NCBI RefSeq assembly: GCF_003574655.1
Contig: NZ_QNUM01000001.1
Coordinates: 744,001-808,000 of the forward strand
Direction: 5' to 3'
From: Cohaesibacter haloalkalitolerans
GTDB lineage: Bacteria > Pseudomonadota > Alphaproteobacteria > Rhizobiales > Cohaesibacteraceae
Length of the DNA: 64,000 nucleotides
In this document: piece by piece, positions 1 to 64,000 of the stretch
Position numbering within the stretch: the stretch's first letter is position 1
How the letters are laid out: each line of letters opens with the position of its first letter
Notes under the pieces: model-generated
What the model saw: the letters and a program-made list of their open reading frames with translations, nothing else
Databases searched by the model: none
What the model was told of the DNA's origin: nothing
Made by a program: the position numbers and the translations under genes

Positions 1-1
1 C

Positions 2-322
2 AAGGCCCAGCTCGAGGCCTCCGGCAAGTCTGCCGAGGAAGTGGCTGAACTGGTGCCGCACAAGGTGTTCCCGGGCAACCGTCCCACCTCGCTGCTGTTC
101 TATGACGCGTTGACCCCGAAGATGCTTGGTCGTCTGATTGCGCTTTACGAACACAAGGTGTTCGTGCAGGGCGTTGTCTGGGGCGTCAACAGCTATGACC
201 AGTGGGGCGTCGAGCTTGGCAAGGAACTGGCCAACAAGCTGGCCCCGGCCGTCAAGTCAGCCGAGCGCGGGGAAGGTGACCCGGCCATTCTTGATCGCCT
301 CAAGGCCTATCGCGCCAAATAG
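2..322 (+). CDS. pgi: glucose-6-phosphate isomerase, C-terminal part
   Basis: The window opens inside this gene. The frame is open from base 2 and closes with TAG at 320-322, leaving 106 C-terminal residues of an enzyme normally about 540 residues long. It interconverts glucose-6-phosphate and fructose-6-phosphate in the cytoplasm. The fragment carries the C-terminal family signature: a YEHKVFVQG segment followed by [15 protein letters not shown] terminator hairpin follows 35 bases after the stop, so pgi is probably the last gene of its transcript. The N-terminal two thirds lie outside the window, but the signature is diagnostic. Confidence 0.95.
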
Positions 323-356
323 GCTGCATCCTTCGGCTTTTGATGGCAAAAGATCT

Positions 357-384
357 GCCCGTCGGTATGCTCCGGCGGGCTTTT
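357..384 (+). terminator. rho-independent terminator after pgi
   Basis: A 9-bp stem (GCCCGTCGG with CCGGCGGGC, one G.T pair) with a 6-base loop is followed by CTTTT. It sits just after the pgi stop and before the next gene. Confidence 0.7.
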
Positions 385-455
385 CCTTTGGCGGCTTTAT
401 AGTGGCGGGTTGTCTGAATACCCTGTCAACCGGCAAAATCATGCGGAGGTCCAGC

Positions 456-992
456 TTGAAAGCCTTGATCATTATCGACATGCAGCAGGAAATGCAGTTC
501 CGTATCGAAACGGGGCGGGACTGCGTCAATGGTGATGCGCCAAAGCGGATCGCAGCCCTGGCGTCTGCCTTCCGGCAAAGGGGCCTGCCGGTTGTCCATA
601 TTCGCCATCATGACGACGATCCGCGGTCTTCCATGCATGCCGATGCGGCTGGTTATCCGCCCATGGCCTGCGCCGAAGCGCTTGATGGGGAAGCGGTTTT
701 CATCAAACACACCTCGTCCGCATTTGCTTCGACCGATCTTGAGGCGCATTTGCGCAAGGAGGGCATTGGTGAGCTGGTGGTGACGGGCGCGGTGGCCGGT
801 TTTTGTGTCAACAGCACAGTGAGGGCCGGTGCGGATCTTGGCTTTGCCATGACGGTTGTGCGCGATGCCGTGGTCGGCTTCGATTTACCCGACGCCGGGC
901 TGTCGGCGCAAGTGATCTTCGATGTCACCATGGCGCATCTAGAGTCAGACTTCGCTCGCATCATTGATACCTCTGTTGTGTTGGCTGACTAG
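456..992 (+). CDS. isochorismatase-family cysteine hydrolase
   Basis: A 178-residue protein of the isochorismatase-like (nicotinamidase/N-carbamoylsarcosine amidase) fold. The Asp-Lys-Cys triad is visible: D8 in IIIDMQ, K84 in FIKHTSSAF and C117 in the VTGAVAGFCVNST motif, which also shows the usual non-proline cis-peptide context. I chose the TTG start at 456 because GGAGG lies at 445-449, six bases upstream, and it gives the family-typical MKALIIIDMQ N-terminus. The in-frame ATG at 441 would place the start before that Shine-Dalgarno. Substrate cannot be told; relatives hydrolyse nicotinamide, isochorismate, ureidoacrylate or carbamoyl compounds. It has no partner gene, lying between the pgi terminator and an AEC permease. 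Confidence 0.85.
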   Translation: MKALIIIDMQQEMQFRIETGRDCVNGDAPKRIAALASAFRQRGLPVVHIRHHDDDPRSSMHADAAGYPPMACAEALDGEAVFIKHTSSAFASTDLEAHLRKEGIGELVVTGAVAGFCVNSTVRAGADLGFAMTVVRDAVVGFDLPDAGLSAQVIFDVTMAHLESDFARIIDTSVVLAD

Positions 993-1202
993 AGCCTGCC
1001 TCTGGCTGAGCGGCCCGGCTGTTGCTTCTGCCTCTCAATCCTGTTGACACGGCGGCAGAAAGCGCCGACAAGTCAGCGTTGAAGCTGGCTTGCTCCTGTA
1101 AGGCCCAATTCCGGGGGCAGCCTTGAAGCCTCGCCTGCCTTTGCTCTTCTCTATTCCCGTTCTCCTTTGCTGCCTTTTCAACAGCCTGCCGTATAACGCT
1201 CC

Positions 1203-2156
1203 ATGATCAATATTCTTACCGTCACCCTGCCCATATTTCTGCTCATCGGTGTGGGGTATGTTGCCGCCTATTTCAAGATTGTCGGCGCTGCTGACATTGC
1301 GAGCATTGGCCGCTTTGTGCTCAACATTACCATGCCCGCGCTCATCATCGTGGCGTTCCAGAGCCACCCCATCGGGCAAATCCTCAACTGGACCTATCTC
1401 ATGGCCTACGGCATCGGTGCGGTTGCGACCTTTGGGCTGACAACGCTGTGCGGTGTCTATCTGTTGAAGAAGGATCTCTCCACAAGCGCCATTTATGGCA
1501 TGGGCACCAGCGTGTCCAACAGCGCCTATATCGGCTATCCGGTTGTTTCCGCCATCATCGGTCCGATCGGGGCCATTTGCATGGCGCTGAATTTTCTGGT
1601 CGAAAACATCATCATCATTCCGATGGCGCTGATTTTGGCCGATGCAGGCAGCGGCAAGGGCCAGCGGGTGTCGGTTCTCATTCGCCAGATCCTCTACAAG
1701 CTGACAAAGAATCCGATCATTATCGGCATTGTCATCGGTCTGGCCATTTCCCTGTCCGGCATGACACTGCCCGCACCGGTCAACAAGGCCCTGTCCCTGC
1801 TGGCTGGTGTTTCCAGTCCGACGGCGCTGTTCGTCATCGGCGGCTCACTGCTCGGGCTGCGCCTCAAGGGCATGCGGGGAGATATTGCTCTGGTCTTTAT
1901 CTTCAAGCTTGTTGTCCACCCCTTGATGGCTCTCCTGTCGGTCATGGTGCTTTTCCCGGGCATCGAAAGGGAATTTGCGATTGGGGCGGTTCTGTTTGCC
2001 AGTGTGCCGATGATGAGCGTCTATCCGATTTTCGCCGAAGCCTACCAGTTGGGACAGCGGGCCGCTGCTGCGGTGTTCGTGGCAACGATGCTTTCCTTCT
2101 TCACCATCCCGATTGCAGTCATGGTGGTCCATTTCCTGCTGCCGCTTGGCGGATAA
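1203..2156 (+). CDS. AEC (auxin efflux carrier) family permease
   Basis: A 317-residue inner-membrane protein with about ten hydrophobic segments and the AEC-family layout: an N-terminal helix (TLPIFLLIGVGYV), a conserved segment with GTSVSNSAYIGYPV near residue 100-115, and a C-terminal half repeating the first. The SNSAYIGYP stretch is the family's conserved asparagine/proline crossover region. Bacterial AEC members export or exchange small carboxylates such as malate, malonate or lactate, but substrate cannot be assigned here. No clear Shine-Dalgarno precedes the ATG at 1203. It converges on the ABC transporter operon, and its TAA is followed at once by a 15-base palindrome. Confidence 0.85.
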   Translation: MINILTVTLPIFLLIGVGYVAAYFKIVGAADIASIGRFVLNITMPALIIVAFQSHPIGQILNWTYLMAYGIGAVATFGLTTLCGVYLLKKDLSTSAIYGMGTSVSNSAYIGYPVVSAIIGPIGAICMALNFLVENIIIIPMALILADAGSGKGQRVSVLIRQILYKLTKNPIIIGIVIGLAISLSGMTLPAPVNKALSLLAGVSSPTALFVIGGSLLGLRLKGMRGDIALVFIFKLVVHPLMALLSVMVLFPGIEREFAIGAVLFASVPMMSVYPIFAEAYQLGQRAAAAVFVATMLSFFTIPIAVMVVHFLLPLGG

Positions 2157-2171
2157 CAGTCACGGTGACTG
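2157..2171. repeat. 15-base palindrome between convergent genes
   Basis: CAGTCAC and GTGACTG flank a single central G directly after the stop of the AEC gene and before the convergent ABC ATPase stop. It has no T-tract, so it could be a weak bidirectional 3' hairpin or a protein site. Confidence 0.45.
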
Positions 2172-2196
2172 CGCTTGTCTCAGGCGAGCGGGGTGG

Positions 2197-3837
2197 CTAT
2201 TCGGCTTCCTTGCGACGGCGGGCGATGGTCTTGTGGAGGTCGGGAGCTGCGCCGATGAGGGCGCGGGTGTAGGGCTCGCGCGGGTTCTGGAAGATGGCCT
2301 CGGTGCGGCCCCGTTCGATGATCCGGCCACGATACATGACCATGATCTCGTCGGTCACGGAGCGCACGACGGAGAGGTCGTGGCTGATGAACAGGTAGGA
2401 CAGGTCCAGCCGGTCGCGCAGGTCGGTGAAGAGATCGAGGATCTGGGCGCGAATGGAGACGTCGAGCGCCGAGACCGGTTCGTCGGCGATGATGATCTTC
2501 GGCCTGGTGATCAGCGCTCGTGCGATGGCAATGCGCTGTCGTTCACCGCCGGAGAACTCGTGCGGGAATTTCTCGGCGTCGTCCGGTGTCAGGCCCACCT
2601 GCTGAAGGCTGGTGGCGATGCGTTCGTCGCGTTCTTCACGGCTGATGTCCTTTCGGCACAGATAAAGCGGCTCGGCGACCGAGCGACCGATCTTGTGGCG
2701 CGGATTGAAGGAGCCGTTGGGGTCCTGGAAGACGATCTGGATGTCCCGGCGCACCTTGCGCAGGTCGGACTTGTTGGCCGAATAGGGATCATGCCTGCCG
2801 ATGTGAACGGAGCCTTCTTGTGGGGCATCGAGTCCGAGCAGGGTACGGGCAAGGGTCGACTTGCCACAACCGGATTCGCCAACCAGACCGATGCTCTGCC
2901 CCTTGTGGATCGTCAGGTCGACACCATCAACAGCGCGGGTCGCTCTTCTTTCCAGATAGGGGAACTGACGCGGCAGGGGATAGGTTCGCACCACGCTATG
3001 CGCACTGAGGATCGGGGCGACAGCGGCCAGTGACGGATCGTCGCCGAACAGCGGCGGCTTCTGGCGTTTGGGCTTGTGGGTCGAGGATTCGAACAGCCGG
3101 ATGCTGTAGGGATGGGCGAGGCTGTCGAATAGCTGCGGCAACGGACCCTGCTCGACGATGCGGCCCTTTTTCATGATGGCAATCGAATTGGCCATGTCGG
3201 CCACGACGGCCAGATCGTGGGAAATCAGCATCAGTGCCGACTGGTCCTCGCTCATCAGGTCCTTGAGCAGGCGCAGGATCTCGGCCTGTGAAGTCACATC
3301 GAGCGCCGTGGTTGGCTCGTCGGCGATGATGAGGTCCGGCTTCATGGCGATGGCCATGGCGATGACCACCCGCTGGCGCTGCCCACCCGAAAGCTGGTGA
3401 GGGAAACGGCCCGGCGAGATCTGGTCGGGGTCGAGGCCCACGCGCTGCAACTGGCGTCGCGCCAGCCCTTCGGCCTCGTGGCGGGTGACGGCACTGTGCA
3501 GGAGGATGCATTCCTCCACCTGTGCCCCGATGGGTTTGAGCGGATTGAGAGCGGTCATCGGCTCCTGAAAGACCATGCCCATCAGGTTGCCTCGCCGCTT
3601 GCAAAGCTGCCGCTCGGGCAGATCGACCAGATTTTCTCCGGCCAGGTGGATCGAGCCGGCAAGGTGGCTCTGGCGCGGCAGCAGCTGCATGATGGACAGC
3701 GCCGTCAGGCTCTTGCCAGAGCCGGATTCGCCGACCAGCCCGAGGCATTGGCCGCGTTCAAGCGAGAAGGAGATGTTCTGCAGGATCGGCTTGTCGCCAA
3801 TGGTGAGGCTGACATTGTCCAGCGTGAGGAGACTCAT
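2197..3837 (-). CDS. peptide-type ABC importer, double ATP-binding protein
   Basis: A 546-residue cytoplasmic ATPase with two complete ABC domains in one chain, as in GsiA and YejF. Domain 1 has Walker A GESGSGKS near residue 38 and signature LSGGQRQR followed by IIADEPTTALD. Domain 2 has GESGCGKS near residue 310, FSGGERQR and IIADEPVSALD. OppD/F-type C-terminal segments follow each domain (AHPYS and REPYTRALIGAAP). It energises the two permeases encoded just upstream on the same strand. The start at 3837 overlaps the permease stop by four bases (ATGA), indicating translational coupling. An in-frame extension to 4017 exists but would read through the permease gene. Substrate is probably a peptide or peptide-like molecule. 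Confidence 0.93.
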   Translation of the reverse strand: MSLLTLDNVSLTIGDKPILQNISFSLERGQCLGLVGESGSGKSLTALSIMQLLPRQSHLAGSIHLAGENLVDLPERQLCKRRGNLMGMVFQEPMTALNPLKPIGAQVEECILLHSAVTRHEAEGLARRQLQRVGLDPDQISPGRFPHQLSGGQRQRVVIAMAIAMKPDLIIADEPTTALDVTSQAEILRLLKDLMSEDQSALMLISHDLAVVADMANSIAIMKKGRIVEQGPLPQLFDSLAHPYSIRLFESSTHKPKRQKPPLFGDDPSLAAVAPILSAHSVVRTYPLPRQFPYLERRATRAVDGVDLTIHKGQSIGLVGESGCGKSTLARTLLGLDAPQEGSVHIGRHDPYSANKSDLRKVRRDIQIVFQDPNGSFNPRHKIGRSVAEPLYLCRKDISREERDERIATSLQQVGLTPDDAEKFPHEFSGGERQRIAIARALITRPKIIIADEPVSALDVSIRAQILDLFTDLRDRLDLSYLFISHDLSVVRSVTDEIMVMYRGRIIERGRTEAIFQNPREPYTRALIGAAPDLHKTIARRRKEAE

Positions 3838-4733
3838 GATGCCTTGCTCCCGCCGATGTCGAGGCTCGAACGTACCTTGGGATCGAGCATGTCGCGCAGG
3901 CCGTCGCCGAGAAGATTGAGGCCGAGCACGGTGAGGATGATGGCCATGCCGGGGATGATCGCCAGTTGCGGCGCCATCATCAGCCAGGTCTGCGCCTCGG
4001 CCAGCATCTTGCCCCAACTGGGCATCGGCGGCTGGGTTCCAAGCCCGACATAGGACAGGCCCGCTTCGGCCAGAATGCCGAGTGAGAACTGGATGGTACC
4101 CTGCACGATCAGCAGATTGGCGATGTTGGGCAGGATATGCTCAATGGTGATGCGGACCGAGCCCTTGCCGGACAGACGGGCCGCAAGGATGAATTCCCGC
4201 GTCCACAGACTGAGGGCTGCGCCTCGGGCAAGGCGGGCAAAGACCGGGATGTTGAAAATGCCGATGGCGACGATGGCATTGATTGCGCCGGGGCCTGCCA
4301 GCGCCGTGATCATGATGGCCGAAATGATCGCCGGGAAGGCAAAGATGAAATCGCCCATGCGCATGATCGCTTCGTCCAGCCAGCCGCCCTTGGCAGCTGC
4401 CCAGCTGCCGAGCGGCACGCCGAGGCCTGCACCGATGCCCACCGCTACAAGGGCCACTGCAATGGAATTGCGGGCACCGAGCATGATCATCGAGAAGAGA
4501 TCATGGCCATAATGGTCGGTGCCAAGCCAATGGCTGGCACTGATCGGTTTCAGCCGTTCGGCAATGTTGACCGACAGGGCGTCATGGGGTGTCCAGACGA
4601 AGGAGGTGAGGGCCATGGCGATGAAAAACAGCGTGATGATGCCGCCGATCACGAAAGAGGGCGAATGCATGCCCTTGGCCAGAAAGCTGCGGTATTTGTG
4701 GGCATCGGTGGAGAAGAGATGGGGTCTGGTCAT
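3834..4733 (-). CDS. peptide-type ABC importer permease (DppC-like)
   Basis: A 299-residue inner-membrane permease of the DppC/OppC/GsiD type. It has an N-terminal helix after about 28 cytoplasmic residues (SPSFVIGGIITLFFIAMAL), the HWLGTDHYGHDLFS motif of DppC-type subunits near residue 70-83, five further hydrophobic segments, and the ATPase-contact EAA loop around EFILAARLSGKGSVRI. It pairs with the DppB-like subunit encoded just upstream, sharing one base with it (TGATG), and overlaps the downstream ATPase by four bases. The three genes therefore form a tightly coupled unit behind the binding-protein gene at 5784-7271. Confidence 0.93.
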   Translation of the reverse strand: MTRPHLFSTDAHKYRSFLAKGMHSPSFVIGGIITLFFIAMALTSFVWTPHDALSVNIAERLKPISASHWLGTDHYGHDLFSMIMLGARNSIAVALVAVGIGAGLGVPLGSWAAAKGGWLDEAIMRMGDFIFAFPAIISAIMITALAGPGAINAIVAIGIFNIPVFARLARGAALSLWTREFILAARLSGKGSVRITIEHILPNIANLLIVQGTIQFSLGILAEAGLSYVGLGTQPPMPSWGKMLAEAQTWLMMAPQLAIIPGMAIILTVLGLNLLGDGLRDMLDPKVRSSLDIGGSKAS

Positions 4734-5686
4734 CAGCTCATCTGCCTCCGGTGCAGGCGCGGGTCGATCAGGGCATAGGTGATGTCAACGAGGAAGTTGA
4801 CGAAGATGACCGTTGCCACCAGTAGCATGATGATTGCCTTGACGGTGATCAGGTCGCGCTGGTTGATGGCCTGAAACACCAGTCTGCCGAGGCCGGGCAG
4901 GGAGAAGACATTCTCGATGATGACCGTCCCGGCAAGCAGAAAGGAAAACTGCAGTCCCATGATGGTGATGACAGGGATGAGGGCGTTGCGCAGACCATGC
5001 CGGGCAAGCGTCTGGCGCAGGTTGAGGCCCTTGGCGCGGGCGGTGCGCATGTAGTCTTCATGCAGCACCTCCAGCATCGAGGAGCGCATGATGCGCACGA
5101 GGATCGATGCCTGAGGCAACGCCAGCGCGATGGCGGGCAGCAACAGGGCCTTCAGCGCCGGGCCTGCGCCCTCGCTCCAGCCGGGGAAGCCACCGGAAGG
5201 GAACCAGTGCAGCGTCACTGCGAACACCAGCACCAGCAGCATGGCGAACCAGAAATTGGGAATGGCGATGCCGATCTGTGTCGCCCCGATCAGGCTGACA
5301 TCGGGCCAGCGGCCATGGGTGCTGGCAGCCAGAATGCCAAGCGGCAGGGCGATCAGGGTGGAGAGGGCCAGTGCCATCAGCGCCAGCGGCAGGGAGATGG
5401 TCAGCCGTTCGCCGATCAGTTCGGTCACCGGCACCGAATAGGTGTAGCTGACCCCGAAATCGCCCTGCAGCATGCCGACGATCCAGTGCCAATAACGGGT
5501 GACGAGGGGTAGATTGAGGCCCAGCTGTTCACGCAGGGCGGCCAGCGTGTCTGTCTGTGCATTGATGCCGAGGATCAGTTGAGCCGGATCACCGGGCAGG
5601 ATCTCCATGACCGAAAAGATGAAAAGCGAAGCAGCCGCAAGCGTTACACAAAGGGAAGCAAAGCGGCGCAGGGAGTAGATGATCAT
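4733..5686 (-). CDS. peptide-type ABC importer permease (DppB-like)
   Basis: A 317-residue inner-membrane permease of the DppB/OppB/GsiC type. The N-terminus (SLRRFASLCVTLAAASLFIFSVMEILPGDPA) shows the typical first helix followed by the PGDPA motif. The EAA loop is at DYMRTARAKGL and the C-terminal region ends with NFLVDITYALIDPRL, both characteristic. It makes the translocation channel with the DppC-like partner. It lies 97 bases after the binding-protein gene, separated by a strong 12-bp hairpin that probably sets lower expression for the membrane and ATPase parts. Confidence 0.93.
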   Translation of the reverse strand: MIIYSLRRFASLCVTLAAASLFIFSVMEILPGDPAQLILGINAQTDTLAALREQLGLNLPLVTRYWHWIVGMLQGDFGVSYTYSVPVTELIGERLTISLPLALMALALSTLIALPLGILAASTHGRWPDVSLIGATQIGIAIPNFWFAMLLVLVFAVTLHWFPSGGFPGWSEGAGPALKALLLPAIALALPQASILVRIMRSSMLEVLHEDYMRTARAKGLNLRQTLARHGLRNALIPVITIMGLQFSFLLAGTVIIENVFSLPGLGRLVFQAINQRDLITVKAIIMLLVATVIFVNFLVDITYALIDPRLHRRQMS

Positions 5687-5721
5687 GGCAATGGGCTGCT
5701 ATCTGCCGGGCATGGTAATGC

Positions 5722-5756
5722 GAAAAAGGGTATGGCAGAGAGCATCTGCCATACCC
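5722..5756 (-). terminator. intercistronic hairpin/attenuator between binding protein and permease
   Basis: A perfect 12-bp stem (5728-5739 with 5745-5756), a 5-base loop, and a run of five T on the minus strand at 5723-5727. Its place between a periplasmic binding-protein gene and its permease genes suggests partial termination or 3'-end protection, a common way to over-express the binding protein. Confidence 0.75.
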
Positions 5757-5783
5757 GCAGGTCTTTTAAACCGAATTCACCGG

Positions 5784-7271
5784 TTAGTCCATCCATTCTA
5801 CGGCAGTCAGGTCATTGGCCTGAATGGGGGCATTTGCCCACAGGCCCTTGATCTTGGCGTTCCAGACGCCGGTCTTGGCGAGCTGGAACAGGAAGCCGTT
5901 GACCGCATCGCCATTGAGCTTCTTCTGGGCCTGATGCAGCAGTTCCGTGCGTTCGGCATCATCTGCCGTCGCGTTGAGCTTTGCGATGATGGCGTTGAAC
6001 TCTTCGTTCTTGTAGTTAAAGTAATAATCGTCGCGGGCATAGATGCCGATGTCCATCGGCTCGGTGTGCGAAATGATGGTCAGATCATAGTCCTTGCCCT
6101 TGAAGACATTGCTCAGCCACTGGGCCCATTCGACGTTGATCAGTTCAAGCTCGATGCCAACCTTCTTCAGGTCCGAGGCGATGATCAGGCCCGAGCGACG
6201 GGCATAGTCGGTTGGTGGCAGAAACAGGCGGGCCTTGAAGCCGTTTTCCAGCCCGGCTTCCTTGAGCAGCGCCTTGGCCTTTTCCGGATTGTAGTCATAG
6301 ACATGGGACAGGTCGAGATAGGCCGGATTGTGGGGCGCGAAGTGGGAGCCGATGAGGGTGCCGTAGCCGAACATGGCGCCATCGATCAGCGACTGGCGGT
6401 CGATGGCATAGGCCAGCGCCTTGCGGACGCGGATGTCGTCAAACGGTTTGACGCCATTGTTGGTGGCCAGAATGGTTTCCCCTTCGGTGGTGCCGATGAC
6501 AACCTTGAAGCGCGGGTCATTCTCGAACTGGGGCAGCATTTCCGGTGCCGGGAAGATCGGGAAGGCGTCCACATCGCCAGCCATCAGGGCGGCAAGGCTG
6601 GCTGCCGCGTCGGCAACGATCTTGAAGGTCGCCTTTTCCAGTTTTGCAGGGGTTCCCCAATAGTCCGGGTTCCTCACGAGGGTGATGGAATCGCCCTTGA
6701 CCCACTTGTCGAGCTTGAACGGGCCGGTGCCGACCGGTTTGCTCTTGTTGGTGTCTGCGCTCTCGGGGGCAACCATGACGGCGTCGCCCCAACCAAGATT
6801 GAACAGCATGGCACCGGTCGGGCGCTTCAGCGTCATCTCGACGGTGTATTTGTCCTTGGCGGTGACGCTATCGATCGGCTCGAACAGGGCCTTCTGGGCG
6901 TTGACGGAGTTTTCGCCACGGGCGCGGTCGAGCGAGAAGACCACGTCCTCCGCATCAAAATCGCTGCCATCGTGGAACTTGACGCCCTGATGCAGCTTGA
7001 AGTCATAGGTCAGGCCGTCGGCCGAGATGGTCCAGCTTTCCGCCAGCGCGGGCTGAACCGAGCCATTTTCGTCGATGCGCGTCAGGCCTTCGAAAATGTT
7101 GGCGTAGGTGATCTCGTCAATGGCCGCAGCGGCACCTGCCGTCGGGTCCAGATGCGGGGGTTCGAGGCGAACACCCAGAATGATGTCGTTGCGTGCAGCT
7201 TGTGCGCCTGCCGTCATGAGCGTTGCCGCCATCGACAGGGCCAGAGCCCATTTGGTTGCTGATTTCATCAT
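5784..7271 (-). CDS. periplasmic peptide-type solute-binding protein (SBP_bac_5)
   Basis: A 495-residue extracytoplasmic binding protein. Residues 1-25 are a Sec signal peptide (two lysine/arginine-containing residues, a hydrophobic stretch ALALSMAATLMTAGA, cleavage near AQA-A). The mature part starts with the family layout LEPPHLDPTAGAAAAIDEITY, followed by FEGLTR and the conserved YDFKLHQGVKFHDGSDFDAEDVVFSLDRA segment typical of DppA/OppA proteins. It captures the ligand for the importer encoded downstream. The ligand is unknown; relatives bind di- or oligopeptides, glutathione, nickel chelates or opines. It has its own promoter region between 7272 and the terminator at 7487-7514. Confidence 0.93.
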   Translation of the reverse strand: MMKSATKWALALSMAATLMTAGAQAARNDIILGVRLEPPHLDPTAGAAAAIDEITYANIFEGLTRIDENGSVQPALAESWTISADGLTYDFKLHQGVKFHDGSDFDAEDVVFSLDRARGENSVNAQKALFEPIDSVTAKDKYTVEMTLKRPTGAMLFNLGWGDAVMVAPESADTNKSKPVGTGPFKLDKWVKGDSITLVRNPDYWGTPAKLEKATFKIVADAAASLAALMAGDVDAFPIFPAPEMLPQFENDPRFKVVIGTTEGETILATNNGVKPFDDIRVRKALAYAIDRQSLIDGAMFGYGTLIGSHFAPHNPAYLDLSHVYDYNPEKAKALLKEAGLENGFKARLFLPPTDYARRSGLIIASDLKKVGIELELINVEWAQWLSNVFKGKDYDLTIISHTEPMDIGIYARDDYYFNYKNEEFNAIIAKLNATADDAERTELLHQAQKKLNGDAVNGFLFQLAKTGVWNAKIKGLWANAPIQANDLTAVEWMD

Positions 7272-7486
7272 GTTTGATTATCTCCGACCGTCTTCTTCTC
7301 TGGTCCGGTTGGCTCTGTTGGCCGTTCCGGCTGGCTTCTTTACGGATCGTCGAGCCATCGGCTGAAAGCTCGCTGATCGCTCCCCCCTTTTGTTGCGGCG
7401 CTTTATGGCACAGCATGCGGCCAGAGGCAGCCATGACTTCCGTCGCATTCGGTTGTTCCGAAATGTCGTCAGAGACTGATAGCACA
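7272..7486. promoter_or_regulatory. leader region of the ABC binding-protein gene
   Basis: These 215 non-coding bases lie between the terminator of the upstream ThDP gene and the binding-protein start. They should hold the ABC operon promoter. A GGAG about ten bases before the ATG is visible; I recognise no promoter boxes or operator with confidence. Confidence 0.4.
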
Positions 7487-7514
7487 AAAAAGGGGACACA
7501 GTGGCCCCCTTTTT
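7487..7514 (-). terminator. terminator after the ThDP enzyme gene
   Basis: AAAAAGGGG pairs with CCCCTTTTT around a 10-base loop, and a T-rich flank follows on either strand. It lies 62 bases after the stop of the minus-strand gene at 7576. Confidence 0.8.
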
Positions 7515-7575
7515 CGCAAAAATCGTGTCTTGTGGCCTCTCACAGGTCTGCGATGGGCCAACACCTGACCAAAAG

Positions 7576-9243
7576 TCAGCTTTTGGTGCGGAAATCCGTG
7601 ATGGTTTTCACCGGCGTCAAAGCCTCGGGATCGGTGATGATCTCGATGAGCGCCGGACCGTTATGCGCCATCATGCGGGCAAAGGCTGCCGGGAACTCAT
7701 CCGTCTTGAGGACCTTTTCCGCGTGGCCGCCCATTGCCGCCGCCATGGCCGCAAAGTCCGGGTTGCGAAGGGCCGTGCCAGAGATGCGGGTCGGATATTC
7801 GCGTTCCTGATGCATGCGGATGGTGCCATACATGGAGTTGTTGACGACAATCACCTTGATGGGCGCGCCTTCCTGTGCGGCGGTGGCAAATTCCTGACAG
7901 GTCATCTGGAAACAGCCGTCACCGGCAAAACAGATGGCGGGGCGGGCAGGATCCTGAATGGCTGCTGCCACCACGGCAGGCATGCCATAGCCCATGGAGC
8001 CGGAGGTGGGGGCCAGTTGGGTGCGCCAGCCACGATATTTGATGAAGCGGTGCAGCCAGATGGCATAGTTGCCTGCGCCGTTGGTGAAGACCGTATTGTC
8101 CGGCGTGTTGGCCTCCACATGCTTCATGATTTCGGCCATCTGGACGTCACCGGGCAACTTGCGCGCCGGAATGGCGCTGAAGGCCTGATAGCCCGCGTTG
8201 GCCTCCTTCACCCACGCACTGTCGCCGGTCTTGCGGATCCTGCCGAGAGCGCCGAGCATCAGGGCCATGGTTTCATGGCGGGCCGCAATGGCAAGGGCAG
8301 GCTGGTAGACGCGTCCCAGCTCTTCCGGATCGGCGTGGATGTGGATCAGCGTCTGGCTGGGAACAGGGGTCTTGATGAGGGTGTAGCCGGAGGTGGTCAT
8401 TTCGCCAAGGCGAGCCCCCAGAACGATGAGGACGTCGCTCTGCTTGATCCGGGCCGCGAGGGCCGGGTCGATGCCGATGCCCACGTGACCGGCAAAGTTC
8501 GGGTGGGTGTTGGGGAAATAGTCCTGACAGCGGAAGGAGGTGCCGACGGGTATGCCATTCTGTTCGGCAAACAGGGTCACGGCCTGCCTGGCCTTCTCAG
8601 ACCATCCGCCACCGCCGATGATCATGAACGGGCGCTCGGCTTCCGAGACCAAATCCTCCAGCTCGCGCATGGCTTCGGCTGACGGGGCGCTGTCCGCCGG
8701 TTTTGCCTTTGCAGGCAGAACCGCAGGCTTTTCAATCTCGGTGACCAGCATGTCTTCCGGCAGGGCCAGAACGACCGGGCCGGGTCGGCCGGAGAGGGCC
8801 GTGCGATAGGCGCGGGCGACATATTCGGGGATGCGGGCGGCGTCATCAATCTGGGCGACCCATTTGGCCATCTGGCCGAACATGCGGCGATAGTCGATCT
8901 CCTGAAAGGCCTCGCGTTCGATCTGGTCGCTGGCGACCTGACCGATGAACAAGATCATCGGGGTGGAATCCTGAAAGGCCACATGCACACCGGAGCTGGC
9001 GTTGGTGGCGCCAGGACCTCGGGTGACCATGCACAGGCCGACCTCGCCGGTCAGCTTGGCCCAGGCATCGGCCATCATCGAGGCGCCGCCTTCCTGACGG
9101 GCGTTGACGTAGCGAAGGGTCGGAGCGTCGTAGATGGCGTCAAGGACTGAAAGATAGCTTTCCCCCGGTACGCCGAAAATGGTTGAGGCACCCTGTTCTA
9201 CGAGGCAGTCCACCAGAAGGGTTGCGCCTGTTGTCAGCGTCAT
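7576..9243 (-). CDS. thiamine-diphosphate-dependent enzyme, acetolactate-synthase-like
   Basis: A 555-residue cytoplasmic enzyme of the ThDP superfamily. The N-terminal pyrimidine-binding domain has the catalytic glutamate E51 in ARQEGGA, followed by the conserved TRGPGATN stretch. The middle domain covers roughly 190-330. The C-terminal PP domain has the ThDP motif beginning AGDGCFQM and ending about 26 residues later at VVNN. Such proteins are often labelled acetolactate synthase, but no ilvH regulatory subunit is adjacent and the family includes decarboxylases and carboligases with other substrates, so the reaction is not assigned. It follows gcdH on the same strand with a 184-base gap and ends at its own terminator. 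An AAGGA lies about nine bases before the ATG. Confidence 0.85.
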   Translation of the reverse strand: MTLTTGATLLVDCLVEQGASTIFGVPGESYLSVLDAIYDAPTLRYVNARQEGGASMMADAWAKLTGEVGLCMVTRGPGATNASSGVHVAFQDSTPMILFIGQVASDQIEREAFQEIDYRRMFGQMAKWVAQIDDAARIPEYVARAYRTALSGRPGPVVLALPEDMLVTEIEKPAVLPAKAKPADSAPSAEAMRELEDLVSEAERPFMIIGGGGWSEKARQAVTLFAEQNGIPVGTSFRCQDYFPNTHPNFAGHVGIGIDPALAARIKQSDVLIVLGARLGEMTTSGYTLIKTPVPSQTLIHIHADPEELGRVYQPALAIAARHETMALMLGALGRIRKTGDSAWVKEANAGYQAFSAIPARKLPGDVQMAEIMKHVEANTPDNTVFTNGAGNYAIWLHRFIKYRGWRTQLAPTSGSMGYGMPAVVAAAIQDPARPAICFAGDGCFQMTCQEFATAAQEGAPIKVIVVNNSMYGTIRMHQEREYPTRISGTALRNPDFAAMAAAMGGHAEKVLKTDEFPAAFARMMAHNGPALIEIITDPEALTPVKTITDFRTKS

Positions 9244-9427
9244 GTCGCTGTCCTTTTCTCTTGATGAAACCGCCTTTGTGGCTCGATCGGATGGGAGCGG
9301 CGGTTATTGAAGGCTGTTGGTTGTTCTTGCAAAGCTGGCGTTAGATGTGTGGTCCGGCTGTCGCTGTGGCTGCCGGACCGTTGTTGTTTGAAGGATGCCT
9401 CTTGTCGGTCTCTCTGGCTTCTGAGGT

Positions 9428-10615
9428 CTAGAAAAAGGCCTGCAGGCCGGTCTGGGCGCGCCCGAGGATCAGGGCGTGAATGTCATGGGTTCCCTCATAG
9501 GTGTTCACGCTTTCCAGATTGACCATGTGGCGCATGATGTGAAACTCGTCGGAAATACCGTTGCCGCCATGCATGTCGCGAGCGGTGCGGGCGATGGCCA
9601 GCGCCTTGCCGGCGTTGTTGCGCTTGATCAGCGAGACATTCTCGACCGGGCAGTTGCCCTCATCCATCAGCCGCCCGACGCGCAGAGCCGCCTGCAAGCC
9701 AAGGGTGATCTCGGTCTGCATGTCGGCGAGCTTGAGCTGGACGAGCTGGGTCTGGGCCAGCGGGCGGCCGAACTGCTTGCGGTCGAGGGTATATTGGCGG
9801 GCTGCATGCCAACAGAATTCAGCCGCACCCAACACGCCCCAGGCGATGCCGTAGCGGGCCTTGTTGAGACAGCCGAACGGACCGGCAAGTCCCTCGGCAT
9901 CGGGCAGCAGGTGGTCTTCGGGCACAAAGACATTGTCGAGCACGATTTCGCCGGTGGCCGAGCCCCTCAGGCTCATCTTGCCCTCGATCTTGGGGGCCGA
10001 AAAGCCCTTGGCGCTGGCGGAAACGATAAAGCCCTTGATCTTGCCGTCGTGGGCGTCTGACTTGGCCCAGACGATGGCGATGTCGGCGATCGGGGAATTG
10101 GTGATCCACATTTTGGCGCCAGTCAGCACATAGCCGCCGTCGACGCTCGTTGCGCGGGTGATCATCGAGCCGGGGTCGGAACCGTGGTCCGGTTCGGTGA
10201 GGCCGAAGCAGCCGATCAGCTCGCCGGTTGCCAGTTTGGGCAGATAGGTCTGTTTCTGCTCCTTCGTGCCATAGGCATGGATCGGGTGCATGACCAGCGA
10301 GGATTGTACCGACATGGCCGAGCGGTAGCCTGAATCGACGCGCTCGATTTCTCGCGCGATCAGACCGTAGGCGACATGGTTGACACCGGCGCAGCCATAG
10401 TCTTCCGAGATGGTGGGGCCGAGAAAGCCCTGTTCGCCCATTTCCTGCATGATGGCGATATCGAAGCGCTCATGCCGGTTGGCCTCAAGCACACGCGGCA
10501 TCAGCCGGTCATCGCAAAAGGCGCGTGCCGCATCCATGATCATGCGTTCTTCGTCGCTCAGTTGCTGGCGAAAAAGAAAGGGATCATCCCAGGTAAAAGC
10601 CGGTTTCGCGCCCAT
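9428..10615 (-). CDS. gcdH: glutaryl-CoA dehydrogenase
   Basis: A 395-residue FAD enzyme that oxidises and decarboxylates glutaryl-CoA to crotonyl-CoA in lysine, tryptophan and glutarate breakdown. Electrons pass to ETF, encoded at 53.5-55.3 kb. Family marks: N-terminal [18 protein letters not shown], the acyl-CoA dehydrogenase signature around [16 protein letters not shown], and the catalytic glutamate E374 in [15 protein letters not shown], the form typical of GcdH. Length matches the family. A LysR regulator lies directly upstream on the same strand, as is common for gcdH, so the two may be functionally linked. The 180-base gap between them leaves room for a separate gcdH promoter. Confidence 0.93.
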
Positions 10616-10795
10616 GGGCCATTGCTCCTCTGCTGTCTGTCAGACGGAAAGTGTGTCCGTCGTCAAGGCAGGCGTCAATTGCAGCAATAGTAGTTGTGGC
10701 CGGGGGGCGCTGGAAGCGATGATATTTCAAACGGTCATGAGATTTGTTTATAGGCGGGGAGGGTGGCAAGCCCTCCGCTTCACGGGGGAATCAGC

Positions 10796-11740
10796 CTAGT
10801 CCGGCTGTTTGGCGGCGGCTGCCAGCAGCTGGTTATTCATCTTCTTCTTGGTGCTCAGGGCCTCGCGCATCACCCATGTGCGGAAGGTTTGCAAGTTGGG
10901 GCTGGCGCGCTTGGACTGCGGATAGACGAAATAGTAGTCGCCGTTGGACGGGGTCAACTGATCATCAAGCTGGACCAGTTCGCCGCTTGCCAGCTCTTCC
11001 TCGGCCAGAAGCCGTGGCAGCACTGCAATGCCCATCTTGGAGGCAGCGGCACGGATGACCATGTGAAAATGCTCAAAGCGTGGTCCGACATGGGGATTGG
11101 GGTGGTGCAGGCCCTTCTGGCTGAACCAGTGCGACCAGAGCGACGGACGGGAGGTGGCCTGCAACAGCGGATGGCGCAACAGCAGTTCCTGCAGCCCGAC
11201 TTCCTTCAGCTCGCCCAGAAGATTGGGGTGGGCCATGGGCACCACATATTCGGGCATCATCTCGTCAGTCAGCGCGTTGGGCCAGGCGCCTTCGCCGAAA
11301 TGGAAGGCTGCGTCGATATCCAGACCGGCGAATTCGAACGGCTCGAGCTTGGTGACGATCTGGATGAGAATTTCGGGATGGGCCGTGGTGAATTTGGTCA
11401 GGCGCGGCACCAGCCAGCGGGCGCCAAGTGTTGGCAGACAGGCGATGGTCAACTCGCCGCCCTGGCCACGATAGGCCAGCAGCTCCAGCGTTGCCGTCTC
11501 GATATCCTGCAGCTTGGTGCGGATCTTGTGGGCATAGACGGCTCCGGCCTCGGTCAGCACGAGGCCCGTGCCGGTGCGTTCGAACAGACGCAGGCCGAGC
11601 AGATCCTCCATCGAGCGCATCTGGCGGGAGATGGCGCTCTGGGTGACCCCCAGCTCGCTGGCCGCCTTGGTGAAGCTGAGATGGCGGGCTGCAGCCTCGA
11701 AGGCGCGCAGAGCGGAAAGGGAGGGAAGATAATTCAGCAT
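10796..11740 (-). CDS. LysR-type transcriptional regulator (GcvA-like)
   Basis: A 314-residue DNA-binding regulator. The N-terminal winged helix (residues 5-65) reads SLSALRAFEAAARHLSF then TKAASELGVTQSAISRQM, the pattern of GcvA-type LysR proteins. A two-lobed effector domain follows (about 90-300). It sits upstream of gcdH on the same strand, which suggests it controls glutarate/lysine catabolism in the way GcdR-type regulators do. That is inference from position, not from a recognised operator. The C-terminal tail is lysine-rich and longer than usual (TKKKMNNQLLAAAAKQ). Its promoter region is shared with the divergent tautomerase and contains the 24-bp inverted repeat. Confidence 0.88.
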   Translation of the reverse strand: MLNYLPSLSALRAFEAAARHLSFTKAASELGVTQSAISRQMRSMEDLLGLRLFERTGTGLVLTEAGAVYAHKIRTKLQDIETATLELLAYRGQGGELTIACLPTLGARWLVPRLTKFTTAHPEILIQIVTKLEPFEFAGLDIDAAFHFGEGAWPNALTDEMMPEYVVPMAHPNLLGELKEVGLQELLLRHPLLQATSRPSLWSHWFSQKGLHHPNPHVGPRFEHFHMVIRAAASKMGIAVLPRLLAEEELASGELVQLDDQLTPSNGDYYFVYPQSKRASPNLQTFRTWVMREALSTKKKMNNQLLAAAAKQPD

Positions 11741-11915
11741 GGCATGCGGTTTGATTATGGTGTGATTGCAGTTTTTGTTGTTTCAAAAAGAGCTTTCCAC
11801 CATTCCAGCGGAAAATCAAAGGAAAAATAGACTTTAGTCGCTGGGGTGTTTCCGGGTTCGGCTTTTCTGGCATGAAAAAATATCATGGTGGATTTTTCTT
11901 GCTACAGATTTGGTA

Positions 11916-11968
11916 GCGGTATATGGTGTGTTTGCTACAAAAAATGTAGCAAACACACCATATACCGC
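11916..11968. repeat. perfect 24-bp inverted repeat with AAAAA loop
   Basis: The left arm at 11916-11939 and right arm at 11945-11968 are exact reverse complements over all 24 bases, with a loop of five A. The arms end GCTACA/TGTAGC at the loop and start GCGGTATATGG at the base. A further GCTAC/GTAGC pair lies at 11901-11917, so GCTAC and GTAGC alternate four times in 50 bases. No T-run follows on either strand, so it is not a standard terminator. It ends 11 bases before the tautomerase Shine-Dalgarno and 176 bases upstream of the LysR start. Confidence 0.95.
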
Positions 11969-11989
11969 AATTTGACATTGGAGCTTGTC

Positions 11990-12190
11990 ATGCCAGTCAT
12001 CACCATGACGCTGGGTGCCGACCAGATCGACCAGAAGCAGAAAAATGAATTCATCAGCAGCGTGACCCAGTCCGCCGCCCGGATCACCAATATCCCCGAG
12101 CAATCCTTTATCGTCTTCATCGAACAGCTTGATCCGGACAATGTCGGCGTTGGCGGGCTCTCGCTCACTGAAAAGCGCAAGCTGGCCTAG
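11990..12190 (+). CDS. 4-oxalocrotonate tautomerase-family protein
   Basis: A 66-residue protein of the 4-OT family. After removal of Met, the N-terminal residue is proline (MPVITMTLG), the catalytic base of this superfamily. The C-terminal half has FIVFIEQLDPDNVGVGG, matching the beta-hairpin region of 4-OT-like subunits that assemble as hexamers. The start at 11990 is supported by GGAG at 11980-11983, six bases upstream. A longer frame from 11885 runs through the inverted repeat and encodes nothing recognisable. The substrate is not determinable; it may isomerise an unsaturated keto acid. No aromatic degradation genes are nearby. Confidence 0.88.
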   Translation: MPVITMTLGADQIDQKQKNEFISSVTQSAARITNIPEQSFIVFIEQLDPDNVGVGGLSLTEKRKLA

Positions 12191-12317
12191 GGCCGCAGGT
12201 TGACTTGCCACCCAAGCTATAGGGCGGGCAGAGTGCGGGCGTGGTGAGGAATGGGTTTTTCTTTTTGCCGCTTTGCTTTAGTGTTGGGCAACTGACAAGG
12301 CAAACAATGAGAGAACC

Positions 12318-12659
12318 ATGGTAATACCACGCCCCGGAAAACCGGTTCGGGGCTCCCACAGCGGGGCCCCGGTCATGGCCGCATTCGATCTCCTTGGTCG
12401 CCGCTGGGCCATGGGGATCATCTGGCACCTCAATGAGGGGCCTGCGACCTTCAGGGCCTTGCAGGAGCAGTGCGAGACCATCTCTCCCTCCATCCTCAAC
12501 AGTCGCATCAAGGATCTCTTCGAGGCAGGTCTCATTGACAAGACCCCGCAGGGCTATGCCCTGACGGCGCTCGGTGAGGATCTCTTCATGCTACTCAAGC
12601 CTCTTGCCGACTGGTCGTTCCGCTGGGCCGAAACGCTTTCGGACGAGGGCGAGGCGTGA
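12318..12659 (+). CDS. HxlR-family winged-helix regulator
   Basis: A 113-residue DNA-binding protein. The HxlR domain spans about 20-105: LLGRRWAMGIIWHLNEGPATF, the recognition region SPSILNSRIKDLFEAGLI, and the wing around YALTALGEDL. Most HxlR proteins start with a cysteine-containing segment (for example in YodB or HypR); no cysteine precedes the domain here and the only one is in EQCETIS, so a thiol-switch role is doubtful. A GAGAGA lies six bases before the ATG. It is followed after 197 bases by rirA; target unknown. Confidence 0.85.
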   Translation: MVIPRPGKPVRGSHSGAPVMAAFDLLGRRWAMGIIWHLNEGPATFRALQEQCETISPSILNSRIKDLFEAGLIDKTPQGYALTALGEDLFMLLKPLADWSFRWAETLSDEGEA

Positions 12660-12856
12660 CTTTGGGGAGGGCGGATGAAGAAAATTGGTGCCGATGCATG
12701 ATAAAGCCTGCATGGGTTCCTATATATCCTTCATCGGAAAGAGAATTGTGCGATTGTTTCCGGCGGTCGGGATTGAAGGCCGTAAGGAAAAGGGCTAGAA
12801 GTTTCCCTTAGACAAGCGGTACACTTCATGTGTGCCAACAGACAGGTGGTGAAATT

Positions 12857-13306
12857 ATGAGACTGACCCAGCAGGCCAATTATTCTGTGCGCATCCTGAT
12901 GTATTGCGCTGCAAAGAAAGATGAATTTGCCAAGGTCAGCGAAATCGCCCAGGTCTATGGGATTTCTGAATATCACCTGTTCAAGATCCTGCCGATTCTG
13001 GTGTCCAACGGTTTCATCACCACGCACCGTGGCCGCAACGGTGGTTTGAAGCTGGCCAAGGAGCCTGCTGAAATCACGCTGGGCCAGATCATTCGTGCCG
13101 CCGAAGAGAATTTTCATCTGGCAGACTGCTTTGATGAAGGCAGCTATGATTGTCCCCTGTTGTCGATGTGCGATTTCAATCAGGCACTGAATGATGCGCT
13201 GGAATCTTTCCTCAAGGCGCTCGACAAATATACGCTGGCAGACCTGACCGCCAAGGAAGGGGACATGCGCAGCCTGCTCAACATCGCCGAGATCCAGACC
13301 GCCTGA
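12857..13306 (+). CDS. rirA: Rrf2-family iron-responsive regulator RirA
   Basis: A 149-residue Rrf2-type winged-helix regulator. The N-terminus MRLTQQANYSVRILMYCA and the RGRNGGLKLAK wing are typical of RirA. Cysteines C91, C99 and C105 fall at the same positions as the three cluster ligands known for rhizobial RirA, so it very likely binds an Fe-S cluster and represses iron-uptake genes when iron is replete, with derepression when the cluster is lost. AGGTGG precedes the ATG. Its neighbour is the zinc regulator zur, and the Fe-S enzyme gene ispG follows, so three metal-related genes sit in a row. IscR or NsrR are less likely because their cysteine spacing and N-termini differ. Confidence 0.9.
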   Translation: MRLTQQANYSVRILMYCAAKKDEFAKVSEIAQVYGISEYHLFKILPILVSNGFITTHRGRNGGLKLAKEPAEITLGQIIRAAEENFHLADCFDEGSYDCPLLSMCDFNQALNDALESFLKALDKYTLADLTAKEGDMRSLLNIAEIQTA

Positions 13307-13591
13307 CGGGTTTCTGCTGCTGTCCGATCACTCCCTCTTTGCCTGCCCTCCCGATGTGGTTGAGATGCCTTGCTGGCCAGTTGGGTCTTCGACGCCGGGT
13401 TTGCGATGAACTGCACAGGTCTTTCCCAAAGAGGGGTCGGTTCCGGGATTTCCGCACTTTTGGTGTGGCTTGGGGCATGGTACAGAAGATATGGCCACCG
13501 GTTCTCTCGAATCGAGGCAGGGCGGTGGTCAAATGAGCCCGGTGTTTGGTGGGAGAAGCTTTCACCTGCGGGACGAGACGAGGGAACCGCT

Positions 13592-14101
13592 ATGATCGAA
13601 CTGAGTGCGCATGACCACAGCTTCTGCATTGAACGTGTCCTCAGTGATGCCAAGGCCATCTGTGCGGAAAAGGGTGTGCGTCTGACCGATCAGCGTCAGT
13701 CTGTGCTGCGTATTCTGGCGGCAAGCCACGTACCGGCCAGCGCCTATGACATTCTCAATCAGCTCAACAAGGAGCGCAAGGAGAAGGGCGAGGCGATGCT
13801 GGCGCCTGTTTCCATCTACCGGGCGCTGGATTTTCTCCTGCAGCACGGCATCATCCACCGGATCGAGAGCCGCAACGCCTATGTTGCCTGTAACGAAAGC
13901 CCCAATGGTCACCACAGCCACGATGAGGCGACAATTTTCCTGCTCTGTGACCAGTGTGGCCGGGCGGCTGAGTTTCAGTCGAAAAGCCTTGGCGGGCTGA
14001 TCGAGACCATCGCGAGCAAGGCCCGCTTCAGCCCCAATGCACCGGTCATGGAAATCCGTGGCCTTTGTGAAGAATGCCAGAAATTGCAAAATGATGCCTG
14101 A
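13592..14101 (+). CDS. zur: Fur-family zinc uptake regulator Zur
   Basis: A 169-residue Fur-superfamily repressor. The winged helix covers about 20-90 (VRLTDQRQSVLRIL and PVSIYRALDFLLQHGI). The dimerisation/metal domain has HHSHDEATIF and two CxxC pairs, C119-C122 and C159-C162, the structural zinc site of Zur. The family representative binds DNA with Zn2+ and represses zinc importers. A matching Zur box precedes znuCB in this same window (29397-29411), although the genes are 15 kb apart. The ATG at 13592 is chosen over upstream in-frame starts because homology begins there and an AGGG lies seven bases upstream. Fur or PerR are less likely given the HHSHDE motif. Confidence 0.88.
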   Translation: MIELSAHDHSFCIERVLSDAKAICAEKGVRLTDQRQSVLRILAASHVPASAYDILNQLNKERKEKGEAMLAPVSIYRALDFLLQHGIIHRIESRNAYVACNESPNGHHSHDEATIFLLCDQCGRAAEFQSKSLGGLIETIASKARFSPNAPVMEIRGLCEECQKLQNDA

Positions 14102-14326
14102 CGGCGGCCGAGGACATGTGAAGGGCTGCCGGTGCTGTCTCACAGCTGCCTGATGCTTGAACTGGTTGGTCGTTGCCGGGTTTGCAATGTGTGCCGTCAC
14201 CATTCCTTATCTTTGCCATCTTGCGCGCCATAGTGCAATTTGCCATATAAAAGTCAGCTTATCTGTCCCGCCGGTACCAGAGGCCCAGTCGTGGCCCGTC
14301 TGGCTCATCCGGAAAAGAGAGGATCC

Positions 14327-15592
14327 ATGTCTCTTCTGTCGCCGATGTCTGTTCAAACGTCTCCGTTTCTGACCGCGCCACTGCCGCGCCGCATGACCCA
14401 TGCGGTCAAGGTCGGGTCCGTCATCGTTGGTGGCGGACAACCGATCGTGGTGCAGTCCATGACCAATACGGATACGGCCGACGTGGACAGCACGGTGGCC
14501 CAGGTGGCCGCCCTTCACCGGGCAGGCTCCGAGCTGGTACGCATCACGGTGGACCGGGACGAGGCGGCAAAGGCCGTGCCCCATATCAAGGAACGCCTGT
14601 TGCGGCTTGGCATTGATGTACCACTGGTGGGAGACTTCCACTATATCGGCCACAAGCTGCTGAGCGAAAACCCGGCCTGTGCTGAAGCGCTCGACAAATA
14701 TCGCATCAATCCGGGCAATGTGGGCTTCAAGGACAAGCGCGACAAGCAGTTTTCGACCCTTATCGAGCTGGCCAACCGCTATGACAAGCCGGTGCGGATC
14801 GGGGTCAACTGGGGCTCGCTGGATCAGGAGCTGTTGACCCGTCTGATGGATGAAAACTCGGTGAGCGCAACGCCGCTGCCCGCCCAGCAGGTCATGCATG
14901 AGGCGATCATCCAGTCCGCCCTTTTGTCTGCCGAACGGGCCGAAGAGCTGGGCATGGGGGCTGACAAGATCATTCTCTCGGCCAAGGTTTCGCAGGTGCA
15001 GGACCTGATTGCCGTCAACACCGAGTTGTCGCGCCGTTCCGATTATGCCTTGCATCTGGGGCTGACCGAGGCGGGCATGGGCACCAAGGGTATCGTGGCC
15101 TCGGCTGCGTCCATGGGGTTGGTGTTGCAGCAGGGCATTGGTGATACCATCCGTGTCTCGCTGACGCCGGAGCCGGGCGGCGACCGCACCCGCGAGGTGC
15201 AGGTGGCGCAAGAGCTGCTGCAATGCATGGGCTTCCGTTCGTTCATTCCCATCGTCGCTGCCTGCCCGGGTTGTGGCCGCACCACATCGACGGTGTTCCA
15301 GGAGCTGGCTCAGGCGATCCAGAATGACATTCGGGAAAATATGCCGGTCTGGCGTGAGAAATACCCCGGCGTCGAGGCGCTCAATGTTGCCGTGATGGGC
15401 TGTATCGTCAACGGGCCGGGCGAATCCAAACATGCCGATATTGGCATTTCCCTGCCCGGGACCGGTGAGTCGCCTTCAGCGCCGGTATTTGTGGACGGTG
15501 AAAAGGTGGCGACCCTGCGCGGAGCCAATATCGCCGAGGATTTCCACCAGATGGTGCTCGACTATATCGAGAAGCGCTTCGGTCAAGCCTAG
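14327..15592 (+). CDS. ispG: 4-hydroxy-3-methylbut-2-enyl-diphosphate synthase
   Basis: A 421-residue [4Fe-4S] enzyme of the MEP isoprenoid pathway. It reductively opens methylerythritol cyclodiphosphate to HMBPP. The TIM-barrel part begins [22 protein letters not shown], with GVNWGSLDQ further on. The C-terminal cluster-binding region shows [19 protein letters not shown] and [17 protein letters not shown], giving the three cysteine ligands. The start at 14327 has AGAGGA immediately upstream. It precedes, convergently, ispA, which uses the pathway's products. Position after rirA and zur may be chance. Confidence 0.96.
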
Positions 15593-15602
15593 GGGGTGAG
15601 GC

Positions 15603-15646
15603 GCTGGCCCCAGTCGCTGGCCCCAGTTGCTGGGCCAAGTTGCTGG
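15603..15646. repeat. 13-bp imperfect tandem repeat between ispG and ispA
   Basis: Three consecutive 13-base units (GCTGGCCCCAGTC, GCTGGCCCCAGTT, GCTGGGCCAAGTT) plus a partial fourth start ten bases after the ispG stop. The units contain a GGCC/CCAG symmetry that can fold. They may act as a 3' hairpin between convergent genes or be slippage-prone sequence. Confidence 0.8.
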
Positions 15647-15713
15647 TCGAGCCTTTGATCCGGTTTTCACTCTGTTTCTGGTTTCACGCCGAGGCCTGAC
15701 CCTGTGCGTCTGA

Positions 15714-16640
15714 TCAGCTCTTGCGTTCAGCGATAAAGCGGGCGGTTGCGGCGAGCGTTGCGGCCCGGTGGCCGAACGGGGCGAGCAGGGATTCGGCTTC
15801 CTCGATGAGGGTCTTCAGTTCAGCGCGGGTGGCCTCGATGCCGTGCAGGCTGACGAGTGTGGCTTTCTCTGCCTTCTGGTCCTTGCCCGCGGTCTTGCCC
15901 AACTGGGCTGAGGTGGCGGTTACATCCAGAAGATCATCTGCCAGCTGGAAGGCAAGGCCGATGATGGTGCCAAAGCGGGTGACCGCTGCGCGTTCCTTGG
16001 GGCTGGCCTCGGCCAGCATGGCCCCCGCCTCGCAGGCGAAGCGCAGAAGGGCCCCTGTTTTCATCTGTTCAAGCTGGCGGATTTCTCCCTCGGTGATGCT
16101 TTTGCCTTCAGAGGCGATGTCGAGGCACTGGCCTCCGGCCATGCCGCCGATACCGGCATTCTGGGCGAGGCCCCGGACGAGCTCTGCACGAACCTCAGCC
16201 TTGTAGTGGGTTTTCTCGTCGGCCATGATGTCGAAGGCGATGGTCAACAGGCTGTCGCCAGCCAGAATGGCCGTCGCTTCGTCAAAGGCCACATGCACCG
16301 TCGGCTTGCCGCGACGCAGGTCGTCGTCGTCCATGGCCGGAAGATCGTCATGGATCAGGCTGTAGCTGTGCACGCATTCCAGTGCGCAGGCGGCCCGCAG
16401 TACGCCGGGGTGTTCATAACTCAGCAATTTTGCCGTCTCGATCATCAGGAAGGGGCGAATGCGCTTGCCACCGTTCAGCACGCCATGACGCATGGCCGCA
16501 AGCAGCCGTGGCGGGCGATATTGCTCGGCACCTCTGGGGTCGTCGGACAGTAGCCGCTCCAGCTTCTGCGCCACCTCTTCGGCACAGGCCTTCAGACGTG
16601 TCTCGATCGTTTGCGGCTGTGCTGATGGTGACGACATCAT
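15714..16640 (-). CDS. ispA: farnesyl/geranyl diphosphate synthase (polyprenyl synthetase)
   Basis: A 308-residue all-helical prenyltransferase that condenses IPP with allylic diphosphates. The first Asp-rich motif is DDLPAMDDDD (residues 98-107), the bacterial IspA form with two extra residues. The second is DDLLD near 238. GGKRIRPFL supplies the IPP-binding Lys-Arg pair. Length and sequence fit farnesyl or geranylgeranyl diphosphate synthase of the short-chain class. In many bacteria xseB and dxs flank ispA, but neither is present here. Start codons at 16640 and 16637 (Met-Met) are both possible. Confidence 0.92.
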   Translation of the reverse strand: MMSSPSAQPQTIETRLKACAEEVAQKLERLLSDDPRGAEQYRPPRLLAAMRHGVLNGGKRIRPFLMIETAKLLSYEHPGVLRAACALECVHSYSLIHDDLPAMDDDDLRRGKPTVHVAFDEATAILAGDSLLTIAFDIMADEKTHYKAEVRAELVRGLAQNAGIGGMAGGQCLDIASEGKSITEGEIRQLEQMKTGALLRFACEAGAMLAEASPKERAAVTRFGTIIGLAFQLADDLLDVTATSAQLGKTAGKDQKAEKATLVSLHGIEATRAELKTLIEEAESLLAPFGHRAATLAATARFIAERKS

Positions 16641-16905
16641 GTGCTGAACCTTCTTGACCCTGTTGAACCACGCCGTCTCGCAGAAGCGAGCACAGGCGGC
16701 GGTCTTCTCATGCTATTGAAGCGGTTTTACCCGCTGCGCCATGCGAAAACAATAGTGGTACTGTGTCAACTTCTGTTGAGCTGGCGGAATGGCGTGACAG
16801 CCCGCCTGACGAGCCGTCTGGGAGAGCATAGCCCCATATGGCGAGGGCTGAAGGTCGTGCGCGCGGCTGTGCACAGTCAAAATGGTCTAGACATGAACCA
16901 GACAT
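16641..16905. promoter_or_regulatory. upstream region of ispA
   Basis: Some 265 bases between the ispA start and the ahpD terminator. I find no gene, tRNA or convincing operator here; it should hold the ispA promoter on the minus strand. Confidence 0.35.
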
Positions 16906-16948
16906 GAAAAAGCCCCGACAACGGGCGCGGTTTTCCGTTGTCGGGGCT
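16906..16948 (-). terminator. terminator after ahpD
   Basis: A perfect 14-bp stem (16911-16924 with 16935-16948) and 10-base loop, followed on the minus strand by five T. It ends the ahpC-ahpD unit. Confidence 0.9.
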
Positions 16949-16972
16949 GCTTGTCTGAGTGCCGATTGGAGA

Positions 16973-17491
16973 TCAGGCGGCTTCCAGAGCAATGGCTGCA
17001 GACTGGATGATGGCAGCAAAGCGAATCGCAGTCTGGATCTGTTCGGAGGTCATGCCACCCTGACGCAGCACGGCTTCGTGGGAGTCGATGCACATGCCGC
17101 AGCCGTTGATGGCGGAAACGGCGAGGCTCCAGAGCTCGAAGTCGACCTTGTCAACGCCCGGACGGCCGATGAAATTCATGCGCAGCTTGGCCTGCAGGGA
17201 GGCATATTCCTTGTTGGAAGCCAGATGAACGAAACGGTAGTAGACGTTGTTCATGCCCATCATGGTGGCCGCGCCCTTGGCTGCTGTCATGGCTTCGGCG
17301 GAAAGCTTGTCGGCGGCTTCCGCGATGAAGGCTTCGCGGATGACCGGGTTGCGTGTGGCAATGGCGCAGGCGACCATCAGGCCGTATTTCTGCTGTTCGG
17401 AGAGGCTTTCGTCACCAGCGATGTTGGACAGGTTCAGTTTCACGTCCTTGGCAAATTCTGGCATCTGGGATTTGAGGCTGTCGATGGTCAT
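16973..17491 (-). CDS. ahpD: alkyl hydroperoxide reductase AhpD
   Basis: A 172-residue carboxymuconolactone-decarboxylase-like alkylhydroperoxidase that supplies electrons to AhpC. The active site is C131-G-M-C134 with H138 ([12 protein letters not shown]), the CxxC...H arrangement of AhpD. The N-terminal half contains NPVIREAF and the conserved [15 protein letters not shown] stretch. It lies downstream of ahpC on the same strand and ends at a strong terminator. Both genes are divergent from oxyR, so peroxide induction through OxyR is expected. Confidence 0.94.
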
Positions 17492-17638
17492 TGCAATTGT
17501 CTTTCTGACTGAGGGTCGCTGTGGTCAGTTATCGGATCAGACAGCTTCGTCCCCGCGCCAGGTGCCATCGTCCAATGGCCGTCGCTGGTGGCTGTCTGTG
17601 GGCTGTGAAAGTGAGAGGGCCTGTCGGCAGGAAAGGGT

Positions 17639-17660
17639 GGGAGGGCCCGAAGGCCCGCCC
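17639..17660 (-). other. ahpC-ahpD intercistronic hairpin with UUCG-type loop
   Basis: On the minus strand GCGGGCC and GGCCCTCC flank a TTCG tetraloop, with one internal mismatch. It lies just after the ahpC stop. It could be a partial terminator or RNA-stability element that lets ahpC be expressed above ahpD. Confidence 0.5.
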
Positions 17661-17678
17661 GGAAATGCGTCCGGCCAA

Positions 17679-18230
17679 TTAGCCGACCAGTGTTGCACCG
17701 CCGATTTCGCGGTTGCATGGGCACAGTTCGTCTGTCTGCAGTGCATCGAGAACACGCAGGGTGTCTTTCGGGTTGCGGCCAACGTTGAGGTTGGTTGCAT
17801 AGACGTGCTGGATGGTGTTGTCCGGATCGACAACATAGGTGTAGCGGTAGGCTACGCCGTCCGGATGGCGGATGCCAAGGCCGTCGACCAGATCACCGCG
17901 GGTGTCGGCAAAGCTCCAGATCGGCAGCTTGTTGAGATCCGGATGATCGCGGCGCCATGCGAGCTTGACGAATTCGTTGTCGGTGGAACCGCCCATGACG
18001 ACAGCGTCACGGTCTTCGAATTCTCCGTTCAGACGAGCGAATTCAGCGATTTCGGTCGGGCAGACAAAGGTGAAGTCTTTCGGGTAGAAGAAGATCACCT
18101 TCCATTTGCCTTCAAAGCTCTTTTCGGTAAGGGTTTCGAAGGCTTCCACGCCGTCTTCTACGATTTCGTTAAAGCCGGGCTTTACGCCGGTTACGGAAAA
18201 TTCAGGAAGTTTATCACCAATGCCAAGCAT
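17679..18230 (-). CDS. ahpC: peroxiredoxin AhpC
   Basis: A 183-residue 2-Cys peroxiredoxin that reduces hydrogen peroxide and organic hydroperoxides. The peroxidatic cysteine is C57 in DFTFVCPTE; the C-terminal ELCPCN motif supplies C170/C172 as resolving cysteines. This CPC tail and the AhpD partner match the AhpC type that uses AhpD rather than AhpF. The start at 18230 gives the usual MLGIGDKLPEF N-terminus; a 9-residue in-frame extension exists but is not family-like. OxyR is divergent 197 bases away. Confidence 0.95.
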   Translation of the reverse strand: MLGIGDKLPEFSVTGVKPGFNEIVEDGVEAFETLTEKSFEGKWKVIFFYPKDFTFVCPTEIAEFARLNGEFEDRDAVVMGGSTDNEFVKLAWRRDHPDLNKLPIWSFADTRGDLVDGLGIRHPDGVAYRYTYVVDPDNTIQHVYATNLNVGRNPKDTLRVLDALQTDELCPCNREIGGATLVG

Positions 18231-18283
18231 GTTGTCTCTCCAATGTTTGGACCTCATGGGAGGAAGCCCAGTTTAGAATTATT

Positions 18284-18347
18284 CAAATTTCGTGAGCCCT
18301 TTGAACCATATTTTGGATAGAGGTGCAAACATCAAATTTCGAATTTG
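18284..18347. promoter_or_regulatory. candidate OxyR operator region between ahpC and oxyR
   Basis: The 197-base divergent region holds a dyad CAAAT-N5-ATTTG at 18333-18347, which fits a LysR T-N11-A site. The half-sequence CAAATTTCG occurs twice, at 18284-18292 and 18333-18341, 49 bases apart. LysR-type regulators usually bind such a dyad plus a neighbouring site in their own divergent promoter. The assignment is by position and symmetry only. Confidence 0.5.
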
Positions 18348-18427
18348 CCAATCGATTTTTTCGATCATAGTATATAAACGTATGCAATTTTCTCGAACTG
18401 GGGAACCGTCCTGCGCGGCCTGACACA

Positions 18428-19342
18428 ATGACCATCCGGCCAACTCTTAGACAACTGCAGTATCTGTGCACTCTGGCTGAAAAGAAGTCCTTCCGTGAGG
18501 CGGCAAAGGCCTGCCTTGTTTCCCAATCCACGTTGAGTGCAGGGATCCGGCAACTGGAAGAGATTCTTCAGGTGACTGTTGTGGACAGGGAGAGCGACCG
18601 CTTTCGCCTGACCGTGCTCGGAAGCGAAATTCTTGAACGGGCGCAAGGACTTCTCAGGGACACCGATGACCTGATGGCTGTCGCCCAGCGCCACAACAGT
18701 CCGCTGGCTGGCCGTTTGCGCCTTGGGGTGATACCCTCGATCGGTCCCTTTCTTTTGCCCCGTGCCCTGCCGGGGCTGCGCAAGGATTTCCCCGAGCTCA
18801 AGCTCTATCTGCGCGAGGCATTGTCCCGCCAGTTGCTGGAGGATGTGAGGGCCGGTCGTCTGGATGCGGCGGTGCTGGCTCTGCCTTATCCGATCGAGGA
18901 TTTTTCCAGCCTGAGCCTTGGCTATGATGGCTTTCGCGTCGCTTTGCCGCAGGACCATCCACTGGCTGCCCATGAAACTGTCTCGTCAGCGGCACTGCAG
19001 GATGAGGCGCTCATTCTGCTTGAAGACGGTCACTGCATTCGGGACCACATCCTCTCCTGTCTGGATCTGAGCAATGCAGCCCGGCGGTCGCGTGAGAGCG
19101 GGGCGGAGCATATCGAGGCAACCAGCCTCATTACCATCGTACAGATGGTCGCGAATGGCCTTGGTGTGACGCTGTTGCCCGAGATCGCCCTGCAGACCGG
19201 GCTTGTCGACGGGCTCGACATTGCTCTCCGTCCGTTGGCGGAACAGCCCGCCGAGCGGGAACTGGCCATCATCTGGCGCAAGAAGTCTGCCTTCGAACCC
19301 AACATCCGCCTGCTGGCCGCCCATCTGGCTGGTTTTGTGTGA
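18428..19342 (+). CDS. oxyR: hydrogen peroxide-sensing regulator OxyR
   Basis: A 304-residue LysR-type activator of peroxide defence. The N-terminal HTH reads PTLRQLQYLCTLAEKKSFREA and LVSQSTLSAGIRQLE. The sensing region LLEDGHCIRDHILSC carries the redox pair C203 and C211. In E. coli OxyR the corresponding cysteines are nine positions apart (199 and 208); here they are eight apart, one residue shorter. The remaining effector domain (ATSLITIVQMVANGLGVTLLPE) is typical OxyR. It is divergent from ahpCD, its likely target. Confidence 0.92.
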   Translation: MTIRPTLRQLQYLCTLAEKKSFREAAKACLVSQSTLSAGIRQLEEILQVTVVDRESDRFRLTVLGSEILERAQGLLRDTDDLMAVAQRHNSPLAGRLRLGVIPSIGPFLLPRALPGLRKDFPELKLYLREALSRQLLEDVRAGRLDAAVLALPYPIEDFSSLSLGYDGFRVALPQDHPLAAHETVSSAALQDEALILLEDGHCIRDHILSCLDLSNAARRSRESGAEHIEATSLITIVQMVANGLGVTLLPEIALQTGLVDGLDIALRPLAEQPAERELAIIWRKKSAFEPNIRLLAAHLAGFV

Positions 19343-19426
19343 AAGGAGGGGGGCGTTTTTACCAGCTCGCTTATCTGCACCTGATGGTGGCTGAGTGATG
19401 GTTGAGAGCGATTCTCGTGAAAAGGG

Positions 19427-19442
19427 GGTTGAATTTTCAACC
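19427..19442. repeat. 16-base palindrome upstream of rpmF
   Basis: GGTTGAA and TTCAACC flank a central TT, about 190 bases before the rpmF start and 85 after the oxyR stop. It has no T-run. It could be an operator or part of a 3' structure of oxyR. Confidence 0.45.
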
Positions 19443-19632
19443 GGTTGGGATAAGAAAAGTGGCAAGTGACGCAGTTTGATCAAAGAATCTCGTAAAAGCG
19501 GTCTTTTTTTGAAAGATTGCTCTGGTCAAGTGCGTTCCGGTTCTGTATAAGGCCCCCAATCTCTTACAGTAGAGTTGTACCCGCGAACGGGGCTTCCCCG
19601 ATCTGCGGTTTATTGACGACGGAGTTTTGACC

Positions 19633-19812
19633 ATGGCTGTGCCAAAAAGTAAAGTGACCCGTATGAAGCGTGGCTTCCGCCGCTCTGCGGACGCGCTCAA
19701 GCAGTCGGTCTATGTCGAAGACAAGGATTCTGGCGAACTGCGCCGTCCTCATCATATCGACCTGAAGACCGGCATGTATCGTGGTCGTCAGATTCTGGAG
19801 CCGAAAGACTAA
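19633..19812 (+). CDS. rpmF: 50S ribosomal protein L32
   Basis: A 59-residue basic ribosomal protein of the large subunit. The sequence [20 protein letters not shown], then [18 protein letters not shown], is unmistakable alphaproteobacterial L32. It lacks the zinc-binding cysteines seen in some L32 forms. GGAG at 19621-19624 precedes the ATG by eight bases; the in-frame TTG at 19627 is rejected. It is a single-gene unit closed by its own terminator. Confidence 0.97.
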
Positions 19813-19860
19813 GCCTTCACGGGCTGGTTTCTTCGCTTCATGACGATGAAATTTAAGAAA

Positions 19861-19888
19861 AGGTCGGACTTCGTCCGGCCTTTTTTTA
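19861..19888 (+). terminator. rpmF terminator
   Basis: A 9-bp stem with one G.T pair and a 3-base loop, followed by seven T. Confidence 0.9.
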
Positions 19889-20137
19889 TGCGCATTTTCT
19901 GTGAAGGAGACGGGTTTTTTGCGTTGGCAAATCGGCACGCATGTCCGAAGATGACCCCGTTTCAAAATCTGGTCACAAGCCAAATCTATTGTCTGTCCGG
20001 CTACCTGAAGCCTGATCTGCTCACTTGATATTCAAAAGGCGACTGTCGGGCGGGCCTTGCTGTGGTCTTTGAGACCGGCGGCCTCTAGCCAGGTGAAATG
20101 TCTGCGCACCAAGCGCCTAGCCGCAGGGAGAACCGAA
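19889..20137. other. non-coding gap after rpmF
   Basis: With the rpmF terminator the gap is 325 bases. I see no gene or RNA here; the 3' part should carry the promoter and Shine-Dalgarno (GGGAG at 20126-20130) of the next gene. Confidence 0.35.
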
Positions 20138-20557
20138 ATGCTGTTCAATATTCCGCTCTTGATTGCGCCTCTGGCTGTCTACAATTTCTTTGCCTTCGGG
20201 CTGCTTGGTGGCTCGCTTGGTGACCCGTGGAGCGTGCCGATCATTACCATCGAGATGATATCGTCGGCCCGCTGGACCCTGACGCTGGGGGATGTGATGA
20301 TTGTTGCAGCGCTGGTGCTGCTGTTCATCGAGATTCTCAAGGCGACCCGGACCGGGATCAACTCGATTGTCGATCACATCCTCTCCACCTTGCTGTTTAT
20401 CGTCTATCTGGTCGAGTTCCTCTTGGTGCGGGAGACGGCGACGTCTGTGTTCTTCATCCTGATGGTCATTTCGCTGGTGGACGTGATTGCCGGATATTCG
20501 GTGACCATCAGCGGCGCGCGCCGCGACGTGACCTTCGGGCCGGGCACTCACGTCTGA
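20138..20557 (+). CDS. small inner-membrane protein with about four helices
   Basis: A 139-residue hydrophobic protein with predicted helices near residues 3-25, 48-66, 83-100 and 104-124. The loop after the second helix has KATRTGINSIVDHILS. This pattern matches small uncharacterised alphaproteobacterial membrane proteins; I do not recognise a function. The ATG at 20138 is preceded by GGGAG. It lies 60 bases upstream of the gamma-glutamyltransferase-like gene and is probably cotranscribed with it. Confidence 0.8.
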   Translation: MLFNIPLLIAPLAVYNFFAFGLLGGSLGDPWSVPIITIEMISSARWTLTLGDVMIVAALVLLFIEILKATRTGINSIVDHILSTLLFIVYLVEFLLVRETATSVFFILMVISLVDVIAGYSVTISGARRDVTFGPGTHV

Positions 20558-20617
20558 TCTTCCTGAACGCGGCAGCGCCATTCCATCATGGGCAAACAAA
20601 CGGCAAGGAGACGTTCC

Positions 20618-22204
20618 ATGCGCAATTTCCAGTTTCCGGGACGCTCTCCGGTCTATGCTGAACAGGGCGCTTGCGCCACGTCTCATCCGATTGCCAGCGC
20701 GGTGGCGCTTTCCATCCTCAAGCAGGGGGGCAATGCGGTCGATGCTGCGGTGGCCGCCAGCGCTGTGCTCGGTGTCGTCGAGCCGCACATGACCGGGATC
20801 GGCGGAGACTGTTTTACCATTGTCGCCGAGGCGGATGGACAGATCTTTGGCTACAACGGCTCCGGGCGGGCGGCGGCCGCCGCCAGGACCGAGTGGTTTC
20901 TTGAGCGTGGCATCACCCAAATTGCCGATGACAGCATCCATGCGGTGACGGTGCCGGGGGCTCTCAAATGCTGGGAGCATCTGGTCAGCACTCATGGACG
21001 GCTGGGGTTCGATGCGGTTCTGGCACCGGCTATCGATTATGCCCGACGTGGCGTGCTGACGACGCCGCGTGTGGCAACGGACTGGGCCGAACTCGCGGCG
21101 GATCTGCTGAAGGATCCGGGGGCCTGCCGTCACTATCTCATCGATGGCAGGGCACCCCGGGTTGGCGAGCGCTATTCCCTGCCGGCGCTGGGCGAGACCC
21201 TGCGCAAGGTTGCCGAAGGGGGGACGGATGCTTTCTACAAGGGAGAGATCGCGGCTGAAATTGCCAGTCTTGTCCAGAGTTATGGTGGTTTGCTGACCGA
21301 GGCGGATCTGGCTGGTGTCAGTTGTGATCCGGTAACGCCGGTGTTTGCATCCTATCGCGGGGTCAAGGTGGCGGAGCTGCCGCCAAACGGACAAGGGATC
21401 ACGGCGCTTACGCTGTTGAAGATCCTCGAGCAATTCGACATGGCGGCGCTCGATCCGCATGGGGCCGAACGCCATCACCTGCAACTGGAGGCCGGGCGGC
21501 TGGCCTATGCCATGCGCGATGCCCATATTGCCTCGCCGGAGCATATGCAGGTCGACGTGGAGACCCTGGTGTCGGCGGCCTATGCCAGAAATCTGGCCGG
21601 CAGCATCTCGCCGGACAGGCGCAATGCGGCGTTGCCATCGGTTGTTCCGTCCCAATCTGACACAGTTTACTTAACAGTTGCCGACAGCGAAGGGCGGGCT
21701 GTTTCCTTTATCAACTCGGTCTATTGCGGCTTTGGTGCCCAGATCTGCACCGATAGGAGCGGGGTCTTGTTGCAGAACCGTGGAGCCTGTTTTGTGGTCG
21801 ATCCTAGCCATCCCAACTGCATTGATGGCGGCAAGCGACCGCTGCACACCATCATTCCTGCCATGGCCATGAAGGATGGCAAGGTGTGGCTGTCGTTCGG
21901 CGTGATGGGAGGGGCCTATCAGGCGCAGGGCCACGCGCAGGTCATCGTCAACATGGTTGACTATGGCATGGACCCACAGGAGGCGCTCGATTGCGAGCGG
22001 CTGTTCTGGAATGAGGACGGGCAGATCGCTGCCGAACTGGGGCTGTCGGATCAGGCCTATGCGTCGCTGGCTGCCAAAGGGCATGTCATGCAACGGGCAA
22101 GAATGCCGCATGGCGGTGGTCAAGTGATTGAAATCATACGGGATGGCGGGGGCTATTGCGCGGCTTCCGATTCGCGCAAGGACGGGCTGGCTATCGGCTA
22201 TTGA
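20618..22204 (+). CDS. gamma-glutamyltransferase family protein
   Basis: A 528-residue Ntn-hydrolase of the GGT family, which self-cleaves before a threonine that then acts as nucleophile. The large-subunit region has ATSHPIASAVALSILKQGGNAVDAAVAAS and MTGIGGDCF, both conserved in GGT. The small subunit probably begins at T349 in SDTVYLTVAD, where typical GGTs read DTTHF; the following His is therefore absent. There is no signal peptide, so it probably acts in the cytoplasm, unlike periplasmic glutathione-degrading GGTs. Related cytoplasmic members act on gamma-glutamyl or acyl-amide substrates, so substrate is uncertain. The start at 20618 follows AAGGAG; an upstream ATG at 20588 lacks one. 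Confidence 0.87.
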   Translation: MRNFQFPGRSPVYAEQGACATSHPIASAVALSILKQGGNAVDAAVAASAVLGVVEPHMTGIGGDCFTIVAEADGQIFGYNGSGRAAAAARTEWFLERGITQIADDSIHAVTVPGALKCWEHLVSTHGRLGFDAVLAPAIDYARRGVLTTPRVATDWAELAADLLKDPGACRHYLIDGRAPRVGERYSLPALGETLRKVAEGGTDAFYKGEIAAEIASLVQSYGGLLTEADLAGVSCDPVTPVFASYRGVKVAELPPNGQGITALTLLKILEQFDMAALDPHGAERHHLQLEAGRLAYAMRDAHIASPEHMQVDVETLVSAAYARNLAGSISPDRRNAALPSVVPSQSDTVYLTVADSEGRAVSFINSVYCGFGAQICTDRSGVLLQNRGACFVVDPSHPNCIDGGKRPLHTIIPAMAMKDGKVWLSFGVMGGAYQAQGHAQVIVNMVDYGMDPQEALDCERLFWNEDGQIAAELGLSDQAYASLAAKGHVMQRARMPHGGGQVIEIIRDGGGYCAASDSRKDGLAIGY

Positions 22205-22247
22205 GCCTGCGCCAGCTGTGCCATTTCTACACAGGCCTTGATGAGCC

Positions 22248-22580
22248 TCATACCACGCTTCTCTGAACCGGCATGTCGGCAACGGCCTGTGGGCGACGGC
22301 GGGCCTGCCCATAGGCACGGGCTGCTTCGCGTGCGTTGCGCACGGCGCTGTAGCGACGCGGTATGCGATTGAACTCGCTGCTCAGGATCTGGGCCTGAAT
22401 GTAGGCCTGCTGACTGGCTGCATATTGCAGGGCAGCGGGAACCGGGGCTGCGACGACTTGTGTTTCTGGCACATTTTCTATCCGCTGGGCCTGATCGCGC
22501 CCGTCGGTCAAAAGCAACTGGAAACGTGGCGTGGAACCCGCGGGACTGTAGTGTGCCGGTACGACTTTCAAGCCAGACAT
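22248..22580 (-). CDS. uncharacterised small protein, possibly CtrA-controlled
   Basis: A 110-residue soluble protein that I do not recognise. The N-terminus MSGLKVVPAHYSPAG is followed by a segment rich in Val/Pro/Ala, then AASQQAYIQAQILSSEFNRI and a basic C-terminal half (ARAYGQARRRPQAVAD). No signal peptide or membrane helix. The start at 22580 is chosen because a 7-bp dyad occupies 22601-22619 just upstream; a longer frame to 22658 would read through it. A TTAA-N7-TTAA box lies 94 bases upstream on this strand, so control by CtrA and a link to motility or the cell cycle are plausible. Confidence 0.6.
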   Translation of the reverse strand: MSGLKVVPAHYSPAGSTPRFQLLLTDGRDQAQRIENVPETQVVAAPVPAALQYAASQQAYIQAQILSSEFNRIPRRYSAVRNAREAARAYGQARRRPQAVADMPVQRSVV

Positions 22581-22600
22581 GATCGATGCCTTCCCTGTAA

Positions 22601-22619
22601 TTGTCTCGTTTTGAGACAA
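22601..22619. promoter_or_regulatory. 7-bp dyad upstream of the small unknown gene
   Basis: TTGTCTC and GAGACAA flank a 5-base spacer, 21 bases before the start at 22580. This is a possible repressor operator or 5'-leader hairpin. On the plus strand A/T-rich sequence follows, so a terminator role cannot be excluded. Confidence 0.45.
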
Positions 22620-22673
22620 AATTTTTGTTTTTTCTGTCTTACAGGGGAATTTTTGCAAGAAGCGGGCCAGTCG

Positions 22674-22688
22674 TTAAGACTCTGTTAA
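22674..22688 (-). promoter_or_regulatory. candidate CtrA box TTAA-N7-TTAA
   Basis: On the minus strand it reads TTAAC-N6-TTAAC, the consensus full site for the alphaproteobacterial cell-cycle regulator CtrA. It is 94 bases upstream of the small unknown gene. A half-like TTAACCAT follows at 22741-22748. A CpdR-like receiver, a family that controls CtrA turnover, is encoded at 47.4 kb. Confidence 0.6.
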
Positions 22689-22897
22689 GAATTTGGGCGC
22701 GGTGGATGGCTTGCTTTGATGGCGTCAAGTTTGGCAAAAATTAACCATGTTGGCGCCAAACTGCGTCTGGGGCTTTCTGTTCGATTCCCGATGTGCTTGT
22801 CTCAGGCCGGGATGGACGGAACTGGTGGGATTCACTTACGAAGCAATGGCATGTCTGACGCGCTGTCAGTCATGAACAGGCAGAGAGGCTGTGCGGG

Positions 22898-24640
22898 TTG
22901 GAAACGTCATCTTCCCGATCGAAACCGGACATCAAGGCACGGGACATTCTGACGTCCATCGGCGAGGTGGTGTATGAATGGCAGGCGGCGACAGACCGTT
23001 TGCGCTGGAGCAACAATGCGTTTGACGTCCTCAAGACCGATATCCTCTCCGTTTTCCCCAATGGCAAGTCCTATACAGATCTGATCACCCCGGACACGTT
23101 GACCGGGCGCTACAAGGCCATTTTCGGCTCGGGCAAGAGCGACGACGGGCAGGGGGTGCCATTCGAGTGCATTTATTGTCTGGCGCCTCTGGGCTTTGAA
23201 AATGAGCTGCGCCTGTGGGTTGAGGAAAGCGGGCGCTGGTTTTCCGACGCCATGGGGCGGGCCGAACGGGTGCATGGCATCATCCGGGTGGTCGATGAAC
23301 AGCAGCTCCGGGAGCAGCGGCTGCGCTTTCTTTCGCAGTTCGATGCCCTGACAGGGCTGTTCAACCGCTCGGTCTTTCTGGATCAGCTGTTGCAGACGAT
23401 CGAGCAATGCCGGGATAAGGGCAAGGACGCCTGTTTCCTGATTGCCCATATCGACAATTTCCGTGTCGTCAACGAGGCCTATGGCTTCGAGGTGGCCGAT
23501 CAGGTGATCTGCGAAGTGGCGCGGCGGATTTCGCGGCGCCTGCGCGATGGCGATCTGGTGGGGCGGATCTCCGGCACCAAGTTCGGCATTCTGATCAACC
23601 ATTGCACCGAAAAGGAAATGACGGCGGCCGCGGAGCGTTTTCTCGATGCGGCGCGCGAGGAACTGATCATCACCGACGCAGGACCGGTGCATGTGACCCT
23701 GACGATGGGTGGTGTGCATCTGGGTGAGGCTGTTTCGGATCTGAGGCAGGCTGAGATCTGTGCGCTGGACGCGCTCGACCGGGCCAAGAGCCATTGCCGA
23801 GGCACCTTCCGGTCTTTCCACGCCAAGCCGTTTGCACTGGAAGAACGCCAGAAGAAAATCCAGATGGCCGATGAGGTGATCACGGCGCTCAACGAGCGAC
23901 GGATCGAGCTGGCCTTCCAGCCGGTTGTCGAGGCCAAGACAGGTGCTGTTGCCTTCCATGAGGCGCTGGTGCGGGTGGAAGGGCGCGACGGTGAGACCAT
24001 TCCTGCCAACAGTTTTGTTGAATTTGCCGAAACGCTCGGGCTTGCGGGGATGTTGGATCATCGGGTGCTGGAAATGGCGCTTGATCTGCTGTTTACCCAT
24101 GAGCAGGCCCGGCTGTCGATCAATGTGTCCCCTGATGTCGGAGCCGACCGGGAATGGATCAACTATCTGACCGCCCGGCTGGTCAGCAACCCGGATGTGG
24201 CACGGCGGCTGGTCGTCGAGATTTCCGAGCGGGCCACCCTCGACAATCAGGAAACCGCAGAGCAGTTCGTCAGGGCGGTCAAGGAACTCGGCGTCAAGGT
24301 TGCCATTGATGACTTCGGCGCGGGATATACTTCATTCCAAAATCTGCAGAAGCTGGGGGCCGACATGGTCAAAATCGCCGGCTCGCTGATGCATGACATT
24401 GCTGAGAATGCCCAGAATCGTGCCATCGTGCGGATGTTTGCCGAGCTGGCGGACGAGCTGGGTTTCGAGGTGGTGGCCAAATGGGTGGTCAGCGCCGAGG
24501 TTGCCGATCTGTTGAAACCCCTGAAGATTTCCTATCTACAGGGCTTCCATTTTGGCGAACCGGTCAAGGACTTGCCCTGGCTACACGACGGATCACAGGC
24601 CAACAGCAAGAGAAAACCTGATTTTCCCACCAGCAACTAG
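22898..24640 (+). CDS. PAS-GGDEF-EAL protein, both domains degenerate
   Basis: A 580-residue cytoplasmic protein. Residues 15-125 resemble a PAS-type sensor (VYEWQAATDRLRWSNNAFDVL). A GGDEF domain spans about 150-310, but its signature is SGTKF at 225-229 instead of GGDEF. An EAL domain follows (about 325-570) with E355-A-L, N409 and D471-D472 kept. However the conserved KID reads K492-I-A494, and AEGVE reads A527-K528-WVV, so two residues needed for metal binding and catalysis are lost. I infer a c-di-GMP effector or adaptor rather than an enzyme. The frame opens with TTG at 22898; no upstream ATG or GTG is in frame, and an AGAGG lies ahead, so TTG is the likely start. Confidence 0.88.
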   Translation: METSSSRSKPDIKARDILTSIGEVVYEWQAATDRLRWSNNAFDVLKTDILSVFPNGKSYTDLITPDTLTGRYKAIFGSGKSDDGQGVPFECIYCLAPLGFENELRLWVEESGRWFSDAMGRAERVHGIIRVVDEQQLREQRLRFLSQFDALTGLFNRSVFLDQLLQTIEQCRDKGKDACFLIAHIDNFRVVNEAYGFEVADQVICEVARRISRRLRDGDLVGRISGTKFGILINHCTEKEMTAAAERFLDAAREELIITDAGPVHVTLTMGGVHLGEAVSDLRQAEICALDALDRAKSHCRGTFRSFHAKPFALEERQKKIQMADEVITALNERRIELAFQPVVEAKTGAVAFHEALVRVEGRDGETIPANSFVEFAETLGLAGMLDHRVLEMALDLLFTHEQARLSINVSPDVGADREWINYLTARLVSNPDVARRLVVEISERATLDNQETAEQFVRAVKELGVKVAIDDFGAGYTSFQNLQKLGADMVKIAGSLMHDIAENAQNRAIVRMFAELADELGFEVVAKWVVSAEVADLLKPLKISYLQGFHFGEPVKDLPWLHDGSQANSKRKPDFPTSN

Positions 24641-24704
24641 ATTGGCGTGACATTCGGACCGGGCAGGGCATTGTTGCCAGCCCTGTCCCCGAAAGCTTGT
24701 GTCT

Positions 24705-25280
24705 TCAGTTGCCGTTGCTGCGGTTGACCAGCTCGGAAATGGCTTTCTGCATGTCGGCAATCTGGTCTTTCAGCACTTCCAGTTCGCTCGGCTTGGCCGG
24801 TTCCGGCTCCTTCTTGCGCTTGGGGGGAGGCGAGCCGAAGGGCATGAACATCTTCATGGCGTTTTCAAAGATTTCGGAGTTGCGCCGGACCTGTTCTTCC
24901 ATGGCTTCCATGGCCGAATCACCGAAGGACTCGGCCATCTTCTTGCGCAGGTTTTCCTGATCCTTGGCGAGATTCTGCATGGTGAAGTCAAGGTAGCTCG
25001 GCACCAGATTCTGCATGGAATCGCCATAGAAACGGATGAGCTGTCTGAGGAAGGCGATGGGCAGCAGGTTCTGCCCCTTGTTCTCATGTTCGAAAATGAT
25101 TTGCGTCAGGACGGAGCGGGTGATGTCCTCGCCGCTCTTGGCGTCATAGACCACGAAATCCTCTTCTGCCTTGACCATCTCCGAGAGGTCTTCCAGCGTC
25201 ACATAGGTGCTGGTGCCGGTGTTGTACAATCTGCGGTTCGCATATTTCTTGATGACAGTTTGATCCGCTTGTTTTGTCAT
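24705..25280 (-). CDS. phaR: polyhydroxyalkanoate synthesis repressor PhaR
   Basis: A 191-residue regulator that binds DNA and PHB granules and represses phasin and PHB genes when granule surface is limiting. The N-terminal PHB/PHA accumulation regulator domain is clear: VIKKYANRRLYNTGTSTYVTLEDL (residues 9-32). It is followed by NLLPIAFLRQLIRFYGDSMQ and a second segment FTMQNLAKDQENLRKKM. The C-terminal part is charged and proline-rich (PPPKRKKEPEPAKP), ending in a short coiled coil. It is divergent from phaB across 659 bases. Confidence 0.95.
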   Translation of the reverse strand: MTKQADQTVIKKYANRRLYNTGTSTYVTLEDLSEMVKAEEDFVVYDAKSGEDITRSVLTQIIFEHENKGQNLLPIAFLRQLIRFYGDSMQNLVPSYLDFTMQNLAKDQENLRKKMAESFGDSAMEAMEEQVRRNSEIFENAMKMFMPFGSPPPKRKKEPEPAKPSELEVLKDQIADMQKAISELVNRSNGN

Positions 25281-25939
25281 GGTTACAAGGCCTCGTATAA
25301 ATGAGCATAGTTGCAGTCGGGCCAGAGCTGTTGCTGCTGGAACGCTGTTTGCTGTTGGCTATAACTTACTGGGTTCATGCTGCATTGCCAAGAGCTTGCT
25401 ACCTATCCTTTTAGCAAGTGCAAAAGATTGCTCTGGCTAGTAATAAGGCCAGTATTAAGGCAAGTCTAATTTATAGGTCTTTCAGATTAGGCCCATGGCT
25501 TAATTGACTCCCTGCCTATTTCTAAACGATTTTCAGTGAACCAAATTCTTGTCGGGATCTGGCTTCAATAGCAATTTTGTTGCGCTGCAATAAGGGCCGG
25601 GGCGCCAATTCCGGTTCTGCGCTGCAAAATAGTTGGCGGGTGATACGGTCCGGGGGCAGAAGGCAAACGAGACCTTCCCCGCTCCGTCTGTTCGCAAGAA
25701 ATTGACATCGTTGCAACGGGGTTTGTGCCGGCACGTGGATAACCATGCTGCCGAGGTGGACCAGAATGGACAGTAGAATGGCCGGGCAGCTTTCTGTGAC
25801 CACAGAAGAACAACATGGGACAGACCTGCTGCTCTGCTCAGGGTGACATCTGGTCACCGGCAAATGAGATCCGAGGTGGAGGAACCGGTCCGATCCAGAG
25901 AGGGGGACGGACATCGGTTTTATAGAGGGGAGAGAGAGC
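25281..25939. promoter_or_regulatory. 659-base non-coding region between phaR and phaB
   Basis: No gene fits here; the frames present overlap phaB or have no recognisable product. It is unusually long for this gene-dense window. CTTGCTA and TAGCAAG form a 7-bp dyad at 25395-25418. CTGC-N3-GCC near 25378 resembles half of the CTGC-N3-GCAG motif known for PhaR. In many relatives phaA would stand before phaB, and I found no recognisable remnant of it. Confidence 0.5.
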
Positions 25940-26668
25940 ATGTCCAAGGTTGCAGTCGTAACGGGCGGGACAAGAGGAATAGGCGAGGCAATCTGCATCG
26001 CCCTGAAGGAGGCTGGTTTCTTTGTTGCTGCCAACTATGGTGGCAATGACGAAAGTGCGCGGGCTTTCACCGAACGCACCGGCATCAAGGCCTACAAGTG
26101 GGATGTCGGCAATTTCGAGGCCTGTCAGGCTGGCCTCAAGCAGGTCGAGCAGGATCTGGGGATCATCGACATCGTGGTCAACAACGCCGGTATCACGCGG
26201 GACAGCATGCTGCACAAGATGGAGCTGGACCAGTGGCACGAGGTCATCAATGTCAACCTCAACTCGATGTATTACATGACCAAGCCAATCATCGACGAGA
26301 TGCGGGCACGGGGCCATGGGCGGATCATCAATATCTCGTCGATCAATGGTCAGAAGGGGCAGATGGGCCAGACCAACTATTCGGCGGCCAAGGCCGGGGT
26401 CATCGGCTTCACCAAGGCGCTGGCCCAGGAAGTGGCCCGCAAGGGGATTACGGTCAACTGCATCTGCCCGGGCTACATCGATACGGACATGGTGTCTGCG
26501 GTGCCGGAAAAGGTGCTGGAGAGCATTGTGGCCAACATCCCGGTCGGTCGGCTGGGGCAGGCTGAAGAAATTGCAGCCATGGTTGCCTTCCTGGCATCCG
26601 AGCAGGCGGCCTTCATTACCGGCTCGGTGATGACGATCAACGGCGGTCAGTATATCGCGAATGGCTAA
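25940..26668 (+). CDS. phaB: acetoacetyl-CoA reductase
   Basis: A 242-residue short-chain dehydrogenase that reduces acetoacetyl-CoA to (R)-3-hydroxybutyryl-CoA with NADPH, the second step of PHB synthesis. It has the nucleotide motif GGTRGIGEA at residues 9-17, NNAGIT, the catalytic Y147 and K151 in NYSAAKAG, and the PhaB-type segments SMYYMTKPIIDEM and GYIDTDMV. Length matches PhaB. FabG is an alternative, but the sequence around INGQKGQMGQTNYSAAKAG is the PhaB form. A Shine-Dalgarno GAGAGAG precedes the ATG. phaR lies upstream and divergent; no phaA is adjacent. Confidence 0.93.
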   Translation: MSKVAVVTGGTRGIGEAICIALKEAGFFVAANYGGNDESARAFTERTGIKAYKWDVGNFEACQAGLKQVEQDLGIIDIVVNNAGITRDSMLHKMELDQWHEVINVNLNSMYYMTKPIIDEMRARGHGRIINISSINGQKGQMGQTNYSAAKAGVIGFTKALAQEVARKGITVNCICPGYIDTDMVSAVPEKVLESIVANIPVGRLGQAEEIAAMVAFLASEQAAFITGSVMTINGGQYIANG

Positions 26669-26680
26669 ATTTTAGCCATT
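26660..26680 (+). terminator. hairpin over the phaB stop codon
   Basis: A perfect 9-bp stem (AATGGCTAA with TTAGCCATT) and 3-base loop that includes the TAA stop. No T-run follows directly, and a conventional terminator lies 24 bases further on. Confidence 0.5.
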
Positions 26681-26703
26681 GCCTAAAAATCGTTTGATAA
26701 CAA

Positions 26704-26740
26704 GCTGCAGGAGCTTTTCTTCTGCAGCATTTTTGTTTTT
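26704..26740 (+). terminator. phaB terminator
   Basis: GCTGCAGGAG pairs with CTTCTGCAGC (one mismatch) over a 5-base loop, followed by ATTTTTGTTTTT. Confidence 0.85.
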
Positions 26741-26813
26741 GCTGTGGCGTTCGCCAAGGGAACAAGCCAAAACGGCGTCTCGCCAACACGACTTCAAGCA
26801 TATCGGAGCTTTC

Positions 26814-27695
26814 ATGTCCCCCCGCCTCATTGCAACGTTGATCGGCTTTTCCGCCATCCTGATGTGGTCGCTTCTTGCTGTCTTCACGGTGTGGAGCGGA
26901 ACGGTGCCGCCGTTCCAGCTGACCGCCCTGTCGTTTGTGGTCGGCGGACTGGTGGGGCTTTTGAGCTGGATCCGTCGCCCCGGAGCTATCCGGGCGCTGC
27001 GGCAGCCGTGGCCGGTCTGGTGCCTGGGGGTGCTGGGTATTTTCGGCTACCATGCCGCCTATTACTTTGCCCTGCGCATGGCACCGCCAGTGGAGGCGGG
27101 TCTGGTGAACTATCTCTGGCCGCTGCTGATTGTGGTCTTTTCATCATTCCTGCCCGGGGAGCGGCTGCGCTGGTTCCACGCCGGGGGCGCGCTGCTCGGT
27201 CTGGCCGGTGCAGTGCTGGTGGTCTCCAAGGGGCGGTCGATTTCGATTGAGCCGCAATACCTCACCGGCTATGCCGCCGCGCTGTTTGCCGCGCTGGTGT
27301 GGTCGAGCTATTCGGTGCTGTCGCGGCGCTTTGCCAATGTGCCGACCGACATTGTCGTCGGCTTCTGCTTTGTCGCTGCGGCTTTGAGTGGTGTGGCGCA
27401 TCTGCTGTTCGAGACGACGGTCTGGCCGGATACGCCGCTGCAATGGCTGGCGACCATCGGGTTGGGGCTTGGGCCAGCGGGCGGAGCCTTCTATGTCTGG
27501 GACTATGGTGTCAAGCATGGTGACATTCAGGTGCTGGGGGCGTCAGCCTATGCTGCTCCGCTGCTCTCCACGGGGCTGCTGATCCTTGCCGGTATCTCCG
27601 ATTTCACCGTGATCATCGGCGCGGCAGCGCTGCTGATCACCTGTGGTGCCGTGCTGGCCTCCAAGGACATGCTGTTCGGCGGCAAGAAAGGCTGA
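26814..27695 (+). CDS. EamA-family exporter (YddG-like)
   Basis: A 293-residue inner-membrane protein of the drug/metabolite transporter superfamily with ten hydrophobic segments arranged as two EamA repeats (about 5-135 and 150-285). The sequence YYFALRMAPPVEAGLVNYLWPLLIV resembles YddG-type aromatic amino acid exporters. Substrate is inferred from that likeness only. GGAG lies five bases before the ATG at 26814. The gene follows the phaB terminator and converges on znuB. Confidence 0.82.
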   Translation: MSPRLIATLIGFSAILMWSLLAVFTVWSGTVPPFQLTALSFVVGGLVGLLSWIRRPGAIRALRQPWPVWCLGVLGIFGYHAAYYFALRMAPPVEAGLVNYLWPLLIVVFSSFLPGERLRWFHAGGALLGLAGAVLVVSKGRSISIEPQYLTGYAAALFAALVWSSYSVLSRRFANVPTDIVVGFCFVAAALSGVAHLLFETTVWPDTPLQWLATIGLGLGPAGGAFYVWDYGVKHGDIQVLGASAYAAPLLSTGLLILAGISDFTVIIGAAALLITCGAVLASKDMLFGGKKG

Positions 27696-27698
27696 TCG

Positions 27699-27720
27699 GC
27701 TCCCCGGCTGACCGGGGAGC
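27699..27720. terminator. strong hairpin between convergent EamA and znuB genes
   Basis: A perfect 9-bp stem, GCTCCCCGG with CCGGGGAGC, and CTGA loop. It lacks a T-run on either side, so it may stabilise 3' ends or stop transcription with help. Confidence 0.6.
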
Positions 27721-27727
27721 GCATGGC

Positions 27728-28534
27728 TCATCGCGTGCGCAGGGCGCGTGCCAGTGGGGCCACTGCCAGCGACAGCAGGAACAGCAGAAATGCCCCCAGA
27801 ACGATGGACGGGCCAGGGTTTGAATCCCACAGCAGCGACATGTTCAGCCCCAGAATGGCCGCAAGACAGGCCATGAAGGCCGCCAGAATGGCCATAGCTT
27901 CCGGGCTGCGGGCAAACTGTCTGGCGCTGGCGGCCGGGATGATCAGCAGCGATGTGATGAGCAGGGCGCCAATCAGCTTCATGGCCACTGCGATGACCAG
28001 TGCAATCAAGAGGATGAACACCAGATTGGCCCGCCGTGTCGGCAGGCCCTCGGCCGATGCAATGTCGTTGCTGACGGTGGCGGCCAGCAGGCTCTGCCAG
28101 TGCAGCAGCAACAGGCCAAGCACGACAACGCCGCCGCCCCAGATAAGCGCCAGATCGCCGCGGGTGATTGACAGGATGTCGCCGAACAGCAGGGTCATGA
28201 CATCGACCCGCAGCCATGCCATGAAGCCGAGTGAAATGAGACCGATGGACAGGGAGGCGTGGGAAAGGATGCCGAGCAGGGTATCGCTTGACAGCCGGTC
28301 CAGCTTTTCAAGGCCGTAGAGCGCCAGCGCAATGGCGATGGAAATGGCAAATACCCCCCAGAAGGGCAGCAGGTCCATCATCAGGCTGAGCGCGATGCCA
28401 AGCAGAGCTGCGTGAGACATGGTTTCGCCGAAATAGGCCATGCGGCGCCAGACGATGAAGCAGCCAAGCGGGCCTGACACCAGGGCAATGCCGATGCCGC
28501 CGAGCAGGGCGCGCATGAAAAAGTCATCGAGCAT
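27728..28534 (-). CDS. znuB: zinc ABC importer permease ZnuB
   Basis: A 268-residue inner-membrane permease of the ABC-3 metal family. It begins MLDDFFMRALLGGIGIALVSGPLGCFIVWRRMAYFGE, whose GPLGCFIVWRRMAYFG core is typical of ZnuB. About eight helices follow, with SHAALLGIALS and IALVIAVAMKLIGALLITSLLIIPAA conserved. It forms the high-affinity zinc channel with ZnuC. The start at 28534 lies inside the end of znuC (11-base overlap), so they are coupled. A Zur box precedes the pair. Confidence 0.94.
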   Translation of the reverse strand: MLDDFFMRALLGGIGIALVSGPLGCFIVWRRMAYFGETMSHAALLGIALSLMMDLLPFWGVFAISIAIALALYGLEKLDRLSSDTLLGILSHASLSIGLISLGFMAWLRVDVMTLLFGDILSITRGDLALIWGGGVVVLGLLLLHWQSLLAATVSNDIASAEGLPTRRANLVFILLIALVIAVAMKLIGALLITSLLIIPAASARQFARSPEAMAILAAFMACLAAILGLNMSLLWDSNPGPSIVLGAFLLFLLSLAVAPLARALRTR

Positions 28535-29357
28535 GGTGGTGTCCTTCGTGATCTTCGTGATGGTGATGATCAGCGGTGCAGCTATGGGGCTCCCCGCCTG
28601 CAGTGGCTGCGAGAGGCGCTGACTCTTCTTGGTCGACATCATGGAAATGGCCGTGCCGGTGGCCGTAAGGAGCCATCGTCTGCAGGCCGCGCGTGCCGAA
28701 CAGGCGCTGATAGTCAGGGCTTTGCTCGACGACGGTCGGCTGTCCGGAGCAGCACACATGGGTGTTGAGGCAGATGACCCGGTTGGAGGCGCGCATCACC
28801 ATATGCAGGTCATGGGAGACCAGCAGGATGCCGCAGTTGTATTTGTTGCGGATGGTTTCGATGAGCTGGTAGAGGGCGATCTCGCCCAGATAGTCCACGC
28901 CCTGCACCGGTTCGTCGAGCACCATCAGCTCGGGTTTGCGGATGATGGCGCGGGCCAGCAGCACGCGCTGCATCTCGCCGCCGGAAAGGGAGTGGATATT
29001 GTCGTTGATCTTGTGCGCCACACCGGTTTCACCGAGAGCGGCGATGATCCGGTCGTGGGAATAGCGGCCGGTCAGTTGCATCAGCCGCTTGACTGTCAGG
29101 GGCAGGGTCCTGTCGATGACCAGCTTTTGCGGCACATAGCCCAGATTGAGCTTTTTCTTGCGCTTGACGGTTCCGGAGGCGATCGGCAGCAGCCCCAGAA
29201 GGGCCTTCAGCAGGGTCGTCTTGCCACCGCCGTTGGGGCCGATGATCGTTACAATTTCATTTGCACTCACCGAAACGGAGACGTTGTCCAGCAAGGTCTT
29301 GCCGTCAGCGCGGACCGATATGTCGGTTCCAGCGAGTAGGGGGTCGGAATGAGTCAC
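28524..29357 (-). CDS. znuC: zinc ABC importer ATP-binding protein ZnuC
   Basis: A 277-residue ATPase. Walker A is GPNGGGKTT (residues 40-48), the signature LSGGEMQRVLLARA, and Walker B LMVLDEPVQGVD, a ZnuC-like form. The C-terminus is histidine-rich (H-rich segments at GHRHGHFHD and DHHHHEDHEGHHH), which could sense or buffer zinc at the cytoplasmic face. A Zur box lies 40-54 bases upstream. The periplasmic binding protein gene znuA, usually divergent here, is absent; the next gene upstream is the unrelated amaB. Confidence 0.95.
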   Translation of the reverse strand: MTHSDPLLAGTDISVRADGKTLLDNVSVSVSANEIVTIIGPNGGGKTTLLKALLGLLPIASGTVKRKKKLNLGYVPQKLVIDRTLPLTVKRLMQLTGRYSHDRIIAALGETGVAHKINDNIHSLSGGEMQRVLLARAIIRKPELMVLDEPVQGVDYLGEIALYQLIETIRNKYNCGILLVSHDLHMVMRASNRVICLNTHVCCSGQPTVVEQSPDYQRLFGTRGLQTMAPYGHRHGHFHDVDQEESAPLAATAGGEPHSCTADHHHHEDHEGHHHAR

Positions 29358-29396
29358 GAGCGTTCAATCTTGACTGATAATGGGTCGATGCGGGGA

Positions 29397-29411
29397 TGTT
29401 ACATTATAACA
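29397..29411 (-). promoter_or_regulatory. Zur box upstream of znuCB
   Basis: TGTTACATTATAACA has 5-bp perfect arms (TGTTA/TAACA) and fits the alphaproteobacterial Zur consensus (TGTTAT-like dyad with ATAACA). It sits in the znuC promoter region, 40 bases before the start. Zur is encoded at 13.6 kb. Confidence 0.75.
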
Positions 29412-29449
29412 TATAATGCAAAGTGCAAGCGTTGCGAGACACATAACAC

Positions 29450-29477
29450 AAAAAAGGGCCGCGAGCGGCCCTTTTCT
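29450..29477 (-). terminator. amaB terminator (bidirectional)
   Basis: A perfect 10-bp stem, AAAAGGGCCG with CGGCCCTTTT, and CGAG loop. T-runs occur on both strands. It ends the minus-strand aldehyde dehydrogenase gene and shields the znuCB promoter. Confidence 0.9.
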
Positions 29478-29529
29478 GGTATTCCTGATATTGGCTTGCG
29501 GCAATGGGGTAGCCGCAGGTTTTCAACGA

Positions 29530-31044
29530 TCAGACGTCGAAGGAAACACCCTGTGCCAGCGGCAGCGCCGTGGAGTAGTTGACGGTGTTGGTTGCACGAC
29601 GCATATAGCCTTTCCATGCGTCGGAGCCGGATTCGCGGCCACCGCCGGTTTCCTTTTCGCCGCCGAAGGCGCCGCCGATTTCAGCGCCGGACGGCCCGAT
29701 GTTGACGTTGCAGATGCCGCAATCGGATCCAGCTGCGCTCATGAACAGTTCGGCTTCGCGCATATTCAGTGTGAAGATGCAGGAAGACAGGCCTTGCGGC
29801 ACTTCGTTGTGCAGCTTGATGGCTTCCTCGAAGGTCTTGTAGGTCATGACATAGAGGATCGGGGCAAAGGTTTCGGTCTTGACCACATCGCTCTGACCCG
29901 GCATTTCGGCAATGGCCGGACGGACATAGAAGCCGCCATCAAAGCCGTCGACTGCTACGCGTTCGCCGCCGGTGACGGAGCCGCCCTGTGCCTTGGCCTT
30001 GGAGAGGGCATCCTGCATCATCGTGAAGGCGGCTTCATCAATCAACGGACCAACCAGCGTGCCAGCTTCCAGCGGGGTGCCGACTGGCAGGGTGCCATAG
30101 GCCTTTTTCAACTGCGGGACCAGCTTGTCGACAATGCTCTCATGGACGATGAGACGGCGCAGCGAGGTGCAGCGCTGACCGGCGGTGCCAACAGCAGAGA
30201 AGCAGATGGCGCGAACGGCCATGTCAAGGTCGGCGCTTGGTGCCACGACCATGGCATTGTTGCCGCCCAGTTCCAGAATGGAGCGACCGAAACGGGCTGC
30301 AACGCGCGGGCCCACTGCCTTGCCCATGCGGGTGGAGCCGGTGGCCGAGATGATCGGTACGAGCGGATTGTCGACCAGCGCCTCACCGGTGGCCGGGCCG
30401 CCAATGATAACCTGGCTGAGGTTGGCCGGAGCGGCCTCGAAGCTGTCGGTGACGCTCTTCAGGATCGCTTCGCAGGCAAGGGCCGTCAGCGGGGTTTTCT
30501 CGGATGGTTTCCAGATCACGCTGTCGCCGCAGACAAGGGCCAGACATGTGTTCCAGGACCAGACGGCTACCGGGAAGTTGAAGGCGGAGATGACGCCGCA
30601 GACGCCCATCGGGTGCCAGGTTTCCATCATCCGGTGGCCGGGGCGTTCAGACGCGATGGTCTTGCCATAGAGCATACGGGACTGACCAACGGCGAAATCG
30701 CAGATGTCGATCATTTCCTGCACTTCGCCAAGGCCCTCGGAGAGGATCTTGCCAGCTTCGATGGAAACCAGACGGCCAAGGGCTTCCTTGTGCTTGCGCA
30801 GCTCGACACCCAACAGGCGCACCAGTTCGCCGCGGACCGGAGCCGGAACCGTGCGCCATGTGAGGAAAGCCGCATGGGCGGCGTCAACGGCCTTGTTCAT
30901 GTCTTCGGCGGTCTGCTCGGCAACGGAGCCGATGACCGACCCGTCAATCGGGCTGGTGACCGTGATGGAACCGGCGAGTTTGGCGGTATCGACGCCCATG
31001 GCGTCAAGCAGGGTTTTTGCTTCTGCAGCAAGAGATGAGCTCAT
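29530..31044 (-). CDS. amaB: L-piperidine-6-carboxylate / alpha-aminoadipic semialdehyde dehydrogenase
   Basis: A 504-residue NAD-dependent aldehyde dehydrogenase of the ALDH7 type, which oxidises alpha-aminoadipic semialdehyde (in equilibrium with piperideine-6-carboxylate) to aminoadipate in lysine breakdown. Marks: PMGVCGVISAFNFPVAVW, STRMGKAVG, ELGGNNAMVV, catalytic C292 in GTAGQRCTSLRR, and the C-terminal GGAFGGEKETGGGRESGSDAWK block characteristic of ALDH7/AmaB. An Lrp-type regulator is divergent, the usual context for this gene. Together with gcdH at 10 kb it suggests lysine degradation capacity. Confidence 0.9.
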   Translation of the reverse strand: MSSSLAAEAKTLLDAMGVDTAKLAGSITVTSPIDGSVIGSVAEQTAEDMNKAVDAAHAAFLTWRTVPAPVRGELVRLLGVELRKHKEALGRLVSIEAGKILSEGLGEVQEMIDICDFAVGQSRMLYGKTIASERPGHRMMETWHPMGVCGVISAFNFPVAVWSWNTCLALVCGDSVIWKPSEKTPLTALACEAILKSVTDSFEAAPANLSQVIIGGPATGEALVDNPLVPIISATGSTRMGKAVGPRVAARFGRSILELGGNNAMVVAPSADLDMAVRAICFSAVGTAGQRCTSLRRLIVHESIVDKLVPQLKKAYGTLPVGTPLEAGTLVGPLIDEAAFTMMQDALSKAKAQGGSVTGGERVAVDGFDGGFYVRPAIAEMPGQSDVVKTETFAPILYVMTYKTFEEAIKLHNEVPQGLSSCIFTLNMREAELFMSAAGSDCGICNVNIGPSGAEIGGAFGGEKETGGGRESGSDAWKGYMRRATNTVNYSTALPLAQGVSFDV

Positions 31045-31406
31045 CTAGGGATCTCCGGGAGGTAGGGGTTCAGGTGGTTCAGCGGTGGGAGGAAAACTGT
31101 CCACCTTTAAAATGTTGATTTTGTTGATGAAAATTTGTATGTCGGCTATGAGTATAATGAGCCAGATGCTATAGAAACAGAGGGGTATCAGGGCTGTTGT
31201 GGCAAATTGACAGTTTTGTCGGGCAAGTTGCTGGAAATTTTGGGGAATGTGTCAATTTAACGGTGGCCCCTGAGGGAAAATCATGAATAAGTGAGCATAT
31301 GATATATGGCTGGATGACAGCCTGTTCACAAGTGACTTTCGACAAGGCCGGACATTGGCCTGAAGACATGGTCCTCAAGATAGGGGCCTACTGGCAGGAG
31401 AGAGCG
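31045..31406. promoter_or_regulatory. divergent promoter region amaB / lrp-type regulator
   Basis: A 362-base AT-rich region. It contains inverted 9-base arms AAATTGACA (31204-31212) and TGTCAATTT (31250-31258), spaced 37 bases, and several AT-rich stretches. Lrp-type proteins bind such dispersed, phased sites in their own promoters. No gene is supported; the frame running upstream of 31407 lacks homology. Confidence 0.55.
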
Positions 31407-31898
31407 ATGCGGCGTGCGCTAGATGATCTGGACAGAAAACTCATTCGCCTGCTGCAGGCTGATGCGCGTCTTTCCACGTCCGAGATTGGCCGCAAGCTCG
31501 ATGTCGCCCGCTCAACTGTGCATGAGCGGATCGAACGGCTGAAGCGCGAAGGGGTGATTGATGGCTTCACGGTGTTGCTCAACAGCGATCCGATGGAAGC
31601 GCTCAACCGGGCCATCGTCTTTGTCGAGATCGACCCGAAACTGCAGGGGCCGATTGTCAAGAAGCTGGAAGACTATCCCGAGATCTCGTCCTGCTTCACA
31701 GTCAATGGGGCGTTCGATCTGTCGCTGATCGTCGAGATGCCGCAGCTGGAAGACCTCGATGCCCTGCTGGACGAGATTGGCGAAATCCAGGGGGTGGTGC
31801 GGACGATGACCAACATCATTCTGGCCAAGAAATTCGATCGCCGTCACACCCTGATCAACGAGACCGCCAAGAAGCTGTTTGGCAGCGAGCCTTTCTAG
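31407..31898 (+). CDS. Lrp/AsnC-family regulator of the adjacent aldehyde dehydrogenase
   Basis: A 163-residue Lrp/AsnC protein. The N-terminal HTH reads LDDLDRKLIRLLQADARLST and VARSTVHERIERLKREGVI; the C-terminal RAM ligand domain starts at about 70 and includes AIVFVEIDP and GAFDLSLIVEM. The start at 31407 is chosen for AGGAGAG just upstream. It is divergent from amaB, so it probably controls lysine catabolism in response to an amino acid, as known for Lrp-type regulators next to amaB or lat genes. Confidence 0.87.
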   Translation: MRRALDDLDRKLIRLLQADARLSTSEIGRKLDVARSTVHERIERLKREGVIDGFTVLLNSDPMEALNRAIVFVEIDPKLQGPIVKKLEDYPEISSCFTVNGAFDLSLIVEMPQLEDLDALLDEIGEIQGVVRTMTNIILAKKFDRRHTLINETAKKLFGSEPF

Positions 31899-31943
31899 TC
31901 CAGTCTCGTGCGGGCGATGGGCCTGCACCGTGTCACTCCAAGG

Positions 31944-32720
31944 TCAGGCATTGTCCTTGCGGGTGCGGATTTCGGCGAAAACCTCCCAATCTTCGGCGCC
32001 AGACATGCCCAGCGAGGCCTTGACGTCCTCGTCGTTGGCTCGCAGGAAGCAGTTGGTGCTCAGTTCGTCCAGAATGCTGGTCGGTACGGTCGGCAGGCCC
32101 TTGGCGCGCAACTCCCCGATTTCCTCGACCCGCTGCCTGAGTACTTCATTGTCCGGCTCGATGGTGAGGCAGAAATTGCCATTGGCCTCGGTGTATTCAT
32201 GGCCGCAGAAGACCGTGGTCTCGGGTGGCAGCTTGGCCAGCTTGTCGACGGAGAACCACATGTCTCTAAGCGTGCCCTCGAACACCCGGCCGCAGCCCAT
32301 GGCAAACAGCGTGTCGCCGGTAAAGGCCAGCTGAGCGTTCGGCAGCCAGTAGCAGATATGATCGAGCGTGTGGCCCGGCGTGCCAAGCACGAAGACTTTC
32401 TGGGAGCCGAACTTGAAGCTGTCGCCATCGGACAGGGCCTCGTCGATATGGCCGATCTTTTCGACGCTTTCTGCTGGGCCGTAGACTTTGGCGCCCGTTT
32501 CGGCCTTGATGGTCGAGAGGCCTTCCACATGGTCATAATGGTGGTGGGTGATCAGGATATGCGTGAGGGTCCAGCCGGTTTCCTTCAGAGCTGATCTGAT
32601 GGCGTTGGCTTCAGGTACGTCCACAAGAAACGTCAGATTGGCTTCGCTGTCATGGGCCAGTACAGCGTAATTGTCGGAACGGCAGGCAATGAGTTTTGTT
32701 TCAAGGGGTTGCTGCGGCAT
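31944..32720 (-). CDS. gloB: hydroxyacylglutathione hydrolase (glyoxalase II)
   Basis: A 258-residue metallo-beta-lactamase-fold enzyme that hydrolyses S-lactoylglutathione to lactate and glutathione in methylglyoxal detoxification. Metal ligands are visible: H59, H61, D63 and H64 in THHHYDH, then GTPGHT, FTGDTLF and CGHEYT. The C-terminal substrate domain has NEVLRQRVEE and PTVPTSILDELSTNCFLRA, typical of GloB. The start at 32720 gives the family N-terminus; an 8-residue extension is unsupported. Divergent from a methyltransferase-fold gene, as commonly seen in rhizobia. Confidence 0.94.
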   Translation of the reverse strand: MPQQPLETKLIACRSDNYAVLAHDSEANLTFLVDVPEANAIRSALKETGWTLTHILITHHHYDHVEGLSTIKAETGAKVYGPAESVEKIGHIDEALSDGDSFKFGSQKVFVLGTPGHTLDHICYWLPNAQLAFTGDTLFAMGCGRVFEGTLRDMWFSVDKLAKLPPETTVFCGHEYTEANGNFCLTIEPDNEVLRQRVEEIGELRAKGLPTVPTSILDELSTNCFLRANDEDVKASLGMSGAEDWEVFAEIRTRKDNA

Positions 32721-32962
32721 TGCTGAAGTCTCCGGTGATCGCATTCGCTGATATCATTGGCATTATTTACATGTTTTAAGCATGATTCCCAGAATTTAAT
32801 CTCTATATAGGGGTCGGGGCTGCGGTCTCAACCGAACTGCGAACAGTTTGTGGCTTTTGTCGCTTGGAATTGGCGGGGCAAGATGCCACATTAGGGCCGC
32901 AAGGGTCTGCAAACCGGAGACCAACGATGGGAGCCCGCCCTTGGCGGGAGTGTCTGCTTTTC

Positions 32963-33751
32963 ATGTTTCTTGATGTTCTAGACCTGAGAAATTTCTACGC
33001 CCAGCCGTTGGGGCGCGTCACTGCGCATCACGTCAACCAGCGGATCCGGGCGCTCTGGCCGAATGTCAAGGGACTGAGCGTGCTCGGGGTCGGCTATGCG
33101 CCACCCTATATCCGCAGCATGCGCACCAGCGCCGAGCGGACATTGGCCTTCATGCCTTCTCGTCAGGGGGCTGTCTACTGGCCCTCCACCGGGGCGTCAC
33201 TGACGGCGCTGGTGGAAAGCAATGAACTGCCGCTGCCGGATGCCAGCATCGACCGGATCGTTCTGGTGCATATGCTGGAGCTGGTGGACAATCCGGCCGA
33301 GCATCTGCGCGAGATCTGGCGGGTGTTGACGCCCGGAGGCCGGCTGATGATCGTGGTGCCCAATCGCCGCGGGGTCTGGGCCCGGATGGAGCATTCGCCG
33401 TTCGCCTATGGGCGTCCCTTCTCCAAGCGACAGTTGACCCATCTGTTGCGCGATACCATGTTCACACCAACACAGTGGAATGACGGGCTCTATTTCGCGC
33501 CCTTCAAGCGTCAGCGCTTTCTGGGGTCGGCTCAGCTCTGGGAACGGATCGGTGCCCAATGCTGGCCAGCCTTTTCCGGTGTGCTGATTGTCGAGGCGAC
33601 AAAGCTTCTGGCGCAGGGGCTGGTGAGCAAGGAGGTCAATATGGCCAAGACCAGCTTCCGGCCGGTTTTTCTGCCGGTGCCAAACCTGCCAGCGGCAGGG
33701 GGGCATTTCCCCACGCTCAATGCCTTTTCATCCCCTGAGGCCGATACCTGA
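32963..33751 (+). CDS. class I SAM-dependent methyltransferase domain protein
   Basis: A 262-residue cytoplasmic protein. The Rossmann-like methyltransferase fold shows motif I in altered form (LSVLGVGYAPPYIRSM instead of a glycine-rich loop), the acidic motif around LPLPDASIDRIVLVHMLELV, and REIWRVLTPGGRLMIVVPNRRG. This is the group found next to gloB in alphaproteobacteria; its substrate is unknown. The C-terminal 60 residues are basic and proline-rich. The start is uncertain; ATG 32963 is chosen because similarity begins there. Confidence 0.82.
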   Translation: MFLDVLDLRNFYAQPLGRVTAHHVNQRIRALWPNVKGLSVLGVGYAPPYIRSMRTSAERTLAFMPSRQGAVYWPSTGASLTALVESNELPLPDASIDRIVLVHMLELVDNPAEHLREIWRVLTPGGRLMIVVPNRRGVWARMEHSPFAYGRPFSKRQLTHLLRDTMFTPTQWNDGLYFAPFKRQRFLGSAQLWERIGAQCWPAFSGVLIVEATKLLAQGLVSKEVNMAKTSFRPVFLPVPNLPAAGGHFPTLNAFSSPEADT

Positions 33752-33819
33752 GGGCCCGATATCTAAGGGATAGGGTTTTCCGTTGCGTCTATGGTCTTGC
33801 GCAGTTCCTTGGGCTTGCC

Positions 33820-34473
33820 TCAGTGCTTGCGGCTCAACAGAAAGATGGCCTGTTCGGCGAACAGGTTCCAGAACCACCATGGGGCGGAGAAGGAAATGCG
33901 CTCGCCGTTGCCCTGCAGCCCGTGGGCCTTTTCGATGTCGGCATCGACCTCCCGGCACAGATTGACGAAATCCCGAACCGTGCAGAAATGGATGTTCGGC
34001 GTGTCGTACCATGTGTAGGGCAGGTAGTCGTTGACCGGCATCGTGCCGTGCAGCAGGAGGTCGGTGCGGACCCGCCAGTGGCCGAAATTGGGGAAGGAGA
34101 CGATTGCCTTGCGGCCGATGCGCAACAGGTGCTCCAGCACCAGCTTGGGGTTGCGGGTGGCCTGAATGGTCTGGCTGAGGATCACATAGTCGAAGCTGTC
34201 GTCGGGGTAATAGATCAGGTCTTCGTCGGCGTCGCCCTGAATGACCGAGAGCCCACGCGCGACGCCTTTGTTGACGCCCTTCTGGGACAGCTCGATCCCG
34301 CGGCCTTCCACTTGGCGGCTGTCGCGCAGCAGCTCAAGCAGAGCGCCATCGTCACTGCCCACGTCGAGGATCTTGGTGCCCGGCTCGATGAGATCGGCAA
34401 CCAGCTCGAAGTCAATGCGGGTGTTGTCGGCGCGGCCGCCGACAATGAGCGGCTTCTTTTCTGATCTGCTCAT
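33820..34473 (-). CDS. metW: methionine biosynthesis protein MetW
   Basis: A 217-residue methyltransferase-fold protein that works with MetX and is needed for full homoserine acylation activity in several proteobacteria. SAM-type motif I is [41 protein letters not shown] and [11 protein letters not shown] are hallmarks of MetW, as are [17 protein letters not shown] and the C-terminal [13 protein letters not shown]. It overlaps the metX stop by four bases (ATGA), so the pair is translationally coupled. Confidence 0.95.
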
Positions 34474-35705
34474 GAGCGCTCGTCCTTTTTGGTATCCTGT
34501 GTCTCGGGCAGTCCGGCGCTGCGGTCGGCGGCATGCAGGAAGCCGTTGATCGCATCGAAGAATTCCGGTTCCTCAAGCAGGAAGGCATCATGGCCCTTGT
34601 CGCTGTCAATCTCGACAAAGCTCACTGAAGCGCCCGCTGCGTTGAGGGCATGGACGATGGTGCGGCTGGCTGTGGTGGGGAAGTGCCAGTCGGAGGTGAA
34701 TGAGACCACGCAGAAGCGGGTCTTCGTCCCCATGAAGGCCTTGGCCAGCTGTCCGTCATAGTCTGCGGCCAGATCGAAATAGTCCATGGCCCGCGTGACA
34801 TAGAGATAGGAGTTGGCGTCGAACCGGTCGACGAAGGTCATGCCCTGATGGTGCAGATAGCTCTCGATCTCGAACTCGGCATCGAAGGAAAAGGCCTTGT
34901 GGTCGCTGTTTTGCAGATTGCGCCCGAATTTGCTCTGCAGCGACTGTTCGGACATGTAGGTGACATGGGCCGCCATCCGCGCAACCGCGAGGCCCTTGCG
35001 CGGGGTGACGCCAAAATCGTGATAGCGCCCGCCATGCCAGTCCAGGTCTGCCATCACGGCCTGACGGCCCACTTCGTAGAAGGCGATATTCTGGGAGGAA
35101 TGGTGCGAGGCGGTGGCAATCAGGATGGCCGATTTGACCCGCTCGGGATAGGCCGCTGCCCATTGCATGGCCTGCATGCCGCCCATGGAGCCGCCAATGA
35201 CACTGAACAGCGTGTCGATGCCCAGATAATCCACCAGCATTGTCTGGGCGCGGACCATGTCGGCCACGGTAATCAGGGGCAGATCAAGGCCATAGCATTT
35301 GCCGGTGGCGGGGTTGATGGACGCCGGACCAGTGGAGCCGGAACAGCCGCCCAGCACATTCGAGCAGATGACATAGTAGCGGTCGGTATCGATCGGCTTG
35401 CCCGGACCAATCATCGTTGACCACCAGCCGGGCTTGCCCGTCACTGGGGACGGGGAGGCGGCATACTGGTCGCCGGTCAGCGCATGGAAGACGAGAATGG
35501 CGTTGGAGCGCTCTTCATTGAGGCTGCCATAGGTCTCGTAGGCGAGCGTGAAGGGGGTCAGTTCGCCGCCAGCATCCAGCTTGAGCGGCTTGTCCGGACC
35601 GAAGGTCACACTGCGACTGGAAGGCGTCAGCGCTTCCTCGGCTGCGCGCTCTTCCCGACTTTTCGCACCGGCATCCGGTTTGTTGCTGTCGGTCGGACTG
35701 TTCAT
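34470..35705 (-). CDS. metX: homoserine O-acyltransferase MetX
   Basis: A 411-residue alpha/beta-hydrolase-fold acyltransferase that acylates homoserine in the first committed step of methionine synthesis. The nucleophile is S173 in GGSMGGMQ; other marks are [37 protein letters not shown] and [12 protein letters not shown], the last giving the catalytic His. Whether acetyl- or succinyl-CoA is used cannot be told here. The start at 35705 was chosen over 35750, which would extend into the candidate leader riboswitch. The first 30 residues are disordered and charged. A SAM-II-like element lies 28-105 bases upstream. Confidence 0.94.
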
Positions 35706-35732
35706 GGGGCATTTTCTCCAAAGACGGACTGG

Positions 35733-35810
35733 TTTTTTAGTCTTGTGCAAAGTAGCTAGGGAGCATGGGGGTACAAGTCAAATCTTTTCTTTGCTTTTGT
35801 GGTGCCTCCC
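35733..35810 (-). promoter_or_regulatory. candidate SAM-II-like riboswitch before metX
   Basis: On the minus strand the order is GGGAGGCA, GATTTGA directly followed by CTTGT, then TGCTCCC, ACAAG and CTAAAAAA. GATTTGA and the CTAAAA end match the invariant parts of the alphaproteobacterial SAM-II fold, and CTTGT/ACAAG can form its pseudoknot. GGGAGGCA/TGCTCCC (one bulge) gives P1 in the right order. The spacer between P1 and GATTTGA is about 18 bases longer than normal. An alternative P1 is GCAAAG/CTTTGC. metX is the classical target, and the element ends just before the ribosome-binding region. Confidence 0.5.
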
Positions 35811-35826
35811 TTTTAAGGATACTATC

Positions 35827-35862
35827 CAGCCCATTGGCCAGCCCATTGGCCAGCCAATTGGA
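35827..35862. repeat. three 12-bp direct repeats upstream of metX and chorismate mutase
   Basis: CAGCCCATTGGC occurs twice in a row and a third unit reads CAGCCAATTGGA. The units overlap GGCCAGCC and contain CCAATTGG or CCATTGG symmetry. They lie in the 278-base divergent region and could bind a regulator. Confidence 0.8.
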
Positions 35863-35983
35863 TTTTATCCGATCAAGAGCGGCAAAAGCGCTGAATTCAG
35901 CCTGCTTTTACCGCCTCACGTTTCGCACCAGCCCGCCGTTTTTGTGCGCCTCGCAACGACAGAAAAATGAAGACAGGACGATC

Positions 35984-36829
35984 ATGACCAAAGCCCCGAT
36001 TGAGAGCAAGGAGAAGGACGAACCGACCCTGGACGAACTGCGGCAGCGCATTGACCGCATCGACGAGTCCATCCACCGGCATCTCATCGAGCGGAGCGAG
36101 ATCGTTCAGGCTCTTATCGCCGTCAAACGGACGCACAAGCCCGGGGCTGCCTTTCGGCCCGGACGGGAAATGGACATGATGCGGCGGCTGGTCGGGCGCC
36201 ATCGTGGCATTCTGCCGATCACCACCGTGGAGCATCTCTGGCGCGAGATCATTGCGACCTTCACCCATATGCAGGCCCCCTATGACGTGATCGTCGAGCC
36301 GGGCGTCGAGCTGCGCGATGTGGCCCGTTTCTATTTCGGTTTCACGGTCGGATTCAAGGATGCCAGCGATAGCGCCGGTGTTATCGAGCAGGTCCGACAG
36401 GCGGATGGTTCGGCGCTCGGGCTCATTCATAACCATGCGGAAGCCAAGAGTGCCTGGTGGGTCAATCTGTCCGAGGACGGGGTGCAGGTCATCGGGCGGC
36501 TGCCAGTGATCAAGCAACCGGGGCGTCCGGTCGATCTGGATGCGTTCGTGCTGTCAATGCCGCTGATGGACACCACGGTTCCGGACATGCGCCTTGTCGC
36601 CATCTGCGCTCCGCATGAAGAGGGCGTCGATGCGGCGGTTGCCGCGATGGGTGGTCAGATGATCTCAACGATCATGCAGGAGGGGCATTGTGAATGCCTC
36701 ATCGCGGTTCCTTTCTCGGTGGCCGACGTCGAAGTCGAAAAGCTGACCCGTCTGCCGCACAACCCGATGGTCATTCGCGGCATTGTCGGGGGCTACTGGT
36801 CGCCCATTTCCCTGGTACCTGCCAAGTAG
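35984..36829 (+). CDS. chorismate mutase with long C-terminal domain
   Basis: A 281-residue protein. Residues 15-100 form an AroQ-type helical chorismate mutase: LDELRQRIDRIDESIHRHLIERSEIVQALIAVK, then RPGREMDMMRRLV and HLWREIIATF, which keep the Arg and Lys residues of the active site. The remaining 180 residues (from PYDVIVEPGVELRDVARFYFG) are not prephenate dehydratase or dehydrogenase, and I do not recognise them; they include ALGLIHNHAEAKSAWWVNLSEDG and HCECLIAVPF. It converts chorismate to prephenate at the Tyr/Phe branch. It begins a run with hisC and tyrC, a conserved alphaproteobacterial arrangement. Confidence 0.88.
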   Translation: MTKAPIESKEKDEPTLDELRQRIDRIDESIHRHLIERSEIVQALIAVKRTHKPGAAFRPGREMDMMRRLVGRHRGILPITTVEHLWREIIATFTHMQAPYDVIVEPGVELRDVARFYFGFTVGFKDASDSAGVIEQVRQADGSALGLIHNHAEAKSAWWVNLSEDGVQVIGRLPVIKQPGRPVDLDAFVLSMPLMDTTVPDMRLVAICAPHEEGVDAAVAAMGGQMISTIMQEGHCECLIAVPFSVADVEVEKLTRLPHNPMVIRGIVGGYWSPISLVPAK

Positions 36830-37007
36830 CCTGCCCGGAGGAATGGCGAATTCTTCTTGTTTGCCAAGATTCTCCGTTAAAACGCATGATTCTTCATGAA
36901 TCTGGGCCTTTGCCGCAGTTGCCGGAGCTTTTTGCTTGAATGGGGTTCTGCCTTGGCTGTAAGACAGGCCCAGTGTAAAACCAGACTAATTTTTCAGGAG
37001 TGGTCAA

Positions 37008-38117
37008 ATGTCCTCTTCCGGACAGCCTAAACGGCCTCAACCGCGTGATGGGCTTCTCGATATCCCGCTTTACGTTCCCGGCAAGGCCGAGATCGATGGC
37101 GCAGCGCCCATCCACAAATTGTCGTCCAACGAATCCCCTTTCGGCGCCAGCTCGAAGGCGATGGACGCTTTCCGTCAGATGACCGGCAATCTGGAGCTTT
37201 ATCCGGATGGTGGCAGTGTCGTTCTGCGCGGTGTGATCGGTGAGGTCTATGGTCTCCATCCGGACCGCATCCTGTGTGGTGCCGGGTCGGACGAGGTGAT
37301 CAGCCTATTGTGCTACACCTTCCTTGAGAAGGGCGACGAGGCGATCTACAGCGAATATGGTTTTGCTGTCTACCCGATTGCCATGCGGGCTGCCGGTGGC
37401 GTTCCTGTCATCGCCAAGGAACAGGACATGACGACGGATGTCGACGCCATTCTGGCTGCGGTGACCGACAAGACCAAGATGGTCTTTCTTGCCAACCCGA
37501 ACAATCCGACCGGCACCTATATTCCGTCTTCGGAAGTGCGCCGCCTGCATGCAGGCCTGCCGCCGCACGTTCTGCTGGTGCTGGATGCCGCCTATTCGGA
37601 ATTCGTCACCCGCAGCGATTACGAGGCTGGCGTCGAGCTGGCGTCGACCAGCGAGAATGTGGTCATGACGCGCACCTTCTCTAAGGTCTATGGCCTTGCC
37701 TCCCTGCGCCTTGGCTGGTGCTACGGACCGCAGGCCGTGATTGATGCGATGAACCGCATCCGTCCGCCGTTCAATATTTCCGGGGCGGCCCAGGCCGCCG
37801 GTGTTGCTGCGCTGCGCGATCAGGACTTCATCCGCAAGGCCGTCAAGCATAATGAAGAATGGCTGCCCAAGACCTCCGCCGCGCTGGAAGCGCTGGGGCT
37901 GAAGGTCACGCCGAGCGTGGGCAACTTCATTCTCATTCACTTCCCCGACACTCCGGGCAAGAGTGCCGTTGAGGCCGATGCCTATCTGCTGTCCAAGGGC
38001 TGCGTTCTGCGTCAGGTCGGGTCCTATGCCCTGCCGAATGCCTTGCGCATGACCATCGGCACGGCGGAAGCATGTGAAGCCGTGATCGGCCATCTAGCGG
38101 ACTTCCTCAAAGGGTAA
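37008..38117 (+). CDS. hisC: histidinol-phosphate / aromatic aminotransferase
   Basis: A 369-residue PLP enzyme of fold type I. The PLP lysine is K226 in TRTFSKVYGLASLRLG; other marks are LSSNESPFGAS near residue 39, NPNNPTGTY and DAAYSEF. The family converts imidazole acetol-phosphate to histidinol-phosphate. In this context, between chorismate mutase and tyrC, it may also transaminate prephenate, phenylpyruvate or hydroxyphenylpyruvate, as is known for the HisC copy in this cluster. GGAG lies ten bases before the start at 37008. Only five bases separate it from tyrC. Confidence 0.92.
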   Translation: MSSSGQPKRPQPRDGLLDIPLYVPGKAEIDGAAPIHKLSSNESPFGASSKAMDAFRQMTGNLELYPDGGSVVLRGVIGEVYGLHPDRILCGAGSDEVISLLCYTFLEKGDEAIYSEYGFAVYPIAMRAAGGVPVIAKEQDMTTDVDAILAAVTDKTKMVFLANPNNPTGTYIPSSEVRRLHAGLPPHVLLVLDAAYSEFVTRSDYEAGVELASTSENVVMTRTFSKVYGLASLRLGWCYGPQAVIDAMNRIRPPFNISGAAQAAGVAALRDQDFIRKAVKHNEEWLPKTSAALEALGLKVTPSVGNFILIHFPDTPGKSAVEADAYLLSKGCVLRQVGSYALPNALRMTIGTAEACEAVIGHLADFLKG

Positions 38118-38122
38118 ATTGG

Positions 38123-39097
38123 ATGACAGAGTTTCTTTTCAAGCGCATGACCCTGATCGGGATCGGTCTTCTGGGGTCTTCCATTTCTTTGGCAGCGCGA
38201 CAGAAGGGTCTGGTCGAGCATATCGCGGTCCATACGCGGTCTGCCGCTACCCTGGCGAGGGCGGAAGAGCTGGGCTTGGGAGACAGTTATCACAGCGATA
38301 TGGCTGAGAGCGTCAAGGATGCCGATTTCGTGGTGGTCTGCACCCCGGTTGGCGTCTGCGAAACCGTGGCCAAGGTAATCGCTCCGCATCTCAAGGAAGG
38401 TGCCATCGTCACCGACGTTGGCTCTGTCAAGATGTCGATCATCCGTCAGATGCAGCCACATCTGCCCAAGACCGTGCATTTTGTTCCCGGTCATCCGATT
38501 GCCGGTACTGAAGAATCCGGCCCGGATGCCGGCTTTGCCGAGCTGTTCATCAACCGCTGGTGCATTCTGACCCCACCGGAAGGAACGGACCCAGCGGCGA
38601 TCGAAAAGGTCAAGACCTTCTGGACGACGGTTGGCTCAAACGTGGAGCTGATGGATGCCCATCATCATGACAATGTGCTGGCCATCACCTCGCATCTGCC
38701 GCATCTGATCGCCTATAATATCGTCGGTACCGCATCGGATCTGGAAATGGTGACCAATTCCGAGGTCATCAAATATTCCGCCGGTGGTTTCCGTGACTTT
38801 ACCCGTATTGCGGCGTCTGACCCGACCATGTGGCGGGACGTTTTCCTGCACAACAAGGAAGCGGCGCTGGAAATGCTGGGGCGCTTCACTGAAGATCTGA
38901 CGGCATTGCAGCGGGCCATTCGCTGGGGGGACGGGGACGCGTTGTTCGATCTGTTCTCACGCACTCGCTCGATCCGCCGCAGCATCATTGATGCCGGTCA
39001 GGAAATTGCCGCATCGGACTTCGGTCGTCATCTCAAGGATGGCGAAACCCATGCGCCGGCACTCAACAGCGACGATCACGAACATACGGCCGGGTGA
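38123..39097 (+). CDS. tyrC: prephenate/arogenate dehydrogenase
   Basis: A 324-residue NAD(P)-dependent enzyme of tyrosine synthesis. The Rossmann motif is LIGIGLLGSSISLAAR (residues 10-25). HFVPGHPIAGTEESGPDAGFAELF is the hallmark substrate loop of cyclohexadienyl dehydrogenases, and HHHDNVLAITSHLPHLIAYN carries conserved histidines. The C-terminal part is helical. It can oxidise prephenate and/or arogenate; which one is not decidable. It starts five bases after hisC, so it is surely cotranscribed. Confidence 0.92.
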   Translation: MTEFLFKRMTLIGIGLLGSSISLAARQKGLVEHIAVHTRSAATLARAEELGLGDSYHSDMAESVKDADFVVVCTPVGVCETVAKVIAPHLKEGAIVTDVGSVKMSIIRQMQPHLPKTVHFVPGHPIAGTEESGPDAGFAELFINRWCILTPPEGTDPAAIEKVKTFWTTVGSNVELMDAHHHDNVLAITSHLPHLIAYNIVGTASDLEMVTNSEVIKYSAGGFRDFTRIAASDPTMWRDVFLHNKEAALEMLGRFTEDLTALQRAIRWGDGDALFDLFSRTRSIRRSIIDAGQEIAASDFGRHLKDGETHAPALNSDDHEHTAG

Positions 39098-39143
39098 GCT
39101 GGCTGAGGCTGGCCCGTTGCGGGCGGACTTTCAAAATCGCTAT

Positions 39144-40199
39144 CTAACGAATTGGAGGCAGGGTTCCCAGAGGCAGGAATCCTGCCTTTATCGCACCATT
39201 GGTCAGGGTGATCTTGACTTCTGAGCCGACCATATCTCCGTCTTTCACCGGTTTGCCCATGAGCTGGAGACCGGTCAGCGGGCCGTTGAAGCCATCACGT
39301 TTGGCCGTCAGCTCGCTCTTGATGCGGGCGGTATCGATGGTGGGGTTGAGAATGCGCAGCATGAGGGTGCCGTTGGCAAGGCCAGCCTGACTGAAGGCGA
39401 TGTCGCCTCTCAGCCTGAGGGTCTTCTGGCCGATCTTCATCCAGCCGTCGATGTCCCTGATCCTGCCCGACTGCTGCAGCCACAGCCCGGTCGGGTTGCG
39501 GCGATCACGCATCAGGGCGTTGAGCCCGTCAACGGCGGTGAATGTCATTTCGCCATTGAGGATGGGAATCTGGTCGATCGATAGCTCACTGGCCTTCAAG
39601 GTCATGTCCAGATCGCCGCCAGCTTCAGGATTTGGGCTGGCATCCACAGACAGGGCGTCGGCCCGGATGGCGCCGAAGGATGGGCCGAATGCGGTGTTGC
39701 TGGCACTGAGTGTGGCATCTTCTGCGCTGAAGGAAACGGCCCTGACAATGTCGGGCGGGGTGAGCATCACCGATCCGAGGATGCGACTGCCGGTTACTTC
39801 GATGCTCTGTCCGAGCATGGCCTGCTCGATATGCAATGGTGCGCTGGTTTCCACCGATGCCCGATCCGGCGCGTTGAGTTGCCAGTAGACCTGCACGGGG
39901 CCACCGCTGATCTGCCAGCCGGAGTCCGGGTCCCTGATGGCATAGGACGAGCAGTCAAGGGCGAGCCGGACCGGATAGCCGCCCAGTGCCCGGTCGCCAC
40001 AGGTCATCACGCGTTGGCCATTGACCTCGCGGGCGACGATGCGATCGACCAGCTGTTGCGTGGTGGTATAGCTGAAATACCAGAAGGCAGACCAGCCTGC
40101 GAACAGCAGGGCACAGATGAGTACTAGCCCCAAGAGCAACCGTCTGGAGCCGCTTTTCGTCTTTGGCCTGTCCGTTCTCTGAGATGACATTGCTGGCAT
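39144..40199 (-). CDS. DUF2125-family membrane-anchored protein
   Basis: A 351-residue protein with a short basic N-terminus, one membrane helix (LLLGLVLICALLFAGWSAFWYF, within residues 20-45) and a large periplasmic part. WYFSYTTTQQLVDRIV, CGDRALGGYPVRLALDCSS and the following beta-rich region match the alphaproteobacterial DUF2125 family, which has no known function and often sits next to tyrC. It converges on tyrC. Start codons at 40199 and 40190 are both possible; neither has a strong Shine-Dalgarno. Confidence 0.82.
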   Translation of the reverse strand: MPAMSSQRTDRPKTKSGSRRLLLGLVLICALLFAGWSAFWYFSYTTTQQLVDRIVAREVNGQRVMTCGDRALGGYPVRLALDCSSYAIRDPDSGWQISGGPVQVYWQLNAPDRASVETSAPLHIEQAMLGQSIEVTGSRILGSVMLTPPDIVRAVSFSAEDATLSASNTAFGPSFGAIRADALSVDASPNPEAGGDLDMTLKASELSIDQIPILNGEMTFTAVDGLNALMRDRRNPTGLWLQQSGRIRDIDGWMKIGQKTLRLRGDIAFSQAGLANGTLMLRILNPTIDTARIKSELTAKRDGFNGPLTGLQLMGKPVKDGDMVGSEVKITLTNGAIKAGFLPLGTLPPIR

Positions 40200-40340
40200 T
40201 TGGCGCTCGTTCTGTTGCAAATCACGACCGGGATTGATATTCCCTTTCCCTTGTTGCGTCATCTTATGGCGCAATCATGGCGTTTGAAACCACTGATGCG
40301 CCTTTTATGCGTTTTGGACAATAGGATGGAGGCAAACCGG

Positions 40341-40880
40341 ATGCGGGATCTGTGGGTCTTTGGATATGGGTCACTGATGTGGCGCCCGGGGTTCGACTTC
40401 GAGGAATCCTATATCGGAACCCTTGATGGCTATCATCGCGCCCTGTGTGTCTATTCCCATGTCCACAGGGGTACGCCGGAGAGGCCCGGGCTGGTGATGG
40501 GGCTGAGCGAAGGCGGGCACTGTCAGGGCATGGTGTTCCGGGTCGCTGCAGAACAGCGCGATAACGTGATCGCCTATCTGCGCGAGCGCGAGCAGGTCAC
40601 CTCGGTTTATCTGGAGGAATTCGTGCCGGTTGTCATCGCCTCGGTGATGGCCGGTGGCCAGTCGCGGACGGTTGAGGCTATCACCTATGTTGCCGACACG
40701 ACGCATCGGCAATATGCGGGCATGCTTTCCATTGAGGAACAGGTGCGCATTGTCTCGCAAGGCCATGGTCAGGCCGGGCCCAATATCGACTATGTGCTCA
40801 ACACGGTGGATCACCTGCGCGACATTCACATCGAAGACAGGGCATTGTTCGATCTGGCGGATCAATTGCGGCAGGGCTGA
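40341..40880 (+). CDS. ChaC-type gamma-glutamylcyclotransferase
   Basis: A 179-residue cytoplasmic enzyme that releases 5-oxoproline from gamma-glutamyl compounds, probably glutathione. The binding motif is FGYGSLMWRPGF near the N-terminus; RALCVYSHVHRGTPERPGLVMGL and CQGMVFRV follow, and a glutamate in YLREREQ is the likely catalytic residue. The whole pattern is ChaC-like. The start at 40341 follows GGAGG nine bases upstream; an in-frame ATG at 40326 overlaps that site. It is divergent from the DUF2125 gene. Confidence 0.9.
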   Translation: MRDLWVFGYGSLMWRPGFDFEESYIGTLDGYHRALCVYSHVHRGTPERPGLVMGLSEGGHCQGMVFRVAAEQRDNVIAYLREREQVTSVYLEEFVPVVIASVMAGGQSRTVEAITYVADTTHRQYAGMLSIEEQVRIVSQGHGQAGPNIDYVLNTVDHLRDIHIEDRALFDLADQLRQG

Positions 40881-40948
40881 TGGTCGGCCGCGCCTTCACC
40901 CGCTGTCGTCTGACGCTTCGGGGGCGGGCATGATATGGTGAGCAAGGC

Positions 40949-41311
40949 TCAGGCTCTCAGAAGACAGGTTTCCTTGCCTGCATCCCGCGACAGGTCGGTA
41001 ATGACCTGTTGCCGCTCCCGCTTACTGCCAGCCAGCAGATGCACATAGACCGTCAGATTCTCGATCTCGGCAGGGGCGATATCCTTGAAGGCGTTGGGAG
41101 ACAGATCAGAAATCTCGCCGATCCATTTCAACTGGGTCGGCGTGTCGCCATTGGCTTCCGTTGCCAGAAGCAGGATGCATTGTTCGAAGCTGGAGATGTC
41201 ATCCGGGGCAATCTGGCTGAAAATATAGCGCGCGCCGCTCTCGCTCTGCCAGTAGCAGAAACGGTTGCGCAGACTGTCGTCAGCAAATTTTCCAAAGGCG
41301 CCCAGTGGCAT
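40949..41311 (-). CDS. uncharacterised small cytoplasmic protein
   Basis: A 120-residue protein without signal peptide or membrane helix. It begins MPLGAFGKFADDSLRNRFCYW; the middle has DISSFEQCILLLATEANGD and the end NLTVYVHLLAGSKRERQQVI. I recognise no family. The ATG at 41311 is preceded by GGGGA; a TTG 12 codons upstream is less likely. It stands alone between the convergent cyclotransferase gene and plsC. Confidence 0.65.
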   Translation of the reverse strand: MPLGAFGKFADDSLRNRFCYWQSESGARYIFSQIAPDDISSFEQCILLLATEANGDTPTQLKWIGEISDLSPNAFKDIAPAEIENLTVYVHLLAGSKRERQQVITDLSRDAGKETCLLRA

Positions 41312-41431
41312 TGCCAATCCCCAATTGTCGAGTCTTGATAGGAACAAAACTAGAACATTTTCATTTGAAATGCAACTTGTTCCTTAACCACATTATGTAG
41401 TGCGATTCTTGGAAAATACAATATTTAGAAT

Positions 41432-42193
41432 CTAGATCTTGATATCTGCCGGGGGAGGGAGCGTGTCGCTGGCAGCGCGTGCTTCGGAAATCAGCCGATT
41501 TGAATTGGATTCGATCGTTTCACTAAGTTGTTCGAAAAACGCTCTCATTTCCATTCCGGGCTCAATTGGCGGCAGAATCTCGATGATGATCTTGCCGGAG
41601 CGGCGAATCACGCTGCCCTTGGGCCAGAACAGGCCGGTGTTGAGCGCCACCGGATAGCAGGGCACCTTGAGGGCGTGGTAGATGTGGCTGATACCGAATT
41701 TGTAGGCCGGTTCCGTGTCGGGCCGTCGGCGGGTGCCTTCGGGAAAGATGATCAGCTGGCGATTGTTGTTGGTCATCTTCTTGCGGGCTTCCTTGAGCAT
41801 GTCGCGCAGGGCCTTGAGCCCGGCACTGCGGTCAATGGGAATCATGTCGGTCTTCAGAAGAGCCCAGCCAAACAGCGGATAGCGCAGCAGCTCGCGCTTC
41901 AGGATGAACAGCGGGTCGTCTACCAGTGGCACGAGGGCAAAGGTTTCAAACGCGCTCATATGCTTGGCAGCAAGAATGATGCTCTGTCCCTTCGGCAGTA
42001 GGTCCAACCCACGGACTTCGTAGCTTCCGCCGACGATCACGGTGAACAGCCGGGCGCAGACATGAGCCCAGACGCCGGCGAGCCGGACGAGATAGCGACG
42101 GGGCAACGGATAGGTGGCGATGGAAAGGATCAGCATGAGTGCTGTCGCCAGATAGAAGGCGATGTTGAAGAGCATGGAGCGGATAATCAGCAT
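41432..42193 (-). CDS. plsC: 1-acyl-sn-glycerol-3-phosphate acyltransferase
   Basis: A 253-residue membrane-associated acyltransferase of phospholipid synthesis that adds the second acyl chain to lysophosphatidate. An N-terminal hydrophobic segment (residues 7-28) is followed by the catalytic H78 in KHMSAFETF, an HX4E variant of the usual HX4D that is common in alphaproteobacterial PlsC. The acceptor motif is IIFPEGTRRRP, and VPCYPVALNTGLFWP completes the fold. It stands in the conserved ftsE-ftsX-ydcF-plsC order on this strand. Confidence 0.92.
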   Translation of the reverse strand: MLIIRSMLFNIAFYLATALMLILSIATYPLPRRYLVRLAGVWAHVCARLFTVIVGGSYEVRGLDLLPKGQSIILAAKHMSAFETFALVPLVDDPLFILKRELLRYPLFGWALLKTDMIPIDRSAGLKALRDMLKEARKKMTNNNRQLIIFPEGTRRRPDTEPAYKFGISHIYHALKVPCYPVALNTGLFWPKGSVIRRSGKIIIEILPPIEPGMEMRAFFEQLSETIESNSNRLISEARAASDTLPPPADIKI

Positions 42194-42413
42194 CTTGGTC
42201 TTGTTTCGCGTCTCGAAGTGCCGGGCCGGTCTTTCCAGTTGCAGAGATCGGCTGGCACGCAGTTGCCATCAGTAACATGGGCGCCCGGCGGGGTATCGCG
42301 AGGGCGGCCATTCTGGGTCATTTATCAATGAATTCCCCGGTACTGTCCAGTGGCATCATTGGCGCGGGCGGGAGAGGGAAGATGCACCTTCGGCTAGACT
42401 GTTCTGTGCAGCC

Positions 42414-43085
42414 TCATGTTTCCGGCCCTGTCGGGACGGGCGCAGGGGCGCGGCGGTGACTCAGGAGGCGTTCCGTGGTGCCATGCAGCACCGAGGCGAG
42501 CAGCTTGAAATATTCCTTGGTCAGCAGATGCAGCGTGTTCCAGTTGGACAGGCGCGAGAGCAGGGGCTTGTCCGCTGGCCCGGCGACCAGATCGCTCTGG
42601 AAGTCCACCTCGGGGGCAGCCCTGCGCATTTCCAGCAGAGTGCGGGGCATGTGATAGGCGCTGGTGACGATGATCAGGCTCTTGAAGGCATTTTCCCTTG
42701 CCCAGAGTGCCGTCTGGGTGGCGTTGGCAACGGTGTTGAGCGCTTCCCGGTCGAGATCGACACAGCAATTGATGACGTCATCGGGCAGGTCGAAGCGGGC
42801 GAACATCGTCCGGTCGGTGTTCCTGTAGTGGACGCCGGAAATCAGCAGCTTGTGCCCCTTGCCTTCCTTGAGAAGCTGGATGGCCCGTTCCAGCCGACCA
42901 GCCCCGCCAGTAACCACCACGATGGCATCGGCATTGCGCGGTGTGGTCTCGTGGGCGGTCAGGGAATAGCCCACGAAGAAGACCCAGCCTGCTGTCAGAA
43001 CACACAGACCCAGAAGGGTCGCTAGGACCACAGCAAACAGCGCTCTTCCGAGAGCTGATCCTGGGGTGGTGTTACGAAGAGGCAT
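42414..43085 (-). CDS. YdcF/SanA-family DUF218 protein
   Basis: A 223-residue protein with one N-terminal membrane helix (about 14-38) and a DUF218 domain facing the periplasm. Motifs: ADAIVVVTGGAGRLERA, LLISGVHYRN, ALNTVANATQTALWARENAF and VTSAYHMPRTLLEMRRA. The family is linked to envelope integrity (SanA, ElyC) but its reaction is uncertain. It lies between ftsX and plsC on the same strand, a common rhizobial arrangement. Confidence 0.87.
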   Translation of the reverse strand: MPLRNTTPGSALGRALFAVVLATLLGLCVLTAGWVFFVGYSLTAHETTPRNADAIVVVTGGAGRLERAIQLLKEGKGHKLLISGVHYRNTDRTMFARFDLPDDVINCCVDLDREALNTVANATQTALWARENAFKSLIIVTSAYHMPRTLLEMRRAAPEVDFQSDLVAGPADKPLLSRLSNWNTLHLLTKEYFKLLASVLHGTTERLLSHRRAPAPVPTGPET

Positions 43086-43156
43086 TCCGGGTCCGCACAG
43101 TTTCTGTTTATTGGTCTTATCGACATTCGGGCGCCTGCTGTCGAGGCAAATTGCTC

Positions 43157-44365
43157 TTACGACAGCTTTTTCAACGTATTCATAACGGTCAATCTTGTCG
43201 TGATTGCGGTGAATACGGCAATCAGCACAATGAGGGCGAAGGTGCCAAGGTAGGCGTTGGTGCCCAGTTGTACGACGCCGAGCAGGGCCTGCATCTGGTC
43301 GAGAGCGGCCGAGCCTTCCTGTGCCCGCAACAACAGCTGGATGATGAGGAAGGAGATCACCGCCACGCCGCCACCGGCCAGAGCACCCTGAAAGCCGAGC
43401 GTGAAGAATTTGCGCTGGAACTCACCGGCAATGAACTTGTTGCTGGCGCCGACGAAATGCAGCACCTCGATGGTTTCCTTGTTGCCCGCCATCGCCGACC
43501 GGGTCGCGAAGACGACTGTCAGGACCGTTGCCGTGATCACCAGCAGCATGATGGTGAAGCCAATGAAGATCGCCGTCTCGGCCATCGATCGCAGCCGTTC
43601 CACCCAGAAGCGGTGGTTGTCGAGGATGGCGCCGGGCACCTGCTCCTGCAATGCCTTGCTGAGACTGTCGAAATCGACATTGGACGGATCATCGATGGTC
43701 AATTCGATGAGACGGGGCACCGGCAGATCGTCAAAGGTGATGTCGAGGCCAAGCCACGGTTCGAGCAATGCGTTGGATTCGCTGGAGGTGAGAGCGGTGG
43801 CGCTGGAAATGCCCCGGGTCTGGCGGGCGATGCCGATGGCCTTTGCCAGTTCCCCCTCCATGTCGACACCTTCGATCTGGCGGATCTGGATGGTCGCACC
43901 GCGGCTGATGTCCGATTGCCAGTCGCGCGTGGCATCGGAAATGATCGAAACGGCAGCCACAGTTAGGGCGGCAAGGAAGCTCATGATGGCGATCACCAGC
44001 ACAAGGGCATGACCGGCGATGGTGCCCTTGGGCACGATCGGGCCGGGCTTCTTGTCGGAAAAGCTGAATTGCGGGGTCAGGCGACGAGGCGGTTTCAGTT
44101 TCTGGAACCGGCGGGACCGCGGCTTTTTCTTCTTGCCCTGCGGACTATCCGGCCTCATGGGCCGGGGGCCATCATTGGCACTCTCGGAGCCGTCTTGAGA
44201 CATGGCAGTGAAGTCGGGGTCGGAGGCCCTGTTTCCGGCGTTCTGCTGCGGCTCGAAGGGTTCCTTGCCTACGGGGGAGAGATTGGGCCCGATGCGAGGC
44301 ATGCCGGAAGGCATCGGAGCATGGATGCCATCGCTTCCATCGCGGTCTGTCGGATGTCTGGCCAT
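43157..44365 (-). CDS. ftsX: cell division ABC permease FtsX
   Basis: A 402-residue inner-membrane protein that couples FtsE ATP hydrolysis to activation of peptidoglycan hydrolases at the septum. It has a long cytoplasmic N-terminus of about 115 residues, proline-, lysine- and charge-rich (GKKKKPRSRRFQKLKPPRRL), longer than the E. coli one. Then come TM1 (about 118-140), the periplasmic domain (about 145-255), and three C-terminal helices with NKETIEVLHFVGASNKFIAGEFQ. The start at 44365 is 13 bases after the ftsE stop. Confidence 0.93.
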   Translation of the reverse strand: MARHPTDRDGSDGIHAPMPSGMPRIGPNLSPVGKEPFEPQQNAGNRASDPDFTAMSQDGSESANDGPRPMRPDSPQGKKKKPRSRRFQKLKPPRRLTPQFSFSDKKPGPIVPKGTIAGHALVLVIAIMSFLAALTVAAVSIISDATRDWQSDISRGATIQIRQIEGVDMEGELAKAIGIARQTRGISSATALTSSESNALLEPWLGLDITFDDLPVPRLIELTIDDPSNVDFDSLSKALQEQVPGAILDNHRFWVERLRSMAETAIFIGFTIMLLVITATVLTVVFATRSAMAGNKETIEVLHFVGASNKFIAGEFQRKFFTLGFQGALAGGGVAVISFLIIQLLLRAQEGSAALDQMQALLGVVQLGTNAYLGTFALIVLIAVFTAITTRLTVMNTLKKLS

Positions 44366-44378
44366 GATCTTCTCCTTC

Positions 44379-45038
44379 CTAGTCGTAAATATAGAGGGCG
44401 CCATCGTTCAACACGATGCGGCGAGCCTCGATCTGGTCCATCAGGCCAGTATCGTGGGTGGCGATGACGATGGACGTGCCGGATCTGTGCAGCTCGACGA
44501 ACAGGCGCAGCAGGCGGCGGGCAAGGATCGGGTCGACGTTACCGGTCGGCTCGTCCGCCAGCAGCAGCTTGGGGCGCGAAATCAGGGCACGGGCAATGGC
44601 GGCGCGCTGCTTCTCCCCGCCGGACATGACGGGGGGATAGACATGCATGCGATGGCCAAGGCCGACCCATTGCAACAGCTCGGCAACGTCTGTGCGATAG
44701 TTCTGTTCCGACAGGCCCTTGACCCGTAGCGGCAACGCCACATTCTCGAAGGTTGTCAGATGGTTGAGCAGGCGGAATTCCTGAAAGACAAAGCCGATCT
44801 GCCGGCGCAGTCGGGACAGTTCATCATGGTCGAGCCGGGCGGTATCCTTGCCGAAAACCTTGATCAGGCCGCGGTTCGGCTTGAGCGAAAGAAACATCAG
44901 CTTGAGCAGAGAAGTCTTGCCTGCCCCCGAAGGACCGGAGAGAAACTGGAAAGAGTTTGGCGGGATGTGAAAAGACACATCGCGCAACACTTCCTGCCCC
45001 ATTCCGTAACGCAGACCAACATTCTCAAAGCGAATCAA
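44379..45038 (-). CDS. ftsE: cell division ATP-binding protein FtsE
   Basis: A 219-residue ABC ATPase, partner of FtsX. It begins MIRFENVGLRYGMGQEVL, with Walker A GPSGAGKTS (35-43), VFQEFRLLNHLTTFENVALPLRV, signature MSGGEKQRAAIARAL, and LLADEPTGNVD. Length and motifs are exactly FtsE. It is divergent from the zinc-ribbon gene, with 237 bases between them. Confidence 0.95.
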   Translation of the reverse strand: MIRFENVGLRYGMGQEVLRDVSFHIPPNSFQFLSGPSGAGKTSLLKLMFLSLKPNRGLIKVFGKDTARLDHDELSRLRRQIGFVFQEFRLLNHLTTFENVALPLRVKGLSEQNYRTDVAELLQWVGLGHRMHVYPPVMSGGEKQRAAIARALISRPKLLLADEPTGNVDPILARRLLRLFVELHRSGTSIVIATHDTGLMDQIEARRIVLNDGALYIYD

Positions 45039-45275
45039 TGGTATCTTCCTTCCGGTCGTTCGTTTGCAGCTTGCATGATTTGGTGCCCCGATTCACCCGA
45101 TTTATGAACAGTATGATTGATCTTTGAGCGGGGCTTGGCAAAGCCTTAATGGCTGATATCCTATGTTGTGGATGATTCGATGACTTTCAATGCCTGACCC
45201 GGTGTCGGGCTGCGCGTGACGCATGTCTTCGCGGGGTCCCCTTTTACAGCATTCTTTTGCAGCAATGAAGCGCCG

Positions 45276-46613
45276 ATGAAGATAACCTGCCCAAACTGTG
45301 CGACAAGCTATCAGGTCCCCGATGATTATATCGGCGCCGAAGGGCGGTCTGTGCGCTGCTCCAGTTGCGGCAAGACCTGGCATGCGGAACCCCAGCCTGA
45401 ACCGGAACCCCAGCGAAAACCGGAGCCAAAACCGGAGCCTGCAGCAGCTGAGCCTGATGCTGGCAAGGAACAGAGTCAGGATGACATCGACGCGCTGTTC
45501 GACAGTCCTTCCGGTGGTGGCAAGGAACAGAGTCAGGATGACATTGACGCGCTGTTCGACAGCCCTTCCGGCGGTGGCAAGGAACAGAGCCAGGATGATA
45601 TCGACGCGCTGTTCGATAGCCCTTCCGGTGGTGGCAAGGAGCAGAGCCAGGACGATATCGACGCGCTGTTCGACAGTCCTTCCGGCGGTGGCAAGGAGCA
45701 GAGCCAGGACGATATCGACGCGCTGTTCGATAGCCCCTCCAGCGGTGGCAAGGAGCAGAGCCAGGACGATATTGACGCGCTGTTCGACAGCCCTTCCGGT
45801 GGTGGTGAGGAACAGAGTCAGGACGATATCGACGCCCTGTTTGATGCGCCAGCTCCGAAGTCAGACAGAAAGCCTGACAAGAAGGCGGATGCGCCGGACG
45901 CCGCTCCAAAACCAACATCAGACCCCGCATCGGACACTGCGTCAGGGGCGGGTGCCGCTGACATGGAGGCCGACAGCACAAAGGGCAATGCCTCCAGCCC
46001 CTTCGTCGTTACGGGCGATGGTGGAGAAGATTTCAAGTCGCCGGTCGTAGATCTTATTGACGCGGCTGCCTTTGAAGCGCAGAAGCAGGCTGCGCGGAGT
46101 TCCGACATCGAGACGAGTGCGCGCCGCAGGCAGCGCCGGAAGCGTTCTGGTGCGAAGAAGGGCAGCAGCGGGCCACGGCAGGGGTCTCTCAACAAGGAAT
46201 GGATGATCGGTGGTGGCGCGCTGGCGGCGAGCCTGCTGATTATCGCCGGGCTGTTCAGCTCACCACACTACTGGGTCAAGCGCATACCGGATCTGGCGTC
46301 GCTCTATTCCCTGTTCGGGACAACAGTGAACACGGTCGGCGTTGATATCGACATGGTCGACGTCCGGCTTGAGCAGAAGGCGGGTTCGCCGGTGCTGTCC
46401 ATCGAGACCGAACTGGTCAATTCGGGGACTGAACCTGTGATTCTTCCGTCTGTGGAGTTTTCCGTTCTTGGCAAGGAGCGTCTGGCGCTTTATTCATGGA
46501 CCATCGGCCCGGATCATGTGGGTCTGGGGCCGGGAGAACGCAAGCAGATCACGACGTCGGTTGCTGCACCAGCACAGGCAAGATATCTCAAGCTTCGCGT
46601 GTTCAACGAATAG
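45276..46613 (+). CDS. MJ0042-type zinc-ribbon membrane protein with seven SQDDIDALF repeats
   Basis: A 445-residue protein. Residues 1-36 form a zinc ribbon, MKITCPNCATSYQVP then RCSSCGKTW, with C5, C8, C28 and C31. A Pro-Glu spacer (38-60) leads to seven tandem 19-residue repeats at 63-195 (GKEQSQDDIDALFDSPSGG). A low-complexity acidic then basic linker follows (KRSGAKKGSSGPRQG). One membrane helix spans about 310-328, and the last 110 residues resemble the periplasmic DUF3426 domain of this family. The ribbon and C-terminus are ordinary for alphaproteobacterial FtsE neighbours; the repeat block is not. Function unknown. It lies 55 bases before hpt. Confidence 0.9.
   Translation: MKITCPNCATSYQVPDDYIGAEGRSVRCSSCGKTWHAEPQPEPEPQRKPEPKPEPAAAEPDAGKEQSQDDIDALFDSPSGGGKEQSQDDIDALFDSPSGGGKEQSQDDIDALFDSPSGGGKEQSQDDIDALFDSPSGGGKEQSQDDIDALFDSPSSGGKEQSQDDIDALFDSPSGGGEEQSQDDIDALFDAPAPKSDRKPDKKADAPDAAPKPTSDPASDTASGAGAADMEADSTKGNASSPFVVTGDGGEDFKSPVVDLIDAAAFEAQKQAARSSDIETSARRRQRRKRSGAKKGSSGPRQGSLNKEWMIGGGALAASLLIIAGLFSSPHYWVKRIPDLASLYSLFGTTVNTVGVDIDMVDVRLEQKAGSPVLSIETELVNSGTEPVILPSVEFSVLGKERLALYSWTIGPDHVGLGPGERKQITTSVAAPAQARYLKLRVFNE
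45462..45860 (+). repeat. seven 57-bp in-frame tandem repeats
   Basis: Each unit encodes GKEQSQDDIDALFDSPSGG. Copies differ mainly at synonymous sites (for example GACATC/GATATT, AGTCCT/AGCCCT), with a Gly-to-Ser in the tail of unit 5 and Lys-to-Glu at the start of unit 7. Unit 7 degrades into DAPAPKS. The core SQDDIDALF is present in all seven. Confidence 0.97.
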
Positions 46614-46668
46614 TCAGACCGGGCAAGGCTGCCAAGCGCCTTCGACCCGAAGGGAAGCCGGAAAATTC

Positions 46669-47193
46669 ATGACTGATACCATCGAAGTCCTCTATGACGA
46701 GGCGACACTCGCCAGCCGCAATCAGGAACTGGCCAACGCCATCGCCAAAGCGGACTACAAGAATCTGCTCGTCATTGCAGTCTTGAAGGGGAGTTTCGTT
46801 TTCGCGGCAGATCTGTTGCGGGCGCTCTACCGGGCCGGGGTGCCGCTTGAGGTGGAATTCATGTCCTTGTCGAGCTATGGCTCCGGCACCAAGTCCTCCG
46901 GCAATGTGAAGGTGGTGCGTGACATCGAGGTGATCGTCAAGGGGCGCGATGTGCTGCTGGTTGACGACATTCTGGAGTCCGGACGCACGCTGGCCTTCGC
47001 CAAGAGCCTGTTGCAGGAGCGGGGCGCCAACCGCACCGATATCGCTGTTCTGCTTGATAAACCGGGCAAGCGGGTGGTCGATCTGAAGGCTGAATATGTC
47101 GGGTTTGAGTGCCCGGACAAGTTCGTCGTCGGCTATGGCATGGACAAGGCGCACTCCTATCGCGAGGTGCCATTTGTAGGCTATCTTGAATAA
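46669..47193 (+). CDS. hpt: hypoxanthine phosphoribosyltransferase
   Basis: A 174-residue cytoplasmic purine-salvage enzyme that makes IMP (and GMP) from hypoxanthine or guanine and PRPP. It has VIAVLKGSFVFAADLLRAL, FMSLSSYGSGTKSSG, and the PRPP motif VLLVDDILESGRTLA with the adjacent acidic pair. The C-terminal KFVVGYGMDKAHSYREVPFVGYL is typical. The start at 46669 is chosen by homology; the upstream in-frame extension overlaps the preceding gene. Probably cotranscribed with the zinc-ribbon gene. Confidence 0.93.
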   Translation: MTDTIEVLYDEATLASRNQELANAIAKADYKNLLVIAVLKGSFVFAADLLRALYRAGVPLEVEFMSLSSYGSGTKSSGNVKVVRDIEVIVKGRDVLLVDDILESGRTLAFAKSLLQERGANRTDIAVLLDKPGKRVVDLKAEYVGFECPDKFVVGYGMDKAHSYREVPFVGYLE

Positions 47194-47358
47194 AATTTTA
47201 CGTTTATATTTCAGCTGGTTAACGGTGCCCTACAAAACACAGGCATTTTTTGGCGACCCCGTTTTTGTCATCAAACTGATGTGAAAATTCGCCTTCCTGC
47301 TCAATTTTCATGCCCGCTTTCGCTTTTGGTAAACCTTTTGGCTGTCAAATGGGAGCTG

Positions 47359-47379
47359 CAAGATCGGCAAAAGATCTTG
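47359..47379. promoter_or_regulatory. 7-bp dyad before the CpdR-like gene
   Basis: CAAGATC and GATCTTG flank a 7-base loop, ending 33 bases before the start at 47413. It could be an operator or a leader hairpin of the CpdR-like gene. Confidence 0.5.
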
Positions 47380-47412
47380 GTGTGATTAAAAAGAGTATCT
47401 GGGGGTAGGGTT

Positions 47413-47823
47413 ATGGCCCGAATTCTTCTGACCGAAGATGACGACGGGGTCCGTATGTTTGTGCAACGGGCATTGATGATGGACGGACATGACGTCAAAA
47501 CGGCCGAAGACGGTACGGATGCGCTGGACCTTCTGGTCGAGCATAAAGGGTCCTTTGATTTGCTCCTGACTGATATCCGCATGCCAGAGATGGATGGGAT
47601 AGAACTGGCCAAGTCGGCCGCGGGCAGTTGGCCCGAAATGACAATTCTGATGATGACCGGTTATGCGGATCAGCGCGAACGTGGCGAGGGCCTTGCTACC
47701 ATCGTGCATGATGTTGTCTCCAAACCGTTCTCGCTGGCCGAGATCCGCCGCGCTGTCAGGGAAGCCCTGTCTGGTGATGTTGCGCTCGGTCCCGTGTCGA
47801 TGACACATGCGATGTATGGATAG
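47413..47823 (+). CDS. cpdR: single-domain response regulator, CpdR-like
   Basis: A 136-residue protein made of one receiver domain without output domain. The acidic pocket is TEDDDGVR, the phospho-acceptor D54 in LLLTDIRMPEMDGIEL, then MMTGYAD and the conserved Lys in VVSKPFSLAEI. In Caulobacter and Sinorhizobium, CpdR proteins control ClpXP degradation of CtrA and other cell-cycle proteins. The sequence fits that group, but receivers are hard to name without a tree. The C-terminal tail (ALGPVSMTHAMYG) extends beyond the fold. Confidence 0.72.
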   Translation: MARILLTEDDDGVRMFVQRALMMDGHDVKTAEDGTDALDLLVEHKGSFDLLLTDIRMPEMDGIELAKSAAGSWPEMTILMMTGYADQRERGEGLATIVHDVVSKPFSLAEIRRAVREALSGDVALGPVSMTHAMYG

Positions 47824-47853
47824 GCCGGTTCGTCTGACAAGATGACCAAAGCA

Positions 47854-47885
47854 AAAGGGATGGCAATTGCCATCCCTTTGTTTTT
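47854..47885. terminator. bidirectional terminator between cpdR-like gene and lysA
   Basis: A 26-base perfect palindrome (AAAGGGATGGCAA and its complement), followed by GTTTTTG on the plus strand and TTTTGC on the minus strand. Confidence 0.9.
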
Positions 47886-47908
47886 GTGCGGTGGTTGCCG
47901 TGGAAGGC

Positions 47909-49180
47909 TCAGTCTTCCAGCCAGTCGGGCACGGTGTCCAGAGCGATGAGATCGTCATAGCTCTTGCGGGCGCGGATCACCTGCCACTTGTCGCCGCTGA
48001 CCAGAACTTCTGGCACGAGCAGGCGGCTGTTGTAGGTGCAGGACTGCACGGCACCGTAGGCACCAGCCGACATGATGGCGATGAGGTCGCCGGAGTCCAT
48101 TTTCGGCAACGGACGATCCTGGGCCAGAAAGTCGCCGGTTTCGCAAACCGGACCGACGATATCGACGGTGGAAACCGGGGTGTCGTAGGACGGTTCCCGA
48201 ACGGGCAGGGCGTCATGCCAGGCTTCATAGAGGGTTGGCCGGATGAGGTCGTTCATGGCACCGTCAACGATGACGAAGGTCTTGCCCTCGCCTTCCTTGC
48301 GATAGATGACCTCGGTTACCAGCACACCGGCGTTGCCTGCAATCAGGCGGCCGGGCTCGTAATAGACCTTGCAGTCAAGATTTTTGACGTGCTTCTTGAC
48401 CATCTCGGCATAGTCGCGCGGCAGCGGCGGCGGGGTTTGCGTCGTCTGGTAGGGAATGCCCAGACCGCCACCCAGATCCACATGGTCGATGGCGATGCCG
48501 TCTTCGCGCAGCTGGGTGACCAGCTCCTCAAGACGGGCAAAGGCCATATCGAATGGCTCAAGATGGGTGATCTGGCTGCCGATATGCATGTCGATGCCGG
48601 TCACCTTGATGCCCGGAAGGCTCTGGGCATGCTTGTAGACTGCGCGGGCGCGCTTCCATGGAATGCCGAACTTGTTCTCCGACTTGCCAGTGGCGATCTT
48701 GGCGTGGGTCTTGGCGTCGACGTCCGGGTTGATCCGGAGGGAAATCCGCGCTTCCTTGCCGAGCTCGGTGGCGATGCGGCTCAGATGCTCCAGTTCCGGT
48801 TCGGATTCGACGTTGAAGCAGAGAATGTCCTGTTCCAGAGCAAAGGTCAACTCGTGGCGGGTCTTGCCAACGCCGGAGAAAAGGATCTTCGAGGCAGGAA
48901 TGCCAGCGGCCAGCGCCCGGCGCATTTCACCTTCGGAGACAACGTCAGCACCAGCCCCAAGACGGGCCAGAACCTTCAGTACCGCCTGATTGGAGTTGGC
49001 CTTCATGGCATAGCAAAGCAGGGAATCGACATCACCGAATGCCTGGGAGAACACCTTGTAGTGACGCTCCAGTGTTGCCGTGGAGTAGACATAGAACGGG
49101 GTGCCGACCTCTTTGGCGATCTCCGTGAGGGGAACGCCTTCAGCATGCATGACGCCGTCGACATAATCGAAATAGTGCAT
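47909..49180 (-). CDS. lysA: diaminopimelate decarboxylase
   Basis: A 423-residue PLP enzyme that makes L-lysine from meso-diaminopimelate. PLP lysine K60 is in LCYAMKANSN; VSEGEMRRAL, HIGSQI, the glycine-rich DLGGGLGIPY, EPGRLIAGNAG and PVCETGDFLA follow in family order. It is the last gene of the argH-lptM-lysA group on this strand, an order conserved in rhizobia, and ends at the bidirectional terminator. Confidence 0.96.
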   Translation of the reverse strand: MHYFDYVDGVMHAEGVPLTEIAKEVGTPFYVYSTATLERHYKVFSQAFGDVDSLLCYAMKANSNQAVLKVLARLGAGADVVSEGEMRRALAAGIPASKILFSGVGKTRHELTFALEQDILCFNVESEPELEHLSRIATELGKEARISLRINPDVDAKTHAKIATGKSENKFGIPWKRARAVYKHAQSLPGIKVTGIDMHIGSQITHLEPFDMAFARLEELVTQLREDGIAIDHVDLGGGLGIPYQTTQTPPPLPRDYAEMVKKHVKNLDCKVYYEPGRLIAGNAGVLVTEVIYRKEGEGKTFVIVDGAMNDLIRPTLYEAWHDALPVREPSYDTPVSTVDIVGPVCETGDFLAQDRPLPKMDSGDLIAIMSAGAYGAVQSCTYNSRLLVPEVLVSGDKWQVIRARKSYDDLIALDTVPDWLED

Positions 49181-49294
49181 GACGATCTCTTCTATTCGGC
49201 CTCAGACGCTCCGACAGCGGTGACGGATGGGGCCGAGGAATGGGGGCAGGGCCTCTAAGGCCTGTCAATCGGGAAAGAGCTTCAGAGCATTGCT

Positions 49295-49543
49295 TCAGAG
49301 CAGGGGATCAAGGATGAAGCCGTCATCGGGTTTCTTGGTCGGCGTCGCTTCTTTGGTCGCGCCGTCCATGGTGCCTTCACCGGCAACTGGATCGTTGATC
49401 TCTGTCTGAGCATTGGTGTTGGGTGAGGGAGGTTTGAGCGGGCCGCGCACGCCGCAGGCGCTGAGACTCGCCATCATGGCCAGTGCGATAAGGCCTGTCG
49501 CGGTGGTTTTGACGACGGATTTTGAAAACATGTCATGAGCCAT
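49295..49543 (-). CDS. lptM: LptM-like small lipoprotein
   Basis: An 82-residue lipoprotein. The signal has a hydrophobic stretch (TGLIALAMMASLSAC) with lipobox LSAC, giving lipidation at C30. The mature start CGVRGPLKPP is the signature of the LptM (YifL) group, which helps the LptD translocon mature in enteric bacteria. The rest is a disordered acidic/proline tail. It lies between argH and lysA on the same strand, its usual place. The start at 49543 has an AAGGG about ten bases upstream. Confidence 0.85.
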   Translation of the reverse strand: MAHDMFSKSVVKTTATGLIALAMMASLSACGVRGPLKPPSPNTNAQTEINDPVAGEGTMDGATKEATPTKKPDDGFILDPLL

Positions 49544-49660
49544 CGCTGGATATCCCTTTTCTTCGCATGGTACAGATGGTGGCACCAACAACAGCGCCAT
49601 CGGGCTCGTCATCGGGCTGGCCGGTTCAGGTTTTGGACCGGCCTTGTGCCCTTTTGTTGA

Positions 49661-51061
49661 CTATTGCTTGGCTGCTTTTTCTTTTTCAAGCTTTTTCAGC
49701 CAGCTCTTTGCCTGTTTTTTGACATTGACCGGTGCCGTGCCGCCATAACAGGTGCGGCTGCGGACCGATTTGTCAACTGACAGCACCGAGAAGACGTCCT
49801 CGGTGATGGTCGGCTCGACCGTCTGCATGTCTTCAAGGCTCAGCTTGTGCAGCTCGATGCTGCGCTCGGCGGCCATGGCGACGAGGCTGCCGGTGACATG
49901 GTGGGCGTTGCGGAACGGCATGCCCAGCGTGCGCACGAGCCAGTCGGCCAGATCGGTGGCGGTGGAATAGCCCGAGCCTGCGGCCTTCTTCAGTTCCTTG
50001 AGGTTCGGCTCGAGGTCCTTGACCATGCCGGTCATGGCCGCGATGCAGAGCGACAGGTTCTGCAGGGCGTCAAACACCTGCTCCTTGTCTTCCTGCATGT
50101 CCTTGGAATAGGCCAGCGGCAGACCCTTCATGACGATCAGCAGGGCATTGAGATCGCCGATGATGCGGCCTGATTTTGCGCGCACCAGCTCGGCGGCATC
50201 GGGGTTGCGCTTTTGCGGCATGATCGACGAGCCGGTGGAGAATTTGTCGGAAAGCTTGACGAAGCGGAACTGGGCCGAGGACCAGATGACCAGCTCTTCG
50301 GCAAAGCGGGACAGATGCATGGCGCAGATGGAGGCCGACGACAGGGCTTCCAGCGCGAAGTCGCGGTCAGAGACGCCATCGAGCGAGTTGGCCGTCGGGC
50401 GGTCGAAGCCGAGCGCCTTGGCTGTCATGTGACGATCGATCGGGAAGGAGGTGCCGGCAAGAGCGGCTGAGCCGAGCGGGCACTCGTTCATGCGCTGACG
50501 GGCATCCTGAACCCGGCCACGGTCGCGGGCGAGCATTTCCACATAAGCCATCATGTGATGACCGAAGGTTACCGGCTGGGCACTCTGCAAATGGGTGAAG
50601 CCGGGCATGACGGCGCTGGCGAACTCGTCTGCCTTGGCGACAAAGGCAAGCTGCAGTTCGAGAAGCTGGACGTCGAGGGTGTCGAGGGTGTCGCGCACCC
50701 AGAGGCGGAAATCGGTGGCCACCTGGTCATTGCGCGAACGGGCCGTGTGCAGGCGACCGGCCTTCGGGCCGATGAGATCGGCAAGGCGGCTTTCCACATT
50801 CATATGAATGTCTTCCAGCGCACGCGAAAAAGTGAAGCTGCCCGCCTCAATTTCTCCCTTGATTGTGTCTAGACCATCTTCGATGGCTTTGGCATCATCA
50901 GCAGCAACAATGCCCTGGGCGGCGAGCATGCGCACATGCGCCTTGGATCCGGCAATGTCCTGGGAATAGAGTTTTTGGTCGAAACCGATGGAAGCATTGA
51001 TTTCTTCCATAATGGCGTCCGGTCCTTCGGAGAAGCGGCCGCCCCACATTTTATTGCTCAT
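49661..51061 (-). CDS. argH: argininosuccinate lyase
   Basis: A 466-residue cytoplasmic enzyme of the fumarase superfamily that splits argininosuccinate into arginine and fumarate. [54 protein letters not shown] and the signature [12 protein letters not shown] are all present. The C-terminus is lysine-rich. An in-frame extension to 51397 is rejected, since homology begins at 51061. It is divergent from tlpA, as in other rhizobia. Confidence 0.96.
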
Positions 51062-51153
51062 GATGCTTAGTCCATTGATCAGATCGGTAAGTCGTGCTGC
51101 TTTATGCCATAACAAGTCTGGGCTGTCAGCGCCTTTACTTAGAAAATGCCGAC

Positions 51154-51171
51154 CACTCCCGATCAGGAGTG
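51154..51171. promoter_or_regulatory. 6-bp dyad between argH and tlpA
   Basis: CACTCC and GGAGTG flank a 6-base spacer in the 159-base divergent region. A possible operator, with no independent support. Confidence 0.35.
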
Positions 51172-51220
51172 ATGATTTATCGCACCTGTAGGACAAATGA
51201 CATCGGAAGGGAAAAGATTT

Positions 51221-51835
51221 ATGTCGTCGTTCACTGCCTCTTTCAGGGTTTTCAGCTCTGCTCTGTCGCTTCTGATGCTTGGCCTTGCCGCTTTGCCTGC
51301 GGTTGCAGCAGAAGCCTGCCCAGAGGCCAGTGATAAGATCACGGCCATCGATCCGCTGATCAAGGGGAATGTGGCGGCGTTGCAGACCAAGGGCCATCCG
51401 GTGGACTTCAACGCTCTCGCCTTCAAGCGCGAGGATGGCAGCGCGGTGTCGCTTTCAGATTTCAAGGGCAAGACGCTGCTTCTCAACATCTGGGCGACCT
51501 GGTGCGCGCCCTGCCGTCAGGAAATGCCGGACCTGGATGAACTGCAGGCGACCCTCGGCGGCGATGACTTCGAGGTGGTAACTGTCAATCTTGACCGCAA
51601 GGCACCGGGCAAGCCGCGCGCTTTCTTCGACGAGATCGGCATCAAGCATCTGACGCTCTATTACGATGAAAAGATGGAAATCTTCCCGGCCCTGCGCTCA
51701 AAGGGCATGGCGTTCGGCATGCCGTCTACCGTGCTGATCGACAAGGATGGCTGTTCGCTGGCGCATATGGCAGGTCCTGCAGCCTGGGCGTCTGACGAGG
51801 CGAAGGCACTCGTGAGTGCGGCGATCGGGGATTAA
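51221..51835 (+). CDS. tlpA: thioredoxin-like thiol:disulfide protein TlpA
   Basis: A 204-residue periplasmic protein. An N-terminal signal or anchor ([19 protein letters not shown]) precedes a thioredoxin fold with C95-APC98 in [17 protein letters not shown], then [11 protein letters not shown] and [13 protein letters not shown]. Rhizobial TlpA reduces thiols needed for cytochrome oxidase maturation. The start at 51221 follows GGAAGGG; the ATG at 51197 is also possible and would add eight residues. An extra pair of cysteines (C33 and one near DKDGCSL) may form a second disulfide. Confidence 0.87.
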
Positions 51836-51906
51836 CCCCTCTGATGCAGGCGCGGAAAACATCCTGCGCCGGATGCTGCGAGCATGACTGTGGTTGTGTG
51901 GTGGAA

Positions 51907-52113
51907 TTAGGCCTTGATGTCGACGGACTGGCCCATTCCAGCCGGAGCTGCGCCGTCATTCTGCATGCTTTTCTGGACAAGTGTGTCAAGCATGTTGGCC
52001 ATGTTGCTGTCGGCGTTATGGGCCATTTTCATCAGGGTCGAGCCCAGATCCATGCTTGTCTGGGCAGCATTGGTGTAGGCCACGGCGGCACCAAGTGAAG
52101 CGACGTTGGACAT
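51907..52113 (-). CDS. YjfB-like putative motility protein
   Basis: A 68-residue protein. It begins MSNVASLGAAVAYTNAAQTS, has a helical middle (TLMKMAHNADSNMANMLDTL) and ends MGQSVDIKA, the pattern of the small YjfB/PF14070 putative motility family. Its function is unknown. The promoter holds three phased TTAA boxes on this strand, consistent with CtrA control. It stands alone between convergent tlpA and hbdA. Confidence 0.65.
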   Translation of the reverse strand: MSNVASLGAAVAYTNAAQTSMDLGSTLMKMAHNADSNMANMLDTLVQKSMQNDGAAPAGMGQSVDIKA

Positions 52114-52177
52114 GGATGCTTTCTCCCCACAACAGGTTCTGGTTTCCCAAAGATCCGTTCATTGTGCAGCCGTTTGT

Positions 52178-52203
52178 TTAAGGCAGGGTTAAGCTGGCGT
52201 TAA
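52178..52203 (-). promoter_or_regulatory. triple TTAA-N7-TTAA-N7-TTAA array (candidate CtrA sites)
   Basis: Three TTAA words separated by exactly seven bases each make two overlapping full CtrA sites. The nearest end is 65 bases upstream of the YjfB-like start, on its strand, within promoter distance. CtrA consensus is TTAA-N7-TTAA. Confidence 0.6.
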
Positions 52204-52267
52204 AAACATGTCTCCTGATATTTTATTGTGTCTCCGTGTGTCTGTTTTGCCGGATGCATCGGGCCAA

Positions 52268-52300
52268 AGAAAAAGCCGATCCCATGGTGTGATCGGCTTT
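52268..52300 (-). terminator. hbdA terminator
   Basis: AAAGCCGATC pairs with GATCGGCTTT around a 9-base loop; the minus strand continues with T-rich sequence. It lies 33 bases after the hbdA stop. Confidence 0.85.
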
Positions 52301-52332
52301 CTGAATGGTGGTCGCGGTTGCTATCTGCCTGA

Positions 52333-53211
52333 TCAGCGGGTCGGGATCGGAACCTCGCCGCGATAATCGTAGAAGCCGCGATGGGTCTTGCGACCGAGCC
52401 AGCCAGCTTCGACATATTTGACCAGCAAGGGGCAGGGGCGGTATTTGCTGTCCGCCAGACCATCGTAGAGCACCTGCATGATGGAGAGGCAGGTATCCAG
52501 CCCGATGAAATCGGCCAGTTCCAGCGGCCCCATCGGATGGTTGGCCCCAAGGCGCATGGCGGTGTCGATGGCATCCACGGTGCCGACCCCTTCATAAAGG
52601 GTGTAGATGGCCTCGTTGATCATTGGCAGCAGAATGCGGTTGACCATGAAGGCCGGAAAGTCCTCGGAGACGGCAACCGTTTTGCCAAGGCTCTCGACAA
52701 ATCGCTCCGATTCCCGAAAGGTCTTCTCGTCCGTCGCAATGCCCCGTACCAGCTCGATCAGCTTCATGACCGGTACCGGCCGCATGAAATGCATGCCGAT
52801 GAACTGTTCGGCCCTGTCGGTGGCGGCGGCCAGACGGGTGATCGAATAGGAGGAGCTGTTGGAAGCGATCAACGCTTCGGGCTTCAGGAAGGGCGTGACG
52901 GCGGACAGGACCTTGCGTTTGGTCTCCTCATGTTCCGTGACGGCTTCGATGACCAGATCGACATCGGACATGGTCTGCAGATCAAGGGTTGGTGTAATTC
53001 TCGACAGGGCGGCCTGTTTCTGCCCCTCGGAAATCCGCCCCTTGGCGATCTGGCGGTCCAGATTACCTGCAATTTCGGCGATGGCCAGATCCAGTCTTTC
53101 CTGATTGATATCGTTCAGAAGCACATCATAACCGGACAGGCCGCAGACATGGGCGATACCACTGCCCATCTGTCCTGCCCCAATAATCCCGACCTTCTTG
53201 ATTTCAGACAT
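52333..53211 (-). CDS. hbdA: 3-hydroxybutyryl-CoA dehydrogenase
   Basis: A 292-residue NAD(P)-dependent enzyme of the HAD family acting on (S)-3-hydroxybutyryl-CoA and acetoacetyl-CoA. Rossmann motif VGIIGAGQMGSGIAHVC at 6-22; VIEAVTEHEETKRKVL; catalytic His in QFIGMHFMRPVPVMKLIELVR; SEDFPAFMVNRILLPMINEAI and GANHPMGPLELADFIGLD. The start at 53211 gives the usual MSEIKKVGIIG; a GTG four codons upstream is less likely. It is separated from etfA by 349 bases holding etfA's terminator, so it is transcribed on its own. Confidence 0.94.
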   Translation of the reverse strand: MSEIKKVGIIGAGQMGSGIAHVCGLSGYDVLLNDINQERLDLAIAEIAGNLDRQIAKGRISEGQKQAALSRITPTLDLQTMSDVDLVIEAVTEHEETKRKVLSAVTPFLKPEALIASNSSSYSITRLAAATDRAEQFIGMHFMRPVPVMKLIELVRGIATDEKTFRESERFVESLGKTVAVSEDFPAFMVNRILLPMINEAIYTLYEGVGTVDAIDTAMRLGANHPMGPLELADFIGLDTCLSIMQVLYDGLADSKYRPCPLLVKYVEAGWLGRKTHRGFYDYRGEVPIPTR

Positions 53212-53484
53212 TTCCCTGTTCACCGACTGCTTTGGTATGGTCCCTGCTCAAAGGCCTTGTGGCGGATGATTTTACCACAGAGCAGCCTTTTTTGTATCCA
53301 TGGAAGTTTGGCAGATTGTTGAATGCTTCGCAAATGCAAATAAACGGGAAGAATGGGCGCAGGAAGATCAGAACACACCTCTATTGGTAAAGTTCGATCA
53401 AAGTCTGAGGCGAGGGCCTGTCAGATGGGGATAAATGGGCATCTGACCCCGGCGGCAGAGATGGTGCGGGCTGCTGCAAAGAAA
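53212..53484. promoter_or_regulatory. upstream region of hbdA
   Basis: These 273 bases lie between hbdA and the etfA terminator. No gene is supported. They should carry the hbdA promoter; I see no clear operator. Confidence 0.35.
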
Positions 53485-53510
53485 AATCCCGCACCGGGTG
53501 GCGCGGGATT
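53485..53510 (-). terminator. etfA terminator
   Basis: AATCCCGC pairs with GCGGGATT over a 10-base loop, followed on the minus strand by a T-run (53482-53486). Confidence 0.85.
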
Positions 53511-53560
53511 GGATGGTTCAGGCAAGCGGGAGCTCTCCGCTTGAAATTGGGCAGGGTGGC

Positions 53561-54490
53561 TCAGAGCGCCTTTTCCAGCTCGGGCAGGATGTCGAACAGA
53601 TCGCCGACGATGCCATAGTCGGCAACCTGGAAGATCGGGGCTTCCTCATCCTTGTTGATGGCAACGATGACCTTGGAGTCCTTCATGCCAGCCAGATGCT
53701 GAATGGCACCGGAAATGCCAGCCGCAATATAGAGTTCCGGGGCGACGACCTTGCCGGTCTGGCCGACCTGGAGGTCGTTCGGGGCATAGCCTGCGTCAAC
53801 GGCGGCACGGGAGGCTCCGATGGCTGCGCTCAGCTTGTCGGCAACCGGGGTCAGCATGGCGTTGAATTGCTCTTCGGAGGCGAGGCCTCGGCCACCGGCG
53901 ATGATCACGCGGGCGCTGGCCAGTTCCGGACGATTGGAGGTGGACAGTTCTTCGCTGACATAGGTGGTCGTTGCCGGGGCATCCGCTGCCGCAATGGTTT
54001 CGATGGCGGCGGAGCCGTCAGCGCCTGCTGCTGCGAAGTTGGCGGTGCGCACCGTCAGAACCTTCTTGCTGTCGGCGGTCTTGACCGTCTGGATAGCGTT
54101 GCCAGCGTAGGTCGGGCGCTCGAAGGTATCGGCGGCGATGATCTTGGTCACTTCGGACAGCTGCATGACGTCGAGCAGGGCGGCCACGCGTGGCATGAAG
54201 TTTTTGCCGACGGATGTGGCCGGGGCAACGATGGCGTCATAGCCGCCTGCGATGGCAACAACCTGCGCAGACAGGGCTTCGGCAATGTTGTGGCCGAGGG
54301 CGTCGCTCTCGGCAACCAGAACCTTGGCAACGCCGCTCAGCTTTGCAGCTTCCTCGGCAGCCTTGGCGCAGTCCTTGCCAGCAACGAGAATGTCCACGGC
54401 ACCACCCAGCTCGAGGGCTGCGGTCAGGGCCTTGGCGGTTGCATCATTCAGGGCCGCATTGTTGTGTTCGGCAATCAGTAGGGTTGTCAT
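53561..54490 (-). CDS. etfA: electron transfer flavoprotein alpha subunit
   Basis: A 309-residue subunit that binds FAD and carries electrons from acyl-CoA dehydrogenases to ETF-ubiquinone oxidoreductase. The N-terminal domain starts [15 protein letters not shown]. The FAD domain has [53 protein letters not shown] and [21 protein letters not shown], all diagnostic. It follows etfB by 21 bases. Likely partners here are GcdH and Mcd. Confidence 0.96.
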
Positions 54491-54511
54491 AGTCTATCTC
54501 CTCACTCTGCC

Positions 54512-55261
54512 TTACAGCACACCGGCTTCGTTTTTCAGTTTGTCGACCAGTTCGGCGACGCTTTCAACCTTGATGCCTGCCTTGCGGGCTTCCGGTTCAG
54601 CGGTTGAGAGCACCTGAAGGCGTGGTGCGATGTCAACGCCAAAATCTGCGGCTTCCCTTGTGTCCAGCGGCTTTTTCTTGGCCTTCATGATGTTCGGCAG
54701 GGAGGCGTAGCGTGGCTCGTTGAGGCGCAGGTCGGCGGTCATCACGGCAGGCAGCTTGACGTCGACATTCTGCAGGCCGCCGTCGATTTCGCGGGTGACC
54801 CTGGCGACATCGCCCTCGACCTTGATGCAGGAGGCAAAGGCGCCCTGACCCCAACCGAGCAGGGCAGACAGCATCTGGCCGGTCTGGTTGGCGTCGTCAT
54901 CGATGGCCTGTTTGCCAAGGATTACCATGCCGGGCTTTTCTTCCTCGACAATGGCCTTGAGCAGCTTGGCCACGCCAAGTGGTTCGACGGTTTCGTCGGT
55001 CTTGACCAGGATGGCGCGGTCGGCCCCCATGGCGAGGCCCGTGCGCAGGGTTTCCTGCGCCTGCTGCACGCCGATCGACACAACAACGATCTCGCTGGCA
55101 ACGCCTGCTTCCTTGAGGCGGACTGCCTCCTCAACCGCGATTTCATCAAACGGGTTCATGGACATTTTGACATTGGCCAGATCAACACCGGAACCATCGG
55201 CCTTGACGCGGATCTTGACGTTGTAATCTACAACCCGTTTGACGGGTACGAGGATCTTCAT
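54512..55261 (-). CDS. etfB: electron transfer flavoprotein beta subunit
   Basis: A 249-residue subunit that binds AMP and docks with dehydrogenases. [68 protein letters not shown] and [30 protein letters not shown] are the ETF-beta series, including the recognition loop. The start at 55261 gives the family N-terminus; a 13-residue extension is unsupported. Confidence 0.96.
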
Positions 55262-55614
55262 GGATTGATTCTCCCATGTGAACCGGCTTTGCCGGCTCAA
55301 TTGACTTGAGCGTTGTGCAGGGGAGCCGGCTTTGGCTCATTCGAGCATCTGAAGTCTTCATGCCCCGTTTGCCGCCCCTGCTGTTGAAGGCCCGCCCGAT
55401 CATCACCCGTCTCCTCAACCACGAGGAAATGCCAGGGTCTGATCACAGCTGTTCTGCAACTGACTGGATTTGGAAAAGACCATCCAATATCAGTTGCCTA
55501 AGTGAAGTTGTTCCTGATCGGGGAGGACGGTAATGGCAGCTTTTGGGCCTGTCAACAATCCGTCCGTCTGAGAAGCATGAGTTTCTGTCATGGCTCTGCT
55601 ACGTTTGGGTAATT
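55262..55614. promoter_or_regulatory. non-coding region upstream of etfB
   Basis: A gap of 353 bases between the rhomboid gene and etfB, both on the minus strand. A 33-codon minus-strand frame at 55490-55591 has no homology I can see and no Shine-Dalgarno. The region should hold the etfBA promoter. No operator recognised. Confidence 0.4.
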
Positions 55615-56304
55615 TCACGTAGCGCGCTGGAAAAGAGGTACCGATTTTCGCTTCATGAAGGGGATAAGAATGGCCCCGGTCACTGCCCCGCCGACATGGG
55701 CCCACCAGGCGACGGTGACCTCTGTGCTGGTGAGGGAATTGAAAAGCTGCAACAGCAGCCACGCCCCGAGGCAATAGATGGCCGGGATCGGCAGGGGAAT
55801 ACGGCCGAGAATCAGAATCCACACCCGGACATCCGGATGCAGCAGAAGATAGGCGGCGATAATGCCTGCCGTTGCGCCGGACGCGCCGATCAGCGGGACG
55901 GGAGAGCCCCAGTTGGCCAGCGCATGAGCCAGCGCGGCCCCGGCGGCGCAGAGGCAATAGAACAGCAGATAGCGGACATGTCCCATAGCATCCTCGATAT
56001 TGTCGCCGAACACCCACAGGAAGGCCATGTTGCCGATGAGATGCATCCAGCCGCCATGCAGGAAGGCATAGGTGATCAGATCGGTCCATTCGAAGGCATC
56101 CGTGGTGGCGACCAGACCGGACGTGGAGGGCAGCAACTGGCTGGGGATAAGGCCGTAGGTCATGGCAAAGCCCATGAACACCGGTCCCTCTTCGCCGCCG
56201 CCCGATATCAGAAAGGTCAGCAGGTTGAGGAGGATAAGTCCGAGCGTGACATATTGCCAGCGCACATAGTGAAGCTCGTTCCTGTCATGGAGTGGTATGA
56301 ACAT
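55615..56304 (-). CDS. rhomboid-family intramembrane serine protease
   Basis: A 229-residue polytopic membrane protein with about six helices. The catalytic serine is S142 in LIGASGATAGIIAAYLLLHP, the GxSG motif, and the catalytic histidine is H203 in VAWWAHVGGAVTG. FLHGGWMHLIGNMAFLWVFGDNIED is the conserved rhomboid HxxxN segment. It cleaves unknown transmembrane substrates. It lies between the adenosyltransferase and etfB genes on the same strand. Confidence 0.92.
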   Translation of the reverse strand: MFIPLHDRNELHYVRWQYVTLGLILLNLLTFLISGGGEEGPVFMGFAMTYGLIPSQLLPSTSGLVATTDAFEWTDLITYAFLHGGWMHLIGNMAFLWVFGDNIEDAMGHVRYLLFYCLCAAGAALAHALANWGSPVPLIGASGATAGIIAAYLLLHPDVRVWILILGRIPLPIPAIYCLGAWLLLQLFNSLTSTEVTVAWWAHVGGAVTGAILIPFMKRKSVPLFQRAT

Positions 56305-56358
56305 TGCCCCTCGGTCTCCCCGCTACTGATCGCTTGCTGATAACCCCTCGGTGGCTGC

Positions 56359-56937
56359 CTACCGGTTCTGTCCGGGAACCCAGAGAACGTCCGCGGTCCC
56401 CTTGTCGTTCGTCCAGCGGGCGGCGACAAAGAAGAAGTCGGACAGGCGGTTGAGATACTGGATGGCTTCCGGCGTCACCGGCTCGTTGTCGCTGGCGGCG
56501 AGGGCCGTCACCAGCCGTTCGGCACGACGGGAAACCGTGCGGGCATAATGCAGATAGGCCGAAGCGCGGGAGCCGCCGGGCAGGATGAAACTCCTGAGGG
56601 GCTGAAGGTCGGCATTCAGCTGGTCGATCTGCTGCTCAAGGCGTTTCACCTGGCTTTCGATGATGCGCAAGGGTTCATACTCAAGCGGTTCGCCCGAATC
56701 TGGGGTGCAAAGGTCCGCTCCCAGATCGAACAGGTCGTTCTGGATCTGGGACAGCATCTGGTCAAGCTCCGGGCAACCGGCCATTTCAAGGCGGGCAAGG
56801 CCGACAATGGAGTTGGTTTCATCCACCGTGCCATAGGCTTCCACACGCAAATCGTGCTTGGGGCGGCGTTCGCCGGTTCCCAGTGCTGTTGTGCCCTTGT
56901 CGCCGGTGCGGGTGTAGATCTTGTTGAGACGAACCAT
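56359..56937 (-). CDS. PduO-type cob(I)alamin adenosyltransferase
   Basis: A 192-residue cytoplasmic enzyme that makes adenosylcobalamin from ATP and cob(I)alamin. MVRLNKIYTRTGDKGTTALGTGERRPKHDLRVEAYGTVDETNS contains the ATP-binding TRTGDKGTT and the conserved YGTVDE; the C-terminal FILPGGSRASAYLHYARTVSRRAERL and YLNRLSDFFFVAARW complete the PduO family pattern. The cofactor serves mutases such as methylmalonyl- and ethylmalonyl-CoA mutase, which fits Mcd at 60 kb. Conserved rhizobial neighbours are etfBA and the twin-TM protein. Confidence 0.94.
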   Translation of the reverse strand: MVRLNKIYTRTGDKGTTALGTGERRPKHDLRVEAYGTVDETNSIVGLARLEMAGCPELDQMLSQIQNDLFDLGADLCTPDSGEPLEYEPLRIIESQVKRLEQQIDQLNADLQPLRSFILPGGSRASAYLHYARTVSRRAERLVTALAASDNEPVTPEAIQYLNRLSDFFFVAARWTNDKGTADVLWVPGQNR

Positions 56938-57065
56938 TGAAAAGTTTCCATTCTGGTCATGCCGCAGATGGCGATTCGGTCAATCGCCCTCATACGGTGA
57001 GCCGTTTCCGATGTCGGGGCATCCTTGAAAGCGTGCCGTCTGCTTATGTTATGCTGACTGGGCAC

Positions 57066-57098
57066 AAAAAAATGCGCCTGATGTGATGTCAGACGCAC
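57066..57098 (-). terminator. terminator after the PagL-like gene
   Basis: A 10-bp stem with two G.T pairs and a 7-base loop, followed on the minus strand by a T-run. It lies 66 bases after the PagL-like stop. Confidence 0.8.
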
Positions 57099-57164
57099 TT
57101 TAAATGGTTCCTGATCAGATACAAGATGTCTGATTGTCCGCAGGGACAGACAGACGGCTGATCG

Positions 57165-57740
57165 TCAGAATTTGTAACCGACGCGGGCACCGACGTTGGT
57201 CAGGCCGTGGTTCCAGTTGCCAAGACCGGCATTGGAGCTGTGCTCGACGGTGACCATGAAGCGCATGCGATCATAATCGAAGCCGAGAGATGCGGTTTCG
57301 CGGAACAGGGCGCGAGTGCCGAGCGGCTCATGATCCGGGCTGGAGTTGCCCAGTTTGCCATCGTGAACCATGCCGCCGAAGCTGGCTTCGATGAACACAG
57401 GGCCGTAGACCGGGAACAGCCAGCTGAAGCCGCCGTAACCGTAGGAGGTCTTGCCATCGGTGTTAACAGAGGCACCAAGGTGCGGGCGCGGGGTAATGAT
57501 GCGCTGCCAGAAGGTGGCGTCGTCGGAAAGATCACCAAACGCGTTGAACAGAACTTCAGCCTGCAGATCAACGCTGCCTTCCTCACGACGCGCAACGTCA
57601 TGAGACATGACGCCCATGCGCAGTTCGCTCAGGAAGCCGAGGCTTCCGGGGGAGGAAAATCCGCTGTTATAATCGGCAGCGACAGCCGCGCCTGCGGAAA
57701 CGGAAAGCAACAATGCGGAAACAAGAGCTGCATTTTTCAT
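57165..57740 (-). CDS. PagL-like lipid A 3-O-deacylase (acyloxyacyl hydrolase family)
   Basis: A 191-residue outer-membrane beta-barrel protein. Residues 1-22 are a signal peptide (MKNAALVSALLLSVSAGAAV, cleavage near AVA-A). The barrel ends with aromatic residues (GARVGYKF), the outer-membrane C-terminal signature. The catalytic pair H167 and S169 lies in VTVEHSSNAGLGNWN, corresponding to PagL H126 and S128. PagL removes the 3-O acyl chain of lipid A and so remodels LPS. Start codons at 57749 and 57758 also exist. It is a single unit with its own terminator. Confidence 0.85.
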   Translation of the reverse strand: MKNAALVSALLLSVSAGAAVAADYNSGFSSPGSLGFLSELRMGVMSHDVARREEGSVDLQAEVLFNAFGDLSDDATFWQRIITPRPHLGASVNTDGKTSYGYGGFSWLFPVYGPVFIEASFGGMVHDGKLGNSSPDHEPLGTRALFRETASLGFDYDRMRFMVTVEHSSNAGLGNWNHGLTNVGARVGYKF

Positions 57741-57897
57741 GCGAAACATCCAATACATAGGTATGGTTTCCCTATCTTTAGCTCAACCCTGCGGTCGATG
57801 CTATACGAAATTCCTTAATTTTTCCGCGAGATCCCGGTTCTCCTATGGCCGTGCCTTTTTAGTCACAGCCATAGCAGCAGGTTGTACCTAGTAGGTT

Positions 57898-58086
57898 CTA
57901 TCGCATGACATAGAGCGCCAGCATGATCAGCAGGATGGCGACAAATTGCGCGATGATCCGCCAGCGCATCAGCGTCTGGGAGCGATTCGGGTTCTTGCCG
58001 CGCATCATGTTGACGAGGCCGAAGACAAGAACCAGTGCAACGATGATCAGGGCGATCGGTATGGCAAATTGCAATATGGCGGCCAT
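57898..58086 (-). CDS. twin transmembrane helix small protein (HIG1-like)
   Basis: A 62-residue membrane protein with two helices (about 5-25 and 44-60) joined by a basic loop (MMRGKNPNRSQTLMRWR). This matches the small twin-TM/HIG1-like proteins encoded next to the adenosyltransferase gene in rhizobia. The function is unknown; HIG1 homologues associate with respiratory complexes. GGAGG lies five bases before the ATG. Confidence 0.88.
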   Translation of the reverse strand: MAAILQFAIPIALIIVALVLVFGLVNMMRGKNPNRSQTLMRWRIIAQFVAILLIMLALYVMR

Positions 58087-58229
58087 GTGCTCCTCCCGGC
58101 AACGAGGCCTGCGGCAGAATGGCGCAGGTAGCCTGCGCCGAGACTATCAGCGCATGTGCTGCAGGGAAATGGCGAGAGTGCTGAACTTTGGTCGGGAGCA
58201 CCTGCGGGATGTTGGCCGGGGTTGCCAGC

Positions 58230-59060
58230 TTAATCGCCATAGGAGCGCAGGAAGGCATCAAGCGCTCTGGTGGGCAGGAACCGGCGCATGGCATTCATGA
58301 TGTAGGTCGGCACCGTGACCATGTAGCGCGGTTTGGGGTTGGCGGAATTCAGCGCTCTGTCGAGCTTCTTGTAGACCGCTTCAGGTGGCAGTTCGAACTG
58401 ACCCGGGGCATCCGATTCCATCGCCTTGAGGCGTATTTTGTAGCGATCGCGGTAGACCGAGTTTTCGGTGTCGATGGTCTTGATGAAGTTGAGGCGGGCA
58501 TTTTCCCGGAACTGACTGGTAATCGGGCCGGGCTCGATCATCGAGATGAAGATGTTGCTGCCGTGCATTTCCAGACGCATGGTATCTGTCAGGCCTTCCA
58601 GCGCATATTTGGAGGCGACATAGGCACCGCGGAACGCCAGTCCGGTGAGAGCCAGCACCGAGGAGCAATGGATGATGCGGCCATAGCCCTGTTTGCGCAT
58701 CACAGGAATGATGTGACAGGTCAGATCGTGCCAGCCGAACAGGTTGGCTTCAAACTGGGCGCGCAGAATATCGGTTGGCAGGTCTTCCACCGCGCCAGCC
58801 TGACCATAGGCGCCGTTGTTGAACAGCGCATCCAGCGTGCCGCCGGTGTGGTTCAGCACCGCTTCAACGCAGGCCTTGATGGACTGCGGCTCGGTATAGT
58901 CCATGTAGATGGCTGTAACGCCTTCTGCTCTCAGCGCCTCCAGATCTTCCGTCTTGCGCGCTGTGGCAAAAACCTGCCAGCCCTCGGCATGGAGGCGGAG
59001 GGCGCAGTGGCGACCGATGCCTGATGAGCAGCCGGTGATGAGAATGGAGCGCTGGGTCAT
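58230..59060 (-). CDS. short-chain dehydrogenase/reductase
   Basis: A 276-residue classical SDR. The nucleotide motif is SILITGCSSGIGRHCALRL at 5-23; NNGAYGQAGAVEDLP replaces the usual NNAG; the active site is Y-VASK in FRGAYVASKYALEGLTD. EPGPITSQFRENA follows. The long C-terminal region is typical of SDRs acting on larger or lipid-like substrates. Substrate unknown. It is 61 bases downstream of the VOC gene on the same strand. Confidence 0.9.
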   Translation of the reverse strand: MTQRSILITGCSSGIGRHCALRLHAEGWQVFATARKTEDLEALRAEGVTAIYMDYTEPQSIKACVEAVLNHTGGTLDALFNNGAYGQAGAVEDLPTDILRAQFEANLFGWHDLTCHIIPVMRKQGYGRIIHCSSVLALTGLAFRGAYVASKYALEGLTDTMRLEMHGSNIFISMIEPGPITSQFRENARLNFIKTIDTENSVYRDRYKIRLKAMESDAPGQFELPPEAVYKKLDRALNSANPKPRYMVTVPTYIMNAMRRFLPTRALDAFLRSYGD

Positions 59061-59121
59061 GGTGTCTTTCGCATTGAAATGTCAAAAATCGCTGATGATG
59101 TCGGGAAGCCCCGGCAGGTGG

Positions 59122-59670
59122 TTATCGTTTGCGTTGCGGCAACTGGCGGACCGATTCCGTTGCGAAGGGATGCTTCCAGTCCGGGTGCTTCTGTTCTTCC
59201 GCCTTCAGGGCCTGACGCCAGTTGCGAATGGCCCGGAGGGATGGAAGGCGCGGGATGTGGGCCAGCTCCCAATGGATGCCATTCAGCGGATCATTGAAGA
59301 AGGTCGCGTAATAGCCGGGCGCGTAGACGGGATATTCTGCCGGAGCTTCGGTCACGGGAATGGCGTTTGGAACGAGCACTTCCTTATGGAAGTCGTCAAC
59401 CTCACGACGATTTTTGGCCCAGAGCGCAATGTGGTGAATACCCACGGGCCGGGCAGGGAAATCAACCTTGTCGCCGGTTTTGGCCGGTTGAATGCCGATA
59501 TAGCTGTGCGGCATCGGGAAGCGCGCCATGTAATAGGTCGAGCGGTAGCCGACGTCCAGCGTCCAGAAGCTTTTATAGCCGAGCCAGCCAAATATTTGAT
59601 CATAGAAGGCGATCGATTTTTCATAGTCGAGAACCGACAGTTCCACGTGATTGATGCCGCGCCAACGCAT
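59122..59670 (-). CDS. VOC-family (glyoxalase/dioxygenase-like) protein
   Basis: A 182-residue protein with a vicinal-oxygen-chelate fold. It begins MRWRGINHVELSVLDYEKSIAFYDQIFGWLGYKSF, the first beta-alpha-beta module with its metal His. The second module has HHIALWAKNRREVDDFHKEVL and FFNDPLNGIHWELAHIP with its Glu. Such proteins can be lyases, dioxygenases or fosfomycin-resistance-type enzymes; activity unknown. The C-terminal 35 residues are charged. It follows mcd by 225 bases containing a terminator. Confidence 0.85.
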   Translation of the reverse strand: MRWRGINHVELSVLDYEKSIAFYDQIFGWLGYKSFWTLDVGYRSTYYMARFPMPHSYIGIQPAKTGDKVDFPARPVGIHHIALWAKNRREVDDFHKEVLVPNAIPVTEAPAEYPVYAPGYYATFFNDPLNGIHWELAHIPRLPSLRAIRNWRQALKAEEQKHPDWKHPFATESVRQLPQRKR

Positions 59671-59838
59671 GCTCTTCTCCTTTTGGCTTAGTGCTGCGAG
59701 TTAAGCGCGCATGGGCCTTCATGATCAAGATCTTTCATCAGTTTGACCGTGTAGGCGTGACATGGATGTGAAAAAGGCAAGGCAGGAGGCGTGAAGAGGC
59801 GGACCAGCCGGATCGCAAATCAGTTATTTTGACAAGAA

Positions 59839-59864
59839 AGAGGGGAGGCGCGTGCCTCCCCTCT
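59839..59864 (-). terminator. hairpin after mcd
   Basis: A perfect 11-bp stem, AGAGGGGAGGC with GCCTCCCCTCT, and GCGT loop, followed on the minus strand by TTCTTGTC. A terminator-like structure 32 bases after the mcd stop. Confidence 0.75.
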
Positions 59865-59895
59865 CCAGTCTTGGAAATTAGTGACGTCGCTCGCG

Positions 59896-61581
59896 TTATG
59901 TGCGGCTGTCAAGCAGGCGGCGGGCGATCACCTGAGCCTGAATCTCGCCTGCCCCTTCAAAGATGTTGAGCACGCGGGCGTCACACAGCACGCGGGAGAT
60001 GGCATATTCCAGAGCAAAACCATTGCCGCCATGGATCTGCAGAGCATTGTCGGCAGCTGCCCATGCCACCCGGGCGCCCAACAGCTTGGCCATGCCAGCT
60101 TCCAGATCGCAGCGCTTGTCGTGATCCTTCTGGCGGGCGGAATAATAGGTGAGCTGGCGGGCGACCATGATTTCGGCGGCCATCATGGCCAGCTTGTCAA
60201 TGACACGCGGGAAGTTGATCAGCGACTTGCCGAACTGCACTCGCTCCTGAGCGTAGCGCAACCCCAGATCCAGCGCGTTCTGGGCAACGCCGATGGCGCG
60301 GGCGGCGGTCTGGATGCGGGCAGCCTCGAAGGTCTGCATCAACTGCTTGAAGCCCTGTCCCTCTTCGCCACCAAGCAGATTTTCCTTGCCGACTGTAAAA
60401 TTGTCGAAGGCGATGTCATATTCCTTCATGCCGCGATAGCCGAGAACCTCGATTTCGCCGCCGTCCATGCCTTCGGCCGGGAACGGGGTGTCGTCGTCAC
60501 CGCGCGGCTTTTCAGCCAGCAGCATGGACAGGCCCTTGTAGCCTGGTTCCTTGGGATTGGTGCGCACCAGCAGGGTCATCAGGTCGGCTCGCACCGGATG
60601 GGTGATCCAGGTCTTGTTGCCGGTCACCTTGTAGGTGTCGCCGTCAAGAGTGGCGCGGGTCTTGAGGCTGGCAAGGTCGGAGCCTGTGTTCGGTTCGGTG
60701 AAGACGGCAGTGGGCAGAATTTCGCCGGAGGCGATAAGCGGTAGCCATTTTTCCTTCTGCTCCTCGGTGCCGCCGCACAGGATCAGTTCGGCTGCGATCT
60801 CGGAGCGAGTGCCCAGAGAGCCGACGCCAATGAAGGCGCGGGAGAGGGCTTCGGAGACGACGCACATGCTTTCCTTGCCAAGGCCCAACCCGCCGTATTC
60901 TTCCGGAATGGTCAGCCCGAAAACACCCATCTCTGCCATCTTGTCGATTACGTCCATCGGAATGTAGGCATCCTTGAGGTGCCATTCATGGGCGTAGGGC
61001 GTGACTTCGCTTTCGGCAAAGCGGCTCATTTCGTCGCGGAAGGCTTCCATGGTTTCGTCAAGGCCGGCGTCGCCAAAGGAAGCAGCCCCCTCGGCGGCTT
61101 CCATCAGCGCGACGAGGCGAGTGCGGATTTCCTTGGTGTTGCCTTCCGCCATCAGTCGGGTGACGGCCTCGCTGCGAGCCTGTTCGATGGCCCCGGCAGG
61201 CAGGGCGAAGGTGTCGAGACGAACAATCTCGCCCTGGGTCATCGGGATGCCTCCGAAGATCTGGGCCAGATATTCGGCAAAGGCAATGCGGGTGACGAGG
61301 GATTCCATTTCACCAAAGCGGCCCTCGGCGAACAGGCTTGTGCTGTAGCCGCTCATTTCCTTAAGCGCCTCGACATAGGTGGCAAACCAGGCAAGGCCGT
61401 GAGTCAGGCGCTGTTCGGCCTCGACAAGATCAGCCTTGACGCGCCCGTCGACAGACACCTTCTCAAAGACGCTTTCGACCATGCTCCCGAGCAGGGTTTC
61501 ACATTGGGCGACGGCGGCATCCATGTCGGACATCAATGTGTCAGGGATGGCGATCGGTTGGGTCTCGATGATCAAGGACAT
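59896..61581 (-). CDS. mcd: (2S)-methylsuccinyl-CoA dehydrogenase
   Basis: A 561-residue FAD enzyme that oxidises (2S)-methylsuccinyl-CoA to mesaconyl-CoA in the ethylmalonyl-CoA pathway of acetate assimilation. It is longer than ordinary acyl-CoA dehydrogenases by an N-terminal helical domain (about 1-150), the hallmark of Mcd. The dehydrogenase part has FGLTIPEEYGGLGLGKESM, TAVFTEPNTGSDLASLKTRA, GNKTWITH and the C-terminal NIFEGAGEIQAQVIARRLL with the probable catalytic Glu. Electrons go to ETF. The start at 61581 is supported by homology. Other genes of the pathway (ccr, ecm, mch) are not in the window. Confidence 0.9.
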   Translation of the reverse strand: MSLIIETQPIAIPDTLMSDMDAAVAQCETLLGSMVESVFEKVSVDGRVKADLVEAEQRLTHGLAWFATYVEALKEMSGYSTSLFAEGRFGEMESLVTRIAFAEYLAQIFGGIPMTQGEIVRLDTFALPAGAIEQARSEAVTRLMAEGNTKEIRTRLVALMEAAEGAASFGDAGLDETMEAFRDEMSRFAESEVTPYAHEWHLKDAYIPMDVIDKMAEMGVFGLTIPEEYGGLGLGKESMCVVSEALSRAFIGVGSLGTRSEIAAELILCGGTEEQKEKWLPLIASGEILPTAVFTEPNTGSDLASLKTRATLDGDTYKVTGNKTWITHPVRADLMTLLVRTNPKEPGYKGLSMLLAEKPRGDDDTPFPAEGMDGGEIEVLGYRGMKEYDIAFDNFTVGKENLLGGEEGQGFKQLMQTFEAARIQTAARAIGVAQNALDLGLRYAQERVQFGKSLINFPRVIDKLAMMAAEIMVARQLTYYSARQKDHDKRCDLEAGMAKLLGARVAWAAADNALQIHGGNGFALEYAISRVLCDARVLNIFEGAGEIQAQVIARRLLDSRT

Positions 61582-61674
61582 GGTTTTCCCCCCTTTGATG
61601 GCAAGTTCAGAACCCGCCGGAGGCTGCCATTGTCCGGAGCACGGCGGGGGTGCTGGTGCTATCAGATTGTCTTC

Positions 61675-61771
61675 TATGTTGCAGTGCACAGTGAAGGGCA
61701 ACCGCTCTCTTTGCAATAAGCCAAAGGAGTAAGGTGTGGGGGACGTTAGTCGGATATGTTGCAGTGCACAG
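61675..61771. promoter_or_regulatory. pair of 17-bp direct repeats upstream of mcd
   Basis: TATGTTGCAGTGCACAG occurs at 61675-61691 and again at 61755-61771, 80 bases apart. Each contains the near-palindrome TGC-AGT-GCA. They lie 94 and 174 bases upstream of mcd, and the second copy ends 22 bases before the EamA stop. They are probably binding sites of a regulator of mcd. Confidence 0.75.
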
Positions 61772-61793
61772 GACTTTTGTCGCAAGCCTTGCG

Positions 61794-62678
61794 TCAGGCT
61801 TTGCGGCGACTGGCGAGGATGACGCCGAGAGCTGTGACAATCATGCCGAGCACCTGCAAAAGCGTGATCGGTTCGCCGAACAGCAGGTAGGAGATGGTCG
61901 CTGTCACCGCTGGTACAAGGTAGAACAGCGAAGCGGTGTTTGAGACGGCGCCCTTCTCGATTAGCCAGAGCAACAGGAAGATGGCGCCAATGGAGAGCAC
62001 CAGCACCAGCCAGACCAGCGCGAAGATGAAATCCGGGCTCCAGATGATGGTCTGGGTTTCCGTGAACAGGCTGAGCCCGCCGCAGAAGAGGAGTGCGGCA
62101 CAATATTGCCAGATGGTGGCGGTGCGCATGTCCAGATTGGCGGCAAAGCGCTTCTGGTAGACGGTGCCGAACGAAATGCTGATCACGGCAACAAGAGAAA
62201 CAAGGATCTGGATCGGGGTCACGGAGAAGGTGCCGCCGGAGAGGCGTGGTAGCAGCACCATGCAGATGCCAACAAGGCCCAGCACAAAGCCGATGACATG
62301 GTTGCGCGTGATGCGTTCGCTGAGCAGAAGATGGGCAAAGAAGGCGGTCAGCACCGGCTGCAGGCCGGTCATCAGCGCAAACAGGCCCGCAGGCATGCCA
62401 TCATCGATTGCCCAGAACACCCCTGTCAGATAGAGGCCGTGGATCATGAAACCTGAAACGAAGGCGTGGGCGCTCTGGCGGGGGTTTGGCCAGCGCACCT
62501 TCTGGATGAAGGTGATCGCCAGCAGCAGCGCCAGCACGGCGCCAAAGCGCATGCTGAGGAAGGTGAGTGGCTCCGAATAAGGCGCTCCCATGCGCGAGCC
62601 GACAAAGCCGGTTGACCAGAGAACGACGAACAGCAGCGGGGCCAGTCTTGAAAGGAGGTTGGCAGATCGGGAAAACAT
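61794..62678 (-). CDS. EamA-family transporter (DMT superfamily)
   Basis: A 294-residue inner-membrane protein with ten hydrophobic segments in two EamA repeats. APLLFVVLWSTGFVGSRMGAPYSEPLTFLSMRFG is typical of the first helices. GTVYQKRF in the second half is common in the group related to RhtA and PecM. Substrate unknown. GGAGG occurs in the leader. It lies upstream of mcd on the same strand, with 212 bases between them. Confidence 0.85.
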   Translation of the reverse strand: MFSRSANLLSRLAPLLFVVLWSTGFVGSRMGAPYSEPLTFLSMRFGAVLALLLAITFIQKVRWPNPRQSAHAFVSGFMIHGLYLTGVFWAIDDGMPAGLFALMTGLQPVLTAFFAHLLLSERITRNHVIGFVLGLVGICMVLLPRLSGGTFSVTPIQILVSLVAVISISFGTVYQKRFAANLDMRTATIWQYCAALLFCGGLSLFTETQTIIWSPDFIFALVWLVLVLSIGAIFLLLWLIEKGAVSNTASLFYLVPAVTATISYLLFGEPITLLQVLGMIVTALGVILASRRKA

Positions 62679-62943
62679 GGCGTTTCTCTGAAGGCTTTGG
62701 GCGGTCGCAAGGACCAGTTGGTGGGAGGAAGGTGTTAGGGCAGGACAATATGCTTTATCCTGTTGTTGCCAGAATGTCCATCGGTGGTCGTTCGTCGGGT
62801 TCCGGGGTTGCGCTGCTAGCCATGCCCGACTGAACGGGCTGACTGTTTCCCGGACACTGGCTTGATTGCATTTTTGCTTCAGTGGCCTATAAAGAGGACA
62901 TGCGGCCTCGGGGCAGATCTTTGGACCTTTCGGAAAGCTGGAA

Positions 62944-63855
62944 ATGACGCGTCTTTGGGAATGGGTATTGGTGCCGATCCGGATTTTCTGGCGGTTTTCA
63001 GACAATCACGGTTTTGCATTGGCCAGCAATATTGCCTTCTCGATGCTGCTCTCCATCTTTCCCTTCCTGTTGCTGCTGACCGGGGTTTCTGTCTGGATCG
63101 GTGGCGATGCTCTGGGTAAGGTCCTGCAGGATCTTCTGGTGCTGCTGTTGCCCGATTCGATTGCCGATATTCTGCAACCGGATGTCGATGCGGTGATTGC
63201 CGAGCGCGCCAGCAGCCTTTTGTCCATTTCCCTTGTGATCTTCCTCGTCACCCTCACATCGCTGGTAGAAAGCCTGCGTGAAGGGCTCAACCGCGCCTAT
63301 GGCTATTATGAGCGGCGTTCGATCCTGTCGCGGCGGGCGATGGGGCTGCTGGCCATTCTCGGCGCCATGGTGGTGATGATCGTCGTGGCGGCGGCGCTGT
63401 TCTTTGCGCCGCTGGCGTGGAATGTACTCAAACCGCACTTTTTGTGGTTCGAGGATTTTCAGGCCACCTTCAACGTTGTCCGCTTTGGGGTGGCTATCCC
63501 CATTCTGATGTTGTTTCTGGTAGCCAGCCATCGCTGGTTGCCGATGCGGATGACCGAATGGGCGGATCTGTGGCCTGGCGCACTGGCGACGCTGCTGCTC
63601 TGGTGGATCACTGCCGAGGCCTATTCCTACTATCTCTCCCACTTTGCCCAATATGCCCGCGTCTATGCGGGTCTGGCCGGTGTCGTGGCGACCCTCATCT
63701 TCCTACAAATCATCTCGATGATCTATCTCTACGGGGCGGAGGTGAATGCCTGGATCATCCGCCTCAGACGGATGCAACGCAGCCAGATGACGAGGCCCTG
63801 CCCGGACGACAAAACGGCGATGCCGTCATCGGATGAGCCGACCAACGACCGCTGA
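62944..63855 (+). CDS. YihY/BrkB-family inner-membrane protein
   Basis: A 303-residue membrane protein with six helices. SDNHGFALASNIAFSMLLSIFPFLLLLTGV, SLVIFLVTLTSLVESLREGLNRAYG, and the C-terminal block AYSYYLSHFAQYARVYAGLAGVVATLIFLQIISMIYLYGAEVNAWI are diagnostic of the YihY family (formerly called ribonuclease BN). The function is unknown; not a ribonuclease. The cytoplasmic tail is polar. It ends at a strong terminator and faces another gene. Confidence 0.93.
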   Translation: MTRLWEWVLVPIRIFWRFSDNHGFALASNIAFSMLLSIFPFLLLLTGVSVWIGGDALGKVLQDLLVLLLPDSIADILQPDVDAVIAERASSLLSISLVIFLVTLTSLVESLREGLNRAYGYYERRSILSRRAMGLLAILGAMVVMIVVAAALFFAPLAWNVLKPHFLWFEDFQATFNVVRFGVAIPILMLFLVASHRWLPMRMTEWADLWPGALATLLLWWITAEAYSYYLSHFAQYARVYAGLAGVVATLIFLQIISMIYLYGAEVNAWIIRLRRMQRSQMTRPCPDDKTAMPSSDEPTNDR

Positions 63856-63898
63856 GCCCCTGCTGTCAGGGTGAGGGAGCGGACCTGAGGCGGCATGA

Positions 63899-63930
63899 AA
63901 AAGCCGGGTTGTCCCGGCTTTTGTCTTTTT
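63899..63930. terminator. bidirectional terminator after the YihY gene
   Basis: A perfect 10-bp stem, AAAAGCCGGG with CCCGGCTTTT, and TTGT loop, followed on the plus strand by TTTTGTCTTTTTTT. Confidence 0.92.
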
Positions 63931-63971
63931 TTCCAACCTGTGTTCGATCTGATACGATTTTTCTGCGCGGC

Positions 63972-64000
63972 CTATTCGCCACGGCTTGCCAGAATGGCCT
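63972..64000 (-). CDS. possible 3' end of a further gene
   Basis: On the minus strand the last 29 bases read in one frame as AILASRGE then TAG. Position opposite the YihY terminator suggests a convergent gene that continues outside the window. Too short to name. Confidence 0.35.

Follow-up and report, generated by a model that had tools for sequence, protein, structure and literature searches.

The protein encoded at positions 45276-46613 on the forward strand of the window (the whole analysed stretch of 64,000 nucleotides from the marine bacterium Cohaesibacter haloalkalitolerans) raises the question of why a membrane protein with a zinc ribbon should contain seven tandem copies of a short peptide, and which partner would read them. 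The window is contained in a genome of 5.01 Mb in 24 contigs (G000). In the initial annotation, the repeat core SQDDIDALF was noted to resemble the CheY-binding motif of FliM, and recruitment of a receiver, possibly the CpdR-like one encoded nearby, was suggested.

The gene encodes a polypeptide of 445 amino acids, in which a zinc ribbon is followed by a proline- and glutamate-rich stretch, the array, a linker that is acidic and then basic, a membrane helix and a beta-sandwich. The ribbon at residues 1-37 (45276..45386) scored above the curated cut-offs with PF13717 (53 bits, cut-off 30.3) and TIGR02098 (55.7 bits, cut-off 20.9), which confirmed this part of the initial annotation. The DUF3426-like end proposed there is weaker, with PF11906 giving 11.9 bits and thus remaining below the cut-off of 27.7. 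Here, a membrane helix is predicted at residues 304-328 (46185..46259), which form a helix in the AlphaFold2 model and are the most hydrophobic stretch of the protein. The helix precedes the DUF3426-like beta-sandwich at residues 356-443 (46341..46604), in which strands were modelled by AlphaFold2 with a pLDDT of 76-92; by analogy with ZitP, this end is expected to be periplasmic. Divergently upstream, on the reverse strand, two open reading frames are present which are conserved neighbours and were named ftsE (44379..45038) and ftsX (43157..44404) in the initial annotation; the adjacency described there is thus real. Downstream, on the forward strand, an hpt-like phosphoribosyltransferase is encoded (46669..47193, PF00156, 89.6 bits), which lies outside the mechanism proposed below. 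It is followed by a single-domain receiver on the same strand (47413..47823, PF00072, 83.8 bits), starting 800 bp downstream of the array gene as had been stated; its best NCBIfam model is CpdR, with 105.4 bits at a cut-off of 180.

Judged from its sequence, the window protein is of the ZitP type, a point missed in the initial annotation; ZitP works together with CpaM on pili. The best PDB match was the zinc ribbon of Caulobacter ZitP (2nb9_A, residues 2-38, E 1.7e-8), the next match of the ribbon being 7zok_A from AgmX (E 1.3e-4). For Caulobacter, it was reported that the ZitP ribbon binds PopZ and that C5, C8, C28, C31, R24, R27 and W35 are required (PMC5182065). The window protein possesses all seven residues; among the 18 sequences from the genus, 17 do so, the exception being L018 with K27. 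PopZ is encoded in the same genome (PF10691, 93.2 bits, G000:C18:9511-9711) and was found in 56 of 61 relatives. Caulobacter ZitP has been described as a bitopic, polar partner of PopZ with a periplasmic DUF3426 domain; its ribbon supports swarming by a mechanism given as unknown by the authors, and DUF3426 is dispensable for swarming (PMC5182063). In a later study, loss of zitP was reported to have a weak or little effect on PopZ (PMC10127582). With the Caulobacter protein, the window protein shares the CXXC-X19-CXXC ribbon at residues 1-37 including R24, R27 and W35 and a PopZ in the genome; a single membrane helix and a beta-sandwich end, as in that protein, are predicted. However, Caulobacter ZitP consists of 311 residues with its transmembrane segment at 106-127, and the available text of its descriptions mentions no repeats (PMC5182063, PMC5182065), while in the window protein the seven-unit array lengthens the linker. 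A further difference is the match of the window protein to DUF3426, and because this match is below the cut-off, full membership in the ZitP family is likely yet not complete. The ribbon is also of the same type as that of GltJ/AgmX from Myxococcus, although the respective model NF033761 gave 33.9 bits, far below its cut-off of 450. In AgmX, W35 is replaced by an isoleucine, and its ribbon was reported to fail to localise in Caulobacter (PMC5182065).

The array extends over 45462..45851 and consists of seven units of 19 residues, each with the core QDDIDALF preceded by a serine. The QDDIDALF cores are located at residues 68-75, 87-94, 106-113, 125-132, 144-151, 163-170 and 182-189, so that the SQDDIDALF segments are encoded at 45474-45500, 45531-45557, 45588-45614, 45645-45671, 45702-45728, 45759-45785 and 45816-45842 on the forward strand. 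Tandem Repeats Finder identified a period of 57 nucleotides at 45461-45841 with 6.7 copies, 91% matches and a score of 587, the strongest tandem repeat in the window, with the runner-up scoring 65. Both translation and repeat finding thus confirm the seven in-frame repeats. Among copies 1 to 6, 69 synonymous and 5 non-synonymous codon differences were counted (summed over pairs, which are non-independent), while for random single changes in one unit 35 of 171 (20%) are expected to be synonymous. This agrees with the earlier suggestion that the peptide, and not the DNA, is kept, and an array maintained as a DNA feature or by mere slippage is disfavoured by the codon analysis.

The same holds across the genus. 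The array was identified in all 18 sampled Cohaesibacter genomes (G000-G017) and is always in frame, so that the block proved to be conserved in close relatives; the comparison of copy numbers gave 5 to 9 counted copies, one sequence (L017) ending at a contig edge. In the 117 units from these genomes, the glutamine and the final phenylalanine are invariant, isoleucine or valine is present in 117/117 and the following aspartate in 116/117, and the last linker positions vary freely. Codon differences between copies within the genomes amounted to 1056 synonymous and 160 non-synonymous ones in the core, compared to 949 and 594 outside the core; these counts are descriptive and not tests, because the pairs of copies are not independent.

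The identity of the core was revealed by a search of the same genome. The pattern Q[DAE][DE]IDxL gave 13 matches in 5.0 Mb and none for the reversed pattern: the seven array copies, the extreme C-termini of two CheZ-family proteins, one site near the N-terminus of FliM and three unrelated frames. Likewise, Q[DE][DEA]hDx[LF]F, where h is a hydrophobic residue, gave 13 matches and none for the control, located in the array (seven), CheZ1, CheZ2, a third CheZ (twice), PopZ and a 169-residue protein. CheZ1 ends with SQDDIDALFG-COOH and CheZ2 with SQDDIDALFD-COOH, so that the core is letter-identical to the array; the CheZ assignments are based on PF04344 above its cut-off. The CheZ2 tail VASQDDIDALFD aligns with VASQDQVDDLLD of E. 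coli CheZ in 1kmi (1kmi_Z, E 1.6e-5), in register with the C-terminal helix. For CheZ1, the E. coli tail aligns further upstream with QQDEVDAMLADLDF, and SQDDIDALFG then represents a second copy. According to the chain lists, 1kmi contains CheZ together with CheY, and other CheY entries listed hold CheZ or FliM peptides. The FliM of the same genome has the N-terminal sequence NQEEIDNLLG, and all seven window copies match the consensus S-Q-x-[DE]-I-D-x-L-[LF]. For FliM, the CheY-binding consensus was given as LSQxEIDxLL (PMC5677366). This motif of Caulobacter FliM was reported to bind CheY-like proteins, with the Ile-Asp pair being required (PMC5677366, PMC7534056), and changing this pair abolished the binding of the CheY-like CleA (PMC5677366). 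For Azorhizobium CheZ, the conserved CheY-P-binding region was placed at the C-terminus (PMC7750401). The resemblance to FliM pointed out in the initial annotation was therefore borne out and can be stated more sharply: the core fits LSQxEIDxLL and is identical to two CheZ-family tails of the same genome.

The position at the CheZ end is common outside the genus. From 64 CheZ matches, 40 were fetched and 38 had a readable frame; by regular expression, 27 of these 38 frames from other families terminate in the motif with one or two residues after it, and two further ends, DQDAIDALFG and NQDNIDALFG, are alike by eye. More than one motif is present in 5 of the 38 frames, and 9 are devoid of it, mostly long paralogues. 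In the genome under study, the third, long CheZ paralogue (L087:7652-9049, G000:C19) carries three motif-like copies, after which a long acidic tail follows. The array thus shares its core with the CheY-binding helix of CheZ. It differs in that CheZ, a phosphatase, carries one copy, sometimes two to four, at its C-terminus or close to it, whereas the window protein has seven internal copies and no phosphatase domain. With FliM, the array shares S-Q-x-D/E-I-D-x-L-L/F including the Ile-Asp pair; however, FliM has a single, non-tandem copy at the motor switch and lacks a membrane anchor at a polar scaffold. By description only, the epsilon-proteobacterial CheZ partner ChePep is comparable as a polar protein tying a chemotaxis component to the pole (PMC7750401). 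The 169-residue protein mentioned above (L221, G000:C17, motif at 164745-164767) has no Pfam or NCBIfam match, ends with TAQDEVDRLFD like a CheZ tail and is encoded at a distance of about 15 kb from cheY and cheZ1; from its sequence, it is a candidate for a new CheY-binding protein.

Arrays in ZitP-type proteins were found to be sporadic. In the order survey, 34 ZitP loci outside the genus were readable and one was cut by a contig end; with G019 added from a separate read and G041 excluded, the motif was present in 3 of 35 readable orthologues, with one copy in G018 (NQDDVEALFA), six in G052 and five in G019. The linkers of the other orthologues are long and acidic. When 385 sampled genomes of the class were searched with the repeat segment, nine of them gave a match. 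Apart from its own genome, the matches were to CheZ-type proteins (six), a PopZ-like protein (G373) and a ZitP-type protein (G110); the last has four SQDAV copies in a different linker and is the only other ZitP array in that sample. With such a sporadic arrangement, CheY docking would not be a general function of ZitP. In G052 and G110, the linkers differ around the same core, and therefore it is the core, and not the repeat DNA, which recurs. When named genomes were scanned with the repeat segment, five loci were obtained, four from Cohaesibacter and one on a metagenome-assembled contig labelled Bacteroidetes (JADZAA010000108.1). The latter codes for a CheZ-type protein (L183) with several motif copies adjoining a CheA-like protein, and the contig seems to stem from a bin that is mixed or wrongly labelled.

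PopZ is a further carrier of the motif. The PopZ of the genome contains a single copy, ALSQEALDALFDEP (SQEALDALF). Of 44 PopZ loci in the order, 39 were readable, and the strict motif was present in 18/18 from the genus and in 7/21 others, the loose form in 10/21 others; in shuffled PopZ linkers, the strict motif occurred in 0/7800 and the loose one in 8/7800 cases. At the class level, the motif in PopZ is rare, with 1 of 80 readable linkers out of 88 fetched, which were the best-scoring and not a random choice from 308 genomes with PopZ. A link between the PopZ motif and the presence of CheZ was considered at both levels, and no association was found in the order (Fisher p 0.52 strict, 0.21 loose) or in the class (1/49 versus 0/31). 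One PopZ (L089, G031:C1) contains three tandem MSQDDLDALFDAPEPAAEEP units between the N-terminal helix and the C-terminal domain, and in a PopZ-like protein (L078, G373:C82), copies of SQNDVDSLL and SQDDVDSLF precede a long run of proline and glutamate. In a different family, a membrane protein with an EAL domain, similar to c-di-GMP phosphodiesterases (L159, G043:C128), has a C-terminal SQDDVDALF array of at least four copies. In total, arrays were identified sporadically in ZitP of three lineages, in PopZ, in CheZ and in one EAL protein. Since they are present in different proteins with different linkers, their sequences suggest that such arrays have been built repeatedly and independently.

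From these data, it is proposed, with a probability of roughly 0.6, that the window protein is a membrane-anchored, disordered and multivalent dock for CheY or CheY-P at the cell pole. The cytoplasmic, disordered linker of a ZitP-type bitopic protein would be filled with seven CheY-docking peptides of the CheZ-tail or FliM type, the protein would reach the polar PopZ matrix through its zinc ribbon, and the transmembrane helix would anchor it in the inner membrane. Each SQDDIDALF core would adopt a short helical conformation against the alpha4-beta5-alpha5 face of CheY, with binding probably being tightest when CheY is phosphorylated. Considering the sizes of the peptide and of CheY, the period of 19 residues could allow the joint filling of neighbouring sites. 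The dock may keep a store of CheY-P near the motor, or it may serve as a local sink that draws CheY-P away from FliM or competes with FliM and CheZ. AlphaFold2 was run on 18 sequences as single chains. For the window protein, the model is of low confidence overall, with a mean pLDDT of 61.1 and a pTM of 0.30; the ribbon reached 83-87, the array linkers stayed below 50, each of the seven cores was at or above 50, and short helical turns were modelled at four of the seven cores. This pattern would be expected of peptides folding upon binding and weakly points in this direction. A structure search with the model returned generic beta-sandwich and spurious matches only.

The receiver most probably addressed by such a dock is the CheY of the genome, whose gene directly precedes cheZ1 in the same orientation, with a 108-residue open reading frame of no known kind in between. 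It matches E. coli CheY with 2e-41 and retains K91, Y106, V108, K109, F111 and K119, the residues binding FliM and CheZ. In the CpdR-like receiver, these positions (E. coli CheY numbering) are occupied by D, V, S, K, F and A, so that the CheY-like binding face is absent at positions 91, 106, 108 and 119. Recruitment of this receiver, the idea of the initial annotation, draws on the proximity of its gene and on the reported polar location of Caulobacter CpdR and its interaction with PopZ (PMC5182063). However, among 36 ZitP loci outside the genus, FtsE is encoded next to zitP in 35 and a CpdR-like receiver in 21, and in 18 of these 21 ZitP is devoid of the motif; the CpdR-like neighbourhood is therefore older than the array. 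On grounds of neighbourhood and residues, CpdR was rejected as the leading partner, and this is the least probable of the readings considered here. A somewhat better, still rather improbable candidate is some CheY-like protein distinct from CheY itself, for example, a c-di-GMP effector of the Cle type, in which case the dock would report c-di-GMP instead of CheA activity. Caulobacter CleA and CleD were described to bind the same FliM motif (PMC5677366), and the SQDDVDALF array of the EAL-domain protein would fit such a role. Against this, K91, Y106 and K119 are combined in none of the 18 other receivers with an aligned D57; the genome gave 40 receiver matches, of which 30 had loci, and 26 were compared besides CheY and the CpdR-like protein, 8 of which were misread.

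A shared partner distinct from CheY, such as a polar scaffold or adaptor, might also read the motif, so that the array would cluster polar proteins and not CheY. The carriers of the motif, CheZ tails, PopZ linkers and ZitP, are all polar or partly polar, and Azorhizobium CheZ was reported to be kept at the pole by an unknown anchor in the absence of CheA, CheY1, CheY2, FliM or FliN (PMC7750401). However, in the same organism, CheZ lacking residues 170-236, and with them the tail, stayed polar in more than 70% of the cells (PMC7750401), and the tail is thus not a polar tag there; in addition, a related sequence is present at the N-terminus of FliM, which binds CheY. A common partner is therefore considered unlikely, though it deserves more weight than the CpdR-like receiver or a Cle-type effector. 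The array could finally be a product of slippage, serving as a flexible acidic spacer without any partner. Tandem repeats easily change their copy number, as is seen in the genus, and the orthologous linkers elsewhere are just long and acidic, but the core is strongly constrained compared to its surroundings (with the pairs of copies being non-independent) and recurs amid different linkers in G052 and G110. A spacer appears improbable, to nearly the same degree as a Cle-type partner.

Docking of CheY thus remains the preferred reading, and its components are already known as kinds, namely the docking peptide, ZitP and PopZ. In the open-licence literature, as far as its text was available, no description was found of a tandem array in ZitP or of a motif shared with PopZ; the string SQDDIDALF was absent from the literature searched, and nothing was found on PopZ together with CheY and CheZ. 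The polar anchoring of CheZ in alphaproteobacteria has been described as an open question (PMC7750401). With copy numbers differing among species (5 to 9 counted), the array is a natural candidate for a multivalent CheY ligand. Tentatively, and at slightly less than even odds, a direct connection between polarity and chemotaxis is suggested, in which ZitP, together with the single-copy PopZ, would provide multivalent polar docks for CheY-P, and the matrix would store, buffer or time the signal to the motor. The CheZ-tail peptide would then be a recurrent docking module, incorporated time after time into polar proteins, namely ZitP (three lineages whose linkers differ), PopZ and the EAL protein, and multiplied in CheZ. 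A ZitP packed with CheZ tails would in this way suggest a concrete and quickly testable route by which a polarity protein may act on the motor.
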